From Promicromonospora sp. Populi (lineage in GTDB: Bacteria; Actinomycetota; Actinomycetes; Actinomycetales; Cellulomonadaceae), in contig NZ_CP163528.1 in assembly GCF_041081105.1 (NCBI RefSeq), positions 4,712,001-4,776,000 on the forward strand: a stretch of 64,000 bases of DNA, written 5' to 3'. Numbering within the stretch: the stretch's first letter is position 1; each line of letters starts with the position of its first letter. Both the position numbers and the translations under genes were made by a program. The notes under the pieces were generated by a model that saw only the letters and a program-made list of their open reading frames with translations, did no database searches and was not told the DNA's origin. Positions 1 to 64,000 of the stretch are shown here, piece after piece.

Positions 1-724
1 GCTGGTCCGCGGGGCTTACGCCGACCTGGCCGACCCGGCGAGCCTGCGCGCCGCCGTCGACGGCGCGAGTGCGCTGTTTCTCCTCGTCCCGGGTGCCGGC
101 GGGCACCTGGATCGGGAGCGGATCGTCGCCACGGCCGCCGACGCCGGGGTGCGCCGGCTTGTCCTCGTGTCGTCCCAGGCGGCGGGCACTCGTCCGGAGT
201 CGCCCTCCCACCGACCGCTCGCCGAGCTGGAGAAGCTAGTCCGCGGCTCGGGGCTTGCCTGGACGGTGCTGCGGCCAGGCGGTTTCTACACCAACGCCTT
301 TGCGTGGGTCCCGTCGGTCCGGGCCGAGCGCACGGTGTACGCCCCATTCGGCGACGTCGCGCTGCCCGGCATCGACCCGCTCGACATCGCCGACGTCGCA
401 GCCGCCGCGCTCACCGACGACGGGCACGACGGCCGCACCTACGAGCTGACCGGTCCTGACGTGAGCACTCCCCGTGAGCGGACCACCGCGCTCGCCGACG
501 CACTCGGCACGCCGCTCGCCTTCACCGAGCTGACCCATGAGCAGGCACGCGCCGGCATGCTCGAGCTCATGCCCGAGCCGGTGGCCGATGGCACGCTCGC
601 GATCCTCGGCGAGCCCACTACTCAGGAGCGGGCCATCAGCCCGCACGTCGAGGCGGTCCTCGGCCGGCCGGGACGAACCTTCGCCGACTGGGCGCGTGCG
701 CACGCGGCGGCGTTCAGGGCCTGA
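1..724 (+). CDS. NmrA-like NAD(P)-binding oxidoreductase, 5' partial
   Basis: The gene enters from the left edge: reading frame 2 is open from base 2, so the first Met seen at base 149 is internal. The visible part carries the VDGASALFLLVP and RRLVLVSSQ strands of an atypical short-chain dehydrogenase (NmrA/TMR family), then a WTVLRPGGFYTNAF segment and a C-terminal region typical of NAD(P)H-binding quinone-oxidoreductase-like proteins. The glycine-rich dinucleotide motif lies outside the window. Family assignment is good; the substrate cannot be inferred. It ends about 100 bases before the next gene, with which it may not be co-transcribed. Confidence 0.8.
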   Translation, partial: LVRGAYADLADPASLRAAVDGASALFLLVPGAGGHLDRERIVATAADAGVRRLVLVSSQAAGTRPESPSHRPLAELEKLVRGSGLAWTVLRPGGFYTNAFAWVPSVRAERTVYAPFGDVALPGIDPLDIADVAAAALTDDGHDGRTYELTGPDVSTPRERTTALADALGTPLAFTELTHEQARAGMLELMPEPVADGTLAILGEPTTQERAISPHVEAVLGRPGRTFADWARAHAAAFRA

Positions 725-822
725 TCGTCCGGCGCGGTGGCGGGAGCCGGTGACCAGATACGCCCGCCCCGGGACCTGAATCGGCCTCCCGCCCGCGCTC
801 CCGGCGGGCAGAGACTGGGGCC

Positions 823-1410
823 ATGAACCGTGCACTGATCGTCATCGATGTCCAGGAGTCCTTCCGGGTCCGCCCGCTGTGGGCCGACACGCTCAACCCG
901 GGGATCGCGGAGCCCGTGAACCGGCTGGTCGACCTGGCCCGCGCGGCCGGCGACCTGGTGGTCTGGGTGCTGCACACCGAGCCAGGCTCGGGCAACCCGT
1001 TCGACCCCGCGACCGGCCACGTGAAGTTCTTCGCGGAGCTGAGCGAGCCCCTGCCCGGCGAGCCCGTGCTGCGCAAGACCTCGCACAACGCCTTCACCAC
1101 GACCAACCTGCAGCAGATCCTCACCACCCACGGCGTGCGCGAGCTGCGCATCGGCGGCATCCGGGCCGAGCAGTGCGTGGAGACCACCACCCGCGTCGCC
1201 TCCGACCTGGGCTACGACGTGACGTTCGTCAGCGACGCCACGACCACCGACCCGCTGGGCCGGTTCAGCGCCGCCGACATCCTGGAGCGCACGGAGGCCG
1301 TGCTCCGCGACCGGTTCGCCCGCATCGCGACGGTCGCGGAGCTCGAGGCGGAGGACGGACTCGTGCCCGACGCCGGAGCCCCTGCCAACGTGGCAGCATC
1401 GGCCGGGTGA
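823..1410 (+). CDS. Isochorismatase-family cysteine hydrolase
   Basis: 195 aa, the usual size of the family. The catalytic triad is visible: Asp9 in ALIVIDVQ, Lys85 in LRKTSHNAF and Cys118 in GIRAEQCVETT. Such enzymes hydrolyse isochorismate, nicotinamide, N-carbamoyl compounds or similar amides; nothing here selects one. Its stop overlaps the GTG start of the following GlxA-type regulator (GTGA), so the two are translationally coupled and the regulator probably controls this enzyme. Confidence 0.88.
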   Translation: MNRALIVIDVQESFRVRPLWADTLNPGIAEPVNRLVDLARAAGDLVVWVLHTEPGSGNPFDPATGHVKFFAELSEPLPGEPVLRKTSHNAFTTTNLQQILTTHGVRELRIGGIRAEQCVETTTRVASDLGYDVTFVSDATTTDPLGRFSAADILERTEAVLRDRFARIATVAELEAEDGLVPDAGAPANVAASAG

Positions 1411-2339
1411 CCACTGTCGTCTTCCTGCTCCTGCCCGGGGTCCACCTGCTCGACCTGGCGGGCCCCGCGCAGGCGTTCTTCACGGCGGGGGACTTCGGCC
1501 ACCGCTACGACCTGCGATACGTCTCCGGAGATTCCGACGGACCCGGGCCCGACGCCGGTGTGGTCGCCTCGGCGCAGGGCCTCCCGCTGGTCGCGGGTAC
1601 CGAGTGGCCGGCGCTGGGCGCGGACGACATCGTCGTCGTCCCAGGTTGGCGGGTCGGGAACGACCCGGCCGCCTGGCCCCACCTGAGCCAGCCAATGCGC
1701 GAGCGGCTCCGCGAGCATCATGCGGCGGGCGGCACCGTCGCCAGCGTGTGCGCGGGAGCCGACGCGCTCGGCCAGGCCGGCCTGCTCGACGGCCGGCGCT
1801 GCACCACCCACCACGCCGTCCAGGACGCGCTGGCTGCCCGCCACCCTCGGGCGCACGTCGTGCGCGACGTCCTGTTCACCACCGACGGCGGCGTGGTCAC
1901 CTCCGCCGGTATTGCCAGCGGCATCGACCTCTCGCTGCACCTGCTTGCGATGCGGCACGGCCCGGCGCTCGCCGCGCGGGTGGCCCGGGAGATGGTGGTG
2001 TACGCCCGCCGGAACGGCACGGAGCCGCAGGCCAGCGCGATGCTGCGGCACAGGTCGCACGTCGATGACACCGCCCATCGCGTCCAGGACCACATCGACG
2101 CCCACTTCACGCACACCCTCCCGCTCGCCGACCTGGCCGCGCACGCCGGCGTCGCCGAGCGCACCCTGACCAGGCTGTTCACCCGGGCCACCGGCGTGAC
2201 GCCCCTGCGCTACCAGCAGATCCTGCGGCGCGAACGCGCCGAGCACCTCATCGGTCACGGCGCGACGATCGAGTCCGCGGCCCGCGCCGTCGGCTTCGAG
2301 AACCCGCGCACGCTCCGCCGCCTCCGCAGCTCGGCGTAG
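1407..2339 (+). CDS. GlxA-type AraC regulator (DJ-1/PfpI + HTH)
   Basis: 310 aa starting at a GTG that overlaps the upstream stop. Residues 1-180 are a DJ-1/PfpI-like domain, with the Cys of the nucleophile elbow in SVCAGADAL near residue 115. Residues 215-310 hold the two AraC helix-turn-helix units (LADLAAHAGVAERTLTRLF and IESAARAVGFENPRTLRR). Family members sense a small metabolite and activate a neighbouring gene, here most likely the coupled isochorismatase-like hydrolase. In-frame codons upstream of the GTG are antisense or overlapping noise, since they would overlap the whole hydrolase. Confidence 0.87.
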   Translation: MTTVVFLLLPGVHLLDLAGPAQAFFTAGDFGHRYDLRYVSGDSDGPGPDAGVVASAQGLPLVAGTEWPALGADDIVVVPGWRVGNDPAAWPHLSQPMRERLREHHAAGGTVASVCAGADALGQAGLLDGRRCTTHHAVQDALAARHPRAHVVRDVLFTTDGGVVTSAGIASGIDLSLHLLAMRHGPALAARVAREMVVYARRNGTEPQASAMLRHRSHVDDTAHRVQDHIDAHFTHTLPLADLAAHAGVAERTLTRLFTRATGVTPLRYQQILRRERAEHLIGHGATIESAARAVGFENPRTLRRLRSSA

Positions 2340-2348
2340 CCGTGCCGG

Positions 2349-2735
2349 TCAGACCACCACGCCCACGAGCAGGGCGACCACACCCAGCAGCGGGACGACA
2401 CCCTGCTTGAGCGCAGCGCCGCGCTTGCTCGGGTCGGAGATCACCAGGACCACCGATGCCGCGACCATCGAGCCGGCGCCCGCGAACACGAGGGCCGACC
2501 CCACCGCCGTCGACCCGGTGGCGGCAAGAACTATGCCGACCGCCGTGACGATCGCGAGGAACAGGTTGTAGTAGCCCTGGTTCAGGGCCATCGGCCGCAT
2601 GGCCTCCGCCTCCTGCGCGGTCATGCCGAACGTCGCCAGGGTCTTCCGGTCGGTCCAGGCGAAGGACTCCAGATAGAAGATGTAGACGTGGATCAGGGCC
2701 GCGATCCCCGCGAGTACAAGTCCGGCGATCAGCAC
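2349..2735 (-). CDS. DUF1304 family integral membrane protein
   Basis: 128 aa with four predicted membrane helices. The first helix (LVLAGIAALIHVYIFYLE) with the following FAWTDRKTLATFGM and the NQGYYNLFLA motif are hallmarks of DUF1304 (YqjF-like) proteins. No biochemical function is established for the family. It converges on the GlxA-type regulator with only 9 bases between stops, and its start region faces the next AraC gene. Confidence 0.85.
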   Translation of the reverse strand: MLIAGLVLAGIAALIHVYIFYLESFAWTDRKTLATFGMTAQEAEAMRPMALNQGYYNLFLAIVTAVGIVLAATGSTAVGSALVFAGAGSMVAASVVLVISDPSKRGAALKQGVVPLLGVVALLVGVVV

Positions 2736-2876
2736 GATGGTTCCTTCTCGAGGTGGGCGTTTGATCGGCAGTATGTCAGGGGAAGAGCCGGCTCAGCGCG
2801 TCGGCCATACGGCTTCGCCTCAAGTGCGGAAGGGCCGGCCGGGAATAGGCAGCGTGTCCCCGTGGCTCCGGTTCGT

Positions 2877-3800
2877 ATGGAATGGGAGATGACGGCACTG
2901 CGGCGCGAGTGGCTGCCTGCTGATGCGAGCCTGGTTCGGCCCGGCCCGCTCTGGGTCCTGGTCCTGTCCGGTGCCGCGACGCTCGAGACGGCGGGCGACC
3001 GCCTGACGATCCTGCCCGGCGACGCCCTGCTCGTTGACGCCCGGACGGCGCACCGGCTCACGGCCGACGTCGAGACCGACCTCGTGCACGGCGACCTGCG
3101 CCGGGCCGTACCCTCCGCGCCGCTGCCGAGTCCGCTGGTCCAGCGCGGGTTCGGCGATGAACATCGCGGCATCATCGCCCTCGTGACGACCTGCCCGCTC
3201 ACGGTGCAGTGCAAGGCGGACCGGTTCGCGACGGCGTACGCGGGCCTCCTCGGGGCCGCGATCCTGTCGATGCTGTACCCGGCCGACGGCGCCGGCCGGG
3301 CCGACGACGGGCGCGGCCCGGCCGGCGACGCGCAGGTCGCCGAGGTGGTGGCGGCCCTCGCGGCCGGGCCGGGAGAGCCGTGGACGCTCGACCGCATGGC
3401 GGGCCTGGTGCACCTGTCGCGCTCCGCGCTGACCGAGCGGTTCCGCCGCGCCACCGGGCACAGCCCCATGCGGATGCTGCGGGAGGTGCGCATGAACCGG
3501 GCCCGCACCCTGCTCACCAAGCAGTGCCTGGCGGTCACGCGCGTGGCGTTCGAGGTGGGCTACGGGTCGGTCGCCGCGTTCAGCCGGGCGTTCACCGCGG
3601 ACCACGGCGTCTCGCCGCTCGCGTGGCGCACCGCACCCGACGCCGCTGCGTCGGGCCTGGTCGTGCCCGACGCCGCGGCGTCCCGCACCCCCAGGGCGTC
3701 AGTCGCGGGGTATCCGCAGCAACGCCCAGCCGAGCCCCGCCGCCACCGCAGCTCCCGCGCCGACCAGCAGCAGCGGCCGGACACCGTACCCGTCCAGTAG
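2877..3800 (+). CDS. AraC-family regulator with N-terminal cupin
   Basis: About 307 aa from ATG 2877 (an alternative ATG lies at 2889, after four codons). Residues 15-110 form a cupin sensor (LRREWLPADASLVRPG, ILPGDALLVDARTAHRL); residues 205-300 form the AraC double helix-turn-helix (LDRMAGLVHLSRSALTERFRR; VTRVAFEVGYGSVAAFSRAF). After the DNA-binding domain there is an Ala- and Arg-rich tail of about 55 residues not typical of the family. That tail overlaps the 3' end of the convergent MFS gene by about 100 bases, so the original stop may have been lost. The adjacent exporter is the likely target. Confidence 0.85.
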   Translation: MEWEMTALRREWLPADASLVRPGPLWVLVLSGAATLETAGDRLTILPGDALLVDARTAHRLTADVETDLVHGDLRRAVPSAPLPSPLVQRGFGDEHRGIIALVTTCPLTVQCKADRFATAYAGLLGAAILSMLYPADGAGRADDGRGPAGDAQVAEVVAALAAGPGEPWTLDRMAGLVHLSRSALTERFRRATGHSPMRMLREVRMNRARTLLTKQCLAVTRVAFEVGYGSVAAFSRAFTADHGVSPLAWRTAPDAAASGLVVPDAAASRTPRASVAGYPQQRPAEPRRHRSSRADQQQRPDTVPVQ

Positions 3801-4916
3801 CGCGCCGCCCAGCGCGGAGCCCACCGTGATCGCCACCTGGAAGGCGGTGACGCTGAGCGCCATCGCGGACTCGGTCCGCTGGGGCTCGACCCGCGCGCCC
3901 CAGAGCTGGACGACGACGGGGATCATGTTGAACGCGAAGCCCCACAGGACCACCGCGACGGTCAGCATCGGCACGGACGAGGCATTCGCCGTGAGCACCA
4001 GGGCGATGCCGAGCGCGATCGGCGCGGCCCCGGCCAGGGGCCGCAGCCAGCGCGCGAGCATCCCGGCCACGATCGTGCCGGTGACGGCGCCGACGCCCCA
4101 CGCCAGCAGCATCCAGGTGGTGGCGGCGGGGTCGATGCGGTCGATCGCGAGGCGGATGTACGGGTAGGCCGCGAAGTTGCCGAAGGCGACCAGCACCACA
4201 CAACCGATGCCCGCCATCAGTCGCGTGCTGCGCAGGGCCTCGCGCAGCATCCGCAGGCCCGCCGTCGGGTGGGCCGGGACGGAGGGGAGGGCCACGGCGA
4301 GGGCGACCGCGCTGATCGCGCAGAGGACGGCGGCGCCTCCGAACGCCGCCCGCCAGCCGATCGCGTCGCCCACTATCGATCCGACCGGGACGCCGAGGAC
4401 TGTCGCGATGCTGACGCCGAACGAGATCGCCGACGACACCAGGCGGTCCCTGCCGGGGACGGCGTGCGTGCCGACGCCGAAGGCGAACGACCAGTACCCG
4501 GCGATCGCGATGCCCAGCAGGAGGCGGCCGATCAGTAGCACGGCGAAGCTGGGCGCGACGGCGACCGCGAGGTTCGACAGCGCGGCGGCGGCGAGCAGGC
4601 CGAGCATCACCGTGCGCCGGTCGGTCCGGGGGAGCAGCACCGCGATGCTCGGCGCAGTGAAGGCCCCGGCGATCGCCGTCGCGGCCACGGCCAGGCCCGC
4701 TGTTCCCTCACTGACGCCGATGTCGGCCGCGAGGCCAGGCAGGACGCTCGCGGGCAGGAACTCGCTGGCGACCAGGATCGCTATGCCGAACGAGAGCGCG
4801 ACGACGGGAGTCCAGGTAGTGCGGGGCGGGGCGCTCGGGTCGGTGCTCGGATCGGTGCTCGGGTCAGTGCTCGGTGGTGAAGGCTGTGCGGGCACAGTGG
4901 CGCTCTGGGTGGGCAT
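3699..4916 (-). CDS. MFS drug-type efflux transporter
   Basis: 405 aa with about 12 hydrophobic helices. Motifs such as ASEFLPASVLPGLAADIGVSEG in TM1 and RLLLGIAIAGYWSF in TM4 match DHA1-family exporters related to arabinose/drug-efflux proteins (Cmx, AraJ/YdhP group). The N-terminus carries three STDP tetrapeptides from a 12-base tandem repeat around 4840-4875. The 3' end overlaps the convergent AraC-family regulator by about 100 bases, an arrangement common for an exporter and its regulator. Confidence 0.85.
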   Translation of the reverse strand: MPTQSATVPAQPSPPSTDPSTDPSTDPSAPPRTTWTPVVALSFGIAILVASEFLPASVLPGLAADIGVSEGTAGLAVAATAIAGAFTAPSIAVLLPRTDRRTVMLGLLAAAALSNLAVAVAPSFAVLLIGRLLLGIAIAGYWSFAFGVGTHAVPGRDRLVSSAISFGVSIATVLGVPVGSIVGDAIGWRAAFGGAAVLCAISAVALAVALPSVPAHPTAGLRMLREALRSTRLMAGIGCVVLVAFGNFAAYPYIRLAIDRIDPAATTWMLLAWGVGAVTGTIVAGMLARWLRPLAGAAPIALGIALVLTANASSVPMLTVAVVLWGFAFNMIPVVVQLWGARVEPQRTESAMALSVTAFQVAITVGSALGGALLDGYGVRPLLLVGAGAAVAAGLGWALLRIPRD

Positions 4917-5000
4917 GCCCCCAGCCTGGGCGCCGTCCGCCCGAACGTGTTGACCGTACGGCGCACCCTGTTGACCGCCCGGCCGAGAAGCTCGGCCGGT

Positions 5001-5636
5001 CTACTCGGCCGGGGTTGTCGAGCGTTCCTGGCGCCAGGCGCGGATGCCCGCGACTATCGACGCCGCTATCACCACACCGGCCACTATGTACGCGATCGGT
5101 CGTACCGACGGGTCCGACGCCGCGAAGTACCCGAGCACCGTGATCAGCACCGCCCAGCTCAGCGCCCCGAAGATGTTCGCCGTCAGGAACCGCCCGTACG
5201 GCATGCGGGTCACCCCCGCGATGACCGGCACGAACACCCGGGCCCACGGCATGTAGCGGCCGATCACCACGGACCACCACCCGAACAGGTCGTAGAACTT
5301 CTCGGTACGGACCACCGCGGCCCGCACCCAGCGGCCCTTCCGCGACTCGAGGTACGGCCGCCCGTAGCGGCGCCCCAGCAGGAACGCGACCTGGTCGCCC
5401 GCCACCGCGGCGATACCGACGCCGATCGCGAGCACCCAGATATCGATGCGGTCGGTGCTGCCGGCCACGATCCCGGCGCCGAACAGCAGGCCGTCCCCGG
5501 TGAGGAACGGGATGAAGACGCCCACGAAGAACGCGGTCCCCACGAACACGAGGCCCCAGACGACGAGGTAGAACGCGAGGGGTCCGAGCACGTCGAGCCA
5601 GCCGGCGACGTCGTCGGACACCGTGGTTCTGATCAT
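5001..5636 (-). CDS. DedA-family membrane protein
   Basis: 211 aa, standard length. DedA signatures are present: PFLTGDGLLFGAGIVAG, the GDQVAFLLGRRYGRPYLE segment, and the amphipathic RYMPWARVFVPVIAGVTRMPYGRF stretch with its conserved arginines. DedA/VTT proteins act in the cytoplasmic membrane as phospholipid (undecaprenyl phosphate or phosphatidylethanolamine) transporters/flippases. A GGAGG site precedes the start. Confidence 0.9.
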   Translation of the reverse strand: MIRTTVSDDVAGWLDVLGPLAFYLVVWGLVFVGTAFFVGVFIPFLTGDGLLFGAGIVAGSTDRIDIWVLAIGVGIAAVAGDQVAFLLGRRYGRPYLESRKGRWVRAAVVRTEKFYDLFGWWSVVIGRYMPWARVFVPVIAGVTRMPYGRFLTANIFGALSWAVLITVLGYFAASDPSVRPIAYIVAGVVIAASIVAGIRAWRQERSTTPAE

Positions 5637-5656
5637 CGTGGGCGCCTCCGGTCCTG

Positions 5657-5671
5657 CCAGGAAAGTCCTGG
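5657..5671. promoter_or_regulatory. Short dyad between lrp-type gene and dedA
   Basis: A 6-bp inverted repeat, CCAGGA-aag-TCCTGG, lies between the stop of the AsnC-type regulator and the DedA start (both on the minus strand). It could be a weak terminator or an operator for DedA. The stem is short and there is no T-run, so the role is open. Confidence 0.3.
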
Positions 5672-5721
5672 TAAGGACACCCTAATGTGCGCGGCGGCCG
5701 GTCCGGTCCCGTCACGCGCCC

Positions 5722-6159
5722 TCACGCGCCGGGGCGGTCGACCACGCGGGACATCACGAGGGCCGTGCGCGTCTTGACCACGTGGGTGACGGTCCGGATG
5801 CGCTCCACGGTGCGCTCGATCTCCTCCATGCTGGTGGCCATGACGTGCACCATCGCGTCGGCGTCGCCGGTCACCGTGGAGACGCGCACCACCTCGGGGA
5901 TCGGCGCGAAGTCGCGTTCGAGCACCTTCGGCGACACGATGCCGGAGCAGAAGATCTCGACGTAGCCCTCCAGGATCCAGCCCATCGCCTGCGGATCCAC
6001 GCGCACGGTGAAGCCCGCGATCTCCCCGCGGGCGAGCATGAGGTCGACCCGGCGCTTCACGGCGGGTGCCGAGAGCCCGACGGCGCTGCCGACCTCCTGA
6101 TAGGTGGCGCGCCCGTCGCGCAGCAGCTCTCCGACGATCGCCCGATTCACGGCATCCAT
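5722..6159 (-). CDS. Lrp/AsnC-family transcriptional regulator
   Basis: 145 aa from ATG 6159; an in-frame GTG at 6174 would add VNDSF. Residues 1-50 form the AsnC winged helix-turn-helix (MDAVNRAIVGELLRDGRATYQ...GLSAPAVKRRVDLML), and residues 65-140 the RAM ligand-binding domain with the VSTVTGDADAMVHVMA core. It diverges from dimethylargininase and ornithine cyclodeaminase with about 100 bases between starts. Control of that operon, probably by an arginine- or ornithine-related effector, is the natural inference. Confidence 0.9.
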   Translation of the reverse strand: MDAVNRAIVGELLRDGRATYQEVGSAVGLSAPAVKRRVDLMLARGEIAGFTVRVDPQAMGWILEGYVEIFCSGIVSPKVLERDFAPIPEVVRVSTVTGDADAMVHVMATSMEEIERTVERIRTVTHVVKTRTALVMSRVVDRPGA

Positions 6160-6261
6160 GAACGAATCGTTCACCGGGCGGCGCGATAACGCAAGATTCC
6201 GCGCCTGACTGCGCAACGGATGCGTGCTTGTTGTGAATCGGTGCGCCCGTAGCCTCACGGC

Positions 6262-7197
6262 ATGACGCAGAACACCGCGCCCATGGCGCAGACCGCGCCG
6301 CAGCGCTCCGCGACGCCGCGGCACTACCTCATGTGCCCGCCCACCTACTTCGACGTCGTCTACGCCATCAACCCGTGGATGGACCCGTCCTCGCCCGTCG
6401 ACACCGCCAAGGCGCTCGCCCAGTGGGAGGCGCTCCGCGACGCCTACGAGGCACGCGGCCACCGGGTCGACGTCATCCAGCCCGAGCCCGGCCTGCCCGA
6501 CATGGTCTACGCGGCCAACGGCGGCATCGTCGTCGGCGGCCGGGCGCTCGCCGCCCGGTTCACGTTCCCCGAGCGCGCCGCCGAGGGCCCGGCCTACGAC
6601 CGCTGGTTCGACACGGACGCCGCCGCGCCCTACCGCCGGCTCGGCGAGGCTGTCGAGACCATGGAGGGCGAAGGCGACCTCCTGCTGATCGGCAAGCTGC
6701 TGCTCGCGGGCACCGGGTTCCGCACCACGCCCGCCGGGCACGCCGAGGTCGCGGAGCGCCTGGAGCTCGCCGCGCAGGGCATCGAGCTGGTCCCGCTCGA
6801 GCTGGTCGACCCGCGCTACTACCACCTCGACACGGCACTCTCGGTGCTCGACGACGGCGCCGTCTCCGGCGAGACCGTCATCGCCTACCACCCCGAGGCG
6901 TTCAGCCCGGCCGCGCAGGAGACGCTGCGCGAGCGGTTCCCCGACGCGATCCTCGTCGGCGCGGACGACGCCGCCGTGCTCGGCCTGAACGTCGTCTCCG
7001 ACGGGCTGCACGTGTTCCTGAGCGACCGCGCCCGCGACTACGCCGACGCCCTCAAGGAGCGCGGGTTCATCCCGATCGGTGTCGACCTGTCCGAGATCTT
7101 CAAGGGCGGCGGCTCGGTCAAGTGCTGCACGCTCGAGCTGCGCCCGGCGTCCGACACCCTCGCCACAGCCGTCACCACCGAGGAGACCCCGCGATGA
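6262..7197 (+). CDS. ddaH: Dimethylargininase (N,N-dimethylarginine dimethylaminohydrolase)
   Basis: 311 aa. This is a guanidino-group-modifying enzyme: LMCPPTYFDVVYAINPWM at the N-terminus, the PDMVYAANGG substrate loop, EGEGDLLL, the His of YYHLDTALSVL, and the catalytic Cys in GGSVKCCTLELR (Cys288 or Cys289). It hydrolyses methylated arginines to citrulline plus the methylamine; relatives can act on arginine-like substrates. Its stop overlaps the ornithine cyclodeaminase start (ATGA), so the pair forms an arginine-derivative catabolic operon. Confidence 0.9.
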   Translation: MTQNTAPMAQTAPQRSATPRHYLMCPPTYFDVVYAINPWMDPSSPVDTAKALAQWEALRDAYEARGHRVDVIQPEPGLPDMVYAANGGIVVGGRALAARFTFPERAAEGPAYDRWFDTDAAAPYRRLGEAVETMEGEGDLLLIGKLLLAGTGFRTTPAGHAEVAERLELAAQGIELVPLELVDPRYYHLDTALSVLDDGAVSGETVIAYHPEAFSPAAQETLRERFPDAILVGADDAAVLGLNVVSDGLHVFLSDRARDYADALKERGFIPIGVDLSEIFKGGGSVKCCTLELRPASDTLATAVTTEETPR

Positions 7198-8222
7198 CCA
7201 CAGTCCCGTACCTCGACGTCGCCGCCACCGCCCGCTGGGTGGCGCGCCGCGGCCCCGAGGCCGCGATCGCGGCCCTGACCGACGCGCTGGAGCGCGACTT
7301 CGCGCGCTGGCCGGAGCTCGACAAGCGGCCGCGCATCGCGTCGCACTCCGCCGAAGGTGTCATCGAGCTCATGCCCACCTCCGACGCCGAGACCTACGGG
7401 TTCAAGCTGGTCAACGGGCACCCGCTGAACCCGTCCAACGGGTTCCAGACGGTCACCGCGATCGGCATGCTCGCCGACGTCCGCAACGGCTACCCGACAT
7501 TCCTCGCCGAGATGACGCTGCTCACCGCGCTGCGCACGGCCGCGACGTCGGCCCTGGCCGCCCGGTACCTCGCGCCGGCGAACTCCCGGACGCTGGCCCT
7601 GATCGGCTGCGGTTCGCAGGCCGAGTTCCAGGCGCTCGGCATGCGCGCCGAGCTGGGCATCGAGACGCTGCGCGTGTTCGACGTCGACCGCGACGCCATG
7701 CACAAGCTGGCAAAGCACGCGAAGGCCCTCGGCTTCGACGTCGTGCTGGCCGACGACGCCGCTGACGCGGTGCGCGGCGCCGACGTCATCACCACCTGCA
7801 CCGCCGACAAGCAGAACGCGACGGTGCTGCACGACGCCGACGTGCCCGCCGGGGTGTTCATCAACGCGATCGGCGGCGACTGCCCGGGCAAGACCGAGCT
7901 GGACCCGGCGATCGTGGCGCGCGCAAGCGTGTTCGTGGAGCTGCCGGAGCAGACCCGCATCGAGGGCGAGATCCAGCACCAGGCGCCCGACTTCCCCGTC
8001 ACCGAGCTCTGGCAGGTCATCACCGGTGCCGCTGAGGGGCGCCGGAGCCAGGACGAGCTGGTCGTCTGGGACTCGGTCGGCTTCGCGGTGGAGGACTGGA
8101 CGACGCTGAAGTTCGTCCTGGCCGACGTGACGGCGAACGCCCCGGAGCTCCTGGGCCACCTGGACCTGATCGCAGACCCGGAAGACCCGAAGGACCTGTT
8201 CTCCCTGGTCGCCGACGCCTGA
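7194..8222 (+). CDS. Ornithine cyclodeaminase
   Basis: 342 aa, ornithine cyclodeaminase/mu-crystallin family. Visible motifs are the MPTSDAETYGFKLVNGHPLNPSNGFQ substrate region, LAEMTLLTALRTAATSALAA, the Rossmann ALIGCGSQAEFQAL near residue 135, and GGDCPGKTELDP. The enzyme converts L-ornithine to L-proline and ammonia using bound NAD. Coupling to ddaH suggests arginine-type compounds are funnelled to proline, although the citrulline-to-ornithine step is not encoded nearby. An alternative is a related imine reductase or amino-acid dehydrogenase of the same fold. Confidence 0.9.
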   Translation: MTTVPYLDVAATARWVARRGPEAAIAALTDALERDFARWPELDKRPRIASHSAEGVIELMPTSDAETYGFKLVNGHPLNPSNGFQTVTAIGMLADVRNGYPTFLAEMTLLTALRTAATSALAARYLAPANSRTLALIGCGSQAEFQALGMRAELGIETLRVFDVDRDAMHKLAKHAKALGFDVVLADDAADAVRGADVITTCTADKQNATVLHDADVPAGVFINAIGGDCPGKTELDPAIVARASVFVELPEQTRIEGEIQHQAPDFPVTELWQVITGAAEGRRSQDELVVWDSVGFAVEDWTTLKFVLADVTANAPELLGHLDLIADPEDPKDLFSLVADA

Positions 8223-8234
8223 GCGAACTGCCAC

Positions 8235-8390
8235 GGACCACGCCACTGACTCGCTGTCTTCGATCAGTTGAGTCAGTGGCGTGGTCGGACCAACCCACTG
8301 ACTCGCTGTATTCGATCAGCTGAGTCAGTGGCGTGGTCGGACCAAGCCACTGACTCGCCGTTCGGTGCGGGTTGGTCGGCGAGTCAGTGG
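8235..8390. repeat. Triple tandem stem-loop array (52-bp period)
   Basis: Three tandem units lie between convergent genes. Unit 1 (8236-8286) has arms GACCACGCCACTGACTC and GAGTCAGTGGCGTGGTC, a perfect 17-bp stem, around a 17-nt loop. Unit 2 (8287-8338) is nearly identical with two arm changes. Unit 3 (8339-8390) keeps the CCACTGACTC/GAGTCAGTGG arms but has a different, longer loop. A bidirectional transcription terminator is the simplest role; the tandem arrangement also resembles a small REP/BIME element. No coding. Confidence 0.85.
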
Positions 8391-8397
8391 TGGGCGG

Positions 8398-9975
8398 TTA
8401 GAGGAGGTGGGGGCGGAGGGGTGGTTCCTGCTCGAAGTTGTGGAACGGGTGGACCGGGGCCGCGAGACGGTGGTGGCCCAGGCGGAGCAGGTCCTGGTCG
8501 ACGCCGCCCGGGGTGAGCATGAGCATCCAGTCGGCCGCCATGTTGTACAGCTCGGGCTCCAGGTAGCCGATCTTGACCACTACGACGTCGGTCCCGCGCG
8601 GGTCCAGGCCGATCGACGTGAAGTCGCGCTCCAGGTGGTACGGCTTGCGCCGCTCCGTGAGGATCACCCGCAGCCCGCCGATGCGCACGACGGCGACGAT
8701 GCCCGCGTCGGGGTCGCCCTCGCTGACGTGCTCGACAACGCCCCGGAGCCGGACCGGCCCGTGTGGGCCGTCGTCGACCCGGGCGCCGGCCTCGACGTCG
8801 ATCTCGGCGCCCGCGACGTGCTCGGCCCAGGCCTTCGCCACGGTGCGCGCGGCATCGGCGTCGGGCAACGAGGCGTAGATCGCCGTCTGCCTACGGACGT
8901 CGGATGGAGACGCGCCGTCCGCTGTCCGAGTCCCGCGTTCGGCCCTGGGCCCGACGTCGACCGCAGCCCCGCCCTCCTCAACCCCAGCGAAAGCCGGCTC
9001 CGCCAGCAGCTGCGCCAGCGTCCACGTGACGTCCCCCGCGCCGCCCGCCGTCGGGTTGTCGCCCGAATCCGACAGGAAGTACGGCCGCTGGTCGCTCGCC
9101 AGCGCGGTCGCCACGCACTCCTCGTACGGGGCGGCGGGCGCGACAAAGACGAACTCGTCGCGCGCCTCCCAGTACCGCCGGGCGAGCCGCTCGGCCTCGC
9201 GCACGATCAGCTCCTCGTCGTCGCCCGTGACGACGACGGCGGCCTGGCAGCTCGGCTCGTCCGCCCACGCGTACCCGACCCACAGCGCGGCGTCGACCAC
9301 GCCCGGCAGCTCGGCCACGCGCGCGACGTCGGCGTAGATCGACGCGGCCGGCTCGATGCGCGTGCTCGTCTTCTCGCCCGGGAGCAGCACGGGCACCTGC
9401 ACCCATGCCTTCTTGGGCGCCCCGCCGGAGCGTAGCCGCGCGAGCAGGTTCGCGGCGGCCCGCTCGCGCGTCTCCCAGACGTCCTCGTGCGGGGCCGTCC
9501 GGTAGCACGTGATCAGGTCGCTGGCCTGCGCCAGCTCCCGCGGCACGTTGCCGTGCAGGTCCATGGTGGTGCTGATCAGGGTCCGGGGCCCGACGGCGGC
9601 GCGCACGGCCGCCGCGAGGTCGGCCTCGGCGTCGTCCCGCCCGACGACGGTCATGGCGCCGTGGATGTCCAGGAGCACGCCGTCGTACGAGCCGTGCTCG
9701 GCCTGCTGGGCGCGCAGGGTTGCGACGATCTCGTCGCGCACGGACTCGTAGACCTCCGCGGGGACGGCGCCGCCCGGCAGGGAGCGGGCGTGCAGCACGC
9801 CGATCCACTCGGCGGCGTCGCGCAGGGGAGCGCCGTCGGCGAGGAAGGGATAGTGCGCCACCAGCTCGTCGCCGCGGCGGAGCGTGAAGGCCTCCCACCC
9901 CGAGCGGTGCGGGGAGAACGTGCTGGACTCGATCGACATGCCGGCGATCGCTACCCGCGGTCGGGTGGTGGTCAT
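8398..9975 (-). CDS. M81-family metallopeptidase (MlrC-like)
   Basis: 525 aa from ATG 9975. The domain order of the MlrC/DUF1485 family is clear: RPRVAIAGMSIESSTFSP at the N-terminus, a metal-site segment GVLLDIHGAM (near residue 105), TMDLHGNVP (near residue 145), TCYRTAPHEDVWETRERAA, and the C-terminal SDSGDNPTAGGAGD region. MlrC hydrolyses linear microcystin and has been proposed to derive from cell-wall peptide turnover. The start overlaps the stop of the ROK regulator, and a Dpp-type transporter with a ROK kinase is divergent, so the substrate is probably an imported peptide conjugate. Confidence 0.88.
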   Translation of the reverse strand: MTTTRPRVAIAGMSIESSTFSPHRSGWEAFTLRRGDELVAHYPFLADGAPLRDAAEWIGVLHARSLPGGAVPAEVYESVRDEIVATLRAQQAEHGSYDGVLLDIHGAMTVVGRDDAEADLAAAVRAAVGPRTLISTTMDLHGNVPRELAQASDLITCYRTAPHEDVWETRERAAANLLARLRSGGAPKKAWVQVPVLLPGEKTSTRIEPAASIYADVARVAELPGVVDAALWVGYAWADEPSCQAAVVVTGDDEELIVREAERLARRYWEARDEFVFVAPAAPYEECVATALASDQRPYFLSDSGDNPTAGGAGDVTWTLAQLLAEPAFAGVEEGGAAVDVGPRAERGTRTADGASPSDVRRQTAIYASLPDADAARTVAKAWAEHVAGAEIDVEAGARVDDGPHGPVRLRGVVEHVSEGDPDAGIVAVVRIGGLRVILTERRKPYHLERDFTSIGLDPRGTDVVVVKIGYLEPELYNMAADWMLMLTPGGVDQDLLRLGHHRLAAPVHPFHNFEQEPPLRPHLL

Positions 9976-11158
9976 CGTGGTCCTTCCGAGGGGGTGGTGG
10001 CCAGGGCGTGCGGCACCAGCGCGTCCTCCAGCAGGCGGCCCACGCCCACCAGGTTCGCGTCGGCTCCCAGCGCGGACGGCGCGATCACCAGGTCGCGCGT
10101 CATGAGCGGGTGAGCGCCGGAGTAGATCTGGCTGCGGATCGCCGAGACGAACGGCTCCAGCGTGGACAGCGCGCCGCCCAGGTACACGGCGCCGGGGTTG
10201 AAGAAGTTGACCACCGTGCACAGCACCTCGCCGAGATGCCGGCCCGCGGTCCGGGTCAGGGTGGTCGCCACCGGGTCCGCGTTCCGGACGAGGGCGAGGA
10301 CGTCGGCGGTCGCGGCGACGTCGTACCCCTGCTCCCTCAGGAGCCGGACCAGCGCCGCGCCCGAGGCGACCGTCTCCAGGCAGCCGCGGTTGCCGCAGGA
10401 GCACGGGGTGTCGGCGGCCGCAGGGATGGGGGTGTGCGTGATGTCGCCCGCCGCGCCGCCTGCGCCGCGGTGCAGCCGGTCGTCCGCCAGGATCCCGGCG
10501 CCGATCGCGGTGCCCGCCTTGACCGACACCGAGTGCCGCGTCCGGCGGGCGTGCCCGAAGTGCTCGCCGACGGCCATCGCGTTGGCGTCGTTCTCGACGA
10601 CGGCGGGGACGCCCAGGGCCTCCTCCAGCCAGGTGCCGACGTCGAACCCCGACCAGCCCGGCATGCGCGACGGGCTGTCGAGCGCACGCCGTACCACGTC
10701 GACGGGGCCGGGCAGGGAGATGCCGACGCCGAGCAGGCGTCCGCCGTCGGGCGCCGCGCTCGCCAGATCCCGGAGCGCGGCCGTGACCTGCGTCAGCACC
10801 GGCTCCGGGCCGTCGGCCACCGTGAGCGCCACCTCCGTGGTGGTGGTGAGCTCGCCGCCGTGCCGCAGGATCCCCAGGCGGGCGTGGATGCCGCCCAGGT
10901 CGACCACACCGAGGTAGCCGGTGCTGCCGGGTACCCGCAGTGCCCGGGCCGGCGTCCGCCGCTGGACGCACCCTCGCCCGTCTCCTCCAGGACCCCCGAG
11001 GCGAGCATCGCCTGTACTCGCTGGGACACGGTGGACGGCGCGATGCCGAGCGACTCGGCGATCTCCTTGCGGGATCCGGCGCGGCCGCTCGACACGAGCA
11101 CGAGGATCTCCCGCTCGAGCCGCGAAGCGGCGACCCGGGGACGCGCGGGCTGGGCCAC
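9972..11158 (-). pseudogene. ROK-family transcriptional repressor, single frameshift
   Basis: The N-terminal winged helix-turn-helix (MAQPARPRVAASRLEREILV, then IAESLGIAPSTVSQRVQAML) starts at 11158 and runs to SSGGRRP. The ROK sensor domain (STGYLGVVDLGGIHARLGIL onwards, with CSCGNRGCLETVASG and a C-terminal GVGRLLEDAL) continues in another frame. The switch falls near 10945-10960 in a ggcccggg run and needs one extra base to restore a 395-residue NagC/XylR-type repressor. Either a true inactivating deletion or a sequencing error. It is coupled to the M81 gene and probably controls it and the divergent transporter operon. Confidence 0.82.
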
Positions 11159-11180
11159 GGGAATCCTCCAGACTTTTTTT

Positions 11181-11211
11181 CAAGTACGGAACAAGTAGCG
11201 GACAAGATTCT
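11181..11211. promoter_or_regulatory. Helically phased CAAG direct repeats, candidate ROK operator
   Basis: CAAG occurs at 11181, 11192 and 11203, an exact 11-bp period, within three consecutive 11-mers 20-50 bases upstream of the ROK regulator start. On the other side of the divergent region, ACTTGAT (11300-11306) and ATCAAGT (11339-11345) form an inverted pair of the same core 60-100 bases before the substrate-binding-protein start. A shared CAAGT core suggests one regulator, most simply the ROK repressor. Confidence 0.45.
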
Positions 11212-11299
11212 GCACCACGGCCGCGCCATGCCCGACCACGAGGTCTTCTTGCGGTCCCGAATTAACAGTCTTGTTACGGATGCCGCATAGATCCGGGCA

Positions 11300-11345
11300 A
11301 CTTGATACGTCTACGGTGCTCAATTATTCGGCCACCGAATCAAGT
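11300..11345. promoter_or_regulatory. ACTTGAT/ATCAAGT inverted pair upstream of ABC operon
   Basis: ACTTGAT (11300-11306) and its exact complement ATCAAGT (11339-11345) flank a relatively AT-rich stretch (CTCAATTATTC) before the transporter operon. They share the CAAGT core with the phased repeats at 11181-11206. Likely the operator/promoter of the operon; exact promoter hexamers are not clear. Confidence 0.4.
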
Positions 11346-11400
11346 GCTCGGGCAACCAAGGCTCCGGGACGGCGGCCCCGTGAACCCAAGGAGACCCCAG

Positions 11401-13215
11401 ATGCGCACCACGCATGCCGGACGGGCCACCCGGCTGGCCGTCGGCGCGGCCGCCGCCGTCGCCCTCCTCGCCGGATGCTCCACGTCCCCCGGTGCGGACG
11501 GGGCAGACGCAGGCCGCACCGATGTGAACTACGCCCTGCCCGCCAACGCGACCCCCAACTGGATAGTGCCGCTGGGCATCGCGGGCAAGCTCGCCACCCA
11601 CAACTCCGCCATCATGCGCACCCTCTGGGAGCCGCTGGTCGCCTACGACGGCTCCGAGGGCGAGGTGGGGCGCGTTGCTCAAGCGGATCTCGCCGACGAG
11701 ATCACCTTCGCCGACGACGGCCGCTCCGTGACCATCACGCTCGACGAGGGCCGCACCTGGAGCGACGGCGAGCCCGTCACCTCCGCGGACGTGAAGTTCT
11801 GGTTCGACCTCGTGACCGCCAACACCGACATCTGGGCCAGCTACTCCGAGGGCCGCATGCCCGACAACGTCACCGAGGTCGCCACCCCCGACGACACGAC
11901 CGTCGAGCTCACGTTCGACCAGGTCTACAACCCGGAGTGGCTGCAGGCCTCCCAGCTCACCCTCGTCGTACCCCTGCCGTCCCACGCCTGGGCCAAGACC
12001 GCCGACGACGAGGAGCCCGACCCGGCGCTCGCGGAGACGGAGGAGGGCGCGCGGGCGATCTTCGACTACCTCGTCACGCAGAGCGAGGACCTGGGTACCT
12101 ACGCCACCAACCCGCTGTGGCAGACCATCAACGGGCCGTACTCCCTGACCGGGTTCACCGACTCGGGCCAGGTCGAGCTGACCAGGAACCCGCAGTACGA
12201 CGGCGACGACGCCGCCTCGATCGAGACCGTGAACCTGCTCCCGTACACGTCCACGGACGCCGAGGTGAACGCGGTGCGCTCGGGCGCCGTCGACTACGGG
12301 TACATCCCGACTACCGGCCTCGACGCGCCGGAGCAGTACGAGCAGCTCGGCTACGCCGTCGAGCCGTGGGCGGGCTGGTCCATCACCTACCTGCCGTACA
12401 ACTTCAACCACCCCGAGCTGGGCCCGGTCTACCGCCAGCTCTACGTGCGCCAGGCGCTGCAGCACCTGGTGGACCAGGAGCAGATCTCCGACGTGATCTG
12501 GAAGGGCGCGGCGCTGCCGGGTTACGGCCCGGTGCCGCAGAACCCCGAGAGCGACTTCCTCTCCGAGGAGCAGAAGAACAACCCCTACCCGTTCGACCCG
12601 GAGGCCGCCGCGGCGCTGCTGGCCGACCATGGCTGGACGGCAGGTTCCGACGGCGTGCTGGAGTGCACGGCCCCAGGAGAGGCCGACGACGAGTGCGGCG
12701 CCGGCATCGACGAGGGCCAGCAGCTCGCCATCACCATCCTGTCGCAGAGCGGTTCGGCCGAGACCGACAACATGTTCGCCGAGATCAAGTCCACCTTCGA
12801 CCAGGCCGGCGTCGCCGTCACCATCGAGTCGGCGCCGCTGAACACGGTGCTCTCGTCCATCGCCCCGTGCACCGCCGACCAGCCCGACTGCGACTGGCAG
12901 CTGCCGTTCTTCGGCACGGCGGGCAGCTGGTACTTCGGCGGCTACCCGAGCGGCGAGCGCGTGTTCGGCACGGGCGCGGCCTCCAACTTCGGCTCGTACT
13001 CGGACGAGGCGTTCGACACCCTCATGCTCAACTCCACCGAGAGCACCGATCCGTCGGTGATGCAGGAGTACTCGAAGTACGGCGCCGAGAACCTGCCGGT
13101 CATGTGGCTGCCGAACCCCGTCTACCAGGTCTCGGTGATCAGAGACGGCCTGGAGGGCACCACGCAGGACCCGCTGGCCAGCTTCCACCCGCAGCGCTGG
13201 AGCTGGGCCGGCTGA
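11401..13215 (+). CDS. Peptide-type ABC transporter substrate-binding lipoprotein
   Basis: 604 aa from ATG 11401, preceded by AAGGAG. A lipoprotein signal ends in ALLAGC (lipidated Cys26). The mature part is an SBP_bac_5 (family 5) extracellular solute-binding protein: TLDEGRTWSDGEPVTSADVKF, the NPLWQTINGPYSL region and RQALQHLVDQEQI are the usual landmarks. Family members bind oligopeptides, glycopeptides, nickel or cello-oligosaccharides outside the membrane and deliver them to DppBC-type permeases. First gene of a five-gene operon. Confidence 0.93.
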   Translation: MRTTHAGRATRLAVGAAAAVALLAGCSTSPGADGADAGRTDVNYALPANATPNWIVPLGIAGKLATHNSAIMRTLWEPLVAYDGSEGEVGRVAQADLADEITFADDGRSVTITLDEGRTWSDGEPVTSADVKFWFDLVTANTDIWASYSEGRMPDNVTEVATPDDTTVELTFDQVYNPEWLQASQLTLVVPLPSHAWAKTADDEEPDPALAETEEGARAIFDYLVTQSEDLGTYATNPLWQTINGPYSLTGFTDSGQVELTRNPQYDGDDAASIETVNLLPYTSTDAEVNAVRSGAVDYGYIPTTGLDAPEQYEQLGYAVEPWAGWSITYLPYNFNHPELGPVYRQLYVRQALQHLVDQEQISDVIWKGAALPGYGPVPQNPESDFLSEEQKNNPYPFDPEAAAALLADHGWTAGSDGVLECTAPGEADDECGAGIDEGQQLAITILSQSGSAETDNMFAEIKSTFDQAGVAVTIESAPLNTVLSSIAPCTADQPDCDWQLPFFGTAGSWYFGGYPSGERVFGTGAASNFGSYSDEAFDTLMLNSTESTDPSVMQEYSKYGAENLPVMWLPNPVYQVSVIRDGLEGTTQDPLASFHPQRWSWAG

Positions 13216-13216
13216 C

Positions 13217-14254
13217 ATGACAACAGCGATCCCCGCACAGAGCGGGTCCGTTCAACCCGGGGTCGCCGCGCCCGTGCCAGTCAAAGCACAGCGCGGCGGC
13301 TTCGGCCGGTTCCTGCTCCGCCGGGTGCTGCAGGCGCTTGTCGTTGTCCTCGTGGTCAGCGTCATCGTCTTCGCGCTGCTGCACGCGCTGCCCGGCGGGC
13401 CGGCCCGCGGCGTCCTGGGCCAGCAGGCCACGCCCGAGCAGATCGCCGCGTTCGAGGCCGCCAACGGCCTGGACCAGCCGGTGGTGCTGCAGTACTTGTC
13501 GTTCCTGGGGAGGTCGCTGACGGGCGACCTCGGCGAGTCGTACCTGCTCAACCAGTCGGTCGCCGACGCCATCGGCCTGCGGCTGCCCAAGACGCTGCTG
13601 CTCACCGGGCTCTCGCTGGTCGTCGCCGTGGTCATCGCGGTGCCGATCGGCGTGTACCAGGCGGTGCGCCGCAACCGCGCCGTCGACTACTGGCTCTCGA
13701 CGCTGGCGATCGTCGCCTACTCGACACCGACGTTCTTTCTCGGGATGCTGCTGATCCTGCTGCTCAGCCAGGGTGCCGGGCTCTTCCCCGCGGCCGCGCC
13801 GCAGGGCAACGGGGTGCTGGAGGTGCTGTCCCAGCCCGCGGGGCTCGTGCTGCCCGTGCTCACCGGTGCCGTGCCGATAGTGGCGACGTTCAGCCGCTAC
13901 ATGCGGTCCTCGACGCTGGACAACCTCGGCGAGGACTACGTGCGCACCGCCCGTGCCAAGGGCACCGGCTACCGGGACGTGGTGACGCGGCACGTGCTGC
14001 GCAACTCCCTGACGCCGGTGGTCGCGATGCTCGGCTACTACCTGCCCGTCATGTTCGGCGGCGCGCTGGTGGTCGAGCAGCTGTTCAACTACCCGGGCAT
14101 GGGGCTGCTTTTCTGGAGCGCCGCGCAGAGCAGCGACTTCCCGGTGCTGCTCGGCTGCGTGCTGGTCATCTCGGTGGCGACAGTGGTCGGCTCCCTGCTG
14201 GCCGACGTCGTCCAGGCCCTGCTGGACCCGCGCACCCGCGGGGGCCTGCGATGA
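13217..14254 (+). CDS. Dpp/Opp-type ABC transporter permease (B-type)
   Basis: 345 aa, six membrane helices. The B-type permease pattern is clear: FLLRRVLQALVVVLVVSVIVF at the N-terminus, LPGGPARGVLGQQATPEQIAAF, and the EAA loop with DYVRTARAKGTGYRDVVTRHVLRNSLTPVV for contact with the ATPase. It follows the binding protein by one base and overlaps the next permease (ATGA). The N-terminus has about 35 residues before the first helix, a little longer than usual. Confidence 0.93.
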   Translation: MTTAIPAQSGSVQPGVAAPVPVKAQRGGFGRFLLRRVLQALVVVLVVSVIVFALLHALPGGPARGVLGQQATPEQIAAFEAANGLDQPVVLQYLSFLGRSLTGDLGESYLLNQSVADAIGLRLPKTLLLTGLSLVVAVVIAVPIGVYQAVRRNRAVDYWLSTLAIVAYSTPTFFLGMLLILLLSQGAGLFPAAAPQGNGVLEVLSQPAGLVLPVLTGAVPIVATFSRYMRSSTLDNLGEDYVRTARAKGTGYRDVVTRHVLRNSLTPVVAMLGYYLPVMFGGALVVEQLFNYPGMGLLFWSAAQSSDFPVLLGCVLVISVATVVGSLLADVVQALLDPRTRGGLR

Positions 14255-15087
14255 CCGCTCTGCGACGTTTCACGAGAAACCGGCTGGCCGTGGTCGGCGC
14301 GGTGGCCCTCGTTGTGCTTGTGCTGTTCGCCGTCGTGGGCCCGTGGGTGTACCCGACGGAGCAGGTGGCGACCGACCTTGCCGCGGCCAACCTGCCGCCC
14401 GGGGTCGACGGGCACCCTCTGGGCACGGACGCGCTCGGGTACGACAACCTGGGCCGGCTCATGGCCGCCGGCCGGGTGTCGTTGCTGGTCGGGGTCCTCG
14501 CGGGAGCGCTCGCGACGGTGGTCGGCACCCTGTGGGGCGCGGTCGCCGGTTACGTGGGCGGGGTTGTGGACGCCGTCATGATGCGCGTGGTCGACGCCGG
14601 TATCGCGATCCCCGCGATCTTCCTGCTGCTGGTGCTCTCCACGATCGTGCGGCCCACGGTCGGCATGATGATCGTTGTGCTCGGCCTGGTGTCCTGGCTG
14701 GTGCCCGCCCGGCTGATCCGGGCCGAGGCCCTGTCGGTCCGCACGCGTGACTACGTGGTGGCAGCCCGTGCGATGGGCGCGACCCACCGCCGCACCGTGC
14801 TCACGCACGTCATCCCGAACACCGTGGGCACCGTGGTGGTGAACGCGACCTTCCAGGTCGCCGACGCCATCCTGCTCGTGGCGTACATCAGCTTTCTTGG
14901 CATGGGCATCCAGCCGCCCACCACCGACTGGGGTGCGATGCTCAACGACGGCATCAGCTACATCTACCAGGGCGCCTGGTGGCTCATCCTGCCGCCCGGC
15001 CTCGCGATAGTTGTTGTCGTCTGCGCCCTGAACTTTGTGGGCGACGGGCTGCGGGACGTCGTCGACGTGAAGGGGAGAACGGTATGA
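14251..15087 (+). CDS. Dpp/Opp-type ABC transporter permease (C-type)
   Basis: 278 aa with the C-type permease order: N-terminal RFTRNRLAVVGAVAL helix, the HPLGTDALGYDNLGRLMAAGRVSL motif, and the EAA loop RTRDYVVAARAMGATHRRTV. C-terminal GMGIQPPTTDWGAML is also diagnostic. It pairs with the upstream B-type permease and overlaps the ATP-binding gene (ATGA). Confidence 0.93.
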   Translation: MTALRRFTRNRLAVVGAVALVVLVLFAVVGPWVYPTEQVATDLAAANLPPGVDGHPLGTDALGYDNLGRLMAAGRVSLLVGVLAGALATVVGTLWGAVAGYVGGVVDAVMMRVVDAGIAIPAIFLLLVLSTIVRPTVGMMIVVLGLVSWLVPARLIRAEALSVRTRDYVVAARAMGATHRRTVLTHVIPNTVGTVVVNATFQVADAILLVAYISFLGMGIQPPTTDWGAMLNDGISYIYQGAWWLILPPGLAIVVVVCALNFVGDGLRDVVDVKGRTV

Positions 15088-16844
15088 GCAGCTCCGCTCT
15101 TGATCCGGTGAGCGACACCGTGCTGCGCATCCGGGACCTGACCGTCACCTTTACTACCGACTCGGGCGAGGTGCCCGCCGTGCGCGGCATCAACCTGGAG
15201 GTGGCGCGCGGCCGCGTGGTCGCTCTGGTGGGCGAGTCGGGCTCGGGCAAGAGTGTCACCTCGCTCTCGGTGCTGGGGTTGCTGCCCTCGACGGCGCGCA
15301 TCTCCGGTTCGGTGGAGCTGGCCGACGGCGGCACGCTGCGCGACGTCGTCGCCACCGAAGAGGACCAGCTCGTGGACCTGCGGGGCCGCGTGGCGTCCAT
15401 GGTCTTCCAGGAGCCGATGACGGCGCTCAACCCGACCATGACCCTGGGCGACCAGATCGCCGAGGCGGTGCTGAACCACGAGCGGGTGCCGCGCGCCGCC
15501 GCCCGGGAGCGGGCCGTCGAGCTGCTCCGGTCGGTCGGCATCCCCGAGCCGGAGCGGCGGGCGCGGCAGTACCCGCACGAGCTGTCCGGCGGGCAGCGGC
15601 AGCGGGTGGTCATCGCGATCGCGCTGGCCTGCGAGCCGCACCTGATCGTCGCCGACGAGCCGACCACCGCCCTCGACGTGACCGTGCAGGCCGAGATCCT
15701 CGACCTGCTGCGTGACCTGGTCGCCGAGCGGGGTACCGCGCTGCTGCTCGTCACGCACAACATGGGTGTGGTGGCGGACATCGCGGACGAGGTCGCCGTG
15801 ATGTCCGAGGGCCGGATCGTGGAGCACGGGCTCGTGGAGCAGGTGCTGCTCGCGCCCGAGCACGAGTACACGCGCACCCTGCTCGCCGCGGTGCCGGCGG
15901 TGCCGCCGGCAAGCTTGGGTCCGGCGGGCGGGGCGTCGTCGGCGTCGGCGTCGGACCGGGTGGCTGCCCCCGAACCAGGCAACGAACCGGGCGAGGAGTC
16001 GCGCGACGATCGCGAGGTCGTGCTCGACCTGCGCGGCGTCAGCCTTGAGTACCGCGTGCAGGGCCGGCGCGTGCGCGCCGTGGAGGATCTCGATCTGACC
16101 GTGCGTGCGGGCGAGGTGCTGGGGCTGGTCGGCGAGTCGGGCTCGGGCAAGTCGACGGCGGGGCGGGCCTGCCTGGGCTTGCTGACGCCGTCGACGGGCG
16201 AGGTGCTGCTGCTCGGCGCCTCCGTGGCGCGGGCGAGGGGGCGGGCGCGACGGCGTCTGCTGGCCGACGTCGGCGTGGTGTTCCAGGACCCGGGTGCGTC
16301 GCTGGACCCGCGCAAGCTGGTGGGCGAGTCGATAGCGGAGCCGCTGGTGATCCACGGCCGGGACGGGCGGCGCCTGTCGGTGGCCGAGCGGCGGGCGCGC
16401 GTGCGCGAGCTCCTGGATGCCGTTCGGCTGCCCGCGGGCGCCGAGCGTCGCTACCCGCACGAGTTCTCCGGCGGGCAGCGGCAGCGCATCGGGCTGGCGC
16501 GCGCCCTGGCCCTGCGGCCGCGCCTGCTGGTGGCCGACGAGCCGACCAGCGCACTCGACGTCTCCGTGCAGGCCGAGGTGCTGCAGGTGCTGCGCGACCT
16601 GCACGACGAGCTCGGCTTCGGCTGCCTGTTCATCAGCCACGACCTGGGCGTGGTGCACGAGCTGACCGACCGCGTGGCCGTGCTGCGCGCGGGCCGCCTG
16701 GTCGAGACCGGCACGACGGCCCAGGTGTTCAGCGCGCCGCGCGAGCTGTACACGGCCGAGCTGCTGGCCTCCGTGCCGACGCCGGACCCGGCGGCACAAC
16801 GCGAGCGACGCGCGGCCAGGCTGCGCCTCGGCGTCGCCCGATGA
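15084..16844 (+). CDS. Fused double ATP-binding protein of Dpp/Opp-type ABC transporter
   Basis: 586 aa; two complete nucleotide-binding domains in one chain (DppD-DppF fusion). Domain 1 has Walker A GESGSGKS near residue 50, signature LSGGQRQRV near 166 and Walker B LIVADEPTTALD. Domain 2 repeats these near residues 349 and 460 (FSGGQRQRI, LLVADEPTSALD). A low-complexity Ala/Ser/Glu linker of about 45 residues joins them. It energises the two permeases; overlaps the ROK kinase gene by ATGA. Confidence 0.93.
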   Translation: MSSSALDPVSDTVLRIRDLTVTFTTDSGEVPAVRGINLEVARGRVVALVGESGSGKSVTSLSVLGLLPSTARISGSVELADGGTLRDVVATEEDQLVDLRGRVASMVFQEPMTALNPTMTLGDQIAEAVLNHERVPRAAARERAVELLRSVGIPEPERRARQYPHELSGGQRQRVVIAIALACEPHLIVADEPTTALDVTVQAEILDLLRDLVAERGTALLLVTHNMGVVADIADEVAVMSEGRIVEHGLVEQVLLAPEHEYTRTLLAAVPAVPPASLGPAGGASSASASDRVAAPEPGNEPGEESRDDREVVLDLRGVSLEYRVQGRRVRAVEDLDLTVRAGEVLGLVGESGSGKSTAGRACLGLLTPSTGEVLLLGASVARARGRARRRLLADVGVVFQDPGASLDPRKLVGESIAEPLVIHGRDGRRLSVAERRARVRELLDAVRLPAGAERRYPHEFSGGQRQRIGLARALALRPRLLVADEPTSALDVSVQAEVLQVLRDLHDELGFGCLFISHDLGVVHELTDRVAVLRAGRLVETGTTAQVFSAPRELYTAELLASVPTPDPAAQRERRAARLRLGVAR

Positions 16845-17767
16845 CGGACGGGGTGGAGGCGGGCGAGGCGACCGTCGGCGTCGACATCGGGGGCACCAAG
16901 ATCCGGGCCGCGGTTGTCACGCCCGACGGCGAGGTGCTCGCCTCCGCGACCGCGCCGACGCCGTCGGGCGGCGAGGTGATGCTCGACGTTGCCGCCGACC
17001 TGGTCACGCGCGTGACGGCTTCGGCCGGAGTGCCGGTGTCGGCCGTCGGTGTCGGTGCGGCGGGCGTCGTCGACCCCCGAACTGGCGAGGTGCTCGCGGC
17101 GAGCGACACATTTGTCGGGTGGGTCGGCACGAACCTGCGGGCCGGGCTCGCGAGCCGGACGGGTCTGCGGGCCACCGCCGCGAACGACGTCGACTCGTTC
17201 CTCGTGGGCGAGGCGACGTGGGGCGCCGTGCGCGGCGTCGAATCGGCGGCGGGGATCGCGCTCGGCACCGGCGTCGGGGGAGCGCTATGGCTGGACGGAG
17301 CGCTCTACCGGGGCGCGGGCGCGGCCGGGGAGATCGGGCACATGCCGGGGTTCGGTGACGCGCGGTGCACCTGTGGCCAGCGCGGACACCTGGAGACGCT
17401 CGCCTCGGGCCGCTCGGTGCAGCGCCGGTACGCGGAGCTCGTGGGGAGTGCGGAGGCGCAGGGCGTTGGCGCCACCGAGATCGAGGCCCGGGCACGCGCC
17501 GGCGACCAGGTGGCGGCCCGGGTGTTCGCCGACGCCGGGCACGCCGTCGGGTCGGCCGTCCTGGTCGTGGCTGCGCTGCTCGACGTCGGGCACGTGGTCG
17601 TGGGCGGGGGACTCGCCCGGGCTTGGGACCTGGTGGAACCCGCACTCCTGGCCCGGCTGCGCGAGGAGCCGCCGGTCTCGGGGCACGTGATCGAGGTGCG
17701 CCGGGCGACGCTGGGCGGGGACGCAACGGTCGTCGGTGCGGCGGCGCTAGCCAGGCGCTCGATGTAG
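16841..17767 (+). CDS. ROK-family sugar kinase
   Basis: 308 aa, no DNA-binding domain. VGVDIGGTKIRAAVV is the phosphate-binding motif, LGTGVGGALWLDGALYRGAGAAGEIGH holds the sugar-binding Glu/His, and CTCGQRGHLE (near residue 177) is the ROK zinc site with His in place of the last Cys, a variant common in actinobacteria. Likely substrates are glucose, N-acetylglucosamine or another amino sugar. As last gene of a peptide-type ABC operon next to an M81 peptidase, it suggests that the imported compound contains a sugar. Confidence 0.88.
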   Translation: MTDGVEAGEATVGVDIGGTKIRAAVVTPDGEVLASATAPTPSGGEVMLDVAADLVTRVTASAGVPVSAVGVGAAGVVDPRTGEVLAASDTFVGWVGTNLRAGLASRTGLRATAANDVDSFLVGEATWGAVRGVESAAGIALGTGVGGALWLDGALYRGAGAAGEIGHMPGFGDARCTCGQRGHLETLASGRSVQRRYAELVGSAEAQGVGATEIEARARAGDQVAARVFADAGHAVGSAVLVVAALLDVGHVVVGGGLARAWDLVEPALLARLREEPPVSGHVIEVRRATLGGDATVVGAAALARRSM

Positions 17768-17769
17768 TG

Positions 17770-17837
17770 CCGCTTCGAGAACAACCTCGGGTACCGGAAT
17801 CGGCAGGGATCGGTACCCGAGATCGTTCTCGAAGCGG
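17770..17837. terminator. Long imperfect palindrome between convergent genes
   Basis: Two 27-base arms (17770-17796 and 17811-17837) pair with only two mismatches around a 14-nt loop; the outer parts read CCGCTTCGAGAAC and GTTCTCGAAGCGG. It begins two bases after the ROK kinase stop and ends 18 bases before the GH16 gene stop. A bidirectional terminator is likely although there is no U-tract. The right half (TCGTTCTCGAAGCGGAC) recurs at 22150-22166. Confidence 0.75.
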
Positions 17838-17855
17838 ACTACTCAGCTCGGCGGA

Positions 17856-19127
17856 CTACGACGGCAGGGTCCAGCGCTGGGCTGTGCTGCCGTTGCAGTC
17901 GGCGATCTGGGTTCGGGTGCCGTTGGTCTGCACCCCGCCGATGGGCTGCAGGCAGCGCCCGGACTGTGGGTTGCGTAGCGCCAGGGTGCCGGCCGTGGAC
18001 GTCCACTGCTGGGCACCCGTCCCGTTGCAGTCCCAGAGCTGGACGGCGGTGCCCGCCGCGGTGCCGCCGCCGGCGACATCGAGGCACTTGCCGAACGCCC
18101 GGAGCGTGCCGTCGGTGCCGACGGTCCACTGCTGAGCCGCGTTGCCGTTGCAGGTCGCGAGCTGGATCGGGGTGCCGTTGGCGGTGGCGGCGCCGGCGAC
18201 GTCGAGGCAGATCCCGTTGCTCGCGGTCACGGTGCCGGTGCGGCCGCCTCCGGTCGGGGGTGTGTCGTAGACGCGGACGTAGTCGATGCGCATCGTCTGG
18301 GGGAACTGCGTGGTGCCGTCCGGGTACCCCGGCCAGTTGCCGCCCACCGCGACGTTCAGGATGAAGAAGAACGGCTGGTTGAACACCCAGGTGTCGCCAC
18401 CCAGGTTGGCCGGGGTGAACGTCTGGTAGGCCACGCCGTCCACGTACCAGGTGATGGAGTTGGGGCTCCAGTTGATCGCGAAGGTGTGGAACGTGTCGGC
18501 GAACGCCCAGTTCTGCGGGTGCACGTAGGACCCGGTGATCGGGGTGGCGCCGGAGTAGCCCGGGCCGTGCAGGGTGCCGTGCACGCGGGTCGGCTCCCGG
18601 CCGATGTTCTCCATGATGTCGATCTCGCCGGAGTTGGGCCACGGGACACCGTTGTCGATCCCGCTGCCCAGCATCCAGAACGCCGGCCAGATGCCCTGAC
18701 CGCGCGGGATCTGGATCCGGGCCTCGAGGTAGCCGTACTGCCGTTCGACCCTGTTCGCCGTGGTCAGGCGGGCGGAGGTGTAGCCGGTGCCCTCCCGGCG
18801 GGCCGTGATGACGAGGTTGCCGGCACCGTCCATGGCGGAGTTGTTCCGGCTGTTGGTGTAGACCTGCAGCTCGTTGTTGCCCCAGCCACCTCCACCCGTC
18901 TCCTGGTTCCAGTTCGCGGCGCTCGGTCCACTGCCCGCGGCGCCGTTGAACTCGTCCGACCAGAGCAGGGCGGCGGTAGAGAAGTCCGGCGGCGCGTCCG
19001 CGGCAGTGCCGATCTCGGGTGCCTGGGGCGCTGCAGCCGAGGCCACGAGCGAGGCGGACAGGACCAGGGTCAGGGCCGCGACTGCCGTGACTGAACTTCG
19101 GATGGTGCGGTGTCTGGTGCTACGCAT
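17856..19127 (-). CDS. Secreted GH16 endo-beta-1,3-glucanase with ricin-type lectin domain
   Basis: 423 aa from ATG 19127, preceded by GAAGGAG. Residues 1-35 are a Sec signal peptide ending near ASAAAPQA. Residues 45-285 are glycoside hydrolase family 16 (laminarinase-like): WNNELQVY-type strand, GIWPAFWMLG, and the catalytic GEIDIMEN with nucleophile and acid/base Glu near residues 166 and 171. After a Thr/Gly linker, residues 295-423 form a beta-trefoil (CBM13) with three QxW-like repeats (AAQQWTV, GAQQWTS, TAQRWTL). It probably degrades fungal or algal beta-1,3-glucan outside the cell. An upstream 20-bp repeat may control it. Confidence 0.94.
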   Translation of the reverse strand: MRSTRHRTIRSSVTAVAALTLVLSASLVASAAAPQAPEIGTAADAPPDFSTAALLWSDEFNGAAGSGPSAANWNQETGGGGWGNNELQVYTNSRNNSAMDGAGNLVITARREGTGYTSARLTTANRVERQYGYLEARIQIPRGQGIWPAFWMLGSGIDNGVPWPNSGEIDIMENIGREPTRVHGTLHGPGYSGATPITGSYVHPQNWAFADTFHTFAINWSPNSITWYVDGVAYQTFTPANLGGDTWVFNQPFFFILNVAVGGNWPGYPDGTTQFPQTMRIDYVRVYDTPPTGGGRTGTVTASNGICLDVAGAATANGTPIQLATCNGNAAQQWTVGTDGTLRAFGKCLDVAGGGTAAGTAVQLWDCNGTGAQQWTSTAGTLALRNPQSGRCLQPIGGVQTNGTRTQIADCNGSTAQRWTLPS

Positions 19128-19240
19128 GGATCGCTCCTTCGCGAACATGTGTCTCCCGCCGCACAGGGGAGCACGACAGGCCTAGCTGCAGCAATCGCTC
19201 GTGCGCCCGGGACTGTCACGGGCGGTGCGTGAGTGTTGAC

Positions 19241-19282
19241 GAAGCAGTGCATTGAAAGAACTGAAGCAGTGCAGTGAAAGAA
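19241..19282. promoter_or_regulatory. Paired 20-bp direct repeats upstream of GH16 gene
   Basis: GAAGCAGTGCATTGAAAGAA (19241-19260) and GAAGCAGTGCAGTGAAAGAA (19263-19282) differ at one base and start 22 bp apart, two helical turns. They lie 115-155 bases upstream of the glucanase start in an otherwise empty 314-base gap. A tandem activator or repressor site for the glucanase is the likely role; the regulator is not identifiable here. Confidence 0.55.
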
Positions 19283-19385
19283 GTATCAGCGCCGTGCGGC
19301 GGCACAACAACGGGCTGGTCAGCAGTTACGTGTTTTCCCCACGGCGTCCCACACGGCCGGGCCCGACGCCGGACTCGAAAACGCG

Positions 19386-19423
19386 GACGGCGCCCGACCG
19401 CGGGGGTGCGGTCGGGCGCCGTC
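19386..19423 (-). terminator. Perfect 16-bp stem-loop terminator of hsp20
   Basis: GACGGCGCCCGACCGC and its exact complement flank a GGGGGT loop, 18 bases past the Hsp20 stop on the minus strand. No U-tract follows, as often in high-GC actinobacteria. Stem stability and position make terminator function likely. Confidence 0.8.
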
Positions 19424-19441
19424 GTAGTGCCGGCTGAGGGA

Positions 19442-19861
19442 TCAGGCGGCGGTAGTGACCTCGATGCGCTGCGGCGTCGTGCCGGTGAATACGCCCGGGA
19501 CGGTGACCGTCAGGACACCGGCGTCGTAGGACGCGCGGACGACGTCGCCGTCCACGGACTTCGGCAGTGTGACCGTGCGCCGGAAGGCGCCGAAGCGGAC
19601 CTCCGAGATGCGACGGCCCTCGGACTCCTCCGAACGCTGGTCCTTGCGCTCGCCGCGCACGACGAGCTTGCGGCCCTCGACCTCGACAGTGATGTCGGCG
19701 GCCGGGTCGACGCCCGGCAGGTCGAGGCGGGCGACGAGGTCCTCGCCCTCGCGGTAGACGTCGGCCGCGGGCACGGGGCCCTCGGTGGACGCCTGAGCGC
19801 TCCACGGGTCGCGGACCCAGGTACGGGCGAACGGGGAACGGGTGGTGAGTACGGCGGTCAT
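19442..19861 (-). CDS. Hsp20/alpha-crystallin small heat-shock protein
   Basis: 139 aa from ATG 19861, preceded by GAGGAGAAC. Residues 40-135 are an alpha-crystallin domain: PAADVYREGEDLVARLDLPGV, VEGRKLVVRGER, FGAFRRTVTLPKSVD and ASYDAGVLTVTVPG. A holdase chaperone for unfolding proteins in the cytoplasm. A nearly canonical HspR operator sits about 40 bases upstream, so it should be heat-inducible through HspR, whose gene is not in the window. Confidence 0.94.
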   Translation of the reverse strand: MTAVLTTRSPFARTWVRDPWSAQASTEGPVPAADVYREGEDLVARLDLPGVDPAADITVEVEGRKLVVRGERKDQRSEESEGRRISEVRFGAFRRTVTLPKSVDGDVVRASYDAGVLTVTVPGVFTGTTPQRIEVTTAA

Positions 19862-19898
19862 GATGTTCTCCTCAGGTTCGGTCTGATGACTACTCCAA

Positions 19899-19919
19899 CC
19901 TGAGTCGACCCGACTCAAT
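19899..19919. promoter_or_regulatory. HspR operator (HAIR) upstream of hsp20
   Basis: On the minus strand the sequence reads ATTGAGT-CGGGTCG-ACTCAGG. The HspR-associated inverted repeat consensus is CTTGAGT-N7-ACTCAAG, so this matches 12 of 14 defined positions with the exact 7-bp spacing. Located 38-58 bases upstream of the Hsp20 start codon, where a bound repressor would block transcription. Confidence 0.8.
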
Positions 19920-19964
19920 TTCCGGGTTCGCCGACGGCGGACGGCGCTCGGGACGGCCGGCCCG

Positions 19965-20969
19965 TCAGTGCCGCGTGATCGTCAAGGTCGCGGCGTCGTT
20001 CGGGCCGACGGCGAGCTCCGCCGTCCCGCCGACCGGGAACGTGAGCAGCGGGCTGGTGTGCCCGAAGTCGACGCCGGCCAGGACGGGCTTGCCGCGCAGC
20101 GCCGGCTGGCGCGCGACGATCTCGTCGAGCGCCTCGCGGGTCACGGCGGAGCTGCTCTGGAACCGGCCGACGACCAGCCCGGTGACGCCGTCGGCGTCGG
20201 GCTGCTGGAGCAGCGAGGTGAGGTTACGCGCGACGTGTGCCGCGTCCGACTCGAAGTCGTCCTCGAGGAAGAGGAGCGCGCCGTCGAGCGACGGCATGTT
20301 CGCGGTGCCCTGCAGCAGGTTGAGCGTGCAGAGGTTGCCGCCGACGATCCGACCCGAGGCCTGCCCGGGGCGTAGTGACCACCAGCCCTCGTTCGGGACC
20401 GGGGTGCGGTCGTCCTGGTCGGCGTACCACGCGTCGTCGGTCCAGGCCCGCGACGGTTCGACGGCGATCGGGGCGTCGGCGGTCACCGCTGCGCGGAACC
20501 AGTCGCCGGTGGGCTCGAAGTGGTCGCGCATGCCCCAGCTCGACCAGTGCGGGCCGGAGTAGGTGACCAGGCCGGTGCGGGCGAGGATCGCGTTCTGCAG
20601 CGCGGTGATGTCCGAGTAGCCGCAGAAGACCTTCGGGTTGGCCGCGATGAGGTCGAAGTCCAGGTGGGGGAGCAGCTCGTTGCTGTTGAACCCACCGATC
20701 ACCGTGATGATCCCGGCCACGGTCGGGTCGGCGAACGCGGCGTGCAGGTCCGCCACCCGGTGCTCGATCGAGCTGCTGCGGAACTGGTCGTCCTCGTCGA
20801 CGTGCTCGCCGAACGTGAGGGTGAGCCCCATGGCGGCGAACCGCTCGTCCATCCACCGGGTGTTGTCGTTCTCCATGATCAGCGTCCGCGACCTCGAGGG
20901 CGCGACCACCCGGACGGTGTCGCCGGGCCGGAGCTTGGGCGGGACGATCGTCTCTGCGTGCGCTGGCAT
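19965..20969 (-). CDS. S66-family LD-carboxypeptidase / MccF-like peptidase
   Basis: 334 aa. KLRPGDTVRVVAPS at the N-terminus, IGGFNSNELLPHLDFDLI, the nucleophile serine in FCGYSDIT (near residue 116), the WSLRPGQASGRIVGGNLCTL region and the catalytic His in VDFGHTSP (near residue 302) match the S66 family. Members are either murein LD-carboxypeptidases, which trim tetrapeptides during wall recycling, or MccF-type enzymes that detoxify aminoacyl-nucleotide antibiotics. The acidic MccF-like insert (WTDDAWYADQDDR) favours the MccF subgroup. Single gene. Confidence 0.88.
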   Translation of the reverse strand: MPAHAETIVPPKLRPGDTVRVVAPSRSRTLIMENDNTRWMDERFAAMGLTLTFGEHVDEDDQFRSSSIEHRVADLHAAFADPTVAGIITVIGGFNSNELLPHLDFDLIAANPKVFCGYSDITALQNAILARTGLVTYSGPHWSSWGMRDHFEPTGDWFRAAVTADAPIAVEPSRAWTDDAWYADQDDRTPVPNEGWWSLRPGQASGRIVGGNLCTLNLLQGTANMPSLDGALLFLEDDFESDAAHVARNLTSLLQQPDADGVTGLVVGRFQSSSAVTREALDEIVARQPALRGKPVLAGVDFGHTSPLLTFPVGGTAELAVGPNDAATLTITRH

Positions 20970-21031
20970 GACCGCAGCGTAGATCGGGGTCGTGGGTATC
21001 GGCCTCCGGATTTCCGCGAACAGGAGGAACC

Positions 21032-21385
21032 ATGCACGCCACGCGCATCACGGCCAACCTCCGGGTGGCCGACATCGAGGCAGCAAAAAGCTTCTACGCC
21101 GACTACCTCGGGCTCGGCACCGAGGAGTTCAACCTCGGCTGGGTGGCCCGCTACACCTCGCCCGAGACCGGCGCGCACGTCCAGCTCGTGACGGGCGACA
21201 CGACGTCGCCCGAGGACTCGGTGATCTCGGTGCACACGCCGGACGTCGACGCCGCCTACGAGGAGGCGCAGCGGCTCGGCTACGAGATCGTGCATCCGCT
21301 GACTACGGAGTCCTGGGGTGTGCGCCGGTTCCTCGTGCGTGCTCCGGACGGCAACGTCATCAACGTCGTGCGGCACCGGGACTGA
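21032..21385 (+). CDS. VOC-family (glyoxalase/bleomycin-resistance-like) protein
   Basis: 117 aa, one vicinal-oxygen-chelate domain: TRITANLRVADIEAAKSFYADYLGL, a central strand VQLVTGD, and RFLVRAPDGNVINVVRH. Metal-binding Glu/His positions are only partly conserved, and function (dioxygenase, lyase or drug-binding) cannot be assigned. Stands alone between the divergent LD-carboxypeptidase and the MNT antitoxin. Confidence 0.85.
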   Translation: MHATRITANLRVADIEAAKSFYADYLGLGTEEFNLGWVARYTSPETGAHVQLVTGDTTSPEDSVISVHTPDVDAAYEEAQRLGYEIVHPLTTESWGVRRFLVRAPDGNVINVVRHRD

Positions 21386-21391
21386 GCCGAT

Positions 21392-21420
21392 CCTCCCTGA
21401 TAGCATCTCCTATCGGGAGG
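21392..21420. promoter_or_regulatory. Inverted repeat before the MNT antitoxin
   Basis: CCTCCCTGATAG (21392-21403) pairs with CTATCGGGAGG (21410-21420), with one bulged T. It lies after the VOC stop and ends 7 bases before the antitoxin start, overlapping its ribosome-binding GGGAGGGG. It could terminate the VOC transcript or be the autoregulatory site for the HTH-bearing antitoxin. Confidence 0.45.
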
Positions 21421-21427
21421 GGATCGA

Positions 21428-21961
21428 ATGAAGCGTGAGACAGAACGAGCGTCTGCCGTCGAGCGAGCGTTTGTTGAGCACCTCAGGCGGACGAGTCTGC
21501 ATGCGAGCGAGCTGCGAGCGTCCGCGACGCGGGAGCTCGTTGTCGCGGTCAATCAAGCTCATGAGCTGGGCTGGAGCCAACGCAGGATCGGCTCGGCGCT
21601 CGGACGTAGCCAGCCGGAGATCGCTCGTCTCTTGAAGTTGGTAGCGGAAGGTGCTGATCAGAGGCACGACGCCGTACCGCTGCTTACCGTGCTCCTTCGA
21701 GACCGACGGGACGAGATCGTTGAAGCTGCGGGGCGTCGCGGCATACGCAATGTCCGTGTCTTCGGATCCGTGGCGCGTGGAGAGGACACTTCCGAGTCGG
21801 ACGTCGACCTGCTTGTCGATCTCGACCCGGGGGTCGGCCTCTTCGCGCTCGGGGCACTGGAGGTCGAGCTCGAAGAGATGCTCGGGCGTGAGGTTGATGT
21901 TGTGATCGCTCGCGCTTTGCGCGAGAGCGTCGCCGCAACAATCGAGGCAATCCCTCTGTGA
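21428..21961 (+). CDS. MNT-type nucleotidyltransferase antitoxin with N-terminal HTH
   Basis: 177 aa. The C-terminal half is a minimal nucleotidyltransferase: VRVFGSVARGEDTSESDVDLLVDLDPG carries the GS-x10-D-x-D catalytic pattern, followed by the LEEMLGREVDVVI strand. The N-terminal 80 residues add a coiled/helical segment with a helix-turn-helix (HELGWSQRRIGSALGRSQPEIARLL). In HEPN/MNT modules the MNT partner AMPylates and silences the HEPN ribonuclease. Here the toxin start overlaps this stop (GTGA), but the toxin is broken, leaving an orphan antitoxin. Confidence 0.85.
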   Translation: MKRETERASAVERAFVEHLRRTSLHASELRASATRELVVAVNQAHELGWSQRRIGSALGRSQPEIARLLKLVAEGADQRHDAVPLLTVLLRDRRDEIVEAAGRRGIRNVRVFGSVARGEDTSESDVDLLVDLDPGVGLFALGALEVELEEMLGREVDVVIARALRESVAATIEAIPL

Positions 21962-22102
21962 TCGACAAGGACCAGCGCAACGTCGAGTCTGCGTTGCACC
22001 ATCTGGACGTTCTGAAGTCATACCTCGAGCAGGGGACTATGGATGACCCGATGCTCTTCGACGCCGTATGCCTCCGCCTCGGAGCCTCGATCTCCACGCA
22101 TA
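21958..22102 (+). pseudogene. Truncated HEPN (HepT-like) toxin remnant
   Basis: Begins at GTG 21958, overlapping the antitoxin stop. About 45 residues (VIDKDQRNVESALHHLDVLK, then FDAVCLRLGASIS) match the start of DUF86/HepT proteins. The similarity then ends: no RNxxxH active-site motif follows, and the open frame runs on through a stem-loop and antisense to XdhC. The frame shift or deletion point is near 22090. The right boundary given is only where resemblance stops. Confidence 0.65.
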
Positions 22103-22149
22103 CGAGGACGTCCTGCGAGGTCTCCTTCGGCAAGGTCCGTATATCTAGG

Positions 22150-22185
22150 TCGTTCTCGAAGCGGACCGCCGGCGTCGGTCCGCTT
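22150..22185. terminator. Stem-loop between HEPN remnant and xdhC-type gene
   Basis: AAGCGGACCG (22159-22168) and CGGTCCGCTT (22176-22185) form a perfect 10-bp stem with a 7-nt loop, just past the XdhC-family stop on the minus strand. The sequence TCGTTCTCGAAGCGGAC at 22150-22166 is identical to the right arm of the palindrome at 17770-17837, so the two elements share an origin. Confidence 0.65.
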
Positions 22186-22192
22186 CCGCTTG

Positions 22193-23335
22193 TCAGCCGT
22201 GGATCGGGCCCTCCGTCTCGGTCAGGGGGCGGGCCGAGGCGCCCGAGCGGGCGGCGATCATCTCCGCGGCGATCGACACGGCAGTCTCGTCGGGGGTGCG
22301 TGCGCCGAGGTCGAGCCCGATCGGGCTGCGCAGCCGGGCCAGGGCCTCCGGCGGGACGCCGTCCTCGACCAGCCGGGCCATCCGTTCGTCGTGCGCGCGG
22401 CGGGAGCCCATCGCGCCCACGTAGGTGCCGGCCGGCAGGTCGGTGAGGGCCGTGCGCAGCAGCGGCACGTCGAACTTCGGGTCGTGGGTCAGCACGCACA
22501 CGGCGTCCCGCCCGGAGACACGGCCCGCCTCGATCTCGGCCGAGAGGTACCGGTGCGGCCAGTCGGCCACCACCTCGTCGGCGTCCGGGAAACGGGCGGT
22601 CGTCGCGAAGATCGGGCGGGCGTCGCACACCGTGACGCGATAGCCGAGCAGCCGCCCGGCGCGTGACAACGCCGCGGCGAAGTCGATAGCGCCGAACACC
22701 AGCAGCCGCGGGCGCGGGGCGAAGACCTGCAGAAACACCCGGTTCCCCGTCCCGGTGCGCTCCCCGCGCGGCCCGTACTCACGCACGGCGGAGACCCCGG
22801 TTGTTATCTGCCCGACGGCGTCCGCGGCCACCGCGGCGCTGAGCCCGCCGTCGTCGTGCCCGGTGGGGATGCTCAGGTGGGTGCCGAGCACGGCACCGGC
22901 GTTGCCCGGGGCCGCGATGACCGTGGCGAGGCAGACGCCCGGGGCGAGCGGGCCGCCGTCGGGCAGCGGGGTGCCTGCGGCCAGGACCTGCTCGGCGAAG
23001 GAACCGAAGCCCGGCCAGGCCGCCCGGGAGAGGGGCGCCACGAAGACCTCGATGGTCCCGCCGCAGGTCAGGCCCACCTGGAACGCGTCTTCGTCGGAGA
23101 CGCCGTAGCTCGCCAGTACCGGGCGGCCGGTCTCGGCGACCTCCAGGCAGAGGTCGTAGACGGCACCCTCGACGCACCCGCCGGACACGGATCCGATCAC
23201 CTCGCCGCCCGGCCCGACGGCCATCGCGGCGCCGGGCTCGCGCGGCGCGGACCGGAAGGTGCGCACCACCGTGGCGACGGCCGCGCGCTCGTCGGCGCGC
23301 CACCAGTCCAGCAGCTGCGGCAGGAGATCCCGCAT
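22193..23335 (-). CDS. XdhC/CoxI-family molybdoenzyme maturation protein
   Basis: 380 aa. The N-terminal XdhC_CoxI domain (MRDLLPQLLDWWRADERAAVATVV, RSAPREPGAAMAV, GSVSGGCVEGAVYDLCLEV, LTCGGTIEVFV) is followed by the C-terminal Rossmann XdhC_C domain (RLLVFGAIDFAAALSRAGRLL, VCVLTHDPKFDVPLL, YVGAMGSRRAHDERM). These proteins bind, sulfurate and insert the molybdenum cofactor into xanthine dehydrogenase-type enzymes. No such enzyme is present here, but moeA, moaE and moaA lie within 6 kb. Confidence 0.92.
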   Translation of the reverse strand: MRDLLPQLLDWWRADERAAVATVVRTFRSAPREPGAAMAVGPGGEVIGSVSGGCVEGAVYDLCLEVAETGRPVLASYGVSDEDAFQVGLTCGGTIEVFVAPLSRAAWPGFGSFAEQVLAAGTPLPDGGPLAPGVCLATVIAAPGNAGAVLGTHLSIPTGHDDGGLSAAVAADAVGQITTGVSAVREYGPRGERTGTGNRVFLQVFAPRPRLLVFGAIDFAAALSRAGRLLGYRVTVCDARPIFATTARFPDADEVVADWPHRYLSAEIEAGRVSGRDAVCVLTHDPKFDVPLLRTALTDLPAGTYVGAMGSRRAHDERMARLVEDGVPPEALARLRSPIGLDLGARTPDETAVSIAAEMIAARSGASARPLTETEGPIHG

Positions 23336-23485
23336 CCGGCGTCCTCTCGTCGATCACACGCTCCGGCTCGCCAGAATCTCACGCACCCGTTGAGCGCCGA
23401 TGTCGGGCGAGTTTCCGGCACGTCTGTCACGCCGGGGTTCCCGGGGTGATGATGGGAGGGATCGCAACGACGCGAGGAGGACCCG

Positions 23486-23974
23486 ATGAGAGCAGCAGTG
23501 GGCGACCGGATCGTCACGGCCTCAGGAGTGGTCGGCGGCGCGGTGCGCGACGGCGTGGTGACCGAGTGCCCCCACGGCGACGGCTCGCCGCCCTACCGCG
23601 TGAAGTGGTCCGATACCGGCGAGGAGACGCTGGTCTTCCCCGGCTCGGACACGTTCGTCGACCCGGACACACCGATGGGGTCGGACGAGCCCCGCGCAGC
23701 GCGGCAGGGCCGCGCGCTCACCTGGGACGTGCGGATCACCGTCGTCGAGTCCGGGGGCAGCACGACGGCGGAGGCCACCGTGATGAACGGTCCGCCGGAG
23801 TCGCTGCGCGGCGTCGGGCATGCGAGGAAGTCGCCCGGGGACCCCGAGGTACCCCTGATCGGCGACGAGATCGCCGCCGCCCGGGCACTGCGGAAGCTCG
23901 CCGACCGGCTGCTCGCGGTGGCCGAGTCGGACGTCTCGGAGGCGGTCGGGCACCGGGCGCACCTGCACAAGTAG
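23486..23974 (+). CDS. DUF1918-DUF1876 fusion protein
   Basis: 162 aa. Residues 1-58 match DUF1918 (AAVGDRIV, DGVVTECPHGDGSPPYRVKWSDTGEETLVFPG). Residues 75-158 match DUF1876, a double-stranded-RNA-binding-like fold (TWDVRITVVESGGSTTAEATV, PEVPLIGDEIAAARALRKLADRLL). These usually occur as separate small actinobacterial proteins, so a single-chain fusion is less common. Function unknown. Preceded by a clear GAGGAGG site. Confidence 0.8.
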   Translation: MRAAVGDRIVTASGVVGGAVRDGVVTECPHGDGSPPYRVKWSDTGEETLVFPGSDTFVDPDTPMGSDEPRAARQGRALTWDVRITVVESGGSTTAEATVMNGPPESLRGVGHARKSPGDPEVPLIGDEIAAARALRKLADRLLAVAESDVSEAVGHRAHLHK

Positions 23975-23979
23975 CCGCG

Positions 23980-24654
23980 CTACGCCAGGATCCCGGAGGC
24001 ATCCAGCGCGCCGCGCACCTCGGCGTCGAGCCACGGCTCGATGCCCTCCCAGGTGGTGCGCCACGAGACGCCGGTCAACGTTGTGCCGTCGGGGAACGTC
24101 TCGATGTAGTCGGCCTGGAGCACTCCGAAGCTGTCGCACCAGAACGCGTTCGCGGGAGTACCGTCGACGAGCTGGTCGATCCGCATCGCCGACGTCGAGA
24201 CGCCGTCGGGCAGGATGAGCGGCTGGGTGTCGGTGCGGACCAGCAGGGCGTGCCGCGTGCGCGTCGGGTCGGCGTCGTCGAGCTGCGTGTACTCGACCCA
24301 CGCCCCGACCGCCGCGAGCTCGAGTACCAGGAGGTACCGCGCGAACGAGGGCACACCGTCCTGGGCTTCCGGCGGGAGGTCGGCACGTTCGAACGCCACG
24401 TCGACGCCGCCGGGCTCACGCTGCAGGGAGTACCGCACCCACTTGCGGATGTCGCCGTCGTACTCGACCTGCATCCGGGCCCGGAGCACGACGTCTGGCG
24501 TGGGGCGCATGGCCAGCACCGAGTCCAGCAGCCGCAGCCCGTCGTGGGTCCACGAGTCCCGGCGCACCACAGCGCCGTCGGGCGTGGTCCCGTTGTTGCT
24601 CAACGCGTGGATGTGCATGTTCGATTCTCGCCCCGGGTCGTTCGGGGAGTACAT
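23980..24654 (-). CDS. Conserved hypothetical protein
   Basis: 224 aa from ATG 24654; ATG 24618 is an alternative start. No signal peptide, membrane segment or recognisable enzyme motif. It is moderately acidic, with strands such as RARMQVEYDGDIRKWVRYSL and HALLVRTDTQPLILPDG and a C-terminal WEGIEPWLDAEVRGAL. Codon use is normal for the window, so it is probably a real gene. Convergent with the DUF1918 fusion (5 bases between stops) and divergent from moeA. I do not recognise the family. Confidence 0.7.
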   Translation of the reverse strand: MYSPNDPGRESNMHIHALSNNGTTPDGAVVRRDSWTHDGLRLLDSVLAMRPTPDVVLRARMQVEYDGDIRKWVRYSLQREPGGVDVAFERADLPPEAQDGVPSFARYLLVLELAAVGAWVEYTQLDDADPTRTRHALLVRTDTQPLILPDGVSTSAMRIDQLVDGTPANAFWCDSFGVLQADYIETFPDGTTLTGVSWRTTWEGIEPWLDAEVRGALDASGILA

Positions 24655-24691
24655 ACCTCGACCGGGTGACTACACGGGATAAGTTGCGGAC

Positions 24692-25978
24692 ATGGGTGAT
24701 CGTGTGGACGTGGAACAGCACCGGGCCGACGTCGCCGAGCTCCTCGCGGGGCTGACCGACCGGCCCACCGAGACGATGCCGGTGTACGGGAAGCTGGTGG
24801 GGAGGCTGCTCGCGGCCGACCTCGTCGCCCCCGGGCCGCTGCCGCGCTTCCGCAACTCGCAGATGGACGGCTTCGCGGTACGCGCCGCCGACGTCGCCTC
24901 GGCCGCCCCGGGCGCTCCCGTCACCCTGCCCGTCGTGGGCGACGTCGCCGCCGCGCCGGGCGAGCCGGCCCCGCTGGAGCCGGGCACCGCAGTACGCATC
25001 ATGACCGGCGCCCCCGTGCCCGACGGCGCGGACACCGTGATCCCCGTGGAGGACACCGATCACCGGACCTTCAACAGCGGGACCTTCAACAGCGGGACCT
25101 CCAGCACCGCGGCGCACAACGCCGCCAAGGTGGTCATCACACGCGGCCGCGAGGCCGGGGAGTTCGTCCGGGAGGCAGGGTCCGACGTCGCCGAGGGCGC
25201 CGTGGTGCTGCGCGCCGGCACCGTGCTCGCGCCCCACCACGTGGCGGCCGCCGCCGCGTGCGGGATCGACACGCTGCACCTCCGCGCGCCGGTGCTGGTC
25301 GCGATCGTGTCCACCGGCAGCGAGCTCGTCCCACCTGGCGGGGAGGCAGGGCCCGGCCAGGTCTGGGACGCCAACGGGCAGGCGCTCGCGGCCGCCGTCC
25401 ACGCGGCGGGTGGGCGGGTCGAGCTCCACATGGATCTGCCCGACGATCCCGAGACCGCGCGCGCCGGCCTGGCCCAGGCCGCGCGGCAGTGTGACCTCGT
25501 GCTTACGACCGGCGGCGTCAGCCAGGGCGCCTACGAGGTGGTCAAGGACGCCCTGCCCGAGGTCACGTTCCGCTCCGTGGCGATGCAGCCCGGCGGGCCG
25601 CAGGGCCTCGGTCGCCTTGACGGCACACCCGTGCTGACCTTCCCGGGCAATCCCGTCAGCGCGCAGGTCTCGTTCGTCGTGTTCCTCCGCGACGTCCTGC
25701 GGCGCGCCGGCGGTCTGCCGCCGGTGGAGCAGGTCTCGGCGGTGCTCGACGACGCCGTCGGCTCGCCCGCCGGGAAGCGGCAGCTGCTGCGCGGGCGGTG
25801 GGTGCGGGACGACGGCGCCGCGGGCGGTGCGCTCGGCGGGGCGCCGCGGGTCGCCGTCGTCGGCGGGCCCGGGTCGCACCTCGTGGCGTCCATGGCCGCG
25901 GCGGACGTGCTGATCGACGTTCCGGCGGCCACGACCAAGCTCGAACCTGGGGCCGACGTGGTCGTGTGGCCGCTGTGA
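24692..25978 (+). CDS. moeA: Molybdopterin molybdotransferase MoeA
   Basis: 428 aa. MoeA landmarks: LPRFRNSQMDGFAVRAADV, GTAVRIMTGAPVPDGADTVIPVEDT, FVREAGSDVAEG, the molybdopterin-binding STGSEL and VWDANGQAL, and TTGGVSQGAYEVVKDAL. PGNPVSAQVSFVVFL leads to the C-terminal domain IV. The enzyme inserts molybdate into adenylylated molybdopterin. An in-frame TFNSG duplication from a 15-base tandem repeat sits after the VEDT loop. Overlaps an in-frame GTG of the moaE region. Confidence 0.94.
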   Translation: MGDRVDVEQHRADVAELLAGLTDRPTETMPVYGKLVGRLLAADLVAPGPLPRFRNSQMDGFAVRAADVASAAPGAPVTLPVVGDVAAAPGEPAPLEPGTAVRIMTGAPVPDGADTVIPVEDTDHRTFNSGTFNSGTSSTAAHNAAKVVITRGREAGEFVREAGSDVAEGAVVLRAGTVLAPHHVAAAAACGIDTLHLRAPVLVAIVSTGSELVPPGGEAGPGQVWDANGQALAAAVHAAGGRVELHMDLPDDPETARAGLAQAARQCDLVLTTGGVSQGAYEVVKDALPEVTFRSVAMQPGGPQGLGRLDGTPVLTFPGNPVSAQVSFVVFLRDVLRRAGGLPPVEQVSAVLDDAVGSPAGKRQLLRGRWVRDDGAAGGALGGAPRVAVVGGPGSHLVASMAAADVLIDVPAATTKLEPGADVVVWPL

Positions 25979-26040
25979 CCCCGCAAGCGACGACCCCGCA
26001 AGCGACGACCCCGTACCCGACGGACGACAAGGGATTCCCG

Positions 26041-26460
26041 ATGGACCAGGTAGTACGCGTGACGCAGGACGTGCTCGACGACACCGTCACGCGGGCCGTC
26101 GAGGCGGCGGTGGCCGCGCCCGAGTGCGGGGCAGTGGTCACGTTCCGGGGCGTGGTCCGCGACGAGGACGGCGGCCGCGACGTCACGAGCCTCGACTACG
26201 AGGCGCACCCCGACGCGACCGGCGTCCTGCAAAAAGTGTGTCAGGCCGTGGCCGCGGAGACCGGGCTGCGCGTGGCCGCGACGCATCGGTACGGGCACCT
26301 GGAGGTCGGGGACGTCGCGCTGGTGGCGTCGGCGTCGGCGGGGCACCGCAAGGAGGCGTTCGAGGCCTGCTCCCTGCTGGTGGAGCGCATCAAGGCCGAG
26401 GTGCCGATCTGGAAGAAGCAGCAGTTCACCGACGGCGAGTCCGAGTGGGTAGGTCTGTAG
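26041..26460 (+). CDS. moaE: Molybdopterin synthase catalytic subunit MoaE
   Basis: 139 aa from ATG 26041, preceded by AAGGGA at proper spacing; an in-frame GTG at 25975 would add a repetitive PQATTPQATT leader that is unlike MoaE. Landmarks: CGAVVTFRGVVRDEDGGRDV, LDYEAHPDA, THRYGHLEVGDVALVASASAGHRKEAF and the catalytic lysines in RIKAEVPIWKKQ. It adds two thiolates to cPMP with sulfur from MoaD; no moaD is in the window. Its last 35 bases overlap the convergent GT4 gene. Confidence 0.9.
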   Translation: MDQVVRVTQDVLDDTVTRAVEAAVAAPECGAVVTFRGVVRDEDGGRDVTSLDYEAHPDATGVLQKVCQAVAAETGLRVAATHRYGHLEVGDVALVASASAGHRKEAFEACSLLVERIKAEVPIWKKQQFTDGESEWVGL

Positions 26461-27754
26461 CGATCTGACGCACCCGCGTGACCGCCCGGCCGATGGTGCG
26501 GGTGGGCCGGGCCAGGCTCGGCAGGGCCAGGCTCGGCAGGGTCCTCGGGAGGTACCTCGGCAGGGTCAGGCTCGGCATCGACAGGCCGGGCACCGTGAGG
26601 CTCGGCATGCTCATGCTGATGTTCGGCAGCCGCTGGATCCCACGCTGGATCCCGCGCCGCCAGATGCGTTCGCGCACCGGCGGGGGCGGCACGTCGAGCT
26701 GGGCGTAGAACGCCTCGGCGCACGCACGCCATGAGAAGTGCTCCGCGTATCTTCGGGTGTCCTCGCGGGAGCAGCCGAGCGCGGCGAGGCAGGCCGCGCG
26801 CAGGTCGTCGTCGACAGCGCCCGCGCCGGAGCCCGGGATGAGGTCGCGGGGTCCTGGCGCGTCGAAGCCGGCCACCGGTGTGCCCGACGCCATCGCCTCC
26901 AGGATGACCAGGCCGAACGTGTCGGTGCGGCTCGGGAAGACGAGCACGTCGGCGTCGGCGAAGTGCCGGGCCAGGTCCTCGCCCGAGCGGCGCCCCCGGA
27001 AGTGCGCTTCGGGGTGGTCGGCCTCCAGCTCCGCGCGAGCGGGGCCGTCGCCCACCACCACCTTCGAGCCCGGCAGGTCCAGGGCGAGGAACGCCTCGAC
27101 GTTCTTCTCCACGGCCAGCCGCCCCACGTAGAGGAACACGGGGCCGGGCAGGTCGTTGTACACACCGCCGTCCTGGCCGGGTTCCGTCTCTTGTGCCCGA
27201 CGGCGGGGGTGGAACTGCTCGGTGTCCACGCCCAGGCTCCACGGTGTGACGTTGCGGATGCGCCACTGGGTGAGCTGCTCGCGCATGGTCGGCGTCGTGA
27301 CCAGCACCCGGCCCGACTTGTCGTGGAACCTGCGCATGTACCCGTACCCGGCCCAGAGCGGGAACCACGACCAGCGCGCGCTCAGGTACTCCGGGAACTG
27401 GGTGTGGTAGCTGGACGTGAACGGGAACCCGAAGTGGTCGCAGACGCCGCGCGCGTACCAGCCCAGCGGCCCCTCGGTGGCGATGTGCACGGCGTCGGGC
27501 GCGAACTCCAGGAAGCGCCGCTCCACGTCGTCGCGCGCCATGATGGGCACGCGGATCTCGGAGTAGGTGATCAGCGGGATGGTCCGGTAGCCGTCCCACG
27601 GCGTGACCATCTCGACCACGCAACCCATCCGGCGCAGCTCGGCGACCGTGCGGGAGAGCGCAGTGGCGACGCCGTTCACCTGCGGTTCCCAGGCGTCGGT
27701 CACGATCATGATGCGATGCGGCCGATCGGTCGCTGTAATCACGGCGCGATTCAA
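26426..27754 (-). CDS. GT4-family glycosyltransferase with repetitive C-terminal tail
   Basis: 442 aa. N-terminal GT-B half: RIMIVTDAWEPQVNGVATAL, AVHIATEGPLGWYAR, SSYHTQFPEYL. C-terminal half: YVGRLAVEKNVEAFL, VVGDGPAR, and the EX7E region SRTDTFGLVILEAMASGTP. Closest in style to alpha-mannosyltransferases of the PimB/MgtA and GDP-mannose-dependent group that build phosphoinositides or lipoglycans, although acceptor and donor cannot be read from sequence. After residue 385 an unusual tail repeats PSL-x-x-P/LP-type units six or so times and ends in basic RTRRR, perhaps a membrane-associating extension. Confidence 0.88.
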   Translation of the reverse strand: MNRAVITATDRPHRIMIVTDAWEPQVNGVATALSRTVAELRRMGCVVEMVTPWDGYRTIPLITYSEIRVPIMARDDVERRFLEFAPDAVHIATEGPLGWYARGVCDHFGFPFTSSYHTQFPEYLSARWSWFPLWAGYGYMRRFHDKSGRVLVTTPTMREQLTQWRIRNVTPWSLGVDTEQFHPRRRAQETEPGQDGGVYNDLPGPVFLYVGRLAVEKNVEAFLALDLPGSKVVVGDGPARAELEADHPEAHFRGRRSGEDLARHFADADVLVFPSRTDTFGLVILEAMASGTPVAGFDAPGPRDLIPGSGAGAVDDDLRAACLAALGCSREDTRRYAEHFSWRACAEAFYAQLDVPPPPVRERIWRRGIQRGIQRLPNISMSMPSLTVPGLSMPSLTLPRYLPRTLPSLALPSLARPTRTIGRAVTRVRQIATDLPTRTRRR

Positions 27755-27790
27755 CCACGTTCCGGGCGAAAACTGATTACGACAGGCTCG

Positions 27791-27840
27791 GGCGCTCAGC
27801 CGCCGATGGCGCCCAGGCGCTCAGCCGCCGATGGCGCCCA
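27791..27840. repeat. Perfect 25-bp tandem duplication at the moaA stop
   Basis: 27791-27815 and 27816-27840 are identical. The unit carries the last codons and stop of moaA (…AIGG-stop on the minus strand), so the real stop in the second copy is followed by an identical untranslated copy. The C-terminal Gly-Gly needed by MoaA is kept. Confidence 0.95.
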
Positions 27841-29041
27841 TGCTGCGCTGCGTCTCGGCGAAGGCGTCGGCCGCCAGCTCGACGGCGTCGCTGCCGTGGG
27901 CGCGGGGCTTGGCCCACATCGCGGCGCGCCAGGCGTCGCCGACCTCGTCGTCCGTGGCGCCGTTGCGCAGCAGGGACTTCAGGTCGGTCTCCTCGTTGCC
28001 GAACAGGCAGGAGCGGACAGTGCCCTCGGCGGTCAGCCGGGTGCGGTCGCACGCCCCGCAGAAGGAGCGGGTCACCGAGGCGATGATCCCGACGGTGGCC
28101 GGGCCGTCGTCGACCAGCCACTCCTCCGCCGGGGCGGACGGGTCCTCGCGGCCCGCCGGGGTCAGCGTGAAGCGCTCGCCGAGCCGGTCCAGCAGGTGGG
28201 CGGCGCTCACGACGTCGTCGCGGGTCCAACGCCCGTCGGCGTCGAGCGGCATCTCCTCGATGAAGCGCAGGTTGCAGCCGTGCTCGACGGACCAGGCCAG
28301 CAGGTCGGCGGCGCCCGCCAGGGTCTCGGGCAGGAGCACGGCGTTGATCTTCACCGGCGCGAGCCCCGCGGCGAGCGCGGCCCGGATGCCCTTGAGCACG
28401 TCGTCCAGGCGGTCGCGGCGGGTCAGGGTCGCGAACGCCTGCGGGTCCACCGTGTCCAGGGAGATGTTGACGCGGTCCAGCCCGGCGGCGACCAGCGCGT
28501 CCGCGCGCTTGTCCAGGCCGAGCGCGTTGGAGGTCATGGAGATGCGGACGCGCTCGGCGGGCGGTTGATTGCCCGACGTCGGTGCGCCTGCTGTAGTGCC
28601 GCCTGCTGTGGTGCCGCCTGCTGTGGTGCCGTGTGACGGCGCGCTGTTGGCCGAAGCGCTGGAGCGCAGCGAGGCCATCGCGTCGTCGGCCGCCCGACGG
28701 GATGCGCTGATGATCTGCTCCAGGTCGCGCCGCATGAGCGGCTCGCCGCCGGTGAACCGGATGTCCCTCAGGCCCAGGTCGCGCACGCCGATGCCGACGA
28801 GCCGGCCGATCTCGTCCGGCGTCATCAGCTCGTCGCGCGGGATCAGCGGCAGGCCCTCGGCAGGCATGCAGTAGGTGCAGCGCAGCGAGCACGCGGTGGT
28901 GATGGAGACGCGCAGATCGCGGGCAACTCGGCCGTACCGGTCGACGAGCAGCGGGGTCTCGGGGCGCAACCTGCCTGCCGGAGCCGTGGCACGCCGTGGC
29001 ACGCCTCGCACCGACGGTATCCCGAGAGTGACAGCGGCCAT
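27821..29041 (-). CDS. moaA: GTP 3',8-cyclase MoaA (radical SAM)
   Basis: 406 aa. The radical-SAM cluster is C51-x3-C55-x2-C58 ([11 protein letters not shown]), with IRFTGGEPL after it. The second [4Fe-4S] site includes CGACDRTRL and SCLFG, and the chain ends in the conserved GG. It makes the 3',8-cyclo intermediate of molybdopterin from GTP. An insertion of about 45 residues between EQIISASRR and [14 protein letters not shown] contains TTAGG repeats (three 15-base units near 28590-28625) and lies in a surface-loop position. Confidence 0.93.
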
Positions 29042-29194
29042 GCCCCGAGACTAGACCAGCGCCGACCGAGGTCCGGCGACCCGACCGCCCTGTAAGAACT
29101 ACGTCAGAAACGTGGATCGTCGGGGGTGTGGTGGCGGGGTTCGTCATGCGGTGGTGTGAGGTCCGGGGGCGAGCCCGGCGTTCCGCTCAGAAGG

Positions 29195-29292
29195 GTGGCT
29201 CGTCGGGGAAGGGCCCCGGCCGTTGTTCGGCCGTCGTCAATCCGGTGCTCCGTGGCGTGATCTGCTCCCTGGTCCGTCGCCCGAGGGCGCAC
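29195..29292 (-). pseudogene. Decayed duplicate of the DUF222/HNH gene 3' end
   Basis: On the minus strand one frame reads PFPDEPPF-stop, closely matching the FPEEPPF-stop end of the intact gene at 29344, with flanking nucleotide similarity (CTCAGAAGGGTGGCTC shared at both ends, plus the GTTCGGC stretch). No longer open reading frame accompanies it. It fills most of the roughly 300-base gap between moaA and the HNH gene; I see nothing else there. Confidence 0.6.
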
Positions 29293-29343
29293 GTGCTCAG
29301 GGTGCGTGAGGTGCGTCGGACCTGTCGGTAGTGCGGGTCCTTC

Positions 29344-31554
29344 TCAGAAGGGTGGCTCCTCGGGGAAGAGTCGAAGCAGCTGTTCGGCAGTCGGTGGTAC
29401 GGCGCTAGGTCGATTGCCCGGTGGTGGTTGTCCGAGGCGTGCTCGGAGGTCGGCAGCGAGGCTGGTGATGTCGTTGCTCACGTGTGCGGTCGTGACTCCG
29501 GTCGTACCGCCGGTAGTAGCTCCGGTCCTGGGGCCGGTAGTAGCGCCGGTTGTGACCTCGGTTGTGACCTCGGTTGTGACTCCGGTCGTGACCCCGCTCG
29601 TGAGGCCGGTCGTGACTCCGGTTGTGGGGTCGGTCTGGGTGGGTGGTCGGGTGTAGGTGTGGCCGGTGGGTGCGGTCCAGGTGGTGATGCCGGTGTTGGG
29701 GTCGCGGGTGACGTCCCAGCCGTGGTGGGTTTTGGCGAGGTGGTGGGCGCGGCATAGGGGTTGGAGGTTGTGGGCGCGGGTCTGTCCCGGGGTGTCGGGT
29801 GGTTGGGTGGTGGTGTCGAGGTTGTGGTTGTAGGGGTGGATGTGGTCGAGGTCGGACCATCGGGCGGGTCGGTCGCATTGGGGGAAGCAGCAGGTCTGGT
29901 CCCGGGCTGTGACCGCGGCGCGCAGGAGCTTGCCGGGTTGGTAGGTGGTGGTGGAGTAGTCGGTCAGGATCCCGGTGGTGGGGTCGGTGAGCAGGCGTTG
30001 CCAGGTGGCGTCGGTCGCGATCCGTGCTGCCAGGTCCGCGGGAATGGGCCCGTAGCCCTCCAGATGGCCAGGAGTGTTGTCGAGCCCGAGGAGTGTGGTG
30101 GCCGCGATGGTGACCCGGATCTGGGGCTTGACCGGGATGACCCGGATGGTGGTGCCGCCACAGGTGCATCCACCGCAGGTGCACCCGGTCGCGGGCACGG
30201 TGGTACGTGGCAGGGCGGGTCCCTCCGGGGTCCCGACAGTGTCGATGCTGCCCGTGCCCGTGCCCGTGCCACTGGTGCCACTCGTGTCTGTGTCCGTGCC
30301 GCTGGTGCTGGTGTCACTCGTGCTGGTGCTGGTGCTGGTGCTGGTGCTGGGTGGGGTGGTTTCGGGTGTGCATTCGGGGTGGGGCGGGACGATGATGCGG
30401 CCGGTGGTGATCGCGACCAGGGCGTCGGCGCGGGCTTGGGTCAGGGTGCGGGTGGTTCCGGGGGTGCGGCGCAGGGTGTGGGCGGCTTGCTCGATCGCGT
30501 CCCAGACTGCTGCGGCGTCGGTGGCGGGCAGGTGCGCGCTGATCCAGGCCATGGTGTTCTCGGCGGGGTCCAGGAACACTGCACGCCGGCTCGTGGCGTG
30601 CCGGGTGGTCTCTTGGGTGCCGTTGTGTTCGCTGGCGAAGGCCTTCATCTTGTCGCGTAGCCACCGGCGGGTGTGGTCGGGGGCTTGGGGCAGGTAGCGG
30701 GTGATGGCCTCCTCCCGCTGCTCGGTGGTGAGGGGGTTGCCGCTGCGCAGCAGGATGTCGGCCTTGGCGGTGTCGATGACGGCGTTGTGCAGGGCGTTCA
30801 TGACCTGGGGGTGCTCGGCCAGGCCCGCGCCGCGGGCCATGTGCTTGTTCGCCTCGCCCTGCGGGACTCGTAGGCGGGCGCTGATCTCCGCGGCCGCGGC
30901 GTTGTGCTCCTCGGTCCAGCCCCGGCGACGGCTGATCTCGCCCAGGGCACGTGACTGCATTGCTGTGGCCCACGAGACCACCTCCTGCCACCGGGCCGCG
31001 ACATCCAACAGCACACCGTCATCGGTGTCCGCGACCTCCACACGAGCCAGCACGTCGACCAGTGCCGCACCGAGCGGGAGACGCTCCAGGATTGCCGCAT
31101 CGACCGAGCGAACGACGCCGGTCCGACCCGCCGCACTGGCCGCACCGACGCTACTAACAGGTTCGGCGACCGCAGGATCAGTACCAGCAAGGTCAGTACC
31201 AGCAAGGTCAGTACCACGAGGCTCGCTGACGGCAGTTTCGGTGGCGGCGGGTGCGGTATTCGCGGGGTCCGTGACAGCAGGATCGGTGGCGGCGGGGGTC
31301 GTCGTCGTGCCAGCGTGAGTGACCTCGCCGCCCGGTCCGTGACCGGGCCACGTCACCATCGCCGCGGGCAGGACGCCCTCCTCGTCCAGACTGACCGCAT
31401 TCCAGCTCAGGGTGGGAAGGCTTGCGCTGGATGGCAGGGACGTGGCCGACGCCCCAGGGTGCTGCGTGGCGGCCACGCCGGTCGCGAACGCGCGCATCAG
31501 GGACCGTTCCACAGCAGCAGCCAGGCTCGTGCTGATGGCTCGTGTCCTGTCCAT
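29344..31554 (-). CDS. DUF222/HNH endonuclease-domain protein (13E12-type)
   Basis: 736 aa from ATG 31554, with GGAAGGGGGAG upstream. Residues 150-400 are DUF222 (ISRRRGWTEEHNAAAAEISARL through AVFLDPAENTMAWISAHLPATDAAAVWDAI). Near residue 560 an HNH motif follows: CCFPQCDRPARWSDLDHIHP...NLQPLCRAHHLAKTHHGW. Several low-complexity stretches interrupt it: TDLAG units near residue 115, a Ser/Thr run near 410, and a VTT-rich tail of about 50 residues. Function is unknown; mycobacterial relatives form the 13E12 repeat family. A LexA-like box lies upstream. Confidence 0.88.
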   Translation of the reverse strand: MDRTRAISTSLAAAVERSLMRAFATGVAATQHPGASATSLPSSASLPTLSWNAVSLDEEGVLPAAMVTWPGHGPGGEVTHAGTTTTPAATDPAVTDPANTAPAATETAVSEPRGTDLAGTDLAGTDPAVAEPVSSVGAASAAGRTGVVRSVDAAILERLPLGAALVDVLARVEVADTDDGVLLDVAARWQEVVSWATAMQSRALGEISRRRGWTEEHNAAAAEISARLRVPQGEANKHMARGAGLAEHPQVMNALHNAVIDTAKADILLRSGNPLTTEQREEAITRYLPQAPDHTRRWLRDKMKAFASEHNGTQETTRHATSRRAVFLDPAENTMAWISAHLPATDAAAVWDAIEQAAHTLRRTPGTTRTLTQARADALVAITTGRIIVPPHPECTPETTPPSTSTSTSTSTSDTSTSGTDTDTSGTSGTGTGTGSIDTVGTPEGPALPRTTVPATGCTCGGCTCGGTTIRVIPVKPQIRVTIAATTLLGLDNTPGHLEGYGPIPADLAARIATDATWQRLLTDPTTGILTDYSTTTYQPGKLLRAAVTARDQTCCFPQCDRPARWSDLDHIHPYNHNLDTTTQPPDTPGQTRAHNLQPLCRAHHLAKTHHGWDVTRDPNTGITTWTAPTGHTYTRPPTQTDPTTGVTTGLTSGVTTGVTTEVTTEVTTGATTGPRTGATTGGTTGVTTAHVSNDITSLAADLRARLGQPPPGNRPSAVPPTAEQLLRLFPEEPPF

Positions 31555-31600
31555 CCGCTCCCCCTTCCACCAACCTAGCCATTCAAGATCTGCCTAGACA

Positions 31601-31616
31601 TGGAATATATGTTCTA
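31601..31616. promoter_or_regulatory. LexA-like (SOS box) dyad upstream of the HNH gene
   Basis: TGGAAT-ATAT-GTTCTA on the plus strand (TAGAAC-ATAT-ATTCCA on the minus strand) matches 9 of 12 defined positions of the actinobacterial SOS box TCGAAC-N4-GTTCGA. It lies in an AT-rich patch 47 bases upstream of the HNH start, a normal LexA position. Confidence 0.4.
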
Positions 31617-31850
31617 CACCGACACCGCACCCTCAGCACTGAAGTTGTGGAAAACCGTCAGATGCAGAGCTGGTCGAGCCGCACGGCGAGCGTGCGGTGC
31701 CCGGTCCGGGTGCGCCGGCCCGCCCGAGCCGAGCGCGGCGTGCGATGCGCTCGCGCGCAGGTAAGCGGCGGCGCAGGTACGCGGCAGCTCAGGTGTAGCT
31801 GGACGCGAATCCTTACCCGGGTCACAAGGTGCGCGGCCAGCCTGAGAACC

Positions 31851-33305
31851 ATGACAGACCAGGTGTTCTCTTCAGAGCTGATCCGACCTACGTCGTCGCC
31901 CCCTCTCGAGCGCTCCCCGTACCGGCCCGGCTGGGGAGACGTGCTCGGCGTGATCGCGGTGCTGACGACGGTCGCACCGGTCGCCCTGTGGTTGAGAAAT
32001 CACGGGCTGCCGTGGCCCCTGGGCATGAAGTCGACGGTGGGGATGCTGGGCCTGCTGTGCTCGCTCGTCGCGACCCAGCTCATGCTGCTGCTCGTGGTCC
32101 TGATGGCGCGTATCCCGTGGGTGGAACGCGCCTGGGGCCACGACCTGCTCGCCCGCCGGCACCGGTGGATCGGCTTCGCGTCGTTCTGGTTCATGATGGG
32201 TCACGTCGTGGCGACGTCCGTGGACCGGATCTCCCGGGACTGGTCGACGGCCTGGCAGAACCTCTACGACCTGTTCATCATCGAGCCGTGGATGTCCTGG
32301 GCGACGATCGGCACCGTCCTGATCCTCGCGGCGATGGTGACCTCGATCCGCCGGGCGCGGCGTCGGCTGCGGTACGAGAGCTGGCACCTGGTGCACCTGT
32401 ACACGTACCTCGGGCTGGTCCTGATACTGCCGCACATCCTGGTGACGGGCCCGGAGTTCCACGACGCGTGGCCCCGCGTCTACCTCTGGACGGAGTACGT
32501 GCTCGCCGGCGCGGCGATAGTGGTGTTCCGGTTCGGGTTGCCCCTGTTCCGGTCGTGGCGGCACCGGATCGTCGTCGACGGGGTGCGGCACGAGATCCCC
32601 GGTGTGGTCTCGGTGTCGCTGACCGGGCGCTACCTGGACAAGCTTGGTGCGGTGTCCGGCCAGTTCTTCATCTGGCGGTTCCTGGACGGCCCGGGTTGGC
32701 TGCGGGGCCACCCGTACGCGCTCTCGGCGGCGCCCACCGACCAGGGGATGCGCATCACGATCCGCGCGTCCGGTGATGGCAGTGCCCGGGCAGCCGAGCT
32801 CCGTCCCGGGACCCGGGTCCTGATCGAGGGCCCCTACGGGACGCTGACGGCGCGGGAACGCCGGTGGCCGCGGATGCTCCTGCTGGCCGCGGGCGTGGGC
32901 ATCACCCCGCTGCGCGCCCTGGTCGAGGACACGCAGTACCTGCCGGGTGAGGCCACCGTCGTCTACCGGTACGGCGACGAGGAGCACGCGCTGTTCCGGT
33001 CGGAGCTGGAGGAGCTGGCCCGGGAGCGGGGATTCGAGCTGGTCCTGCTGCCCGGGCCGCGCCGGTCGGACGGGTCGTGGCTCCCGGCGGCCCCCGGTCC
33101 CGCCCCGGAAGGTTCAAACCCGGACGAGCGCGATGAGCGCGACGAGCGCGACGAGCTCGCCGTCCTGCTGGACGCCGCACCCGACGTGGTCTACCGGGAC
33201 GTCTTCGTCTGCGGGCCCACACCGTGGGTGGCCGCCGTGCGCGCGACCCTGCGGCGGGTCGGCGTCCGCAGCGACGACATCCATTCCGAAGTGTTCGCCT
33301 GGTAA
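31851..33305 (+). CDS. Ferric-reductase-like transmembrane flavoprotein
   Basis: 484 aa from ATG 31851. Residues 35-235 hold about six membrane helices with histidines suited to haem ligation (FWFMMGHVVATSVDR; ESWHLVHLYTYLG). Residues 245-345 are an FAD-binding domain (FFIWRFL, HPYALSAAPT, GPYGTLTARER); residues 345-484 an NAD(P)-binding domain (LLAAGVGITPLRAL, VFVCGPTPWV). It moves electrons from NAD(P)H through FAD and haem across the membrane, like NOX/FRE enzymes. A DERDERDERDE repeat lies in the last domain. A 47-aa gene follows 14 bases on; FMN-binding partners often accompany this family. Confidence 0.9.
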   Translation: MTDQVFSSELIRPTSSPPLERSPYRPGWGDVLGVIAVLTTVAPVALWLRNHGLPWPLGMKSTVGMLGLLCSLVATQLMLLLVVLMARIPWVERAWGHDLLARRHRWIGFASFWFMMGHVVATSVDRISRDWSTAWQNLYDLFIIEPWMSWATIGTVLILAAMVTSIRRARRRLRYESWHLVHLYTYLGLVLILPHILVTGPEFHDAWPRVYLWTEYVLAGAAIVVFRFGLPLFRSWRHRIVVDGVRHEIPGVVSVSLTGRYLDKLGAVSGQFFIWRFLDGPGWLRGHPYALSAAPTDQGMRITIRASGDGSARAAELRPGTRVLIEGPYGTLTARERRWPRMLLLAAGVGITPLRALVEDTQYLPGEATVVYRYGDEEHALFRSELEELARERGFELVLLPGPRRSDGSWLPAAPGPAPEGSNPDERDERDERDELAVLLDAAPDVVYRDVFVCGPTPWVAAVRATLRRVGVRSDDIHSEVFAW

Positions 33306-33319
33306 CCGGGGAGGCTCCC

Positions 33320-33463
33320 ATGCATCGTCTAACTCTGTGGCTCACGATCCTGGTCGCGACATTCGGCCTCGTCGCCTGTTACGTGGGCTACACGGCCGAG
33401 AGCCTGGTGGTCCCCGCTACGAACGAGCCCGGGCAGGTGACGCGCGGAACCGATGACAAATAG
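33320..33463 (+). CDS. 47-aa single-pass membrane or lipoprotein-like peptide
   Basis: ATG 33320 follows a good GGGGAGG site. The sequence starts MHRLTLWLTILVATFGLVAC, one hydrophobic helix ending in a Cys that could be a lipobox (LVAC), then a short polar tail ending in TDDK. Tight spacing to the ferric-reductase-like gene suggests a small subunit or assembly factor. No family recognised. Confidence 0.6.
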   Translation: MHRLTLWLTILVATFGLVACYVGYTAESLVVPATNEPGQVTRGTDDK

Positions 33464-33492
33464 GGCCACTCGGCGCGCGGCGCACGTGGCCC
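33463..33492. terminator. Short stem-loop between convergent genes
   Basis: GGGCCAC (33463-33469) and GTGGCCC (33486-33492) flank a GC-rich loop, directly after the 47-aa gene stop and just before the lyase stop on the other strand. Probable bidirectional terminator. Confidence 0.55.
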
Positions 33493-33495
33493 GGG

Positions 33496-35003
33496 TTAGA
33501 CCTGCGCAAGCCCGTCGAGCACCCCCTCCGCGATCTCGAGGTCGCCCCGCAGGTCCCGGTCGGTGTTGTCGGCCGGCAGCGCGTCCGCCAGATCGAGGGC
33601 AGCACGCAGCGGTCCCGCGGGCAGTGCGACGTCGCGCTGGCGGAGCAGCCGCACGGCCCCGACGAGCTCGCAGGCGAGCAGCGTCCGGTAGGCGACGACG
33701 GCGCGCTCGGACTGGGCGACCGCCTGCGACGCGAAGCTGGCGTCCTCCTCGGCGCCGCGGGAGAGCACCACCGACCCGAGCGAGGCGGGCTGTGCCGCCG
33801 CGCGCAGCTCGCCGAGTGCGCTGGCGGCGACGTACTCGACCATCATCAGCCCGGAAGCGCCGTCCGGGCCCGTGGCGAGAAACGGCCGGAGCCCGGTGAG
33901 GCCGGGCTCGTTATGCATCCCGATCCGGGACAGCACAAGGGGCCCGGTCTGGGCCAGGGCGAGATTGCACCCGTCGAGCGCCAGGCCGAGCGGCACCTGG
34001 TGGAAGGCGCCGTGGTGGACCACAGCCTCGCCGGCCAGGTCGAACAGCGGGTTCTCCTGCGCGGCGCCGAGCAGGCGCCCCGCCAGCCGGCCCAGCTCGC
34101 CGAGGGCGTGTGCGAAAGCGCCCTGGCTGATCGGGAACGCGCGCAGCCCGTAGGCGTCCTGGATCCGGGCGGGCCGGGGCCGGCCCCGGGCTCGCCGGAG
34201 GCCCCCGGCTCGCCGGAGGCCCCCGGCCCGCCGGAGGCCCCCGGCCCGCCGGAGGCCCCTGACCCGCCGGAGGCCGCCGGGACCGCGAGCAGCCGCCGGA
34301 CGCGCTCGGCCACGGTAACGACGCCCGGCGCAGCCGCGGCGCGCACCGCGGCGGCGGAGAGCACCGAGGGATTCCCGTCGAGCGCCCGGAAGCTGAGCGC
34401 GTACACGACCGCGGCGGCCCGGTCGAGCCGGTCGAGGGCGTCGACCACGAGGCAGGTGCGGCCGATGGTGAGGGCGTTGGAGCTGATGAACGGCAGCGCG
34501 CTGTCGCTGCCCCAGGGCGCCATGGGCTCGAGCGGCCCGGCGGCCGGCCGCTCGCCCATGAGGGTCAGGGCGGTGCCGGCCAGGGCGCCGAGGTCGCCGG
34601 TGCCGATCGAGGCATGCACGCGGACGGTGGGCAGGGTGTTGCCGTTCAGCATCCCTTCCAGCGCGTGGAGCACCGCCGGGTCGACGCCGGAGCCGCCCGC
34701 GCAGAGCTGGTTGAGCCGGACGGCGAGCATCGCGCGGACCGCCCGTTCGGGCAGCTCCGGGCCGGCGTCCACGGCGTGGCTGCGCAGGAGCCGGAGCCCG
34801 TGCGCATCGTCGTCGACGGCGGCGGTCTTGTTCGCGCCGACGCCGGTCGTCCGGCCGTAGGTGGGGACCTCGGCGCTGAGCCGGCGCGTCAGCTCGTGCG
34901 CCCGGCCGACGGCGTCGACGGCGGTATCGGGGACGCGCACCCGCCCGCCGTCGGCGGCCGCGACCACGTCCGCCAGCCCTGCGCTCCCGCCAAGCTCGAT
35001 CAT
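33496..35003 (-). pseudogene. MIO-less aromatic ammonia-lyase-fold protein, single frameshift
   Basis: Start ATG 35003 follows GGGAGAGGAAA. The first half (TYGRTTGVGANKTAAV, QLCAGGSGVDPAVLHALEGM, VVYALSFRALDGNP) and second half (RIQDAYGLRAFPISQGAF, FLATGPDGASGLMMVEYVAA) are collinear with histidine ammonia-lyase, about 500 aa in all. They lie in different frames: a one-base deficit near 34150-34190 follows five 18-base repeats (GASGGP-like, 34190-34280). Where lyases have GSVGASGDLAPL, this reads ASIGTGDLGAL: the Ala-Ser-Gly that cyclises to MIO is missing. MIO-independent relatives such as ergothionase eliminate trimethylamine. Divergent from a betaine-type transporter. Confidence 0.78.
34190..34281. 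repeat. 18-bp coding tandem repeat (about 5 copies)
   Basis: Units of the form CCCGGCCCGCCGGAGGCC repeat about five times, encoding Gly-Ala-Ser-Gly-Gly/Glu-Pro on the minus strand inside the lyase gene. They expand a loop just before the conserved Q-D-x-Y segment, immediately upstream of the frameshift. Confidence 0.9.
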
Positions 35004-35076
35004 CGGCGTTTCCTCTCCCGAAGCCCGTCCGTGCCGTATCGCCCCTGCCATTGTGCCGGTCAGCGCAGTGCCGTCT

Positions 35077-35162
35077 AGTGGCAAACGTGTTTTACACAGT
35101 GGCAACCTTCCGGCGATCTGCCCAAAACTCCCGGCCCCTACGTTCGCAACTACGTTCGCAAC
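35077..35162. promoter_or_regulatory. Repeats in the lyase/IclR divergent region
   Basis: AGTGGCAA occurs at 35077-35084 and 35098-35105 (21-bp spacing, two helical turns), enclosing GTGTTTTACAC. Further on, TACGTTCGCAAC is present twice in tandem (35139-35150 and 35151-35162), about 50 bases before the IclR start. These are plausible IclR-regulator sites controlling both directions. Confidence 0.45.
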
Positions 35163-35213
35163 GGGACGTGGTGCAGAGCACAGCGAGCCCCCGACGCGTG
35201 GAGGGACCAGGAC

Positions 35214-35894
35214 ATGGCAGAAGCCGGTACCAGGACGGCCGAGCGGGTGCTCGCGCTCCTCGCCGTGGTCTGCGAGCAGGGGCGGGCCAACCTCTCCGAG
35301 GCCGCCCGCGCCACCGGGCTCGCGCCCAGCACCGCCCTGCGGCTGCTGCGCACGCTGGAGGGCGCGGGGTTCGTCCGCCGGGACGAGGACGCCTCGTTCA
35401 CGCCGGGCGGGCGGATCATCCAGCTCGGCGCGCAGGCCCTGAGCAACGAGTCCCTCATCGACCTCGCGCGGCCCGCGATGAAGACGCTCGCGGACGCGAC
35501 CGCCGAATCCGTGTACCTCAGCAGCGTCGGCCACCACGAGACCGCGCTCTACATCGCCATCGTTGAGGGCTCGCACTCGATCCGGCACCGGAGCTGGGTG
35601 GGTGGCACGATCCCGCTGGACGGCACGGCCGCGGGGCAGGCCCTCACCGGCGCGATCCCGGCCGGTTCCTGGGCGCTGGTCCGGAGCGGCGTCGAGAGCG
35701 ACGTCACCGCGATCGCCGCGCCGATCCTGGTGGGCCGGCGCGTGGTCGCCGCCATGAGCCTCGTCGTCCCGAGCTACCGCCTCGGCGATGACGACGCGAC
35801 CCGCTACGGGCGACTGCTCGCCGCCGAGGTCGCCACCATCTCGGCGGAGCTCGGCGGCGCCGCCGGTCAGGAACTCGAAGGAGCGACCGCATGA
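35214..35894 (+). CDS. IclR-family transcriptional regulator
   Basis: 226 aa. Residues 1-65 are the winged helix-turn-helix (TRTAERVLALLAVVCEQGRANL, ATGLAPSTALRLLRTLEGAGFVRR). Residues 75-220 are the IclR effector domain (MKTLADATAESVYLSSVGHHETALYIA, GGTIPLDGTAAGQAL, ITAIAAPI-like VTAIAAPILVGRRVVAAMSLVVP). IclR proteins sense small carboxylates. It overlaps the transporter ATPase start (ATGA), so it is the first gene of the transporter operon, and diverges from the lyase. Confidence 0.92.
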   Translation: MAEAGTRTAERVLALLAVVCEQGRANLSEAARATGLAPSTALRLLRTLEGAGFVRRDEDASFTPGGRIIQLGAQALSNESLIDLARPAMKTLADATAESVYLSSVGHHETALYIAIVEGSHSIRHRSWVGGTIPLDGTAAGQALTGAIPAGSWALVRSGVESDVTAIAAPILVGRRVVAAMSLVVPSYRLGDDDATRYGRLLAAEVATISAELGGAAGQELEGATA

Positions 35895-37015
35895 TCACGT
35901 TCGAGCATGTCTCCAAGGTGTACCCCGACGGCACCCACGCGGTGCACGACCTCAGCTTCGAGGCGCCGAGCGGCCGGCTGACCGTGCTCGTCGGCCCTTC
36001 GGGGTGCGGCAAGACGACGTCGATGCGGATGATCAACCGGCTGATCGACCCGACCGAGGGGGTAGTCAGCCTCGACGGCCAGGACACCCGGTCCGTCGAT
36101 GCGATCGAGCTGCGCCGCAAGATCGGCTACGTCATCCAGAGCGCCGGCCTGTTCCCGCACCGGACCGTCGTCGACAACGTCGCCGCGCTGCCCCGGCTGC
36201 TCGGCGCGGGCCGGAAGGAGGCGCGGACCAACGCGCTGGAGCTGCTGGCGAAGGTCGGCCTGGACGAGCGCTACGCCCTGCGCTACCCGTACCAGCTCTC
36301 CGGCGGGCAACAGCAGCGTGTGGGTGTCGCCCGGGCGCTCGCCACGGACCCGCCCTTCCTGCTCATGGACGAGCCGTTCAGCGCCGTCGACCCCGTCGTC
36401 CGCACCCAGCTCCAGGACTCGTTCCTCCAGCTGCAGCGGGACATCGGCAAGACGATCGTCATGGTCACCCACGACATCGACGAGGCGCTCAAGCTGGGTG
36501 ACCAGGTCGCCGTCTTCCGGGAGGGCGGGACGCTGGCCCAGGTCGCCACGCCGGCCGAGCTGCTCGCCCACCCGGCCGACGCCTTCGTGGCGGACTTCGT
36601 GGGCGCCTCTCGCGGTTACCGCGCCCTGGGCTTCGTCGAGGCGACGGCGACCGTTCGCCTCGCCGACGAGGTGACCGTCCGGCTCGGCGCCCGTCCCGCT
36701 GATCTCGTCGCGGTCGATTTGACGGGCCCAGGGGAGCACGGCGCCTGGTGCGTAGTCGTCGACGACGGCGGCGCGCCGCTCGGGTGGGTGGACCTGCGGG
36801 CCGCGGGCGACGTCGTCGAGGAGCACCACATCGACTTCTCCGGGACGGTCGCCCGGGTCGACGGCAGTCTCCGCGACCTGCTGGATGCCGCCCTCTCCAG
36901 CCCCGTCGGGCGCGGCCTCGTGGCCGGACCCGACGGCCGGCTGAGCGGGAGCGTCACCGCGGACGAGGTGCTCCGGCACATCGGCCGCGGCCGGGAAGCG
37001 GGGGTGCCGTCATGA
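35891..37015 (+). CDS. OpuC/EgtV-type quaternary-amine ABC transporter ATPase
   Basis: 374 aa. Walker A GPSGCGKTTS near residue 37, Q-loop IGYVIQSAGLFPH, signature YQLSGGQQQRVGVARALA near residue 136, Walker B FLLMDEPFSAVDP, and H-loop VMVTHDIDEAL. The last 120 residues form a tail in the place of the CBS-like regulatory domain of OpuCA, though I cannot confirm the fold. It drives uptake of glycine betaine, choline, carnitine, ergothioneine or related compounds. Starts inside the IclR stop and overlaps the permease. Confidence 0.92.
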   Translation: MITFEHVSKVYPDGTHAVHDLSFEAPSGRLTVLVGPSGCGKTTSMRMINRLIDPTEGVVSLDGQDTRSVDAIELRRKIGYVIQSAGLFPHRTVVDNVAALPRLLGAGRKEARTNALELLAKVGLDERYALRYPYQLSGGQQQRVGVARALATDPPFLLMDEPFSAVDPVVRTQLQDSFLQLQRDIGKTIVMVTHDIDEALKLGDQVAVFREGGTLAQVATPAELLAHPADAFVADFVGASRGYRALGFVEATATVRLADEVTVRLGARPADLVAVDLTGPGEHGAWCVVVDDGGAPLGWVDLRAAGDVVEEHHIDFSGTVARVDGSLRDLLDAALSSPVGRGLVAGPDGRLSGSVTADEVLRHIGRGREAGVPS

Positions 37016-37662
37016 TCGCCGACTGGCTCGCCGACAACGCCGTCCGCATCGGCGAGCTCACCGCGTGGCACGCCCTGCTCAGCGTCATCCCGACGGTGCT
37101 CGGCCTGATCGTCGCGATCCCGCTGGCCTGGTGGGCGTCGCGCTCGGCGCGCATCTACCCGCTGATCGTCGGCGCCTCGGGGCTGCTCTACACGGTCCCG
37201 TCGATCGCGCTGTTCGTGCTTCTGCCGCAGGTCCTGGGGACCAGGATCCTCGACCCGCTCAACGTCGTCGTCGCGCTGACGCTCTACAGCATCGCGCTGC
37301 TGGTCCGGGTCGTCGCCGACGGGCTGGCGTCCGTGCCGCACGACACGGTCCAGGCCGCGACGGCGATGGGCTACCGCCCCTGGCAGCGGCTCGTGCACGT
37401 GGAGCTGCCCGTGGCCGTGCCCGCGATCGGCGGCGGCCTGCGCGTGGCGGTCGTCTCGAACGTGAGCATCGTGACGATGGCGGCCCTGCTCGGCATCCCG
37501 CAGCTCGGCTCGCTCTTCACCGAGGGGTTCTCCCTGCGGCTCACCCTGCCGATCGTTGTCGGGATCGTGCTGTGCCTGGTGCTGTCGGTGGTCCTGGACG
37601 TGCTGGTCCACCTGGGCACCCGCGCGCTGACCCCGTGGCAGCAGCGGACGGAGACAGCATGA
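37012..37662 (+). CDS. OpuCB/ProW-type ABC permease
   Basis: 216 aa with five or six helices. LLYTVPSIALFVLLPQVLGTRILDPLNVVVALTLYSIALLVR-style helices and the EAA loop (VPHDTVQAATAMGYRPWQRLVHVELPVAVPAI) are typical of osmoprotectant permeases of the OpuCB/YehW group. ATGA-coupled on both sides. First of two membrane subunits. Confidence 0.92.
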   Translation: MIADWLADNAVRIGELTAWHALLSVIPTVLGLIVAIPLAWWASRSARIYPLIVGASGLLYTVPSIALFVLLPQVLGTRILDPLNVVVALTLYSIALLVRVVADGLASVPHDTVQAATAMGYRPWQRLVHVELPVAVPAIGGGLRVAVVSNVSIVTMAALLGIPQLGSLFTEGFSLRLTLPIVVGIVLCLVLSVVLDVLVHLGTRALTPWQQRTETA

Positions 37663-38447
37663 ACATCGTCGGCTGGTTTCTCGACCCCGCCCACTGGACC
37701 GGCGCGGACTCGATCCCGGTCCAGGTCGGCTACCACCTCCTGTACTCGGGCATCGCGCTGCTCATCGCGCTCGCGATCGCCGTCCCGCTCGGCATCTTCA
37801 TCGGCTACACCGGCCGCGGGGAGCTGTTTGTCGCCGGCACCGTCAACGCCCTGCGGGCGCTGCCGACGTTCGGCCTGCTCGTCCTCGTCGTCATGCTGGT
37901 CGCGCCGCACATCGGCTCCCAGCTCGCGTTCGTCGGGCCGACCATCGTGGTCCTCGTGCTGCTCGCGGTGCCGCCGATCCTGTCGGGGACGGTCGCGGGG
38001 ATCCAGGGCGCGGACCCGGGCGCCGTCGGCGCGGCCCGCGCGTCGGGGTACACGCGCCCGCAGATCCTGCTGCACGTCCAGCTCCCGTGCGCGCTGCCGC
38101 TGTTCCTGTCCGGGGTCCGCAGCGCCACGCTGCAGATCGTCTCCACCGCGACCGTCGCCGCCTACGTCTCCCTCAGGGGCCTCGGCCGGTACATCATCGA
38201 CGGCCGGGCCTCCTCCGACTACACGCAGATGGCGGCCGGCGCGATCCTCGTCGCCGTGGTCGCCCTGGTGCTGGAGATCGCGTTCCTCGCCCTGGGCCGC
38301 GCGGTCGTCTCGCCCGGCCTGACCAGGGCCACTGCCCCCAGCTTCCGGCGGGCCAGGACCGTTCGTCCAGGCCTCGTCGCTCCCACCCGTCCCGGTTCCC
38401 CCGGTTTCCCCAGCAGCCCCGGCAGCACCAGAGAGGCAACATCATGA
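37659..38447 (+). CDS. OpuCD/ProW-type ABC permease
   Basis: 262 aa from ATG 37659. Hydrophobic helices include LLYSGIALLIALAIAVPLGI and ALRALPTFGLLVLVVMLVAP; the EAA loop is DPGAVGAARASGYTRPQILLHVQLPCALP. The C-terminus carries a Pro/Ser/Gly/Arg-rich cytoplasmic tail of about 40 residues that is not typical. Pairs with the preceding permease and is ATGA-coupled to the binding protein. Confidence 0.91.
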   Translation: MNIVGWFLDPAHWTGADSIPVQVGYHLLYSGIALLIALAIAVPLGIFIGYTGRGELFVAGTVNALRALPTFGLLVLVVMLVAPHIGSQLAFVGPTIVVLVLLAVPPILSGTVAGIQGADPGAVGAARASGYTRPQILLHVQLPCALPLFLSGVRSATLQIVSTATVAAYVSLRGLGRYIIDGRASSDYTQMAAGAILVAVVALVLEIAFLALGRAVVSPGLTRATAPSFRRARTVRPGLVAPTRPGSPGFPSSPGSTREATS

Positions 38448-39373
38448 AGCGACCCTCCGTTCGTCCGTCCCGCCCCGCTATCGCGGGTCTCGCCGGCCTC
38501 ACCCTGCTCGCCCTGACCGCCTGCGCCGGCGGCGACCCGCTCAGCACGGACGCCGGAGGTGCCGGGGATCCGGGCTCCGGCGTCACCGTCGGCTCCGCGG
38601 ACTTCCCGGAGAGCCAGCTGCTCGCGACCATCTACTCGCTGGCCCTGCAGGACGCCGGCGTCGAGGTCGAGGAGCGGTTCAACATCGGCAGCCGTGAGGT
38701 CTACGTCGAGGCGGTGCAGGACGGCTCGATCGACCTTGTCCCGGACTACTCCGGCGCCCTGCTCAAGTACCTCGACACCGAGTCCACAGTGAGCAGCACC
38801 GAGGACGTGCTCGCCGAGCTGGACGACGTCCTGCCCGACGACCTCACCGTGCTCGACGCCTCGACAGCGCAGAACAAGGACGTGCTCGCCGTGACCCGCG
38901 AGACGGCCGAGGAGTACAACCTCGAGACCATCTCCGACCTCCAGCCGGTGGCCGGCGAGCTGCTCCTCGGCGGGCCGCCGGAGTGGCGGACGCGCGTCAA
39001 CGGCGTCGTCGGCCTCGAGGACGTCTACGGTCTGGAGTTCCAGGAATTTGTCCCCCTGGACGCCGGCGGGACGCTCACCATGACGGCGCTGACCTCCGGC
39101 CAGGTCCAGGTGGGCGACCTGTTCAGCACCGATCCGGGCCTCGACCAGAACGATCTTGTCGCGCTGGAGGACGACCAGTCGCTGTTCGCCGCCGAGAACA
39201 TCCTGCCGCTGGTCCGGTCGGACATGGTGGACGACACCATCACCACGGCGCTGAACGAGGTGTCCGCGGCCCTGACCACGGAAGACCTGATCGAGATGAA
39301 CGGCCGCGCAGGCACCGGCGAGTCCCTCTCGGACATCGCTACCGACTGGCTGACCAACGCGGGCCTGATCTGA
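38444..39373 (+). CDS. OpuCC/EgtU-type substrate-binding lipoprotein
   Basis: 309 aa. A lipoprotein signal ends in LLALTAC (lipidated Cys27). The mature domain is the OpuAC/OpuCC fold: VTVGSADFPESQLLATIYSLAL, ERFNIGSREVYVEAVQDGSIDLVPDYSGALLKYL, and NKDVLAVTRETAEEYNLETISDL. Family members cage quaternary ammonium groups with aromatic residues. Its substrate should be the lyase substrate if the divergent genes form one pathway. The stop falls in a 14-bp tandem repeat. Confidence 0.92.
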   Translation: MKRPSVRPSRPAIAGLAGLTLLALTACAGGDPLSTDAGGAGDPGSGVTVGSADFPESQLLATIYSLALQDAGVEVEERFNIGSREVYVEAVQDGSIDLVPDYSGALLKYLDTESTVSSTEDVLAELDDVLPDDLTVLDASTAQNKDVLAVTRETAEEYNLETISDLQPVAGELLLGGPPEWRTRVNGVVGLEDVYGLEFQEFVPLDAGGTLTMTALTSGQVQVGDLFSTDPGLDQNDLVALEDDQSLFAAENILPLVRSDMVDDTITTALNEVSAALTTEDLIEMNGRAGTGESLSDIATDWLTNAGLI

Positions 39374-39409
39374 TCAGGCGCATCTGATCGGGCGTATCTG
39401 ATCAGGCGT
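39368..39409. repeat. 14-bp tandem repeat (3 copies) across convergent stops
   Basis: ATCTGATCAGGCGC, ATCTGATCGGGCGT and ATCTGATCAGGCGT follow head to tail. The first unit contains the binding-protein stop (TGA) on the plus strand; the third contains the universal stress protein stop on the minus strand. The TGATCA core supplies stops on both strands. Confidence 0.95.
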
Positions 39410-39785
39410 AGCTTGCCTTGACCACCAGCACGGGTGCGGGGGAGTCGAGCAGCACCCGCTGCGTCGTCGCACCCACCAGGAACGTGCCCACCGTGGAGTG
39501 CTTGCGCGAGCCGATGACCACCAGGTCCGCGGAGACGGCCTCGGCCTGGTCGACTATCGCGTCGGCGACGTCGGCTTGCTCGGCGCGGAACGTGATCGGC
39601 GCTACGGAGACGGTGCCGGGGACGGAGTCGAGCAGGTGCGCCAGCGCCGCGGGGACCTTCGTGTCCGCCTGCGGCGTGAGCACGAGGACGGCCAGCTCCT
39701 GCCGGCGTCGTACCGCCTCGGCGACCGCCGCGCGCATCGCGGCCTCACCCTGGGGCGACTCGTTGTACGCGACGAGGACGGTCAT
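39402..39785 (-). CDS. Universal stress protein (UspA family)
   Basis: 127 aa from ATG 39785, preceded by CAAGGA. N-terminal MTVLVAYNESPQGEAAMRAA and the C-terminal GSRKHSTVGTFLVGATTQRV give the nucleotide-binding pattern G-x-x-K/R-x-S-x-V-G of ATP-binding Usp proteins, with the VLLDSPAPVLVVK closing strand. A cytoplasmic stress protein of one domain. The roughly 210-base gap upstream, to the SPFH gene, contains no gene that I can see. Confidence 0.9.
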   Translation of the reverse strand: MTVLVAYNESPQGEAAMRAAVAEAVRRRQELAVLVLTPQADTKVPAALAHLLDSVPGTVSVAPITFRAEQADVADAIVDQAEAVSADLVVIGSRKHSTVGTFLVGATTQRVLLDSPAPVLVVKASYA

Positions 39786-39999
39786 CGGTCCTTGCACCTC
39801 CGGACAGGTTCGCCGGGCTGTCACCCTGCCGGTGAAACTCTCTCACATGTCCGGAACTCAGGTGGTCGTTGGCTGCCACCTGGGACGCGCGCGACTTTGC
39901 TTTGTGCCGGTGCCCCGGACTTGTAGGGTCCGAGTGCTTGCAGTCTCCGGACAGGCGTTCGGGGTAGGAGAGACCGGGTAAGAGAACAGGGAGCACGTC

Positions 40000-41118
40000 A
40001 TGGGCCTGCTGGACAAGATCAAGGGCGAGCTTGTTGACATCGTCGAGTGGCTCGACGACACCCGGGACACGATCGTGTGGCGGTTCCCCCGCTACGAGAA
40101 CGAGATCAAGATGGGCGCCCGGCTCGTGGTGCGCGAGTCGCAGACCGCCGTCTTTGTCAACGAGGGCCAGATCGCCGACGTGTTCGAGCCCGGCACGTAC
40201 ACGCTCGAGACGCAGAACCTGCCGGTGCTCTCGACGCTCAAGGGCTGGATGCACGGGTTCCACTCGCCGTTCAAGGCCGAGGTGTACTTCGTCAGCCGGC
40301 GGCAGTTCACCGACATGAAGTGGGGCACCAAGAACCCGATCATGATGCGGGACCCGGAGCTGGGCATGGTGCGGGTGCGCGCCTTCGGCGCGTTCGCCGC
40401 CCGGGTCAGCGACCCGCAGAAGCTCCTGCGCGAGCTGGTCGGCACCGACTCGCGGTTCAGCACCGACGAGGTGCACGAGTACCTGCGCCAGAACGTGGTG
40501 AGCCACGTCGCGAGCGTGCTCGCCTCGTCCGGCATCCCCGTGATCGAGCTCGCCGCCCACCACGGCGACCTCGGCGACCAGCTCGCGACCCGCCTCACCG
40601 AGGAGCTGGCTGAACTGGGCATCGCCGTACCCAGCTTTGTCATCGAGAACGTCTCGCTGCCGCCCGAGGTCGAGGAGGCGCTCGACAAGCGCACGTCCAT
40701 GGGCATCGTCTCCTCCGGGACGGTGGGCAGCATGGCCGCCTTCCAGCAGTTCCAGGCGGGCGAGGCGATGGAGGCCGCGGCCGAGGGCGGGGCCGAGGGC
40801 GGGGGCAGCGCCGGCGCGGTGATCGGCATGGGGCTGGGCCAGTCGGTGGGCAACGCGATAGTCCCGCCCACCCAGTCTGCTCCCGCCCCCGCTCCGGCGG
40901 CGGGCCCGCCGCCGCTGCCGGGTTGGTACCTGGGTAACGGTGGTGCGCAGATCGGCCCGTTCGACGACGCCGCACTCGCGGGCCAGGTCGCCGCGGGCAC
41001 CCTCACGCCCGGCACCCTGATCTGGCGCGCGGGCATGGCCGGCTGGGAGCCCGCATCGTCCGTGCCCGACGTCGCCAAGCACCTCGGCGCCACCCCGCCG
41101 CCGCTCCCGCAGGTCTGA
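40000..41118 (+). CDS. SPFH-domain protein with C-terminal GYF_2 domain
   Basis: 372 aa. Residues 1-250 form an SPFH/band-7 core of the virion-core-protein-like (YdjI) type: LVDIVEWLDDTRDTIVWRFPRYENEIKMGARLVVRESQTAVF, AEVYFVSRRQFTDMKWGTKNP, FVIENVSLPPEVEEAL. A Gly/Ala and Pro-rich linker leads to residues 310-372, a GYF_2 domain (PGWYLGNGGAQIGPFDD, LIWRAGMAGWEPA). Probably scaffolds membrane-associated complexes. First of three clustered genes, two bases before the zinc-ribbon gene. Confidence 0.88.
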   Translation: MGLLDKIKGELVDIVEWLDDTRDTIVWRFPRYENEIKMGARLVVRESQTAVFVNEGQIADVFEPGTYTLETQNLPVLSTLKGWMHGFHSPFKAEVYFVSRRQFTDMKWGTKNPIMMRDPELGMVRVRAFGAFAARVSDPQKLLRELVGTDSRFSTDEVHEYLRQNVVSHVASVLASSGIPVIELAAHHGDLGDQLATRLTEELAELGIAVPSFVIENVSLPPEVEEALDKRTSMGIVSSGTVGSMAAFQQFQAGEAMEAAAEGGAEGGGSAGAVIGMGLGQSVGNAIVPPTQSAPAPAPAAGPPPLPGWYLGNGGAQIGPFDDAALAGQVAAGTLTPGTLIWRAGMAGWEPASSVPDVAKHLGATPPPLPQV

Positions 41119-41120
41119 CG

Positions 41121-42317
41121 ATGGTGGAGCTCACCGACGGTGGTCAGACCGCCCACCGGGCCTATCCGTGCGAGCAGTGCGGGGCCAGCGTCGAGTACGT
41201 GGCCGGTACCGGCGCGCTGACCTGCCCGTACTGCGGGCACGCGCAGCAGGTCGCCGCGCCCGCCCGGGAGGTGCGCGAGCACGACTTCGCGACGCTCGCC
41301 GCAACGCCCCGCGCCGCGGCTCCCGCCACGCACGACTACCGGTGCGGCACCTGCGGCGCGATCACGACCAGCGACCACCTGTCCCAGAAGTGCGGGTTCT
41401 GCGGCTCGCCGATGGTGGCCGAGGTGGAGAGCCTCGGGCTGGTGGAGCCGGAGGCCGTGCTGCCCTTCGAGGTCGACCGGGCCTCGATGCAGGGCGCCCT
41501 GCAGCAGTGGGTGCGCTCGCGGTGGTTCGCGCCGTCGGCCCTGAAGAAGGTGGTCTCCGCCGACCAGGCGCACGGCGTCTACCTGCCGCACTGGACGTTC
41601 GACGCGCGCACCCGGTCCGACTACACCGGGCAGCGCGGCGAGCACTACTGGGTCACGGAGACGTACACCACCACCGACTCCGAGGGCCGGAGCCAGACCC
41701 AGACCCGGCAGGTGCAGAAGACCGCCTGGTACCCGGCGTCGGGAACGGTGGCGCGGGACTTCGACGACGTGCTGGTCACCGGGACGGCCCGTGTCATGCC
41801 GGAGCACCTGGCCAAGCTCAGCCCGTGGCCGCTGGACAAGGCGCAGGCGTACCAGCCCGACTACCTCGCCGGCTACGAGACCCTGCGGTACGACGTCGAG
41901 CCGGAGGCCGGGCTGGAGGTGGCCAAGCGCAAGATGGCGCCCGTCATCGAGAACGACTGCGTGCGGGACATCGGCGGCGACGTACAGCAGGTGCACCACG
42001 TGGACACCGGCTACGCCGACGTGACGTACAAGCTCCTGCTGCTGCCGGCGTGGATCGCCACCTACCTGTACGGCGGCAAGCCGTTCCAGGTGCTGGTCAA
42101 CGCGCGCACGGCCGAGGTCGTGGGGGAGCGGCCGTGGTCGGCGTGGAAGATCACGCTCACCGTGCTCGCGGGGCTGCTCGTGATCGCGGGCATCATCTGG
42201 GCGGTGGTGGCGGCGCAGGACGGCGGCGCGGCAAGCTCGGTCTACTCGGAGCTCGCGCTCAGCGGAGATCCAGTGACCCGTGAGAGCGTGGGCTACTACT
42301 CGGATCCGGTGGTCTAG
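41121..42317 (+). CDS. Zinc-ribbon protein with C-terminal membrane anchor
   Basis: 398 aa. Two zinc ribbons lie at the N-terminus: CEQCGASVEY...CPYCGH (residues 15-50) and CGTCGAITTSD...CGFCGSPM (residues 75-100). A middle domain of about 220 residues (VYLPHWTFDARTRSDYTGQRGEHYW, YDVEPEAGLEVAKRKM) follows, then one membrane helix near residue 345 (ITLTVLAGLLVIAGIIWAVVA) and a short outer tail. Function unknown; co-occurrence with the SPFH protein and the TFIIB-finger protein suggests one complex. Confidence 0.85.
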   Translation: MVELTDGGQTAHRAYPCEQCGASVEYVAGTGALTCPYCGHAQQVAAPAREVREHDFATLAATPRAAAPATHDYRCGTCGAITTSDHLSQKCGFCGSPMVAEVESLGLVEPEAVLPFEVDRASMQGALQQWVRSRWFAPSALKKVVSADQAHGVYLPHWTFDARTRSDYTGQRGEHYWVTETYTTTDSEGRSQTQTRQVQKTAWYPASGTVARDFDDVLVTGTARVMPEHLAKLSPWPLDKAQAYQPDYLAGYETLRYDVEPEAGLEVAKRKMAPVIENDCVRDIGGDVQQVHHVDTGYADVTYKLLLLPAWIATYLYGGKPFQVLVNARTAEVVGERPWSAWKITLTVLAGLLVIAGIIWAVVAAQDGGAASSVYSELALSGDPVTRESVGYYSDPVV

Positions 42318-42381
42318 GAACCGCACACCCGGCCCGTCCGTTGGCTGACCAGCAGACGACGACCGCAAGGAGACCCTCACG

Positions 42382-42810
42382 ATGCTGTGCCCCATCGACC
42401 AGACCACGCTCGTCATGTCCGAGCGCAAGGGGATCGAGATCGACTACTGCCCCACGTGCCGTGGCGTGTGGCTCGACCGTGGTGAGCTCGACAAGGTGAT
42501 CGACCGCTCGGTGGAGAACGAGATCGCCGCGGAGAACCGCCCGGGCGCTCCCGTCGCCCCGGCAGCCCCCGCGCCGCAGGCTCCGCCCGCGCCGAACCCG
42601 GTGCACGCCGGCCCGGCCTACGGCTCCCCGCAGCCGGCCTACGACCCGCGGTACGACGACCGGCGTCGCGACGACGACCGCCGCTACGACAGCGACCGGC
42701 GGTACGACGGCGACCGCCGCTACGACTCGTACAGCGGCGACCGCCGGCACGACCCGCGCTACAAGAAGAAGCGCAAGGAGTCCTTCCTGGAGGACCTCTT
42801 CGACTTCTGA
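42382..42810 (+). CDS. zf-TFIIB domain protein with Asp/Arg/Tyr repeat tail
   Basis: 142 aa. Residues 1-45 are a TFIIB-type zinc finger: MLCPIDQTTLVMSERKGIEI, CPTCRGVWLDRGELDKVI. A Pro/Ala linker is followed by a highly charged tail in which RYD/DRRYD units recur about six times, ending in KKKRKESFLEDLFDF. The tail is probably disordered and the final segment resembles a short binding motif. Preceded by AAGGAG. Third member of the SPFH cassette. Confidence 0.85.
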   Translation: MLCPIDQTTLVMSERKGIEIDYCPTCRGVWLDRGELDKVIDRSVENEIAAENRPGAPVAPAAPAPQAPPAPNPVHAGPAYGSPQPAYDPRYDDRRRDDDRRYDSDRRYDGDRRYDSYSGDRRHDPRYKKKRKESFLEDLFDF

Positions 42811-42830
42811 GGTCGGCATTCTGCTGTGAC

Positions 42831-42890
42831 GTCGGCAGTTTGCACCGAGGTCGGTCCAGCGCTGGACCGACCTCGGTGCAGACTGCCGAC
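42831..42890. terminator. 60-bp near-perfect palindrome
   Basis: Two 30-base arms meet with no loop (42831-42860 and 42861-42890) and differ at one position; the centre reads GGTCCAGCGCTGGACC and the outer ends GTCGGCAG/CTGCCGAC. It follows the zf-TFIIB stop by 20 bases and ends 24 bases before the oxidoreductase promoter. It would make a very stable cruciform or RNA hairpin and probably terminates the upstream operon. Confidence 0.8.
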
Positions 42891-42913
42891 TTTGCTGTGT
42901 GAGACCGCCACGC

Positions 42914-42944
42914 TTGACCTCAACCACGCTTGAGGTCTTAGCGT
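42914..42944 (+). promoter_or_regulatory. MerR/SoxR-type promoter with 22-bp dyad
   Basis: -35 TTGACC (42914-42919) and -10 TAGCGT (42939-42944) are separated by 19 bp, the over-long spacing characteristic of MerR-family promoters. Between them sits a perfect dyad GACCTCAA-ccacgc-TTGAGGTC (42916-42937); its CCTCAA-N6-TTGAGG core equals the SoxR box arms. The start codon of the LLM oxidoreductase is 36 bases downstream. Confidence 0.75.
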
Positions 42945-42980
42945 CCACCGCAGACAGGACGTACTGCGACGGGAGACGCG

Positions 42981-43823
42981 ATGAGCGAGTTCGAGCTGGG
43001 ACCGATCGGGCTGGTCCTCGATGTGGCGGCCGAGGGGGCCCACATCGAGCAGGCCGCGGAGGCCGAACGGCTGGGTTACACCACGCTGTGGGCGGCCGGC
43101 GGCCAGCTCGCGTTGCTGGAACCGCTGGTCGAGCTGGTGCGGGCGACCAAGAAGGCGGCGGTCGCACCCGCGATCCTCTCGCTCGACGTCCACGGGCTCG
43201 CGGACGTCACCGGGCTCTACGACCGGCTCGACGACGACGAGGCGCACCGGCTCGTCGCCGGCCTCGGCGGGCCGCAGCAGGCGGCGCGACCGCTGGCCGC
43301 CCTGCGGGAGTTCCTGGACGGCCTCGATGCCGCCGACCCTCCGGTGCCCGCCGGACGGCGCCTGATCGCGGCGCTCGGTCCGCGCAAGCTGGAGATCGCG
43401 CGGGACCGGGCGGCGGGCGCGATCACGCTGCTGGTGACTCCCGGCTACACCGAGTGGGCCAGGGGAGTCCTCGGCCCGGACGCGACGCTGGTGGTCAACC
43501 AGATGGTGGTGCTGGACACCGACGTCGAACGCGCCCGCGGGCTCGTCCGCGCGCCGCTGGGCTTCCTGCTGAACGTGGGCGGCTACGCGATGAACATGCG
43601 CCGCATGGGGTTCGACGACGACGACATCACCGGCGTGAGCGACAACGTCGTTGACGCGGTGGCGATCATCGGCGACGCCGACACGATCGCAGCCGGGGTG
43701 CGGGCACACCTGGCCGCCGGAGCCGATCACGTGGCGCTGTCCGTGCTCTCCGACGGCAACCAGCCCGGGGCGATGGAGGTCGCGCGCGCGGTAGTGGCGG
43801 CCGACCCGGCCCTCCTGGGGTAG
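42981..43823 (+). CDS. LLM-class flavin/F420-dependent oxidoreductase
   Basis: 280 aa, luciferase-like TIM-barrel fold: ELGPIGLVLDVAAEGAHIEQAAEAERLGYTTLWAAGG at the N-terminus, LGPRKLEIARDRAAGAITLLVTPGYTEWAR, and a C-terminal GDADTIAAGVRAHLAAGADHVALSVL. The pattern resembles actinobacterial F420-dependent members (TIGR03620-like), but cofactor choice is not certain. The SoxR-like promoter suggests induction by redox-active compounds. Confidence 0.85.
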   Translation: MSEFELGPIGLVLDVAAEGAHIEQAAEAERLGYTTLWAAGGQLALLEPLVELVRATKKAAVAPAILSLDVHGLADVTGLYDRLDDDEAHRLVAGLGGPQQAARPLAALREFLDGLDAADPPVPAGRRLIAALGPRKLEIARDRAAGAITLLVTPGYTEWARGVLGPDATLVVNQMVVLDTDVERARGLVRAPLGFLLNVGGYAMNMRRMGFDDDDITGVSDNVVDAVAIIGDADTIAAGVRAHLAAGADHVALSVLSDGNQPGAMEVARAVVAADPALLG

Positions 43824-43861
43824 TCGGGCATCAGAGGGGCGTCAGGGTCCTCGCAGCCCGC

Positions 43862-43877
43862 GTCAACATTCCGTCAA
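43862..43877 (+). promoter_or_regulatory. GTCAA direct repeats, candidate KdpE site
   Basis: GTCAA occurs at 43862 and 43873, exactly 11 bp apart, with a weaker GTCAG at 43841. OmpR/PhoB-type response regulators such as KdpE bind 11-bp-spaced direct half-sites. Located about 45 bases before the first small gene of the kdp operon. Confidence 0.4.
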
Positions 43878-43918
43878 GGACCACCTCCACCGGTCGCGCA
43901 CCGGCGTAGACCAGTGGC

Positions 43919-44038
43919 ATGACCGATCTGGCCTTCATTCTCCTGACCGTGGCGTTCTTCGTCGCGGTGGCCCTCGTGGCACGTCGCGCCTCCTCGCGCG
44001 ACGAGTCGTCCGCCAACCCTCAGGGGAGGCGGAAGTGA
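43919..44038 (+). CDS. 39-aa membrane peptide upstream of kdpF
   Basis: ATG 43919 reads MTDLAFILLTVAFFVAVALV then a basic tail [19 protein letters not shown]. One membrane helix; its stop overlaps the kdpF GTG (GTGA). Small single-helix proteins at this position are common before actinobacterial kdpF. It is probably an accessory peptide of the potassium pump; function not known. Confidence 0.75.
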   Translation: MTDLAFILLTVAFFVAVALVARRASSRDESSANPQGRRK

Positions 44039-44127
44039 ACCCGTTCGACGCCGTGGGCCTGGTGCTCACCCTCGCCGGCCTCGTGTACCTCTTCGTGGCG
44101 CTGATCCGCGCCGACCGGACGCGGTGA
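44035..44127 (+). CDS. kdpF: KdpF small subunit of K+-transporting ATPase
   Basis: 30 aa from GTG 44035: [20 protein letters not shown] then [10 protein letters not shown]. The length, single helix and L-x-Y-L-x-x-A-L-x-R-P/A-like ending match KdpF, a lipid-like stabiliser of the KdpABC complex. Overlaps the preceding peptide gene and sits 7 bases before kdpA. Confidence 0.85.
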
Positions 44128-44134
44128 TCCGGAC

Positions 44135-45814
44135 GTGAACACGACGGCCCTCAACTCCGTTCTACCAGCGGTGGCACAGATCCTCGTGCTGCTCGCCGCC
44201 CTCGCCGCCGTGCACGCGCCGCTGGGCGCCTACATGGCGCGCACCTTCACCAGCCCCAAGCACCTGCGGGTCGAGCGCCTCTGGTACCGCGCCGTCCGCG
44301 TCGACCCGGACGCTGAGCAGCGCTGGACCACGTACCTGATGTCCCTGCTCGGCTTCTCGCTCGTCTCCGTCCTGTTCCTCTACGGGATGCTGCGCCTGCA
44401 GGAGTACCTGCCGTGGAGCCTCGGCTTCACCTCGTTCGACCCGGCCGGCGCCTGGAACACCGCGGTCAGCTTCGTCACGAACACCAACTGGCAGTGGTAC
44501 TCCGGTGAGGCGGCCGCCGGCCACCTGGTGCAGATGGCCGGGCTCGCCGTGCAGAACTTCGTCTCCGCCGCGGTCGGCCTTGCGGTCGCGATCGCCCTTG
44601 TGCGCGGCTTCGCCCGCTCGGGGACCGACGCCCGCATCGGCAACTTCTGGTCCGACCTGACCCGCGGTGTGCTCCGGATCCTGCTGCCCATCTCCGTGCT
44701 GGCGGCGATCGTCCTGATCGCCGCGGGCGTGATCCAGAACCTGGACCCGCACACCGCGATCACCACGGTCGAGGGCGGCACGCAGAACGCGCTGGGCGGC
44801 CCGATCGCCTCCCAGGAGGCCATCAAGGAGCTCGGCACCAACGGCGGCGGCCCCTTCAACGCGAACTCCGCGCACCCGTTCGAGAACCCGACGCCGTTCA
44901 CCAACATCCTCGAGATCTTCCTGCTGCTGCTCATCCCGTTCTCGCTGCCGCGCACGTTCGGCCTCATGATCGGCGACAAGCGCCAGGGCTGGGCGATCCT
45001 CGGTGTCATGGGCGGCCTGTTCATCGTCTCGGTAGCGCTCGCCACCTGGGCCGAGCTGGCCGGGCCTGGCGCAGCGCCGCAAGCGGCGGGCGCCGCCATG
45101 GAGGGCAAGGAGACCCGGTTCGGGCTCGCAGGCAGCGCCCTGTTCGCGGCCGCGACGACCGCGACGTCCACGGGTGCGGTGAACTCGATGCACGACTCGT
45201 TCACCGCACCGGGTGGTGGGGTGGTCCTGTTCAACATCCTGCTGGGCGAGGTCTCGCCGGGCGGGGTGGGCGCCGGCCTGTACGGCATGCTCATCCTCGC
45301 CGTGGTCGCGGTGTTCATCGCGGGCCTCATGGTGGGCCGCACGCCCGAGTACCTGGGCAAGAAGATCGGCCGGCAGGAGATGACGATCGTCGCGCTGTAC
45401 GTGCTGACGGTCCCCGCGCTGATCCTGGTGGGCACGGCGGTCGCCGTCGTCGTCGAACCGGGGCTCGTGGGAATCCAGGAACCCGGCCCACACGGTCTGT
45501 CCGAGGTGTTGTACGGCTACGCGTCGGCCGCGAACAACAACGGCTCCGCGTTCGGCGGCCTGACCTCCGGCACCCCGTTCTACGAGGTGACGCAGGGCCT
45601 GGCGATGCTGGCCGGGCGGTTCATCCCGATCGCCCTCGTGCTGGCCCTCGCCGGCCGGCTCGCGAGCCAGAAGTCGGTGCCCGCGACCGTGGGCACCCTG
45701 CCGACGCACCAGCCGCTGTTCGTGGGCCTGGTGGGCGCCGTGGCGCTCGTCGTCGTCGGACTCACCTTCATTCCCGTTCTTTCCCTCGGTCCCATCGTGG
45801 AGTCCCTGTCATGA
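44135..45814 (+). CDS. kdpA: K+-transporting ATPase subunit A
   Basis: 559 aa from GTG 44135, ten helices. All four selectivity-filter regions are visible: [46 protein letters not shown] and [15 protein letters not shown]. KdpA is the K+-binding, channel-like subunit of the high-affinity pump in the cytoplasmic membrane. Overlaps kdpB by ATGA. Confidence 0.97.
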
Positions 45815-47985
45815 CCATCGACACCCGGAACATCCCGGACGTCCCCACCCACGAGCCCGCGTCCGGTGGAATCCAGCACCACTCCAAGCGTTCGGCGCCA
45901 CGCGCCCTGACGTGGACGCAGCTACGGTCCGCGTTCCCGGGCGCGCTGCGCAAGCTCGACCCGCGCGTGCTGTACACCTCGCCCGTCATGTTTGTGGTCG
46001 AGGTGGGCGCGCTCGTCACGACGGTGCTCGCGATCATCGAGCCGGACGTGTTCGCCTGGTGGATCGCGGTCTGGCTGTGGGCCACCGTGCTCTTCGCGAC
46101 CCTTGCGGAGTCCGTGGCGGAGTCCCGTGGCAAGGCGCAGGCCTCCACTCTGCGCGCCACGCAGAAGCAGACGACCGCACGCAAGGTCAACGCCCCCCAG
46201 GAAGCCCTGGAGAGGGGATCGGGGCTCGACCGGCTGCCCACAGTCGAGGTGCCGTCCTCCACGCTGCGCGTGGGCGACGTCGTGGTGGTCGTGGCCGGCG
46301 AGACCATCCCGGGCGACGGCGACGTCATCGAGGGGGTCGCGTCCGTGGACGAGTCGGCGATCACCGGTGAGTCGGCCCCCGTCATCCGGGAGTCCGGCGG
46401 CGACCGCAGCGCGGTCACCGGTGGCACCGTGGTGCTGTCCGACCAGATAGTCGTGCGCATCACGGCCCCCGCCGGGTCCACGTTCGTGGACCGCATGATC
46501 GCCCTGGTGGAGGGCAGCGAGCGGCAGAAGACGCCGAACGAGGTGGCGCTGAACATCCTGCTCACGTCGCTGACCATCGTCTTCCTGCTGGCGGTCGCCA
46601 CGCTGCAGCCGTTCGCCATCTACTCGGGTTCGCGGCAGTCGCTGCTGGTCCTGGTGGCGCTGCTGGTCTGCCTGATCCCGACGACCATCGGTGCGCTCCT
46701 GAGCGCCATCGGCATCGCGGGCATGGACCGGCTGGTGCAGCGCAACGTGCTGGCGATGTCGGGCCGCGCGGTCGAGGCCGCTGGCGACGTCGACGTGCTG
46801 CTGCTCGACAAGACCGGCACCATCACCTACGGCAACCGGCGCGCCACCGAGGTGCTGCCGGTGAGCAGCGTGACGCCGCGTGAGCTGGCCGTCTCGGCGC
46901 GCCTCGCCTCGCTGGCCGACGAGACCCCGGAGGGGCGCAGCATCGTCGAGCTGGTGGACGGTAAGTACGGTCTGGTCGACGAGCTGCCGCTGGACGCGGA
47001 GCTGGTGCCGTTCACGGCCCAGACCCGCATGTCGGGCGTCGACCTGCCGCTCACGGACGGCGCCGGCCACACCCAGCTTCACCACATCCGCAAGGGCGCC
47101 GCCAGCGCCGTGCAGCGCTGGGTGCAGAGCACCGGCGCGCAGGTCTCCGGCAAGGAGACCGCGGAGCTGGAGTCGCACGTCGACGCCGTCTCCCGGGCGG
47201 GCGGCACACCGCTCGTCGTCGCGGAGCAGGTGGGTGAGTCGCCGGCGCGGGTGCTCGGCGTCGTCCGGCTCAAGGACGTGGTCAAGGAGGGCATGCGCGA
47301 GCGGTTCGACGAGCTGCGCGCCATGGGCATCCGGTCCGTCATGGTCACCGGCGACAACCAGGTGACCGCGCGCGCCATCGCCGCGGAGGCGGGCGTCGAC
47401 GACGTCCTGGCGGAGGCGACTCCCGAGGACAAGCTCGCGCTCATCAAGCGGGAGCAGGAGGGCGGCAAGCTCGTCGCGATGGCCGGGGACGGCACGAACG
47501 ACGCCCCGGCGCTCGCCCAGTCCGACGTCGGCGTCGCGATGAACACCGGCACGTCCGCCGCCAAGGAGGCGGGCAACATGGTGGACCTCGACTCGGACCC
47601 CACCAAGCTGATCGAGATCGTGGAGATCGGCAAGCAGCTCCTCATCACGCGCGGTGCGCTGACCACGTTCTCCGTGGCGAACGACGTCGCGAAGTACTTC
47701 GCGATCCTGCCCGCCATGTTCGTGACGGTGTTCCCGCAGCTCGGCGTGCTGAACATCATGCAGCTCTCGAGCCCTAGCTCGGCGATCCTGTCGGCCGTCA
47801 TCTTCAACGCGCTGATCATCCTCGCCCTGATCCCGCTGTCGCTGCGCGGCGTGCGGTACCGGCCGGCGTCGGCCTCGTCACTGCTCACGCGCAACCTGCT
47901 GATCTACGGCCTCGGCGGGCTGGTGGCGCCGTTCATCGGCATCAAGCTCATCGACCTCGTCGTCTCGCTGCTCCCGGGCCTGTAG
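45811..47985 (+). CDS. kdpB: K+-transporting P-type ATPase subunit B
   Basis: 724 aa. P-type ATPase motifs: TGES in the actuator domain ([11 protein letters not shown]), phosphorylation site LLLDKTGTI (Asp333), [14 protein letters not shown], and hinge [22 protein letters not shown]. The nucleotide-binding domain and seven helices are complete. It hydrolyses ATP to power K+ import through KdpA. The N-terminus is about 40 residues longer than in E. coli. Confidence 0.97.
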
Positions 47986-48018
47986 CCCAGCCCTCGCATC
48001 ATCAGATAAGGAACTCAG

Positions 48019-48663
48019 ATGGCAACAACAACAGTGGCGAGCGACCTCGCGGCGCTGACTCGCCAGTCCATGGCGGCGCTGCGGATGCTCATCGCCTTCA
48101 CCCTCCTGCTGGGGCTGGCCTACCCGCTCGCGATGGTGGGCGTGGGGCAGGTGGCCTTCCCCTGGCAGGCGGACGGCTCGCTCGTCCAGTCCGACGGCGC
48201 CCGCACCACCTCGCGTGACGAGGCCGTGGGCTCGGCGCTCATCGCCCAGGGATTCACGGGCGAGGAGTACTTCCACCCGCGCCCGTCCGCCGCGGGCGAC
48301 GGGTACGACACCCTCGCCTCCGCCGGGTCCAACCTGGGCCCGCTCAACCCCGACCTGGTCGCCACCATCGAGGAGCGCAAGGCCGCGGTGGCCGCCCTGG
48401 AGGGTGTTGACCCGGCCGACGTCCCGGCCGACGCCGTCACGGCGTCGGGCTCCGGCCTCGACCCGCAGATCAGCCCCGAGTACGCAGCGATCCAGGTGGC
48501 GCGGGTCGCGCGGGCGCGCGGCCTGTCCGTGGCCGACGTCGAGGCGGCCGTCGCCGAGCACACCGCCGGGCGCGACCTGGGTGTGCTGGGCGAGCCACGG
48601 GTGAACGTCCTGGAGCTCAACCTGGCCCTCGACGCCGCGGACGACGGTGCGCCGACCCCGTAA
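48019..48663 (+). CDS. kdpC: K+-transporting ATPase subunit C
   Basis: 214 aa with one N-terminal helix ([22 protein letters not shown]). The outer domain carries the family pattern [50 protein letters not shown] [18 protein letters not shown], and the C-terminal [14 protein letters not shown]. KdpC stabilises nucleotide binding by KdpB. Confidence 0.95.
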
Positions 48664-48670
48664 CGAAGAA

Positions 48671-51249
48671 ATGCCGCAGACTGAAGACATGACCACCGGA
48701 CGCCGGGGCCGCCTCACCGTCTACCTGGGGGCGGCTCCGGGCGTGGGCAAGACCTACGCCATGCTCGACGAGGCGCACCGACGTCGCGCGCGAGGCACCG
48801 ACGTCGTGATCGGCCTCGTCGAGACGCACGGGCGGACGGCGACGATCGACCGGATCGGCGACCTGGAGATGATCCCGCGGCGGCTCGTCGAGCACCGCGG
48901 GACCACCCTCACCGAGCTCGACGTCGCGGCCGTGCTGGAGCGGGCGCCCGAGGTGGCGCTCGTGGACGAGCTCGCGCACACCAACGCCGCCGGCTCCCAG
49001 CACGCCAAGCGCTGGCAGGACGTGCACGACCTGCTGGACGCCGGCATCGACGTGGTCACCACGGTCAACGTGCAGCACCTCGCATCACTGACCGACGACG
49101 TCGAGGCCATCACCGGGGTGCGGCAGCGCGAGACCGTGCCCGACAAGGTGGTCCGCGAGGCCGACCAGATCCAGCTCGTGGACCTCTCCCCGGAGCAGCT
49201 GCGCCGTCGGCTCGCGCACGGCAACGTCTACCGGGCCGAGCAGATCGACGCCTCGCTGTCGTCGTTCTTCCGCGTCGGAAACCTCACCGCGCTGCGGGAG
49301 CTGGCCCTGCTGTGGCTCGCCGACCGCGTCGACGACGCCCTGACCCGCTACCGCGCCGACCACGCGATCGGCGGCACCTGGCCGGCCCGCGAGCGCATAG
49401 TCGTGGCCGTCACCGGCGGCCCGGAGACGGAGACGCTGCTGCGCCGGGCCGCACGCATCGCGCAGCGGGCGGCCGGCACCGAGCTGCTGGCGGTGCACGT
49501 GCTGCCGACGGACGGGTTGCCGTCCACGCCGTCGGCCACGATCGCCGCCCACCGGGCGCTCGCGGAGTCGCTCGGCGGGGCCTTCCACACGGTGGTGGGG
49601 GAGGACGTGCCGACCGCCGTCGTGGACTTCGCGCACGGGGTCAACGCGACGATGATCGTGGTGGGTGTGTCCCGGCACCCGGTGTGGCGGCAGGCGCTGC
49701 TCGGGTCGTCCAGCGCGGAGATCGCGCGGCTGTCCGGTGCGATCGACGTGCACCTGGTGACGCACGAGCAGGCGCGCATCGGCGTGGGCACGCGCTCGCG
49801 GTACTCGTCGCTGTCTCCGAAGCGCCGGGTGGCGGGCTGGGTCTCCGCTCTGGTGGTGCCCGCGGTCCTGACGTCCGCCCTGCTGCTGATCGGTCGGAAC
49901 GAGGCGGCGTTCGCGACGGACGCCATGCTGCTCCTGGCGGGTGTTGTCGGGGTGGCGCTGATCGGTGGGCTGTGGCCCGCGGTCGCTGCGGCGGTCGTGT
50001 CCAACCTGTGCCTCAACTGGTTCTTCGCTGCGCCGGTGGGCCGCCTGACCATCGCGGAGGGGGAGAACGTGCTCGCCCTGGCGGTGTTCATCGTGGTTGC
50101 GGTCGCCGTCGCCTCGGTCGTCGACCTGGCCGCGCGGCGCACCACCCAGGCGTACCGGGCGCGCGCGGAGGCGTCCACGCTCGCGGCGCTGTCGCGTTCG
50201 GTGCTGTCGGGTCAGGACACGGCGCAGGCGATCGTGCAGCGCCTCGCGCAGACGTTTGCGATGGCGGAGGTGCGGCTCGAGGAGCGCGACGACGATCGTG
50301 CGCCGTGGACCGTGGTGGCGCACGAGCGGTGGGTCACCGATGCGGGATCGGGCACTGGTTCTGGTGCCCGGCCGGCCCGGAGTCGGACGGCGCCGTCACC
50401 GAGGTAGCGATCGACGAGCGGCACCGCCTCGTCCTTGCGGGGCGGGTGCTCCCGGCGAGCGACCGGCAGGTGGTCGAGGCGTTCGGTGCGCAGGCAGGCA
50501 TCGTGCTGGAGCACCGGCGGCTCCGTGAGCAGGCCGCCCAGGCCGAGGTGCTGGAGCGCACCGAAAGTACGCGCACCGCACTGCTCGCCGCCGTCTCGCA
50601 CGACCTGCGGACCCCGCTCGCGGTGATCCGCACGGCGGTGGACGGTCTCTCGTCGCCCGACGTCGAGCTCGATGTGGAGGACCGGGACATCCTCACGGCC
50701 ACCATCGCGGACTCGACGTACCGGCTGGAGCGGCTGATCGGCAACCTGCTGGACCTGTCCCGCCTGCAGACCGGGGCCGTCCGGCCGGCCCTGCGCGCCG
50801 CGTCGCTGGAGGAGGTGGTGCCGATCGCCGTCGAGCCGTGGCTTGCCGAGCTGACGCTCGACGTGCCCGAGGACCTCCCGCTCGTGCACACCGACCCGGG
50901 CCTGTTCGAGCGGGTGGTGGAGAACGTCGTCTCCAACGCGGTGCGGTACTCCCCGCCTGGCACCAAGGTGCTGTTCACGGCCTCCGCGTCGCGTGACGCG
51001 GTGGAGCTGCGCGTGGCCGACAGCGGGCCGGGCGTGCCCGACGACCGCAAGGCCACCATGTTCGAGCCGTTCCAGCGGCTTGACGACACGAGCGGAGGAG
51101 GCCTGGGCCTCGGGCTGGCGGTCGCGTCGGGGCTCGCGACCGCCGTCGGCGCCCGGATCACTGCCGAGGACACACCGGGCGGGGGCCTGACGATGGTGCT
51201 CACCGTGCCGCGCGACGAGGCATGGCGTGATGGGACGGACCAGTCGTGA
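48671..51249 (+). pseudogene. kdpD: KdpD sensor histidine kinase, single frameshift
   Basis: Residues 1-575 in the first frame contain the KdpD domain (VYLGAAPGVGKTYAMLDEAH, LVDELAHTN), a Usp domain (VAVTGGPETETLLRRAARIA) and four DUF4118 helices (about 49840-50130). Between about 50345 and 50390 the frame changes with a one-base deficit; the second frame continues with the end of the GAF domain, HisKA (LLAAVSHDLRTPLAVIRT, phospho-His near base 50599) and HATPase (NVVSNAVRYSPPG, GGGLGLGLAVASG). Corrected length is about 860 aa, normal for KdpD. If real, the shift separates K+/turgor sensing from kinase activity; it falls in a ggcccgg-rich run, so a sequence error is possible. Confidence 0.88.
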
Positions 51250-51261
51250 TGGGATGGACCA

Positions 51262-51981
51262 GTGATCGGTGAGCCGGATGACGGGGGCGTGCGATCGGGG
51301 GCGGGCAACCGCGTGCTCGTGGTCGACGACGACGCCGCGCTGGCCCGTGCCCTGGCCATCAACCTGCGTGCGCACGGGTGGGACGTGACTGCCGCGCCGA
51401 CGGGTGCGGCCGCGCTGGACGCGGTGGCCTCGGCTCGGCCGGACGTGGTGCTGCTCGACCTGGGCCTGCCCGACATGCCGGGCCTCGACGTCATCGAGGG
51501 AATCCGCGGCTGGACCCGGGTGCCGATTGTGGTGCTCTCGGCTCGGCAGCTCGGTGACGACAAGGTCGACGCCCTCGACGCCGGGGCCGACGACTACGTG
51601 ACCAAGCCGTTCGCGATGAACGAGCTGCTCGCGCGGCTGCGTGCGGCGGTGCGCCGGGCCGCACCAGGCCAGGCGGAGGAGCCCGTGGTCGTCGCGGGCG
51701 AGCTGCGGATCGACCTGGCGCGGCGGCAGGTCTCCCGCGCCGGCGTGGACGTGCGGCTGAGCCCCACCGAGTGGGCGCTGCTGGAGGTGCTGGTGCGCAA
51801 CCGTGGCCGGCTCGTGGACCGCAAGCAGCTGCTGCACGAGGTCTGGGGCCCGGCGTACTCGACGGAGACGAACTACCTGCGCGTGTACACGGCGCAGCTG
51901 CGGCGCAAGCTGGAGCAGGACCCGTCGCACCCGCGCCACATCCTGACCAACCCGGGGGCGGGATACCGGTTCGAGGAGTGA
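51262..51981 (+). CDS. kdpE: KdpE response regulator
   Basis: 239 aa from GTG 51262, 12 bases after kdpD. Receiver domain: VLVVDDDAALARALAINLRAHGW, phospho-acceptor in DVVLLDLGLPDMPG, and YVTKPFAMNELLAR. The C-terminal OmpR/PhoB winged helix includes LSPTEWALLEVLVRNRGRLV and the ETNYLRVYTAQLRRKLE recognition segment. It activates the kdpFABC operon after phosphorylation by KdpD. Confidence 0.94.
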   Translation: MIGEPDDGGVRSGAGNRVLVVDDDAALARALAINLRAHGWDVTAAPTGAAALDAVASARPDVVLLDLGLPDMPGLDVIEGIRGWTRVPIVVLSARQLGDDKVDALDAGADDYVTKPFAMNELLARLRAAVRRAAPGQAEEPVVVAGELRIDLARRQVSRAGVDVRLSPTEWALLEVLVRNRGRLVDRKQLLHEVWGPAYSTETNYLRVYTAQLRRKLEQDPSHPRHILTNPGAGYRFEE

Positions 51982-52042
51982 GCCGGGCGGCCTTGACTGG
52001 CCGACGGCGGTCCGCGGCTGGGCGCGGCCTGATCCTGCTGCG

Positions 52043-52819
52043 TCAGCTCGTAGCTTTTCCTTCTTCGCGTACACCGGCGACCTGGTCAGCCAGGAGAACG
52101 GCGATCAGTCGTTGCTCGCGGGTCGGGAAGGCCGTGCCCGACGTCGCGTTGACCACGAAGTGGCCGATGACCTCGGGGCCTCGGCGCACAAGGACGGCGA
52201 CGTACTCGTCGGTCGGCAGGCCGACCCGGTCGACATCGACCGCACGGCCGTTCCGGTTCAGCACGCCGTCCTGGTCCAGGATGGCGTTGCGCGCGTCCCG
52301 CACCGGGCCTACGACGTAGCGGCAGTCGTCAGCGCCAAGCGCATCGGTGATCTGACGTGCCACGAGATCGAGCACCTGTTCTCTGGGCAGACCGTCGGCC
52401 GCCGCGCTCGCGGCGCCGAGCACCCCCGCAAGATAGCCGGAGTGCCGGGCCGCGCGTCGCTGCTGCCGGTACCCCCACAGGGCGATCTCGGTCACCACAA
52501 GACTGATCACGACGAGCAGGACGGTCGCCTCGATGTCGTCGGCGTCGTCGATGGTGAAGGTCAGGTACGGCTCGGTGAGGAAGAAGTCGAACCACGCGCC
52601 GGCCGAGAAGGCGGCGAGGAGGGCGGCCAGCCGGTCACCGGTGGCCGCGGCGGCCACCACGAGCACGACCAGGACCAGCACCGACGTCGCGGCGGTGACA
52701 GCGTCACGGACGGTTGACAAGATCGCGCAGGCCAGCAGCGGCGCAAGGACCGCCGCCACCCGCACCGACGGACGCCACCACGCCGCTTGCGGCCACGCTG
52801 TGACTAGTTCGGTCATCAC
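52043..52819 (-). CDS. DUF4118/GAF protein, KdpD-like without kinase domain
   Basis: 258 aa. Residues 20-110 are four closely spaced helices of DUF4118, the membrane sensor of KdpD (AVLAPLLACAILSTVRDAV, FSAGAWFDFFLTEPYLTFTIDD). Residues 130-250 form a GAF-like domain (GLPREQVLDLVARQITDALGA; TGTAFPTREQRLIAVLLADQVAG). There are no Walker, Usp, HisKA or ATPase domains. Convergent with kdpE, 61 bases between stops. It may modulate or compete with KdpD, or be an independent sensor. Confidence 0.82.
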   Translation of the reverse strand: MMTELVTAWPQAAWWRPSVRVAAVLAPLLACAILSTVRDAVTAATSVLVLVVLVVAAAATGDRLAALLAAFSAGAWFDFFLTEPYLTFTIDDADDIEATVLLVVISLVVTEIALWGYRQQRRAARHSGYLAGVLGAASAAADGLPREQVLDLVARQITDALGADDCRYVVGPVRDARNAILDQDGVLNRNGRAVDVDRVGLPTDEYVAVLVRRGPEVIGHFVVNATSGTAFPTREQRLIAVLLADQVAGVREEGKATS

Positions 52820-52888
52820 TGCTCCTTAACCTCTCGCATCATGGTGGCGCTCACGGTGATCCCACGCGAGCGCTGGAACCTGCGACCG

Positions 52889-53050
52889 GCGAGTTCGGTC
52901 CCTTGCACCAGCGCATCCGTGACTTCGGTCGCTTGCTATGAGATCGGTCGTTTGATTGACCGATCTCATGGCAACCGGCCGAAGTGAGATCAGCCGCTGT
53001 GCAACCGACCGAAGTCAGGAGATCTGCCCGACTGCTGACCGAAGTCGAGC
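52889..53050. repeat. Cluster of GACTTCGGTC-type inverted repeats
   Basis: About seven copies of an 11-bp motif alternate in orientation: GAGTTCGGTCC (52891), GACTTCGGTCG (52921), GAGATCGGTCG (52940), GACCGATCTCA (52958), GGCCGAAGTGA (52978), GACCGAAGTCA (53007) and GACCGAAGTCG (53038). TGACTTCGGTCG (52920-52931) pairs exactly with 53006-53017, enclosing a perfect inner hairpin (52939-52949 with 52958-52968). It fills the 239-base gap between the MarR stop and the DUF4118 start. Confidence 0.8.
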
Positions 53051-53058
53051 GGTCGCCC

Positions 53059-53490
53059 TCAGTGGTCGGAGACGTCGTCCAGCGACTCGACCAGCGCGGT
53101 GAGCGACCGCTCGAAGGCCGCGCGGTCGCCGGCCGGGATGCCATGGAGCAGGTCCCGCTCCATCTCGCGGATCTCGGCCTTGCAGCGTTTGAGAACCCGT
53201 CGTCCCTCGCCGGTGAGCGAGACGACGCGGTTTCGGCGGTCCGCAGGATCCGGTACCCGGCTGACGAGCCCGAGCTCCTCCAGCCGGTCGAGGTTGCCGA
53301 TCAGCCGCGTCTTGTCGCGCCCGGCGTCGGCTGCGAGCTGGGCCTGGGTCGGTGCGTCGTTCTCGGTGAGGGCACTGAGCACCGCGTAGTCCCACATCCT
53401 CAGCCCGGCGCGCTCCAGGATCGGCTCCTCGCGAGCGATCGCCACCCGCAGCAGCCGGTTCAGCAGGTAGCCAAGCTCGGGTCGCTCCAC
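53059..53490 (-). CDS. MarR-family transcriptional regulator
   Basis: 143 aa. RPELGYLLNRLLRVAIAREEPILERAGLRMWDYAVLSALTE leads to the winged helix (TQAQLAADAGRDKTRLIGNLDRLEELGLVSRVPDPADRRNRVVSLT). A cytoplasmic repressor that usually responds to phenolic or oxidant ligands. Divergent from a TIGR03086-type gene with a good dyad between them. Confidence 0.92.
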   Translation of the reverse strand: MERPELGYLLNRLLRVAIAREEPILERAGLRMWDYAVLSALTENDAPTQAQLAADAGRDKTRLIGNLDRLEELGLVSRVPDPADRRNRVVSLTGEGRRVLKRCKAEIREMERDLLHGIPAGDRAAFERSLTALVESLDDVSDH

Positions 53491-53513
53491 CTGGCGATCC
53501 TAACCGGGCCCAT

Positions 53514-53535
53514 ACGATCTACCCGGGTGTATCGT
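53514..53535. promoter_or_regulatory. 22-bp dyad, candidate MarR operator
   Basis: ACGATCTACCC-GGGTGTATCGT: 9 of 11 positions pair around a CCCGGG centre. It lies in the 51-base divergent gap, 24 bases from the MarR start and 7 bases before the TIGR03086 start, where binding would block both genes. Confidence 0.6.
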
Positions 53536-53541
53536 CTACGG

Positions 53542-54150
53542 ATGCTTACTTATTCGGAAACGCTCGCTCTGCACGACGGTGCACTCGCCGACACCGGCCT
53601 GCTCGTCGAACGCGCGGCTCAGGGCGACCTCGGTCTCGCCACACCGTGCGTCGGCTGGGATCTCGCGGACCTCCTGTCGCACATGGTCGGCCAGAACCTC
53701 GGCTTCGCCACCGCCGTCGCCGCCGGCGACGCGGAGGAGGCGGCCTATGCCGGCCCGGACATCACCCCGGCGAACGCCGTCGCCGAGTGGGACGCGTCTG
53801 CCGCGGCGCTGCGTGCCGCGTTCGGGCAGGCCGACGAGGGCGCCACGGTCCACCTCGCCGAGTTCGACATCCAGGTACCGGCCGCGATGGCGCTCGGGAT
53901 GCAGCTCCTCGATGCCGCCGTCCACGCCTGGGACGTCGCCACCGCGCTCGGCGACACCTACCGGCCCAACGAGACCGTCGCGGACTTCGTCCTCGACTAC
54001 GCGCGCAAGATCGCGAGCAGGCCCGGCGGGTCGCCGGGTGTCTTCGCGGAACCGCTGACCGAAACCGGTACCGACCCCTGGTTCGACGCCCTGCGCCTCC
54101 TGGGCCGGGACCCGCAGCAGGCCTGGTCACGGGCCGACGACGCCCACTAG
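53542..54150 (+). CDS. TIGR03086-type DinB/mycothiol-dependent metalloprotein
   Basis: 202 aa from ATG 53542. ATPCVGWDLADLLSHMVGQNLGFA holds the first metal-binding His pattern (W-x-x-x-x-L-x-x-H), LLDAAVHAWDVATALG the second (H-x-W-D), and the C-terminal VFAEPLTETGTDPWFDALRLLGRDP is diagnostic of TIGR03086. These actinobacterial proteins relate to mycothiol-dependent maleylpyruvate isomerase; specific substrate unknown. Probably repressed by the divergent MarR protein. Confidence 0.88.
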   Translation: MLTYSETLALHDGALADTGLLVERAAQGDLGLATPCVGWDLADLLSHMVGQNLGFATAVAAGDAEEAAYAGPDITPANAVAEWDASAAALRAAFGQADEGATVHLAEFDIQVPAAMALGMQLLDAAVHAWDVATALGDTYRPNETVADFVLDYARKIASRPGGSPGVFAEPLTETGTDPWFDALRLLGRDPQQAWSRADDAH

Positions 54151-54227
54151 GCTTCGCGTCGAGCCTGGCCATGGCGTTGCCTCTCTCGGCGGCGCGCATG
54201 AGCCCACCGGGACAGGAGAACGACCGG

Positions 54228-54887
54228 ATGCAGCGAGCCGAGGACCAGTCGGGCCGCACGCGTGCGCGTGCGCTCCGGGGTGTCCTCGCGGCGTCGTCGG
54301 CGACGCTGGTCGCGCTGCTGTCCCACGTCGCCGGTGGCGGCGAGATGCCCGGCGCTCTGGGCATCGTCGTCCCGCTGGCCCTGTCGCTGCCGGTGTGCAT
54401 GGCGTGGTCCGCTCAGCACCTGTCGCTGCCCAGGCTGTCGGCCTCGGTGGTGGTGAGCCAGGTCTTCTTCCACGTGCTGTTCGTGCTGGGCACGCCCAGG
54501 GGCCCCGCGACGGCGTCATCGGGCCTGCACGCGGCGCACGCGGGTATGACCAGGTCGACGACGTCGGCGCAGCTCCCCGGCCAGCAGTCGGGGCAGATGG
54601 CCGAGATGGTGCATGCCGACGTCACGATGTGGGTCTGGCACGCCGTCGCGGCGGTGGCCACCGTCGTCGTCCTGTATCGCGGCGAGCTGATGCTGCTGCG
54701 CCTGCGCGCGCTGGCGGACCGGACGGCGGCCTGGCTGCTGCGCGGGCTGAGGTTCGCCGACGAGGTCGCCGCCGTCGTTCTTCCGGCACTCCCGGGCGTG
54801 GTCGCCGCGACCTTCCGCCCGCTCCACCCGGGCCCGCAGCTCACTCCGCTGCGGCGCAGGGGGCCTCCCGCACTGCATGCGGTCTGA
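54228..54887 (+). CDS. Predicted four-helix membrane protein, histidine-bearing
   Basis: 219 aa from ATG 54228 (GGAGA upstream; ATGs at 54171 and 54198 are alternatives). Helices: VLAASSATLVALLSHVAGGG, GIVVPLALSLPVCMAWSAQ, VVVSQVFFHVLFVLG and VWHAVAAVATVVVLYRGE. Between helices 3 and 4 a His/Met-rich loop (LHAAHAGM, QMAEMVHADVTMW) could bind metal such as copper. It sits upstream of a PepSY protein, and similar genes neighbour copper-handling proteins in actinobacteria. No confident family. Confidence 0.75.
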   Translation: MQRAEDQSGRTRARALRGVLAASSATLVALLSHVAGGGEMPGALGIVVPLALSLPVCMAWSAQHLSLPRLSASVVVSQVFFHVLFVLGTPRGPATASSGLHAAHAGMTRSTTSAQLPGQQSGQMAEMVHADVTMWVWHAVAAVATVVVLYRGELMLLRLRALADRTAAWLLRGLRFADEVAAVVLPALPGVVAATFRPLHPGPQLTPLRRRGPPALHAV

Positions 54888-54999
54888 GTTCTAGTTCTGC
54901 GTCACGAGCGCTTCACCTGTGCTCGTGCGCTGCCTGCGCCCGTCCTGCGTGACGGGTGGGACCGATGTGTGCCCCCCTCCTTTTGAATGAGGCCCCGCC

Positions 55000-56460
55000 A
55001 TGACCGAAACCCTCGACACCTCCACCTCCACGTCCAGCCTGCCCGCCGACGGCGACCCCTCGCCGCCCCGCCCCGGCCGTAGACCGTGGTTCGGCGCGCT
55101 GCTGCGGCGCCTGCACTTCTACGCCGGCCTCCTGGTGGGCCCGTTCATCCTGGTCGCCGCGACCAGCGGCGCCCTCTACGCGCTGGCTCCCGCGCTGGAG
55201 CAGGTGGTCTACGACCGCGAGCTGCACGCCCCGGTCACCGACACGCGGGTGAGTCTCGCCGAGCAGGTCGAGGCCGCCCAGGCCCACGTAGGTGCCGGCG
55301 TCGCGCTCACCGCGGTGCGCCCCGCACCCGAGCCGGGCGACACCACCCGGATCCTGTTCAGCCAGGACGGCCTGGGGTCGAGCGAGTCCCGCGCCGTCTT
55401 CGTCGACCCCGGGACCGGGGAGGTCCGCGGCGACCTGACGAGCTACGGCTCCAGCGGCTCGTTGCCGCTGCGCAGCTGGGTCTCCAACCTGCACCGGAGC
55501 CTGCACCTCGGGGATCCGGGGCGGCTATACAGCGAGCTCGCGGCGTCCTGGCTCGGGATCGTCGCGACGGTGGGGCTCGTGCTGTGGATCAACCGGCTCC
55601 GCGCGGCCCGCCGTCGCACCGGCGTCGTCCGACCGAAGCCGCGGCAGACCGGCTACCGGCGCCTGCTGTCCTGGCACACCACCATCGGCGCGACGGTGGT
55701 GCTGGCCGCCGTGTTCCTGTCCATCACCGGGATCACCTGGTCCCAGCACGCCGGCGCCAACGTCGGCGACCTGCGCACCACGCTCGGCTGGCTCACCCCG
55801 TCCCTGGACACGAGCCTGGCGGCCGAGGAGTCCGACGAGGGCGGGGAGCACGCTGGCCACGGGGGTACGACGCCCGACCCGGCCGGCGTCACGGACCCCG
55901 CGACCTTCGACGCCGTCCTGGCCACCGCCCAGGCCATCAACGTCAACACCGGGCACGTCGAGATCGTGCCGCCGGCCGAGCCGGGCACCGCGTGGGTGGT
56001 GCAGGAGAACAAGAGCAGCTACCCGACGGCGGGCGACTCCGTCGCTGTCGACGGGACCACCATGCAGGTGGTGCACCGCACCGACTTCGCGGAGTTCTCG
56101 CTGCCCGCCAAGCTCACGACGTGGGGCATCGACCTCCACATGGGTCTCCTGTTCGGCCTGGCCAACCAGCTGGTGCTGTTTGTGCTCGCCCTGGGTATCG
56201 GCGCCATGGTGGTGCTCGGGTACACGATGTGGTGGAAGCGGCGGCCGACCCGCGAGCCGCGCGGTCTTGCCGGTCCAGCGCCGCGGCGTGGGGCGCTGCG
56301 CGGCGCCCCGTGGTGGGGCCTGGCGGCCGTCGTCGCGGTCGCCGTCGGGATCGGGTGGTTCCTGCCGCTGGTCGGGTACACCCTCGCTGGGTTCGTCGTG
56401 CTCGACGTGCTCGTGGGTGCCTACCAGGCGCGGCGGGACGGGAGCTCCGTATCACCGTGA
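55000..56460 (+). CDS. PepSY-associated TM helix protein
   Basis: 486 aa. RRLHFYAGLLVGPFILVAATSGALYAL is the first helix of PepSY_TM proteins; SWVSNLHRSLHLGDPGRLYSELAASWLGIVATVGLVLWI and RLLSWHTTIGATVVLAAVFLSITGITW follow, then an outer His-bearing loop (GGEHAGHGG) and IDLHMGLLFGLANQLVLFVLALGI. Such proteins are often linked to siderophore or ferric iron reduction in the membrane. Separated by about 110 bases from the upstream membrane gene. Confidence 0.9.
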   Translation: MTETLDTSTSTSSLPADGDPSPPRPGRRPWFGALLRRLHFYAGLLVGPFILVAATSGALYALAPALEQVVYDRELHAPVTDTRVSLAEQVEAAQAHVGAGVALTAVRPAPEPGDTTRILFSQDGLGSSESRAVFVDPGTGEVRGDLTSYGSSGSLPLRSWVSNLHRSLHLGDPGRLYSELAASWLGIVATVGLVLWINRLRAARRRTGVVRPKPRQTGYRRLLSWHTTIGATVVLAAVFLSITGITWSQHAGANVGDLRTTLGWLTPSLDTSLAAEESDEGGEHAGHGGTTPDPAGVTDPATFDAVLATAQAINVNTGHVEIVPPAEPGTAWVVQENKSSYPTAGDSVAVDGTTMQVVHRTDFAEFSLPAKLTTWGIDLHMGLLFGLANQLVLFVLALGIGAMVVLGYTMWWKRRPTREPRGLAGPAPRRGALRGAPWWGLAAVVAVAVGIGWFLPLVGYTLAGFVVLDVLVGAYQARRDGSSVSP

Positions 56461-56543
56461 TCTCTACATGATGTGGTAGCGTCGCGGCGGTTTGGCCACT
56501 GTTCTTGCTACGTCGTGCATCGTGGAGAACGCAGGGGGCGCCA

Positions 56544-57158
56544 GTGCCGTCGGACCCGGTCGTGCAGTGGGCGGTGGCGGGTGTGTTCGCCGCCCTGAGC
56601 GCTCACTCCGTGTGGCGCCTCGCCACTGCCCGGCAGGTGTTCGTAGGGCTGGGCTACCTGTTCCACCTGGGCATGAACCTCGACATGGTGGCCATGGTGT
56701 GGCCGTGGTGGGCGCAGATACCAACGCTCTCGCAGCTCGGATTCTTCGCTGTGGGAGCGGTCTTCTTCGCTTCCGCAGCGGGGTGGTACGCGGGCGACGC
56801 GCTACCCCGTGGCGCGGCCGGGGACCGGCGGCAGCTGTGCTGCCACCACCGGGACGCTCCGGCTCAGGCTGCGCATGCCGTCATGATGCTGGCCATGGTG
56901 TGGGCGGTGGCGGTCATGAGCCAGATGCGGCACGCGGGCCACGGCGCGCACGCCGCGCCGCTGGGCTCCTGGACCACGGGCGCGGGAGTGCTGCTCGCCG
57001 CGGCGCTCCTGGTCGGTGGCGCCCTGTTCCTCGTGTACCTCTCGCGGCATCTGCGCGAGCGCGGTTCGGTCTGGGACCGGAACGGCGCCGATCACGTCGC
57101 GAGTGCCCTCATGAGCCTCGGGATGGTCGCCATGTGCGGGCTCATGCTGAGCGGCTAG
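56544..57158 (+). CDS. DUF5134-family membrane protein
   Basis: 204 aa from GTG 56544, preceded by AGGGGG. Five to six helices; the early region VFVGLGYLFHLGMNLDMVAMVWPWWAQIPTLSQLGFFAVG and the later HAVMMLAMVWAVAVMSQMRHAGHGAH with clustered His/Met are typical of actinobacterial DUF5134. Clustering with a PepSY protein, a His/Met-rich membrane protein and a BlaI/CopY-type repressor suggests metal (perhaps copper) handling, an inference from composition and context. Confidence 0.85.
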   Translation: MPSDPVVQWAVAGVFAALSAHSVWRLATARQVFVGLGYLFHLGMNLDMVAMVWPWWAQIPTLSQLGFFAVGAVFFASAAGWYAGDALPRGAAGDRRQLCCHHRDAPAQAAHAVMMLAMVWAVAVMSQMRHAGHGAHAAPLGSWTTGAGVLLAAALLVGGALFLVYLSRHLRERGSVWDRNGADHVASALMSLGMVAMCGLMLSG

Positions 57159-57176
57159 CGGTTGGCCGGCGTGGGC

Positions 57177-57569
57177 TCAGCCCGCCTGTCGCCGTCCCAG
57201 AACCTGCCGCGGTCGCAGCGCACGCTGCAGCATCTCGACGTCCCTAGCGGTCAGGTGGTCCGCGAACCGGAGCAGCGCTTCCTCGCGGTCGCCGCTGCCT
57301 TCGAGCGCGGAGAGCATCGCCGCTCCCGCGCGCTCGCCGTCCGACCGGGTGGGGCGGAAGCGGACCTTCCGGGGGGACGCGGCGACCCGGACCACCTCGC
57401 CCTTCTTCTGGAGGCGGTCGAGCACCGTCAGGAGGGTTGTGTACGCCGGGACATGACCGTCCCCGAACCCCTCCTGGATCACTCGCGCTCCGATCGCGCC
57501 CTCGTGGTCCCAGAGGATGCGCATGACCTCCGCTTCGAGCTGACCACGCTCGCGAGTCCTGCCAGACAT
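57177..57569 (-). CDS. BlaI/MecI/CopY-family repressor
   Basis: 130 aa. RERGQLEAEVMRILWDHEGAIGARVIQEGF and VPAYTTLLTVLDRLQKKGEVVRVAASPRKVRFRPT make the winged helix of BlaI-type repressors; the C-terminal half is the dimer domain. No M56 BlaR-type sensor is adjacent, so it may respond to copper or through a distant sensor. Convergent with DUF5134. Confidence 0.9.
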   Translation of the reverse strand: MSGRTRERGQLEAEVMRILWDHEGAIGARVIQEGFGDGHVPAYTTLLTVLDRLQKKGEVVRVAASPRKVRFRPTRSDGERAGAAMLSALEGSGDREEALLRFADHLTARDVEMLQRALRPRQVLGRRQAG

Positions 57570-57649
57570 ATTGCCCTCCTGGGCAGGACCCTACTCCACG
57601 GGCGGCCGCCCGCCCGGAAGCGGACGGCCACCTGCGTTGTCGCCCGGCG

Positions 57650-57703
57650 AGCCGGACGGAGCCGGACGGAGCCGGACGGAGCCGGACGGAGCCCGACGGA
57701 TCT
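57650..57703. repeat. 10-bp tandem repeat (about 5 copies)
   Basis: GAGCCGGACG repeats about five times, the last unit with one change (GAGCCCGACG). It lies between the BlaI start and the stop of the CxCxCP mini-protein. No gene is apparent in it. Confidence 0.9.
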
Positions 57704-57715
57704 AGAGCCGGCGCG

Positions 57716-57937
57716 TCAGGCCGGCAGCGGCGCCAGCACGTCGAGCGCGCCGCTCCGGGCCTGCTCCACCAGGTCTTCGAGCTGGTCCTGGCTCATCTGG
57801 ATCCGCTGCCCGAAGTCGTCGGTGATCACTATCCGCTTCAACGGCTCGGCGGTCGGGTCGACGAACAGCTCCGGGCAGCCGCAGTCGCACTTGCCGCAGA
57901 ACGTGGCCACATGAACAAGCTGAGGGTTGTCGCTCAT
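57716..57937 (-). CDS. 73-aa protein with FCGKCDCGCPEL motif
   Basis: ATG 57937 follows GAGGAGACAACC. The sequence has an N-terminal Cys cluster VATFCGKCDCGCPELFVD, then RIVITDDFGQRIQMSQDQLEDLVEQ and a short Ala/Leu tail. Four Cys within eight residues suggest a metal or [Fe-S] site. I do not recognise a named family; resemblance to actinobacterial mini-proteins of unknown function is my impression only. Confidence 0.75.
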   Translation of the reverse strand: MSDNPQLVHVATFCGKCDCGCPELFVDPTAEPLKRIVITDDFGQRIQMSQDQLEDLVEQARSGALDVLAPLPA

Positions 57938-58031
57938 CGGTTGTCTCCTCTGCATGGGACGTGTATGTACGTGCATGGACGTGGAAATAACTGGCCTTGG
58001 GCTCGCGTGCTGCCCTCTATGAGGGTCAGGT

Positions 58032-58056
58032 ATATCTCTACAAGACGTCAAGATAT
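58032..58056. promoter_or_regulatory. AT-rich dyad upstream of the 73-aa gene
   Basis: ATATCT (58032-58037) and AGATAT (58051-58056) flank CTACAAGACGTCA in a locally AT-rich patch about 100 bases upstream of the 73-aa gene. Possible operator/promoter; weak evidence. The rest of the 315-base gap 57938-58252 holds only the small uncertain gene listed next. Confidence 0.3.
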
Positions 58057-58218
58057 TCTGTGATCCGGCGCGCCCGAGCCGCGTATCCCCAGCACGACGC
58101 CGAGCACCACCACCCCCACACCCAGCCACACGACCGGCCCCGGCACCGGGCCGCCCGGGCTGGTGATCGGGTACGCCGCGAACACCCCGGACCGGCTGCA
58201 CGAGGCGGTGCGGCGCAT
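58048..58218 (-). CDS. Possible 56-aa single-helix membrane protein
   Basis: ATG 58218 to stop 58048. It contains one hydrophobic helix (PVVWLGVGVVVLGVVLGI) and a short polar tail GSGAPDHRIS. No convincing ribosome-binding site and no family, so it is tentative; the helix is the main reason to list it. Confidence 0.35.
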   Translation of the reverse strand: MRRTASCSRSGVFAAYPITSPGGPVPGPVVWLGVGVVVLGVVLGIRGSGAPDHRIS

Positions 58219-58252
58219 CGCGGGGGCAAGGGCCGCGCCCTCACGTGACTGA

Positions 58253-59416
58253 TCAGCCCCGCACCAGCCGCCACAGCGATGTGACCTCACGTCGTCGTGC
58301 CTCATGGAGCAGGTCCGCGGTGTCTGTGGCGCGGGGGTGCTGCGGGGCGGTGTCGGACCGGCCGGCAATCCGCAGGCCGGCGGCGGTGAAACGGGCGAGG
58401 AGCTCCTCGCGGGTCCGCAACCCGAGGTGTTCGGCAAGGTCGGAGAGGATGAGCCAGGCCTCACCCGCCGGGTTGAGATGATCGACTAGCCCGTCGAGGA
58501 ACCGGCGGAGCAGGTCGGAGTCGGGGTCGTAGATCCCGAGCTCCAGGGCCGAGGTGGGGCGCGCGGGCAGCCAGGGCGGGTTGCAGACGATCAGATCGGC
58601 CCGCCCGCTCGGCCACAGGTCGGCCTCGCGGACCTGTACTCGGTCAGCAAGCCCGAGCCGGCGCATGTTCTCGCGGGCGCACGCCACCGCGCGGGGGTTG
58701 ATATCGGTGGCTACCACCCGTCCCGCCCCGCGGCGGGCGAGGACGGCGGCGAGCACACCGGTCCCGGTGCCCAGGTCGAAGACGACGGGCGGCGCGGCGT
58801 CGTCGGGGAACGGCGCCTTGGCGACCAGGTCGATGTACTCCCCGCGCACCGGCGAGAAAACGCCGTACGCGGGATGGATGCGCGCGCCCAACGCGCCGAT
58901 CTCGACGCCCCGCTTGTGCCACTCGTAGGCGCTGAGCACACCTACGAGCTCGGTGAGCGAGACACACGTGCCGTCGTCGGCAGCAGCCGGGTCGCCGTCG
59001 ACCAAGCCGTACGCCTGATCGCACGCCTCCCGTACGTCGGGCGCCCGGCGTAGTCCCAGGGAGTGGTCCGGTTCGAGCACAACCAGCAGTCGCCCGAGCA
59101 GCCCGGATCGCTTGGCGCGCGCCGCACGATGCCGGTGGAACAGCGTCGCCGCGTCGTCCGCGGTTGGGACGGGGTGGGAACGCTGGTGCAGCCGGTCCAT
59201 CGCGCGCAGCAGCTGCCGGGCGTTGTGGAAGTCGCCGCGCCACAGCAGACCGGTGCCCTCCCGGGCCATGCGGTACGCGGCCTTCGCCGTGGTGCGATCG
59301 TCGACGGCGACAACGCGCGCCGGCACGGGGGCCTCGTTCTCGGAGTGCCAGGGTGCGGAGAAGGGTGTTCCGTTCTCGGTCCAGCGGACAGCCGAGAGAG
59401 CAGAGACAACAGACAT
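58253..59416 (-). CDS. Class I SAM-dependent methyltransferase
   Basis: 387 aa, AGGAG upstream. The C-terminal half is a Rossmann methyltransferase: motif I VVFDLGTGTGVLAAVLARRG, VVATDINPRAVACARENMRRL, and the N6-adenine/N5-glutamine-type catalytic NPPWLP. The N-terminal 180 residues (TTAKAAYRMAREGTGLLWRGDFHNARQLLRAMDR) are family-specific. RsmC/PrmC-like enzymes methylate rRNA guanine or protein glutamine; NPPW points to one of these, target uncertain. Confidence 0.88.
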   Translation of the reverse strand: MSVVSALSAVRWTENGTPFSAPWHSENEAPVPARVVAVDDRTTAKAAYRMAREGTGLLWRGDFHNARQLLRAMDRLHQRSHPVPTADDAATLFHRHRAARAKRSGLLGRLLVVLEPDHSLGLRRAPDVREACDQAYGLVDGDPAAADDGTCVSLTELVGVLSAYEWHKRGVEIGALGARIHPAYGVFSPVRGEYIDLVAKAPFPDDAAPPVVFDLGTGTGVLAAVLARRGAGRVVATDINPRAVACARENMRRLGLADRVQVREADLWPSGRADLIVCNPPWLPARPTSALELGIYDPDSDLLRRFLDGLVDHLNPAGEAWLILSDLAEHLGLRTREELLARFTAAGLRIAGRSDTAPQHPRATDTADLLHEARRREVTSLWRLVRG

Positions 59417-59592
59417 GACGTACTCCTGGAGTGGATCGAAGGTGCTTGAGCAAGCGACGCTTCGAACCGGAGTACGGCAGGATCACGTGTCTGCATCCTC
59501 CCACGGGCTCGACGCCCGGGAGGTGCAACGAGAGCCACGGCACAGCCGATTTCCCCTCGTCAGGCCCCGCAGGCAGTTGGCATGATCGCCGC

Positions 59593-60558
59593 ATGACCCG
59601 CGTTCGACCCACCTGGCCCGACCTGCCCGCCCACGTCCGCGACGCCGTCGTCGCAAAGCTGGGCGGTCCGGTCACGTCCTGGGCGTCGCACGACGGCGGG
59701 TACTCGCCGGGCTGGGCGCTCACGCTGGAGTCGCCGTCGGGCGGTGTGTTCATCAAGGTCGCCTCGACCGAATACGAGGTGTCGGCTCGCCTGCACCGCG
59801 AGGAGGCGGCACGCGCCGGCGCGCTGCCCGACGGCGTCCCCGCGCCCGCGTTCCGGTGGATCCTGGAGCTGCCCGACCCCGAGGTGGCGGACCGCGCGTG
59901 GGTGGTCATCGCGGCCGACGCCGTCCACGGGCGGGCGGCCCGGACCGAGCCGTGGGACCTGGCCGACCTCGACCGCCTCCAGCACCTCGCCCGCCGCATC
60001 GCGGAGCACGAGGTCCGGCCCGACGGTGTGTTCCCCGCCTTCAACGACGAGGTCCGGCCGGAGGCCGCCCTGCTGGCTGACGCCAGGCCCGCGGGCCTGG
60101 TGACCTACGACCCCTGGCTCGTGGCGAACCTCGACCGGATCGCGAAGATCGCTGCCCCCGAGCGGCAGTTCGAGGCGTTTGCAGGCCCGCACCTGGTGCA
60201 CGCCGACCTGCGGGCTGACAACGCGCTCGTCGTCCGGCGGCCTGGTGGGGCCGAGGAAGCGGTGGCCGTGGACTGGCCGTATGCCTCGCACGGCGCGTCG
60301 TTCGTGGACCAGACCGGCATGCTGCCGGCCGTGCGCGCCGCGGGCGGGCCCACCCCGCAGGAGGTCCTGGACCGGACGCCCCTGCCGGCCGACGCCGACC
60401 CCGAGGCGGTCACCGTCTATGTGGCGGTGCTGACCGCCTACTTCGCGCACAACTCGCTGCTCGATCCGCCGCCCGGCATCCCGCACCTGCGGGCGTTCCA
60501 GCGGGTCCAGGCCGAGGCGTGCATCCCGTGGCTGCGCGAGCGCGTCGAGGGTCGTTAA
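59593..60558 (+). CDS. Aminoglycoside phosphotransferase (APH)-family kinase
   Basis: 321 aa from ATG 59593. The APH fold is shown by GGYSPGWALTLESPSGGVFIKVAS (nucleotide loop and Lys), the catalytic loop LVHADLRADNALVV (HxDxxxxN) and AVDWPYASHG in place of the DFG-like motif. Members phosphorylate antibiotics or small metabolites; no specific substrate can be read. Ends 75 bases before metG. Confidence 0.88.
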   Translation: MTRVRPTWPDLPAHVRDAVVAKLGGPVTSWASHDGGYSPGWALTLESPSGGVFIKVASTEYEVSARLHREEAARAGALPDGVPAPAFRWILELPDPEVADRAWVVIAADAVHGRAARTEPWDLADLDRLQHLARRIAEHEVRPDGVFPAFNDEVRPEAALLADARPAGLVTYDPWLVANLDRIAKIAAPERQFEAFAGPHLVHADLRADNALVVRRPGGAEEAVAVDWPYASHGASFVDQTGMLPAVRAAGGPTPQEVLDRTPLPADADPEAVTVYVAVLTAYFAHNSLLDPPPGIPHLRAFQRVQAEACIPWLRERVEGR

Positions 60559-60633
60559 GTAGACCTAGGCTTGGACGACGGCGCGCTCCGCGTCGCCGTC
60601 GGACCCAGAACCTACAAATTGGAGCATCCAGCG

Positions 60634-62355
60634 ATGGCTCGCCACCTTGTCACCAGTGCGCTTCCGTATATCAACGGCATCAAGCACCTGGGGAACATGG
60701 TCGGGTCGATGCTCCCGGCCGACGTCTACGCGCGCTACCTGCGCCAGCGCGGCCACGACGTGCTGTACATCTGCGCCACGGACGAGCACGGCACGCCGGC
60801 CGAGCTGGCGGCGGCCGCGGCGGGGCTGCCGGTAGCGGAGTTCTGCGCGCAGGCCCACGAGACGCAGAAGAAGATCTACGAGGGCTTCGGGCTCTCGTTC
60901 GACCACTTCGGGCGCAGCTCGTCGCCGCAGAACGCGGAGACCACCCAGCACTTCGCGCGGCGCCTCCAGGAGAACGGCTTCATCGAGGAGCGCGCGATCC
61001 GGCAGGTGTACTCGCCGGTCGACGGCCGGTTCCTGCCCGACCGCTACGTCGAGGGCACGTGCCCGCACTGCGGCTACGACCGGGCGCGCGGCGACCAGTG
61101 CGAGAACTGCACCCGCGTGCTGGACCCGACGGACCTGATCGACCCCCGTTCGGCGATCAGCGGCTCCACCGACCTGGAGGTGCGCGAGACCAAGCACCTG
61201 TTCCTGCTCCAGTCGAAGCTGCAGGGCGAGGTCGAGGCGTGGATCGACAAGAACGGCACGGACTGGCCGCTGCTGTCGACGTCGATCGCACGCAAGTGGC
61301 TCGCCGAGGGCCTGCACGACCGCGCGATCACGCGCGACCTGGAGTGGGGCGTGCCGGTCCCGGCCGACACGTGGCCCGAGCTCGCGGCCGAGGGCAAGGT
61401 CTTCTACGTCTGGTTCGACGCCCCGATCGAGTACATCGGCGCCACCCAGGAATGGGCCGACGCCGGCTCGGGCGCCGGTGCGGCCCGGGACTGGAAGTCC
61501 TGGTGGTACCAGGCCGACGACGTCCGCTACACGCAGTTCATGGCCAAGGACAACGTCCCGTTCCACACGGTGATGTTCCCCGCCACGCAGCTCGGCGTCC
61601 GCGAGCCGTGGACGATGGTCGACTACGTCAAGGGCTTCAGCTGGCTCACCTACTACGGCGGCAAGTTCTCGACGTCGCAGAAGCGGGGCATCTTCACCGA
61701 CGCCGCGCTGGAGATCCTGCCGGCCGACTACTGGCGCTACTTCCTCGTCGCGAACGCACCCGAGTCCGACGACTCCTCGTTCACCTGGGAGCACTTCGCC
61801 GGGACGGTGAACAAGGACCTGGCCGACACGCTCGGCAACTTCGTCAACCGGGTCCTGACGTTCTCCGCCAAGCGGTTCGGCGACGCCGTCCCGGCGGGCG
61901 GCGAGCCGGGTGCGGCCGAGGAGAAGCTCGGTGCGGAGGTGGCCCGGCTCCTCGCGGAGCTCGAGGAGCACATGGAGGCCCTGCAGTACCGCAAGGCCGC
62001 GAATGCCCTGCGCGCCCTGTGGTCGGCCGGCAACGCCTACCTGGTCGAGAAGGAGCCGTGGAAGCAGGTCAAGGTTGATCCCGACGCCGCGGCGGTCTCG
62101 CTGCGCACCGCGATGAACCTGATCCACCTGTATGCGGTGGTCTCGGAGCCGTTCATCCCGGAGACGGCCGCGACACTCCGGGGGGTCTTCGCGCTGGAGG
62201 ACGACGCCGCGACCTGGGTCACCCCGGAGGGCGCGATGTCGCTCTCCGCCGTTCCCGCCGGTACGACCTTCTCGGTCCCCCCGGTCCTCTTTGCCAAGAT
62301 CACTGACGAGGACCTGGAGGAGTACCGCACCCGCTTCGGCGCCGCTGAGGCCTAG
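60634..62355 (+). CDS. metG: Methionyl-tRNA synthetase
   Basis: 573 aa from ATG 60634. HIGH-type motif in [12 protein letters not shown] (residues 10-21), [12 protein letters not shown], zinc knuckle [26 protein letters not shown], and KMSKS variant [13 protein letters not shown]. The anticodon domain has [13 protein letters not shown] [22 protein letters not shown]. No C-terminal tRNA-binding (EMAP) extension. Charges tRNA-Met. The last four bases overlap the convergent sufE-type gene. Confidence 0.96.
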
Positions 62356-62807
62356 ACCTGGGCCGCCGCCAGCTGCTCCCGGACCTGGCGCTTGGCGCGG
62401 GCCAGCATGCCCGCCATGCCGTTCAGGCGTAGCAGGCTGACCACCTTGGTCAGGCCGAGCTGCAGCGGGAAGTCCTCCGGCACGTCCAGCACCTGCTGCG
62501 CCGTGAGTCCGGTCAGGCCCTGTGCCAGGATCGACGCGAAGCCGCGCGTGGTGGGCGCCTCCTCCGGGGCGGTCGCGTAGAAGGCGACCACTCCGGCGTC
62601 GTCCACCTCGGCGAAGGCGTAGACGGGGGACTGGCACTCCTGGACCCGTTCCAGCCGCTCCGGCGCGTCCGCGTACCTGGCGGGCAGCGGCGGCAGCTCT
62701 TGCGACACCTCCAGCAGGAGCTGGAGGCGGTCGCGCTCGGGCGTCTCCAGGAAGGCTTCCCGCAGCTCGGCGAGGGCTTCGGGCAGGTCGACGTCGTTGG
62801 TGCTCAT
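62352..62807 (-). CDS. SufE-family cysteine desulfurase sulfur acceptor
   Basis: 151 aa. The sulfur-accepting Cys58 lies in [29 protein letters not shown] and [25 protein letters not shown] with the C-terminal [20 protein letters not shown] are characteristic. It takes persulfide sulfur from a SufS-type desulfurase for Fe-S cluster assembly. No suf genes are adjacent. Confidence 0.93.
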
Positions 62808-62888
62808 CTCTTCATCCTGCCACCGCTCGTCGTCCGGCCGGGTAGATCGCGCCGAGCTCCTCGCGGGTCTGGTAGGTGCCGATCCCGG

Positions 62889-64000
62889 TCAGGACAGCCG
62901 ACGGTCCAGCACCCCCAGGTGGGCCCAGGCCCGCGCCGCCTGCGGCCCGCCCGGCGGCGTCAGCCGCGCCAGGCGCGTCCACGCCGCGTGGTCGTCGGCA
63001 CCCTCGTCGCGTGCGGTCCACTGCTCGACGGCGGACGCGTCGTCGCAGGCGTGCACCGCCTCGCGGACCTCGGCCGCTACCTCCTCGCGCAGCCGCTCCA
63101 CACCCGGTGCGACCGACCGGCGCAGCAGCGGCTCGGCGTAGGCCGTCAGCGCGCCGCGCACGTCGCTGCGGCCAAGCCGGGATCGCACGGTGTCGACGTC
63201 GGACGAGAGCGGGCGCGCGAGCCGGTAGGGCCGCGACCCGGCGAGCAGCGGGCCACCCAGGACGCCGTCGGCCACCCTGCGCAGGCGGGAGATCTCCGCG
63301 CGCACCGCCACGAGCGACAGGTCGCCGGGGTGCAGCAGCACGGCGAGCTCCTCCGCGCCGAGCCCGCGGGGGTGCTCGGCGAGCAGCAGCAGGATCTCGG
63401 CGTGCCGCAGGGAGATCCGCCGCTCGCGCAGGGTGGGCGTGCCGAGCACCCGGAGGTCGGGGGTGCGGTCGGGCGCGCCGACACCCAGACCCAGGTCCAC
63501 GTCGAGGCCACCCGCCCAGGCCGGGCGGCCGCCGTCGGACTCCCGGAGCCGTGCGGCGGTGCGTGCGGCGAGCTCGCGCTCGACCATCGCGACGGTTGCC
63601 CGCACCAGCGCGAGGGCGACGTGGAAGCCGGCGGCGCTGCCGCCGGTGAGGTCGAGGACGCCGATGATCCCGCCCGCCGGGTCGTGCACCGGGGCCGCGG
63701 TGCAGCTCAGCCGCTGGACCGGGCGCGCGAAGTGCTCGGCCCCGAGCACCTGGACCGGAGCCCGCGTGGCGAGGGCCGTTCCGGGCGCATTGGTGCCCAC
63801 GGACTCCTCGCGCCAGACCGCGCCCTCGACGAACCCGACGTGGTCCACCGCGGAGCGCACCGGTCCCCGGCCCTCTATCCACAGGAGACGGCCGATGTCG
63901 TCCGACACCGCGATCACCAGGTCGTCGCTCGTGGCACCGCCCACCAGGTCGCGCACGAGGGGCATCGCGATGGCGAGCGGGTGGTTGCGTCGGTAGTCGT
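62889..64000 (-). CDS. GAF-domain transcriptional regulator, 5' partial
   Basis: The frame is open to the right edge (DYRRNHPLAIAMPLVRDLVG is seen), so the ATG at 63965 is internal. The N-terminal part is a GAF sensor of the AcoR type (VIAVSDDIGRLLWIEGRGPV, EGAVWREESVGTNAPGTAL, GIIGVLDLTGG). The middle has a winged-helix-like SLRHAEILLLLAEHPRGLGAEELAVLLHPGDL, and the C-terminus a helical region. No sigma-54 AAA+ module. Such proteins often regulate aldehyde or alcohol dehydrogenases, which may lie to the right. Confidence 0.85.
   Translation of the reverse strand, partial: DYRRNHPLAIAMPLVRDLVGGATSDDLVIAVSDDIGRLLWIEGRGPVRSAVDHVGFVEGAVWREESVGTNAPGTALATRAPVQVLGAEHFARPVQRLSCTAAPVHDPAGGIIGVLDLTGGSAAGFHVALALVRATVAMVERELAARTAARLRESDGGRPAWAGGLDVDLGLGVGAPDRTPDLRVLGTPTLRERRISLRHAEILLLLAEHPRGLGAEELAVLLHPGDLSLVAVRAEISRLRRVADGVLGGPLLAGSRPYRLARPLSSDVDTVRSRLGRSDVRGALTAYAEPLLRRSVAPGVERLREEVAAEVREAVHACDDASAVEQWTARDEGADDHAAWTRLARLTPPGGPQAARAWAHLGVLDRRLS

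Follow-up and report, generated by a model that had tools for sequence, protein, structure and literature searches.

A MIO-free lyase of the HAL fold and its OpuC/ProX-type importer: a candidate module for hercynine catabolism in Promicromonospora and other actinobacteria

In Promicromonospora sp. Populi, a HAL-fold lyase that has lost the residues forming the MIO electrophile lies divergent from an IclR-family regulator gene and a four-gene ABC importer of the OpuC/ProX type. We propose that importer and lyase constitute a module that would take up hercynine (histidine betaine) and split it into urocanate and trimethylamine, an assignment of substrate and activity from sequence comparison to which we give somewhat better than an even chance.

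Results

Organization of the locus

The window analysed here is a stretch of 64,000 nucleotides (contig NZ_CP163528.1, positions 4,712,001 to 4,776,000) from a 5.22 Mb genome assembled as a single contig, which falls into the genus group of Promicromonospora soli, P. panici and P. sp. AC04. The module comprises a minus-strand lyase (33496-35003) divergent from plus-strand iclR and the importer genes, in the order IclR-ATPase-permease-permease-lipoprotein with a 4-base ATGA overlap at all four junctions, exactly the arrangement described in the initial annotation. In window coordinates, its features are as follows.

33496..34170, minus strand: C-terminal part of the lyase, in the other frame (PF00221, 121.5 bits; 82-85% identity to four orthologues)
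34182..34280, minus strand: 18-bp GC-rich tandem repeat, 5.5 copies, with the frame change at or beside it
34281..35003, minus strand (ATG at 35003): N-terminal part of the lyase (PF00221, 145 bits; 83-90% identity to four intact orthologues)
34581..34613, minus strand: ASIGTGDLGAL at the place of the MIO loop
35065..35105, no strand assigned: operator-like stretch TTGCCACT-N13-TTGCCACT between lyase and iclR, a putative regulatory site
35214..35894, plus strand: IclR-family regulator (PF09339, PF01614)
35891..37015, plus strand: ABC ATPase of the ProV/OpuCA type (PF00005; TIGR01186 proV 299 bits, below the cut-off of 326.6)
37012..37662, plus strand: ABC permease A (PF00528)
37659..38447, plus strand: ABC permease B (PF00528)
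38444..39373, plus strand: substrate-binding lipoprotein (SBP) with the OpuAC/ProX fold

Alignment of the divergent region revealed the operator-like stretch to be near-identical in three Promicromonospora and Antribacter. IclR, for which sensing of the lyase product had been suggested initially, would control both the lyase and the importer arms from this region. The host genome encodes a second lyase, a canonical MIO-type HutH (GSLGCSGDL) adjoined by HutU, HutF and HutI; this hut cluster lies away from the module, outside the window. A profile search of the host genome returned no EgtD over the cut-off (best score 38 bits).

Loss of the MIO tripeptide and a split reading frame

The window lyase retains the HAL/aromatic lyase fold and lacks the Ala/Cys-Ser-Gly tripeptide of MIO-dependent HAL, PAL and TAL enzymes, its MIO loop being one residue shorter than the pattern G-S-x-G-(A/C)-S-G-D, which bears out the initial reading that replacement by ASIGTGDLGAL leaves MIO unable to form. 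The same loss extends to the family: among 62 actinobacterial relatives (the 63 counted loci minus L108, which has no gene call; one of the 62 is cut at the N-terminus), 60 carry T at the MIO place in a loop one residue short, and residues shared with HutH (Tyr49, His77, Gln258, Arg264, Glu395) are kept in 60 to 62.

The window lyase is not one open gene, as its two PF00221 pieces lie in different frames on either side of the tandem repeat, which encodes a linker of differing length among relatives; the orthologues of four relatives are single open frames. The dN/dS values against these four orthologues are 0.14-0.31 for the N-terminal half and 0.20-0.27 for the C-terminal half, and an intact pair gives 0.045/0.187; by this estimate purifying selection acts on both halves to a degree matching the intact pair. 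Since both halves are conserved relative to the four orthologues, the break would be either recent or an assembly indel. A separate question from the function of the family, and confined to the window genome, is whether the module is decaying and its lyase is a pseudogene, for which we see an appreciable though clearly minority chance. The lyase does run in two frames across the repeat, and the module of P. soli adjoins what remains of a HutU gene as well as a gene resembling HutH that lacks Ala-Ser-Gly; against this stand the purifying selection on both halves and the proneness of GC-rich repeats to assembly indels.

Phylogeny of the lyase and comparison with ergothionase and HutH

A 45-row tree (the MIO residue, X, was removed from three PDB sequences and one translated row was trimmed) groups the module lyases in one clade of 27 rows (100/100) apart from HutH and from the ergothionases, which form their own clade of 10 rows (100/100). 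By phylogeny the lyase is thus a separate actinobacterial clade, neither HutH nor ergothionase, and the grouping with HutH that the initial annotation had wanted checked did not appear. The two MIO-free groups were joined at 99/91; upon removal of three motif stretches this join was gone (14/300 bootstraps; L053_4 was left out of the second lyase trees), so the sister grouping rests on motif columns and a common origin of the two groups is not established.

The likeness to ergothionase (T. denticola, PDB 6s7j/6s7q; Burkholderia sp. HME13) pointed out earlier holds for the HAL fold, the MIO loop shortened by one residue and the shared GVGxN(K/R). The two enzymes also have in common S/C-N/S-A in place of N-G-T and the equivalents of Tyr53, His83 and Glu411. 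They differ in that the module lyase carries Tyr for Lys383, Glu for Gln382, Thr for Glu142 and Arg for Leu55. Lys383, which we take to have a catalytic role in ergothionase, is present in all 10 rows of that clade and Glu142 in nine, whereas 60/62 actinobacterial module lyases have Tyr and 60/62 have Thr at the respective places, which argues against ergothionase orthology. With HutH the module lyase shares the fold, several substrate-side residues and downstream Hut genes; it departs from HutH in the missing tripeptide, in scoring below the TIGR01225 model (P. soli orthologue, 205.5 bits; cut-off 539.15) and in residing in a host genome that also has a canonical HutH. Among the matches listed, those of these lyases that bear a name are called either histidine or aromatic amino acid (ammonia-)lyase, an annotation that would mislead in many genomes.

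The family occurs in 4/13 genomes of the genus, in 6/150 of the bacterial family (E < 1e-100; next best match 4e-23) and, by score, in 21/296 genomes and 11/115 genera of the class.

Conserved linkage to the importer and to Hut genes

A scan of named genomes yielded 66 loci, of which 63 were counted, including those cut by contig ends, and the ergothionase-like L114, L115 and L117 were left out. Identity floors were 45% for the ATPase and HutH, 38% for IclR and LacI and 60% for formaldehyde dehydrogenase. The module ATPase was found at 54 of the 63 lyase loci, spanning eleven named families, the SBP at 50 and IclR at 36; two of the nine loci missing the ATPase are on contigs of ~4 kb, and at locus L060 both ATPase and SBP are located on the far side of the hut genes. 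By comparison, the module IclR, ATPase and SBP were absent from all 20 stand-alone canonical hutH loci, which showed one unrelated ATPase (36%). The controls were selected for a hutH situated away from the module; 19 belong to lyase-bearing genomes, and five are shorter, by contig ends or as taken. The proposed tight pairing of the lyase with an OpuC/ProX-fold importer is supported by this gene-order comparison.

HutU occurs in 26/63 loci (once as a remnant), across eight named families and in several gene orders, along with an amidohydrolase (23), HutF (23), HutI (20) and canonical HutH (11). The linkage of HutU, HutF and HutI to the lyase is thus a feature of relatives, including Antribacter of the window's own family, and is not seen inside the window. 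Profiles confirmed hutU in L057, L086 and L090, and in the first of these also hutI and hutF. The three HutU tested score 876-912 bits for TIGR01228, and they fall below the cut-offs of the thiourocanate hydratase (627-665 vs 930) and S-methyl-thiourocanate hydratase (692-714 vs 880) models. Catabolism of ergothioneine/S-methyl-ergothioneine (Ert), known here from the NCBIfam models NF058530, NF058531 and NF058540, likewise involves urocanate-hydratase-type chemistry on what, judged from the model names, is a urocanate analogue; it differs in that the module-linked HutU and amidohydrolase stay below the cut-offs of these models. In Antribacter, tblastn revealed the array lyase, divergent from iclR-ABC-hutU-amidohydrolase-hutF-hutI, and P. 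soli retains an 82-residue hutU remnant at the module; from this intact array and this remnant, the hut part appears to have been lost from the module in Promicromonospora.

Exactly one HutU was found in 28/31 genomes, in 15 of these ~10 kb or less from the MIO-less lyase, and 27/30 genomes hold a separate HutH-level match (at least 585 bits, by score); the search of R. jostii gave only fragments of less than 300 bits and matches of 357. Two Microbacteriaceae (G169 and G170) have HutU in the module and lack canonical HutH. EgtA and EgtD lie in the flanks of 8/63 loci, seven from Actinomadura and one from a MAG (one of each scored over its cut-off). At all four Rhodococcus loci a gene for mycothiol-dependent formaldehyde dehydrogenase (profile on one) is divergent from the lyase, followed at L102 by FdhF/YdeP-type and FdhD genes. 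A cysteine-dioxygenase-like (CDO-like) gene is present at 13/63 lyase loci, with PF05995 confirmed for two.

The binding protein

The SBP has the OpuAC domain and fold of OpuC/ProX quaternary-amine binding proteins, and its nearest solved relatives by sequence are EgtU/EgtUC. It shares with them the fold, E375 and R379, and differs in the replacement of K242, I243, G244, T275, T296, Y341 and Y443 and in being a lipoprotein of its own, EgtUC being one domain within a longer permease polypeptide. According to PMC9732360, the equivalent of E375 matters in the glycine-betaine protein AfProX too, so retention of E375 and R379 is not diagnostic. The roles of EgtUC residues including K242, I243, G244 and F293 are described in that paper, which reports ~100-fold weaker binding for the G244F mutant. 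The window SBP has A, D and F at K242, I243 and G244 and Y at F293, and its cage places (F293/Y341/Y419/Y443) read Y/D/F/E; the earlier designation as an EgtUV-type ergothioneine importer is not sustained. As for the aromatic cage that it was expected to show, sequence comparison leaves two aromatics (Y, F) in place and puts two acids (D, E) at the others. Relatives have D with E, Q or A at the acidic places, and across the family Asp stands at 339 (Asn in the window) and 341 and E/Q at 443 in most members; R275 and R379 are kept in nearly all. SBPs from genomes that lack the lyase also show a D-x-D-like signature. With acids in the cage and the signature reaching beyond lyase genomes, a trimethylammonium ligand is not readable from the pocket, and the two acids would accommodate a protonated amine no less readily.

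Discussion

In the mechanism we propose, the OpuC/ProX-type importer would take up a trimethylated histidine, most likely hercynine, and the cytosolic lyase would carry out a base-assisted 1,2-elimination in which the alpha-nitrogen departs as trimethylamine and urocanate is left. MIO would be dispensable, since a quaternary ammonium group can leave without activation by an electrophile. Urocanate would then pass into the usual Hut pathway (HutU, HutI, HutF), whose genes adjoin the module in many relatives and have a separate location in the window genome. Hercynine is favoured because the linked pathway begins at urocanate and this histidine derivative bears a MIO-independent leaving group, and it also fits a quaternary-amine-type importer as entry route. 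With a single HutU in 28/31 genomes, one HutU would serve the products of both HutH and the module lyase, and the separate HutH-level match in 27/30 suggests that the latter is not simply a histidine enzyme. The eight loci with EgtA and with EgtD, which is the hercynine-making enzyme, hint at the same substrate, and the Rhodococcus formaldehyde dehydrogenase fits demethylation of a methylamine, being an activity that trimethylamine would call for if it were demethylated oxidatively; almost all of the EgtA/EgtD loci are from Actinomadura, and the formaldehyde genes are restricted to four close Rhodococcus species, so each may be one event. Of the import and elimination of a trimethylammonium amino acid put forward initially, hercynine, one of its named candidates, is thus preferred, and ergothioneine is disfavoured by the identity of the linked hydratase as HutU (three tested). 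Our searches found no enzyme for trimethylamine removal from hercynine.

Two acidic SBP cage places, the ATPase missing from 9/63 loci and the split window lyase sit less easily with hercynine; HutU could accept thiourocanate too, and at the 11/63 loci with canonical hutH the importer could serve histidine. The acidic pair, the D-x-D signature beyond lyase genomes and this sharing with hutH hold our preference for hercynine to slightly above even.

Import of histidine or a protonated-amine derivative, with the lyase acting as a MIO-free ammonia- or alkylamine-lyase, is unlikely in our estimate. It would draw on the SBP acids to hold the amine and on the conserved R275 and R379, two genomes have HutU without canonical HutH, and PAL reportedly shows MIO-independent side reactions; yet in the HAL fold MIO is known to be required for ammonia to be eliminated efficiently from L-amino acids, a HutH-level enzyme is already present in 27/30 genomes, and the importer is missing at 20/20 stand-alone canonical hutH loci. 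Still less probable is uptake of ergothioneine (or its sulfonate), with the lyase being an ergothionase that yields thiourocanate and trimethylamine, given Tyr and Thr in 60/62 lyases at the places of Lys383 and Glu142, a linked hydratase scoring as HutU and the replaced EgtU-specific residues, G244 among them, where PMC9732360 records the G244F defect. It is highly improbable that the importer serves general osmoprotection and stands beside the lyase by accident: its OpuAC/ProX fold ties equally with broad betaine binders, but its ATPase is retained at 54/63 lyase loci in eleven named families and at 0/20 controls.

With hercynine as the preferred substrate, the CDO-like gene raises a more speculative reading, to which we give a small chance. 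Actinobacteria would break down ergothioneine and hercynine sulfur first: a CDO-like enzyme would oxidise the thione to yield hercynine, and MIO-free trimethylamine-lyases acting on hercynine, a new family, would pass it to the histidine pathway. If this is true, ergothioneine producers would recycle it and non-producers eat it.

PMC7653990 describes hercynine as a trimethyl histidine in the pathway to ergothioneine and cites work on it in mycobacteria, fungi and Actinomycetales. Fungi and actinomycetes produce this betaine as the precursor of ergothioneine, and a dedicated importer together with the MIO-free lyase would provide for its breakdown. The module, if true, would link ergothioneine turnover to histidine utilisation and add a source of trimethylamine, and the HAL fold would have given rise to at least two families of MIO-free trimethylamine-lyases.

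Neighbourhoods of the MIO-less lyases

In the Promicromonospora window, the following features lie outside the lyase–importer module:
29344-31554, ORF of 736 aa with Ser/Thr-Gly-Thr repeats and an HNH-like stretch at the C-terminus
40000-42810, SPFH/Band 7 protein whose C-terminal part is a GYF_2 domain, followed by a pair of zinc-ribbon-like ORFs
Pfam gave no match for the 736-aa ORF, which resembles 13E12-type repeat proteins.

In P. soli (locus L053), two hut-related features adjoin the module:
3798-5333, HutH-like gene
5336-5584, HutU remnant of 82 residues, adjoining the HutH-like gene
The MIO loop of this HutH-like protein reads GSVG-Y-LTA, and Ala-Ser-Gly-Asp is missing.

Thirteen lyase loci carry a cysteine-dioxygenase-like gene, an identity checked with PF05995 in two; among the 13 are:
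L088, 12578-13120
L118, 9332-9964
The same 13 loci (Actinomadura, 8; Saccharopolyspora, 2; others, 3) encode a LacI regulator. In all four Rhodococcus loci (L102-L105), an S-(hydroxymethyl)mycothiol dehydrogenase gene is divergent from the lyase; in L102, the one whose flank was run against profiles, it is followed by genes for an MBL-fold hydrolase, an FdhF/YdeP-type oxidoreductase and FdhD.

One Streptomyces sp. genome encodes two MIO-less lyases, of which the copy at L093 lacks the importer and the second (L171, G174:C3) is accompanied by the module's ABC importer, with hut genes about 6 kb distant. A different lyase type was observed at L169 (G169:C12) and L170 (G172:C8), hosted by one Microbacteriaceae genome and Paenarthrobacter histidinolovorans; its MIO loop (GSIG-ASDL or GSVG-SSDL) is shortened and without Ala-Ser-Gly, and these lyases possibly constitute a third MIO-free family.
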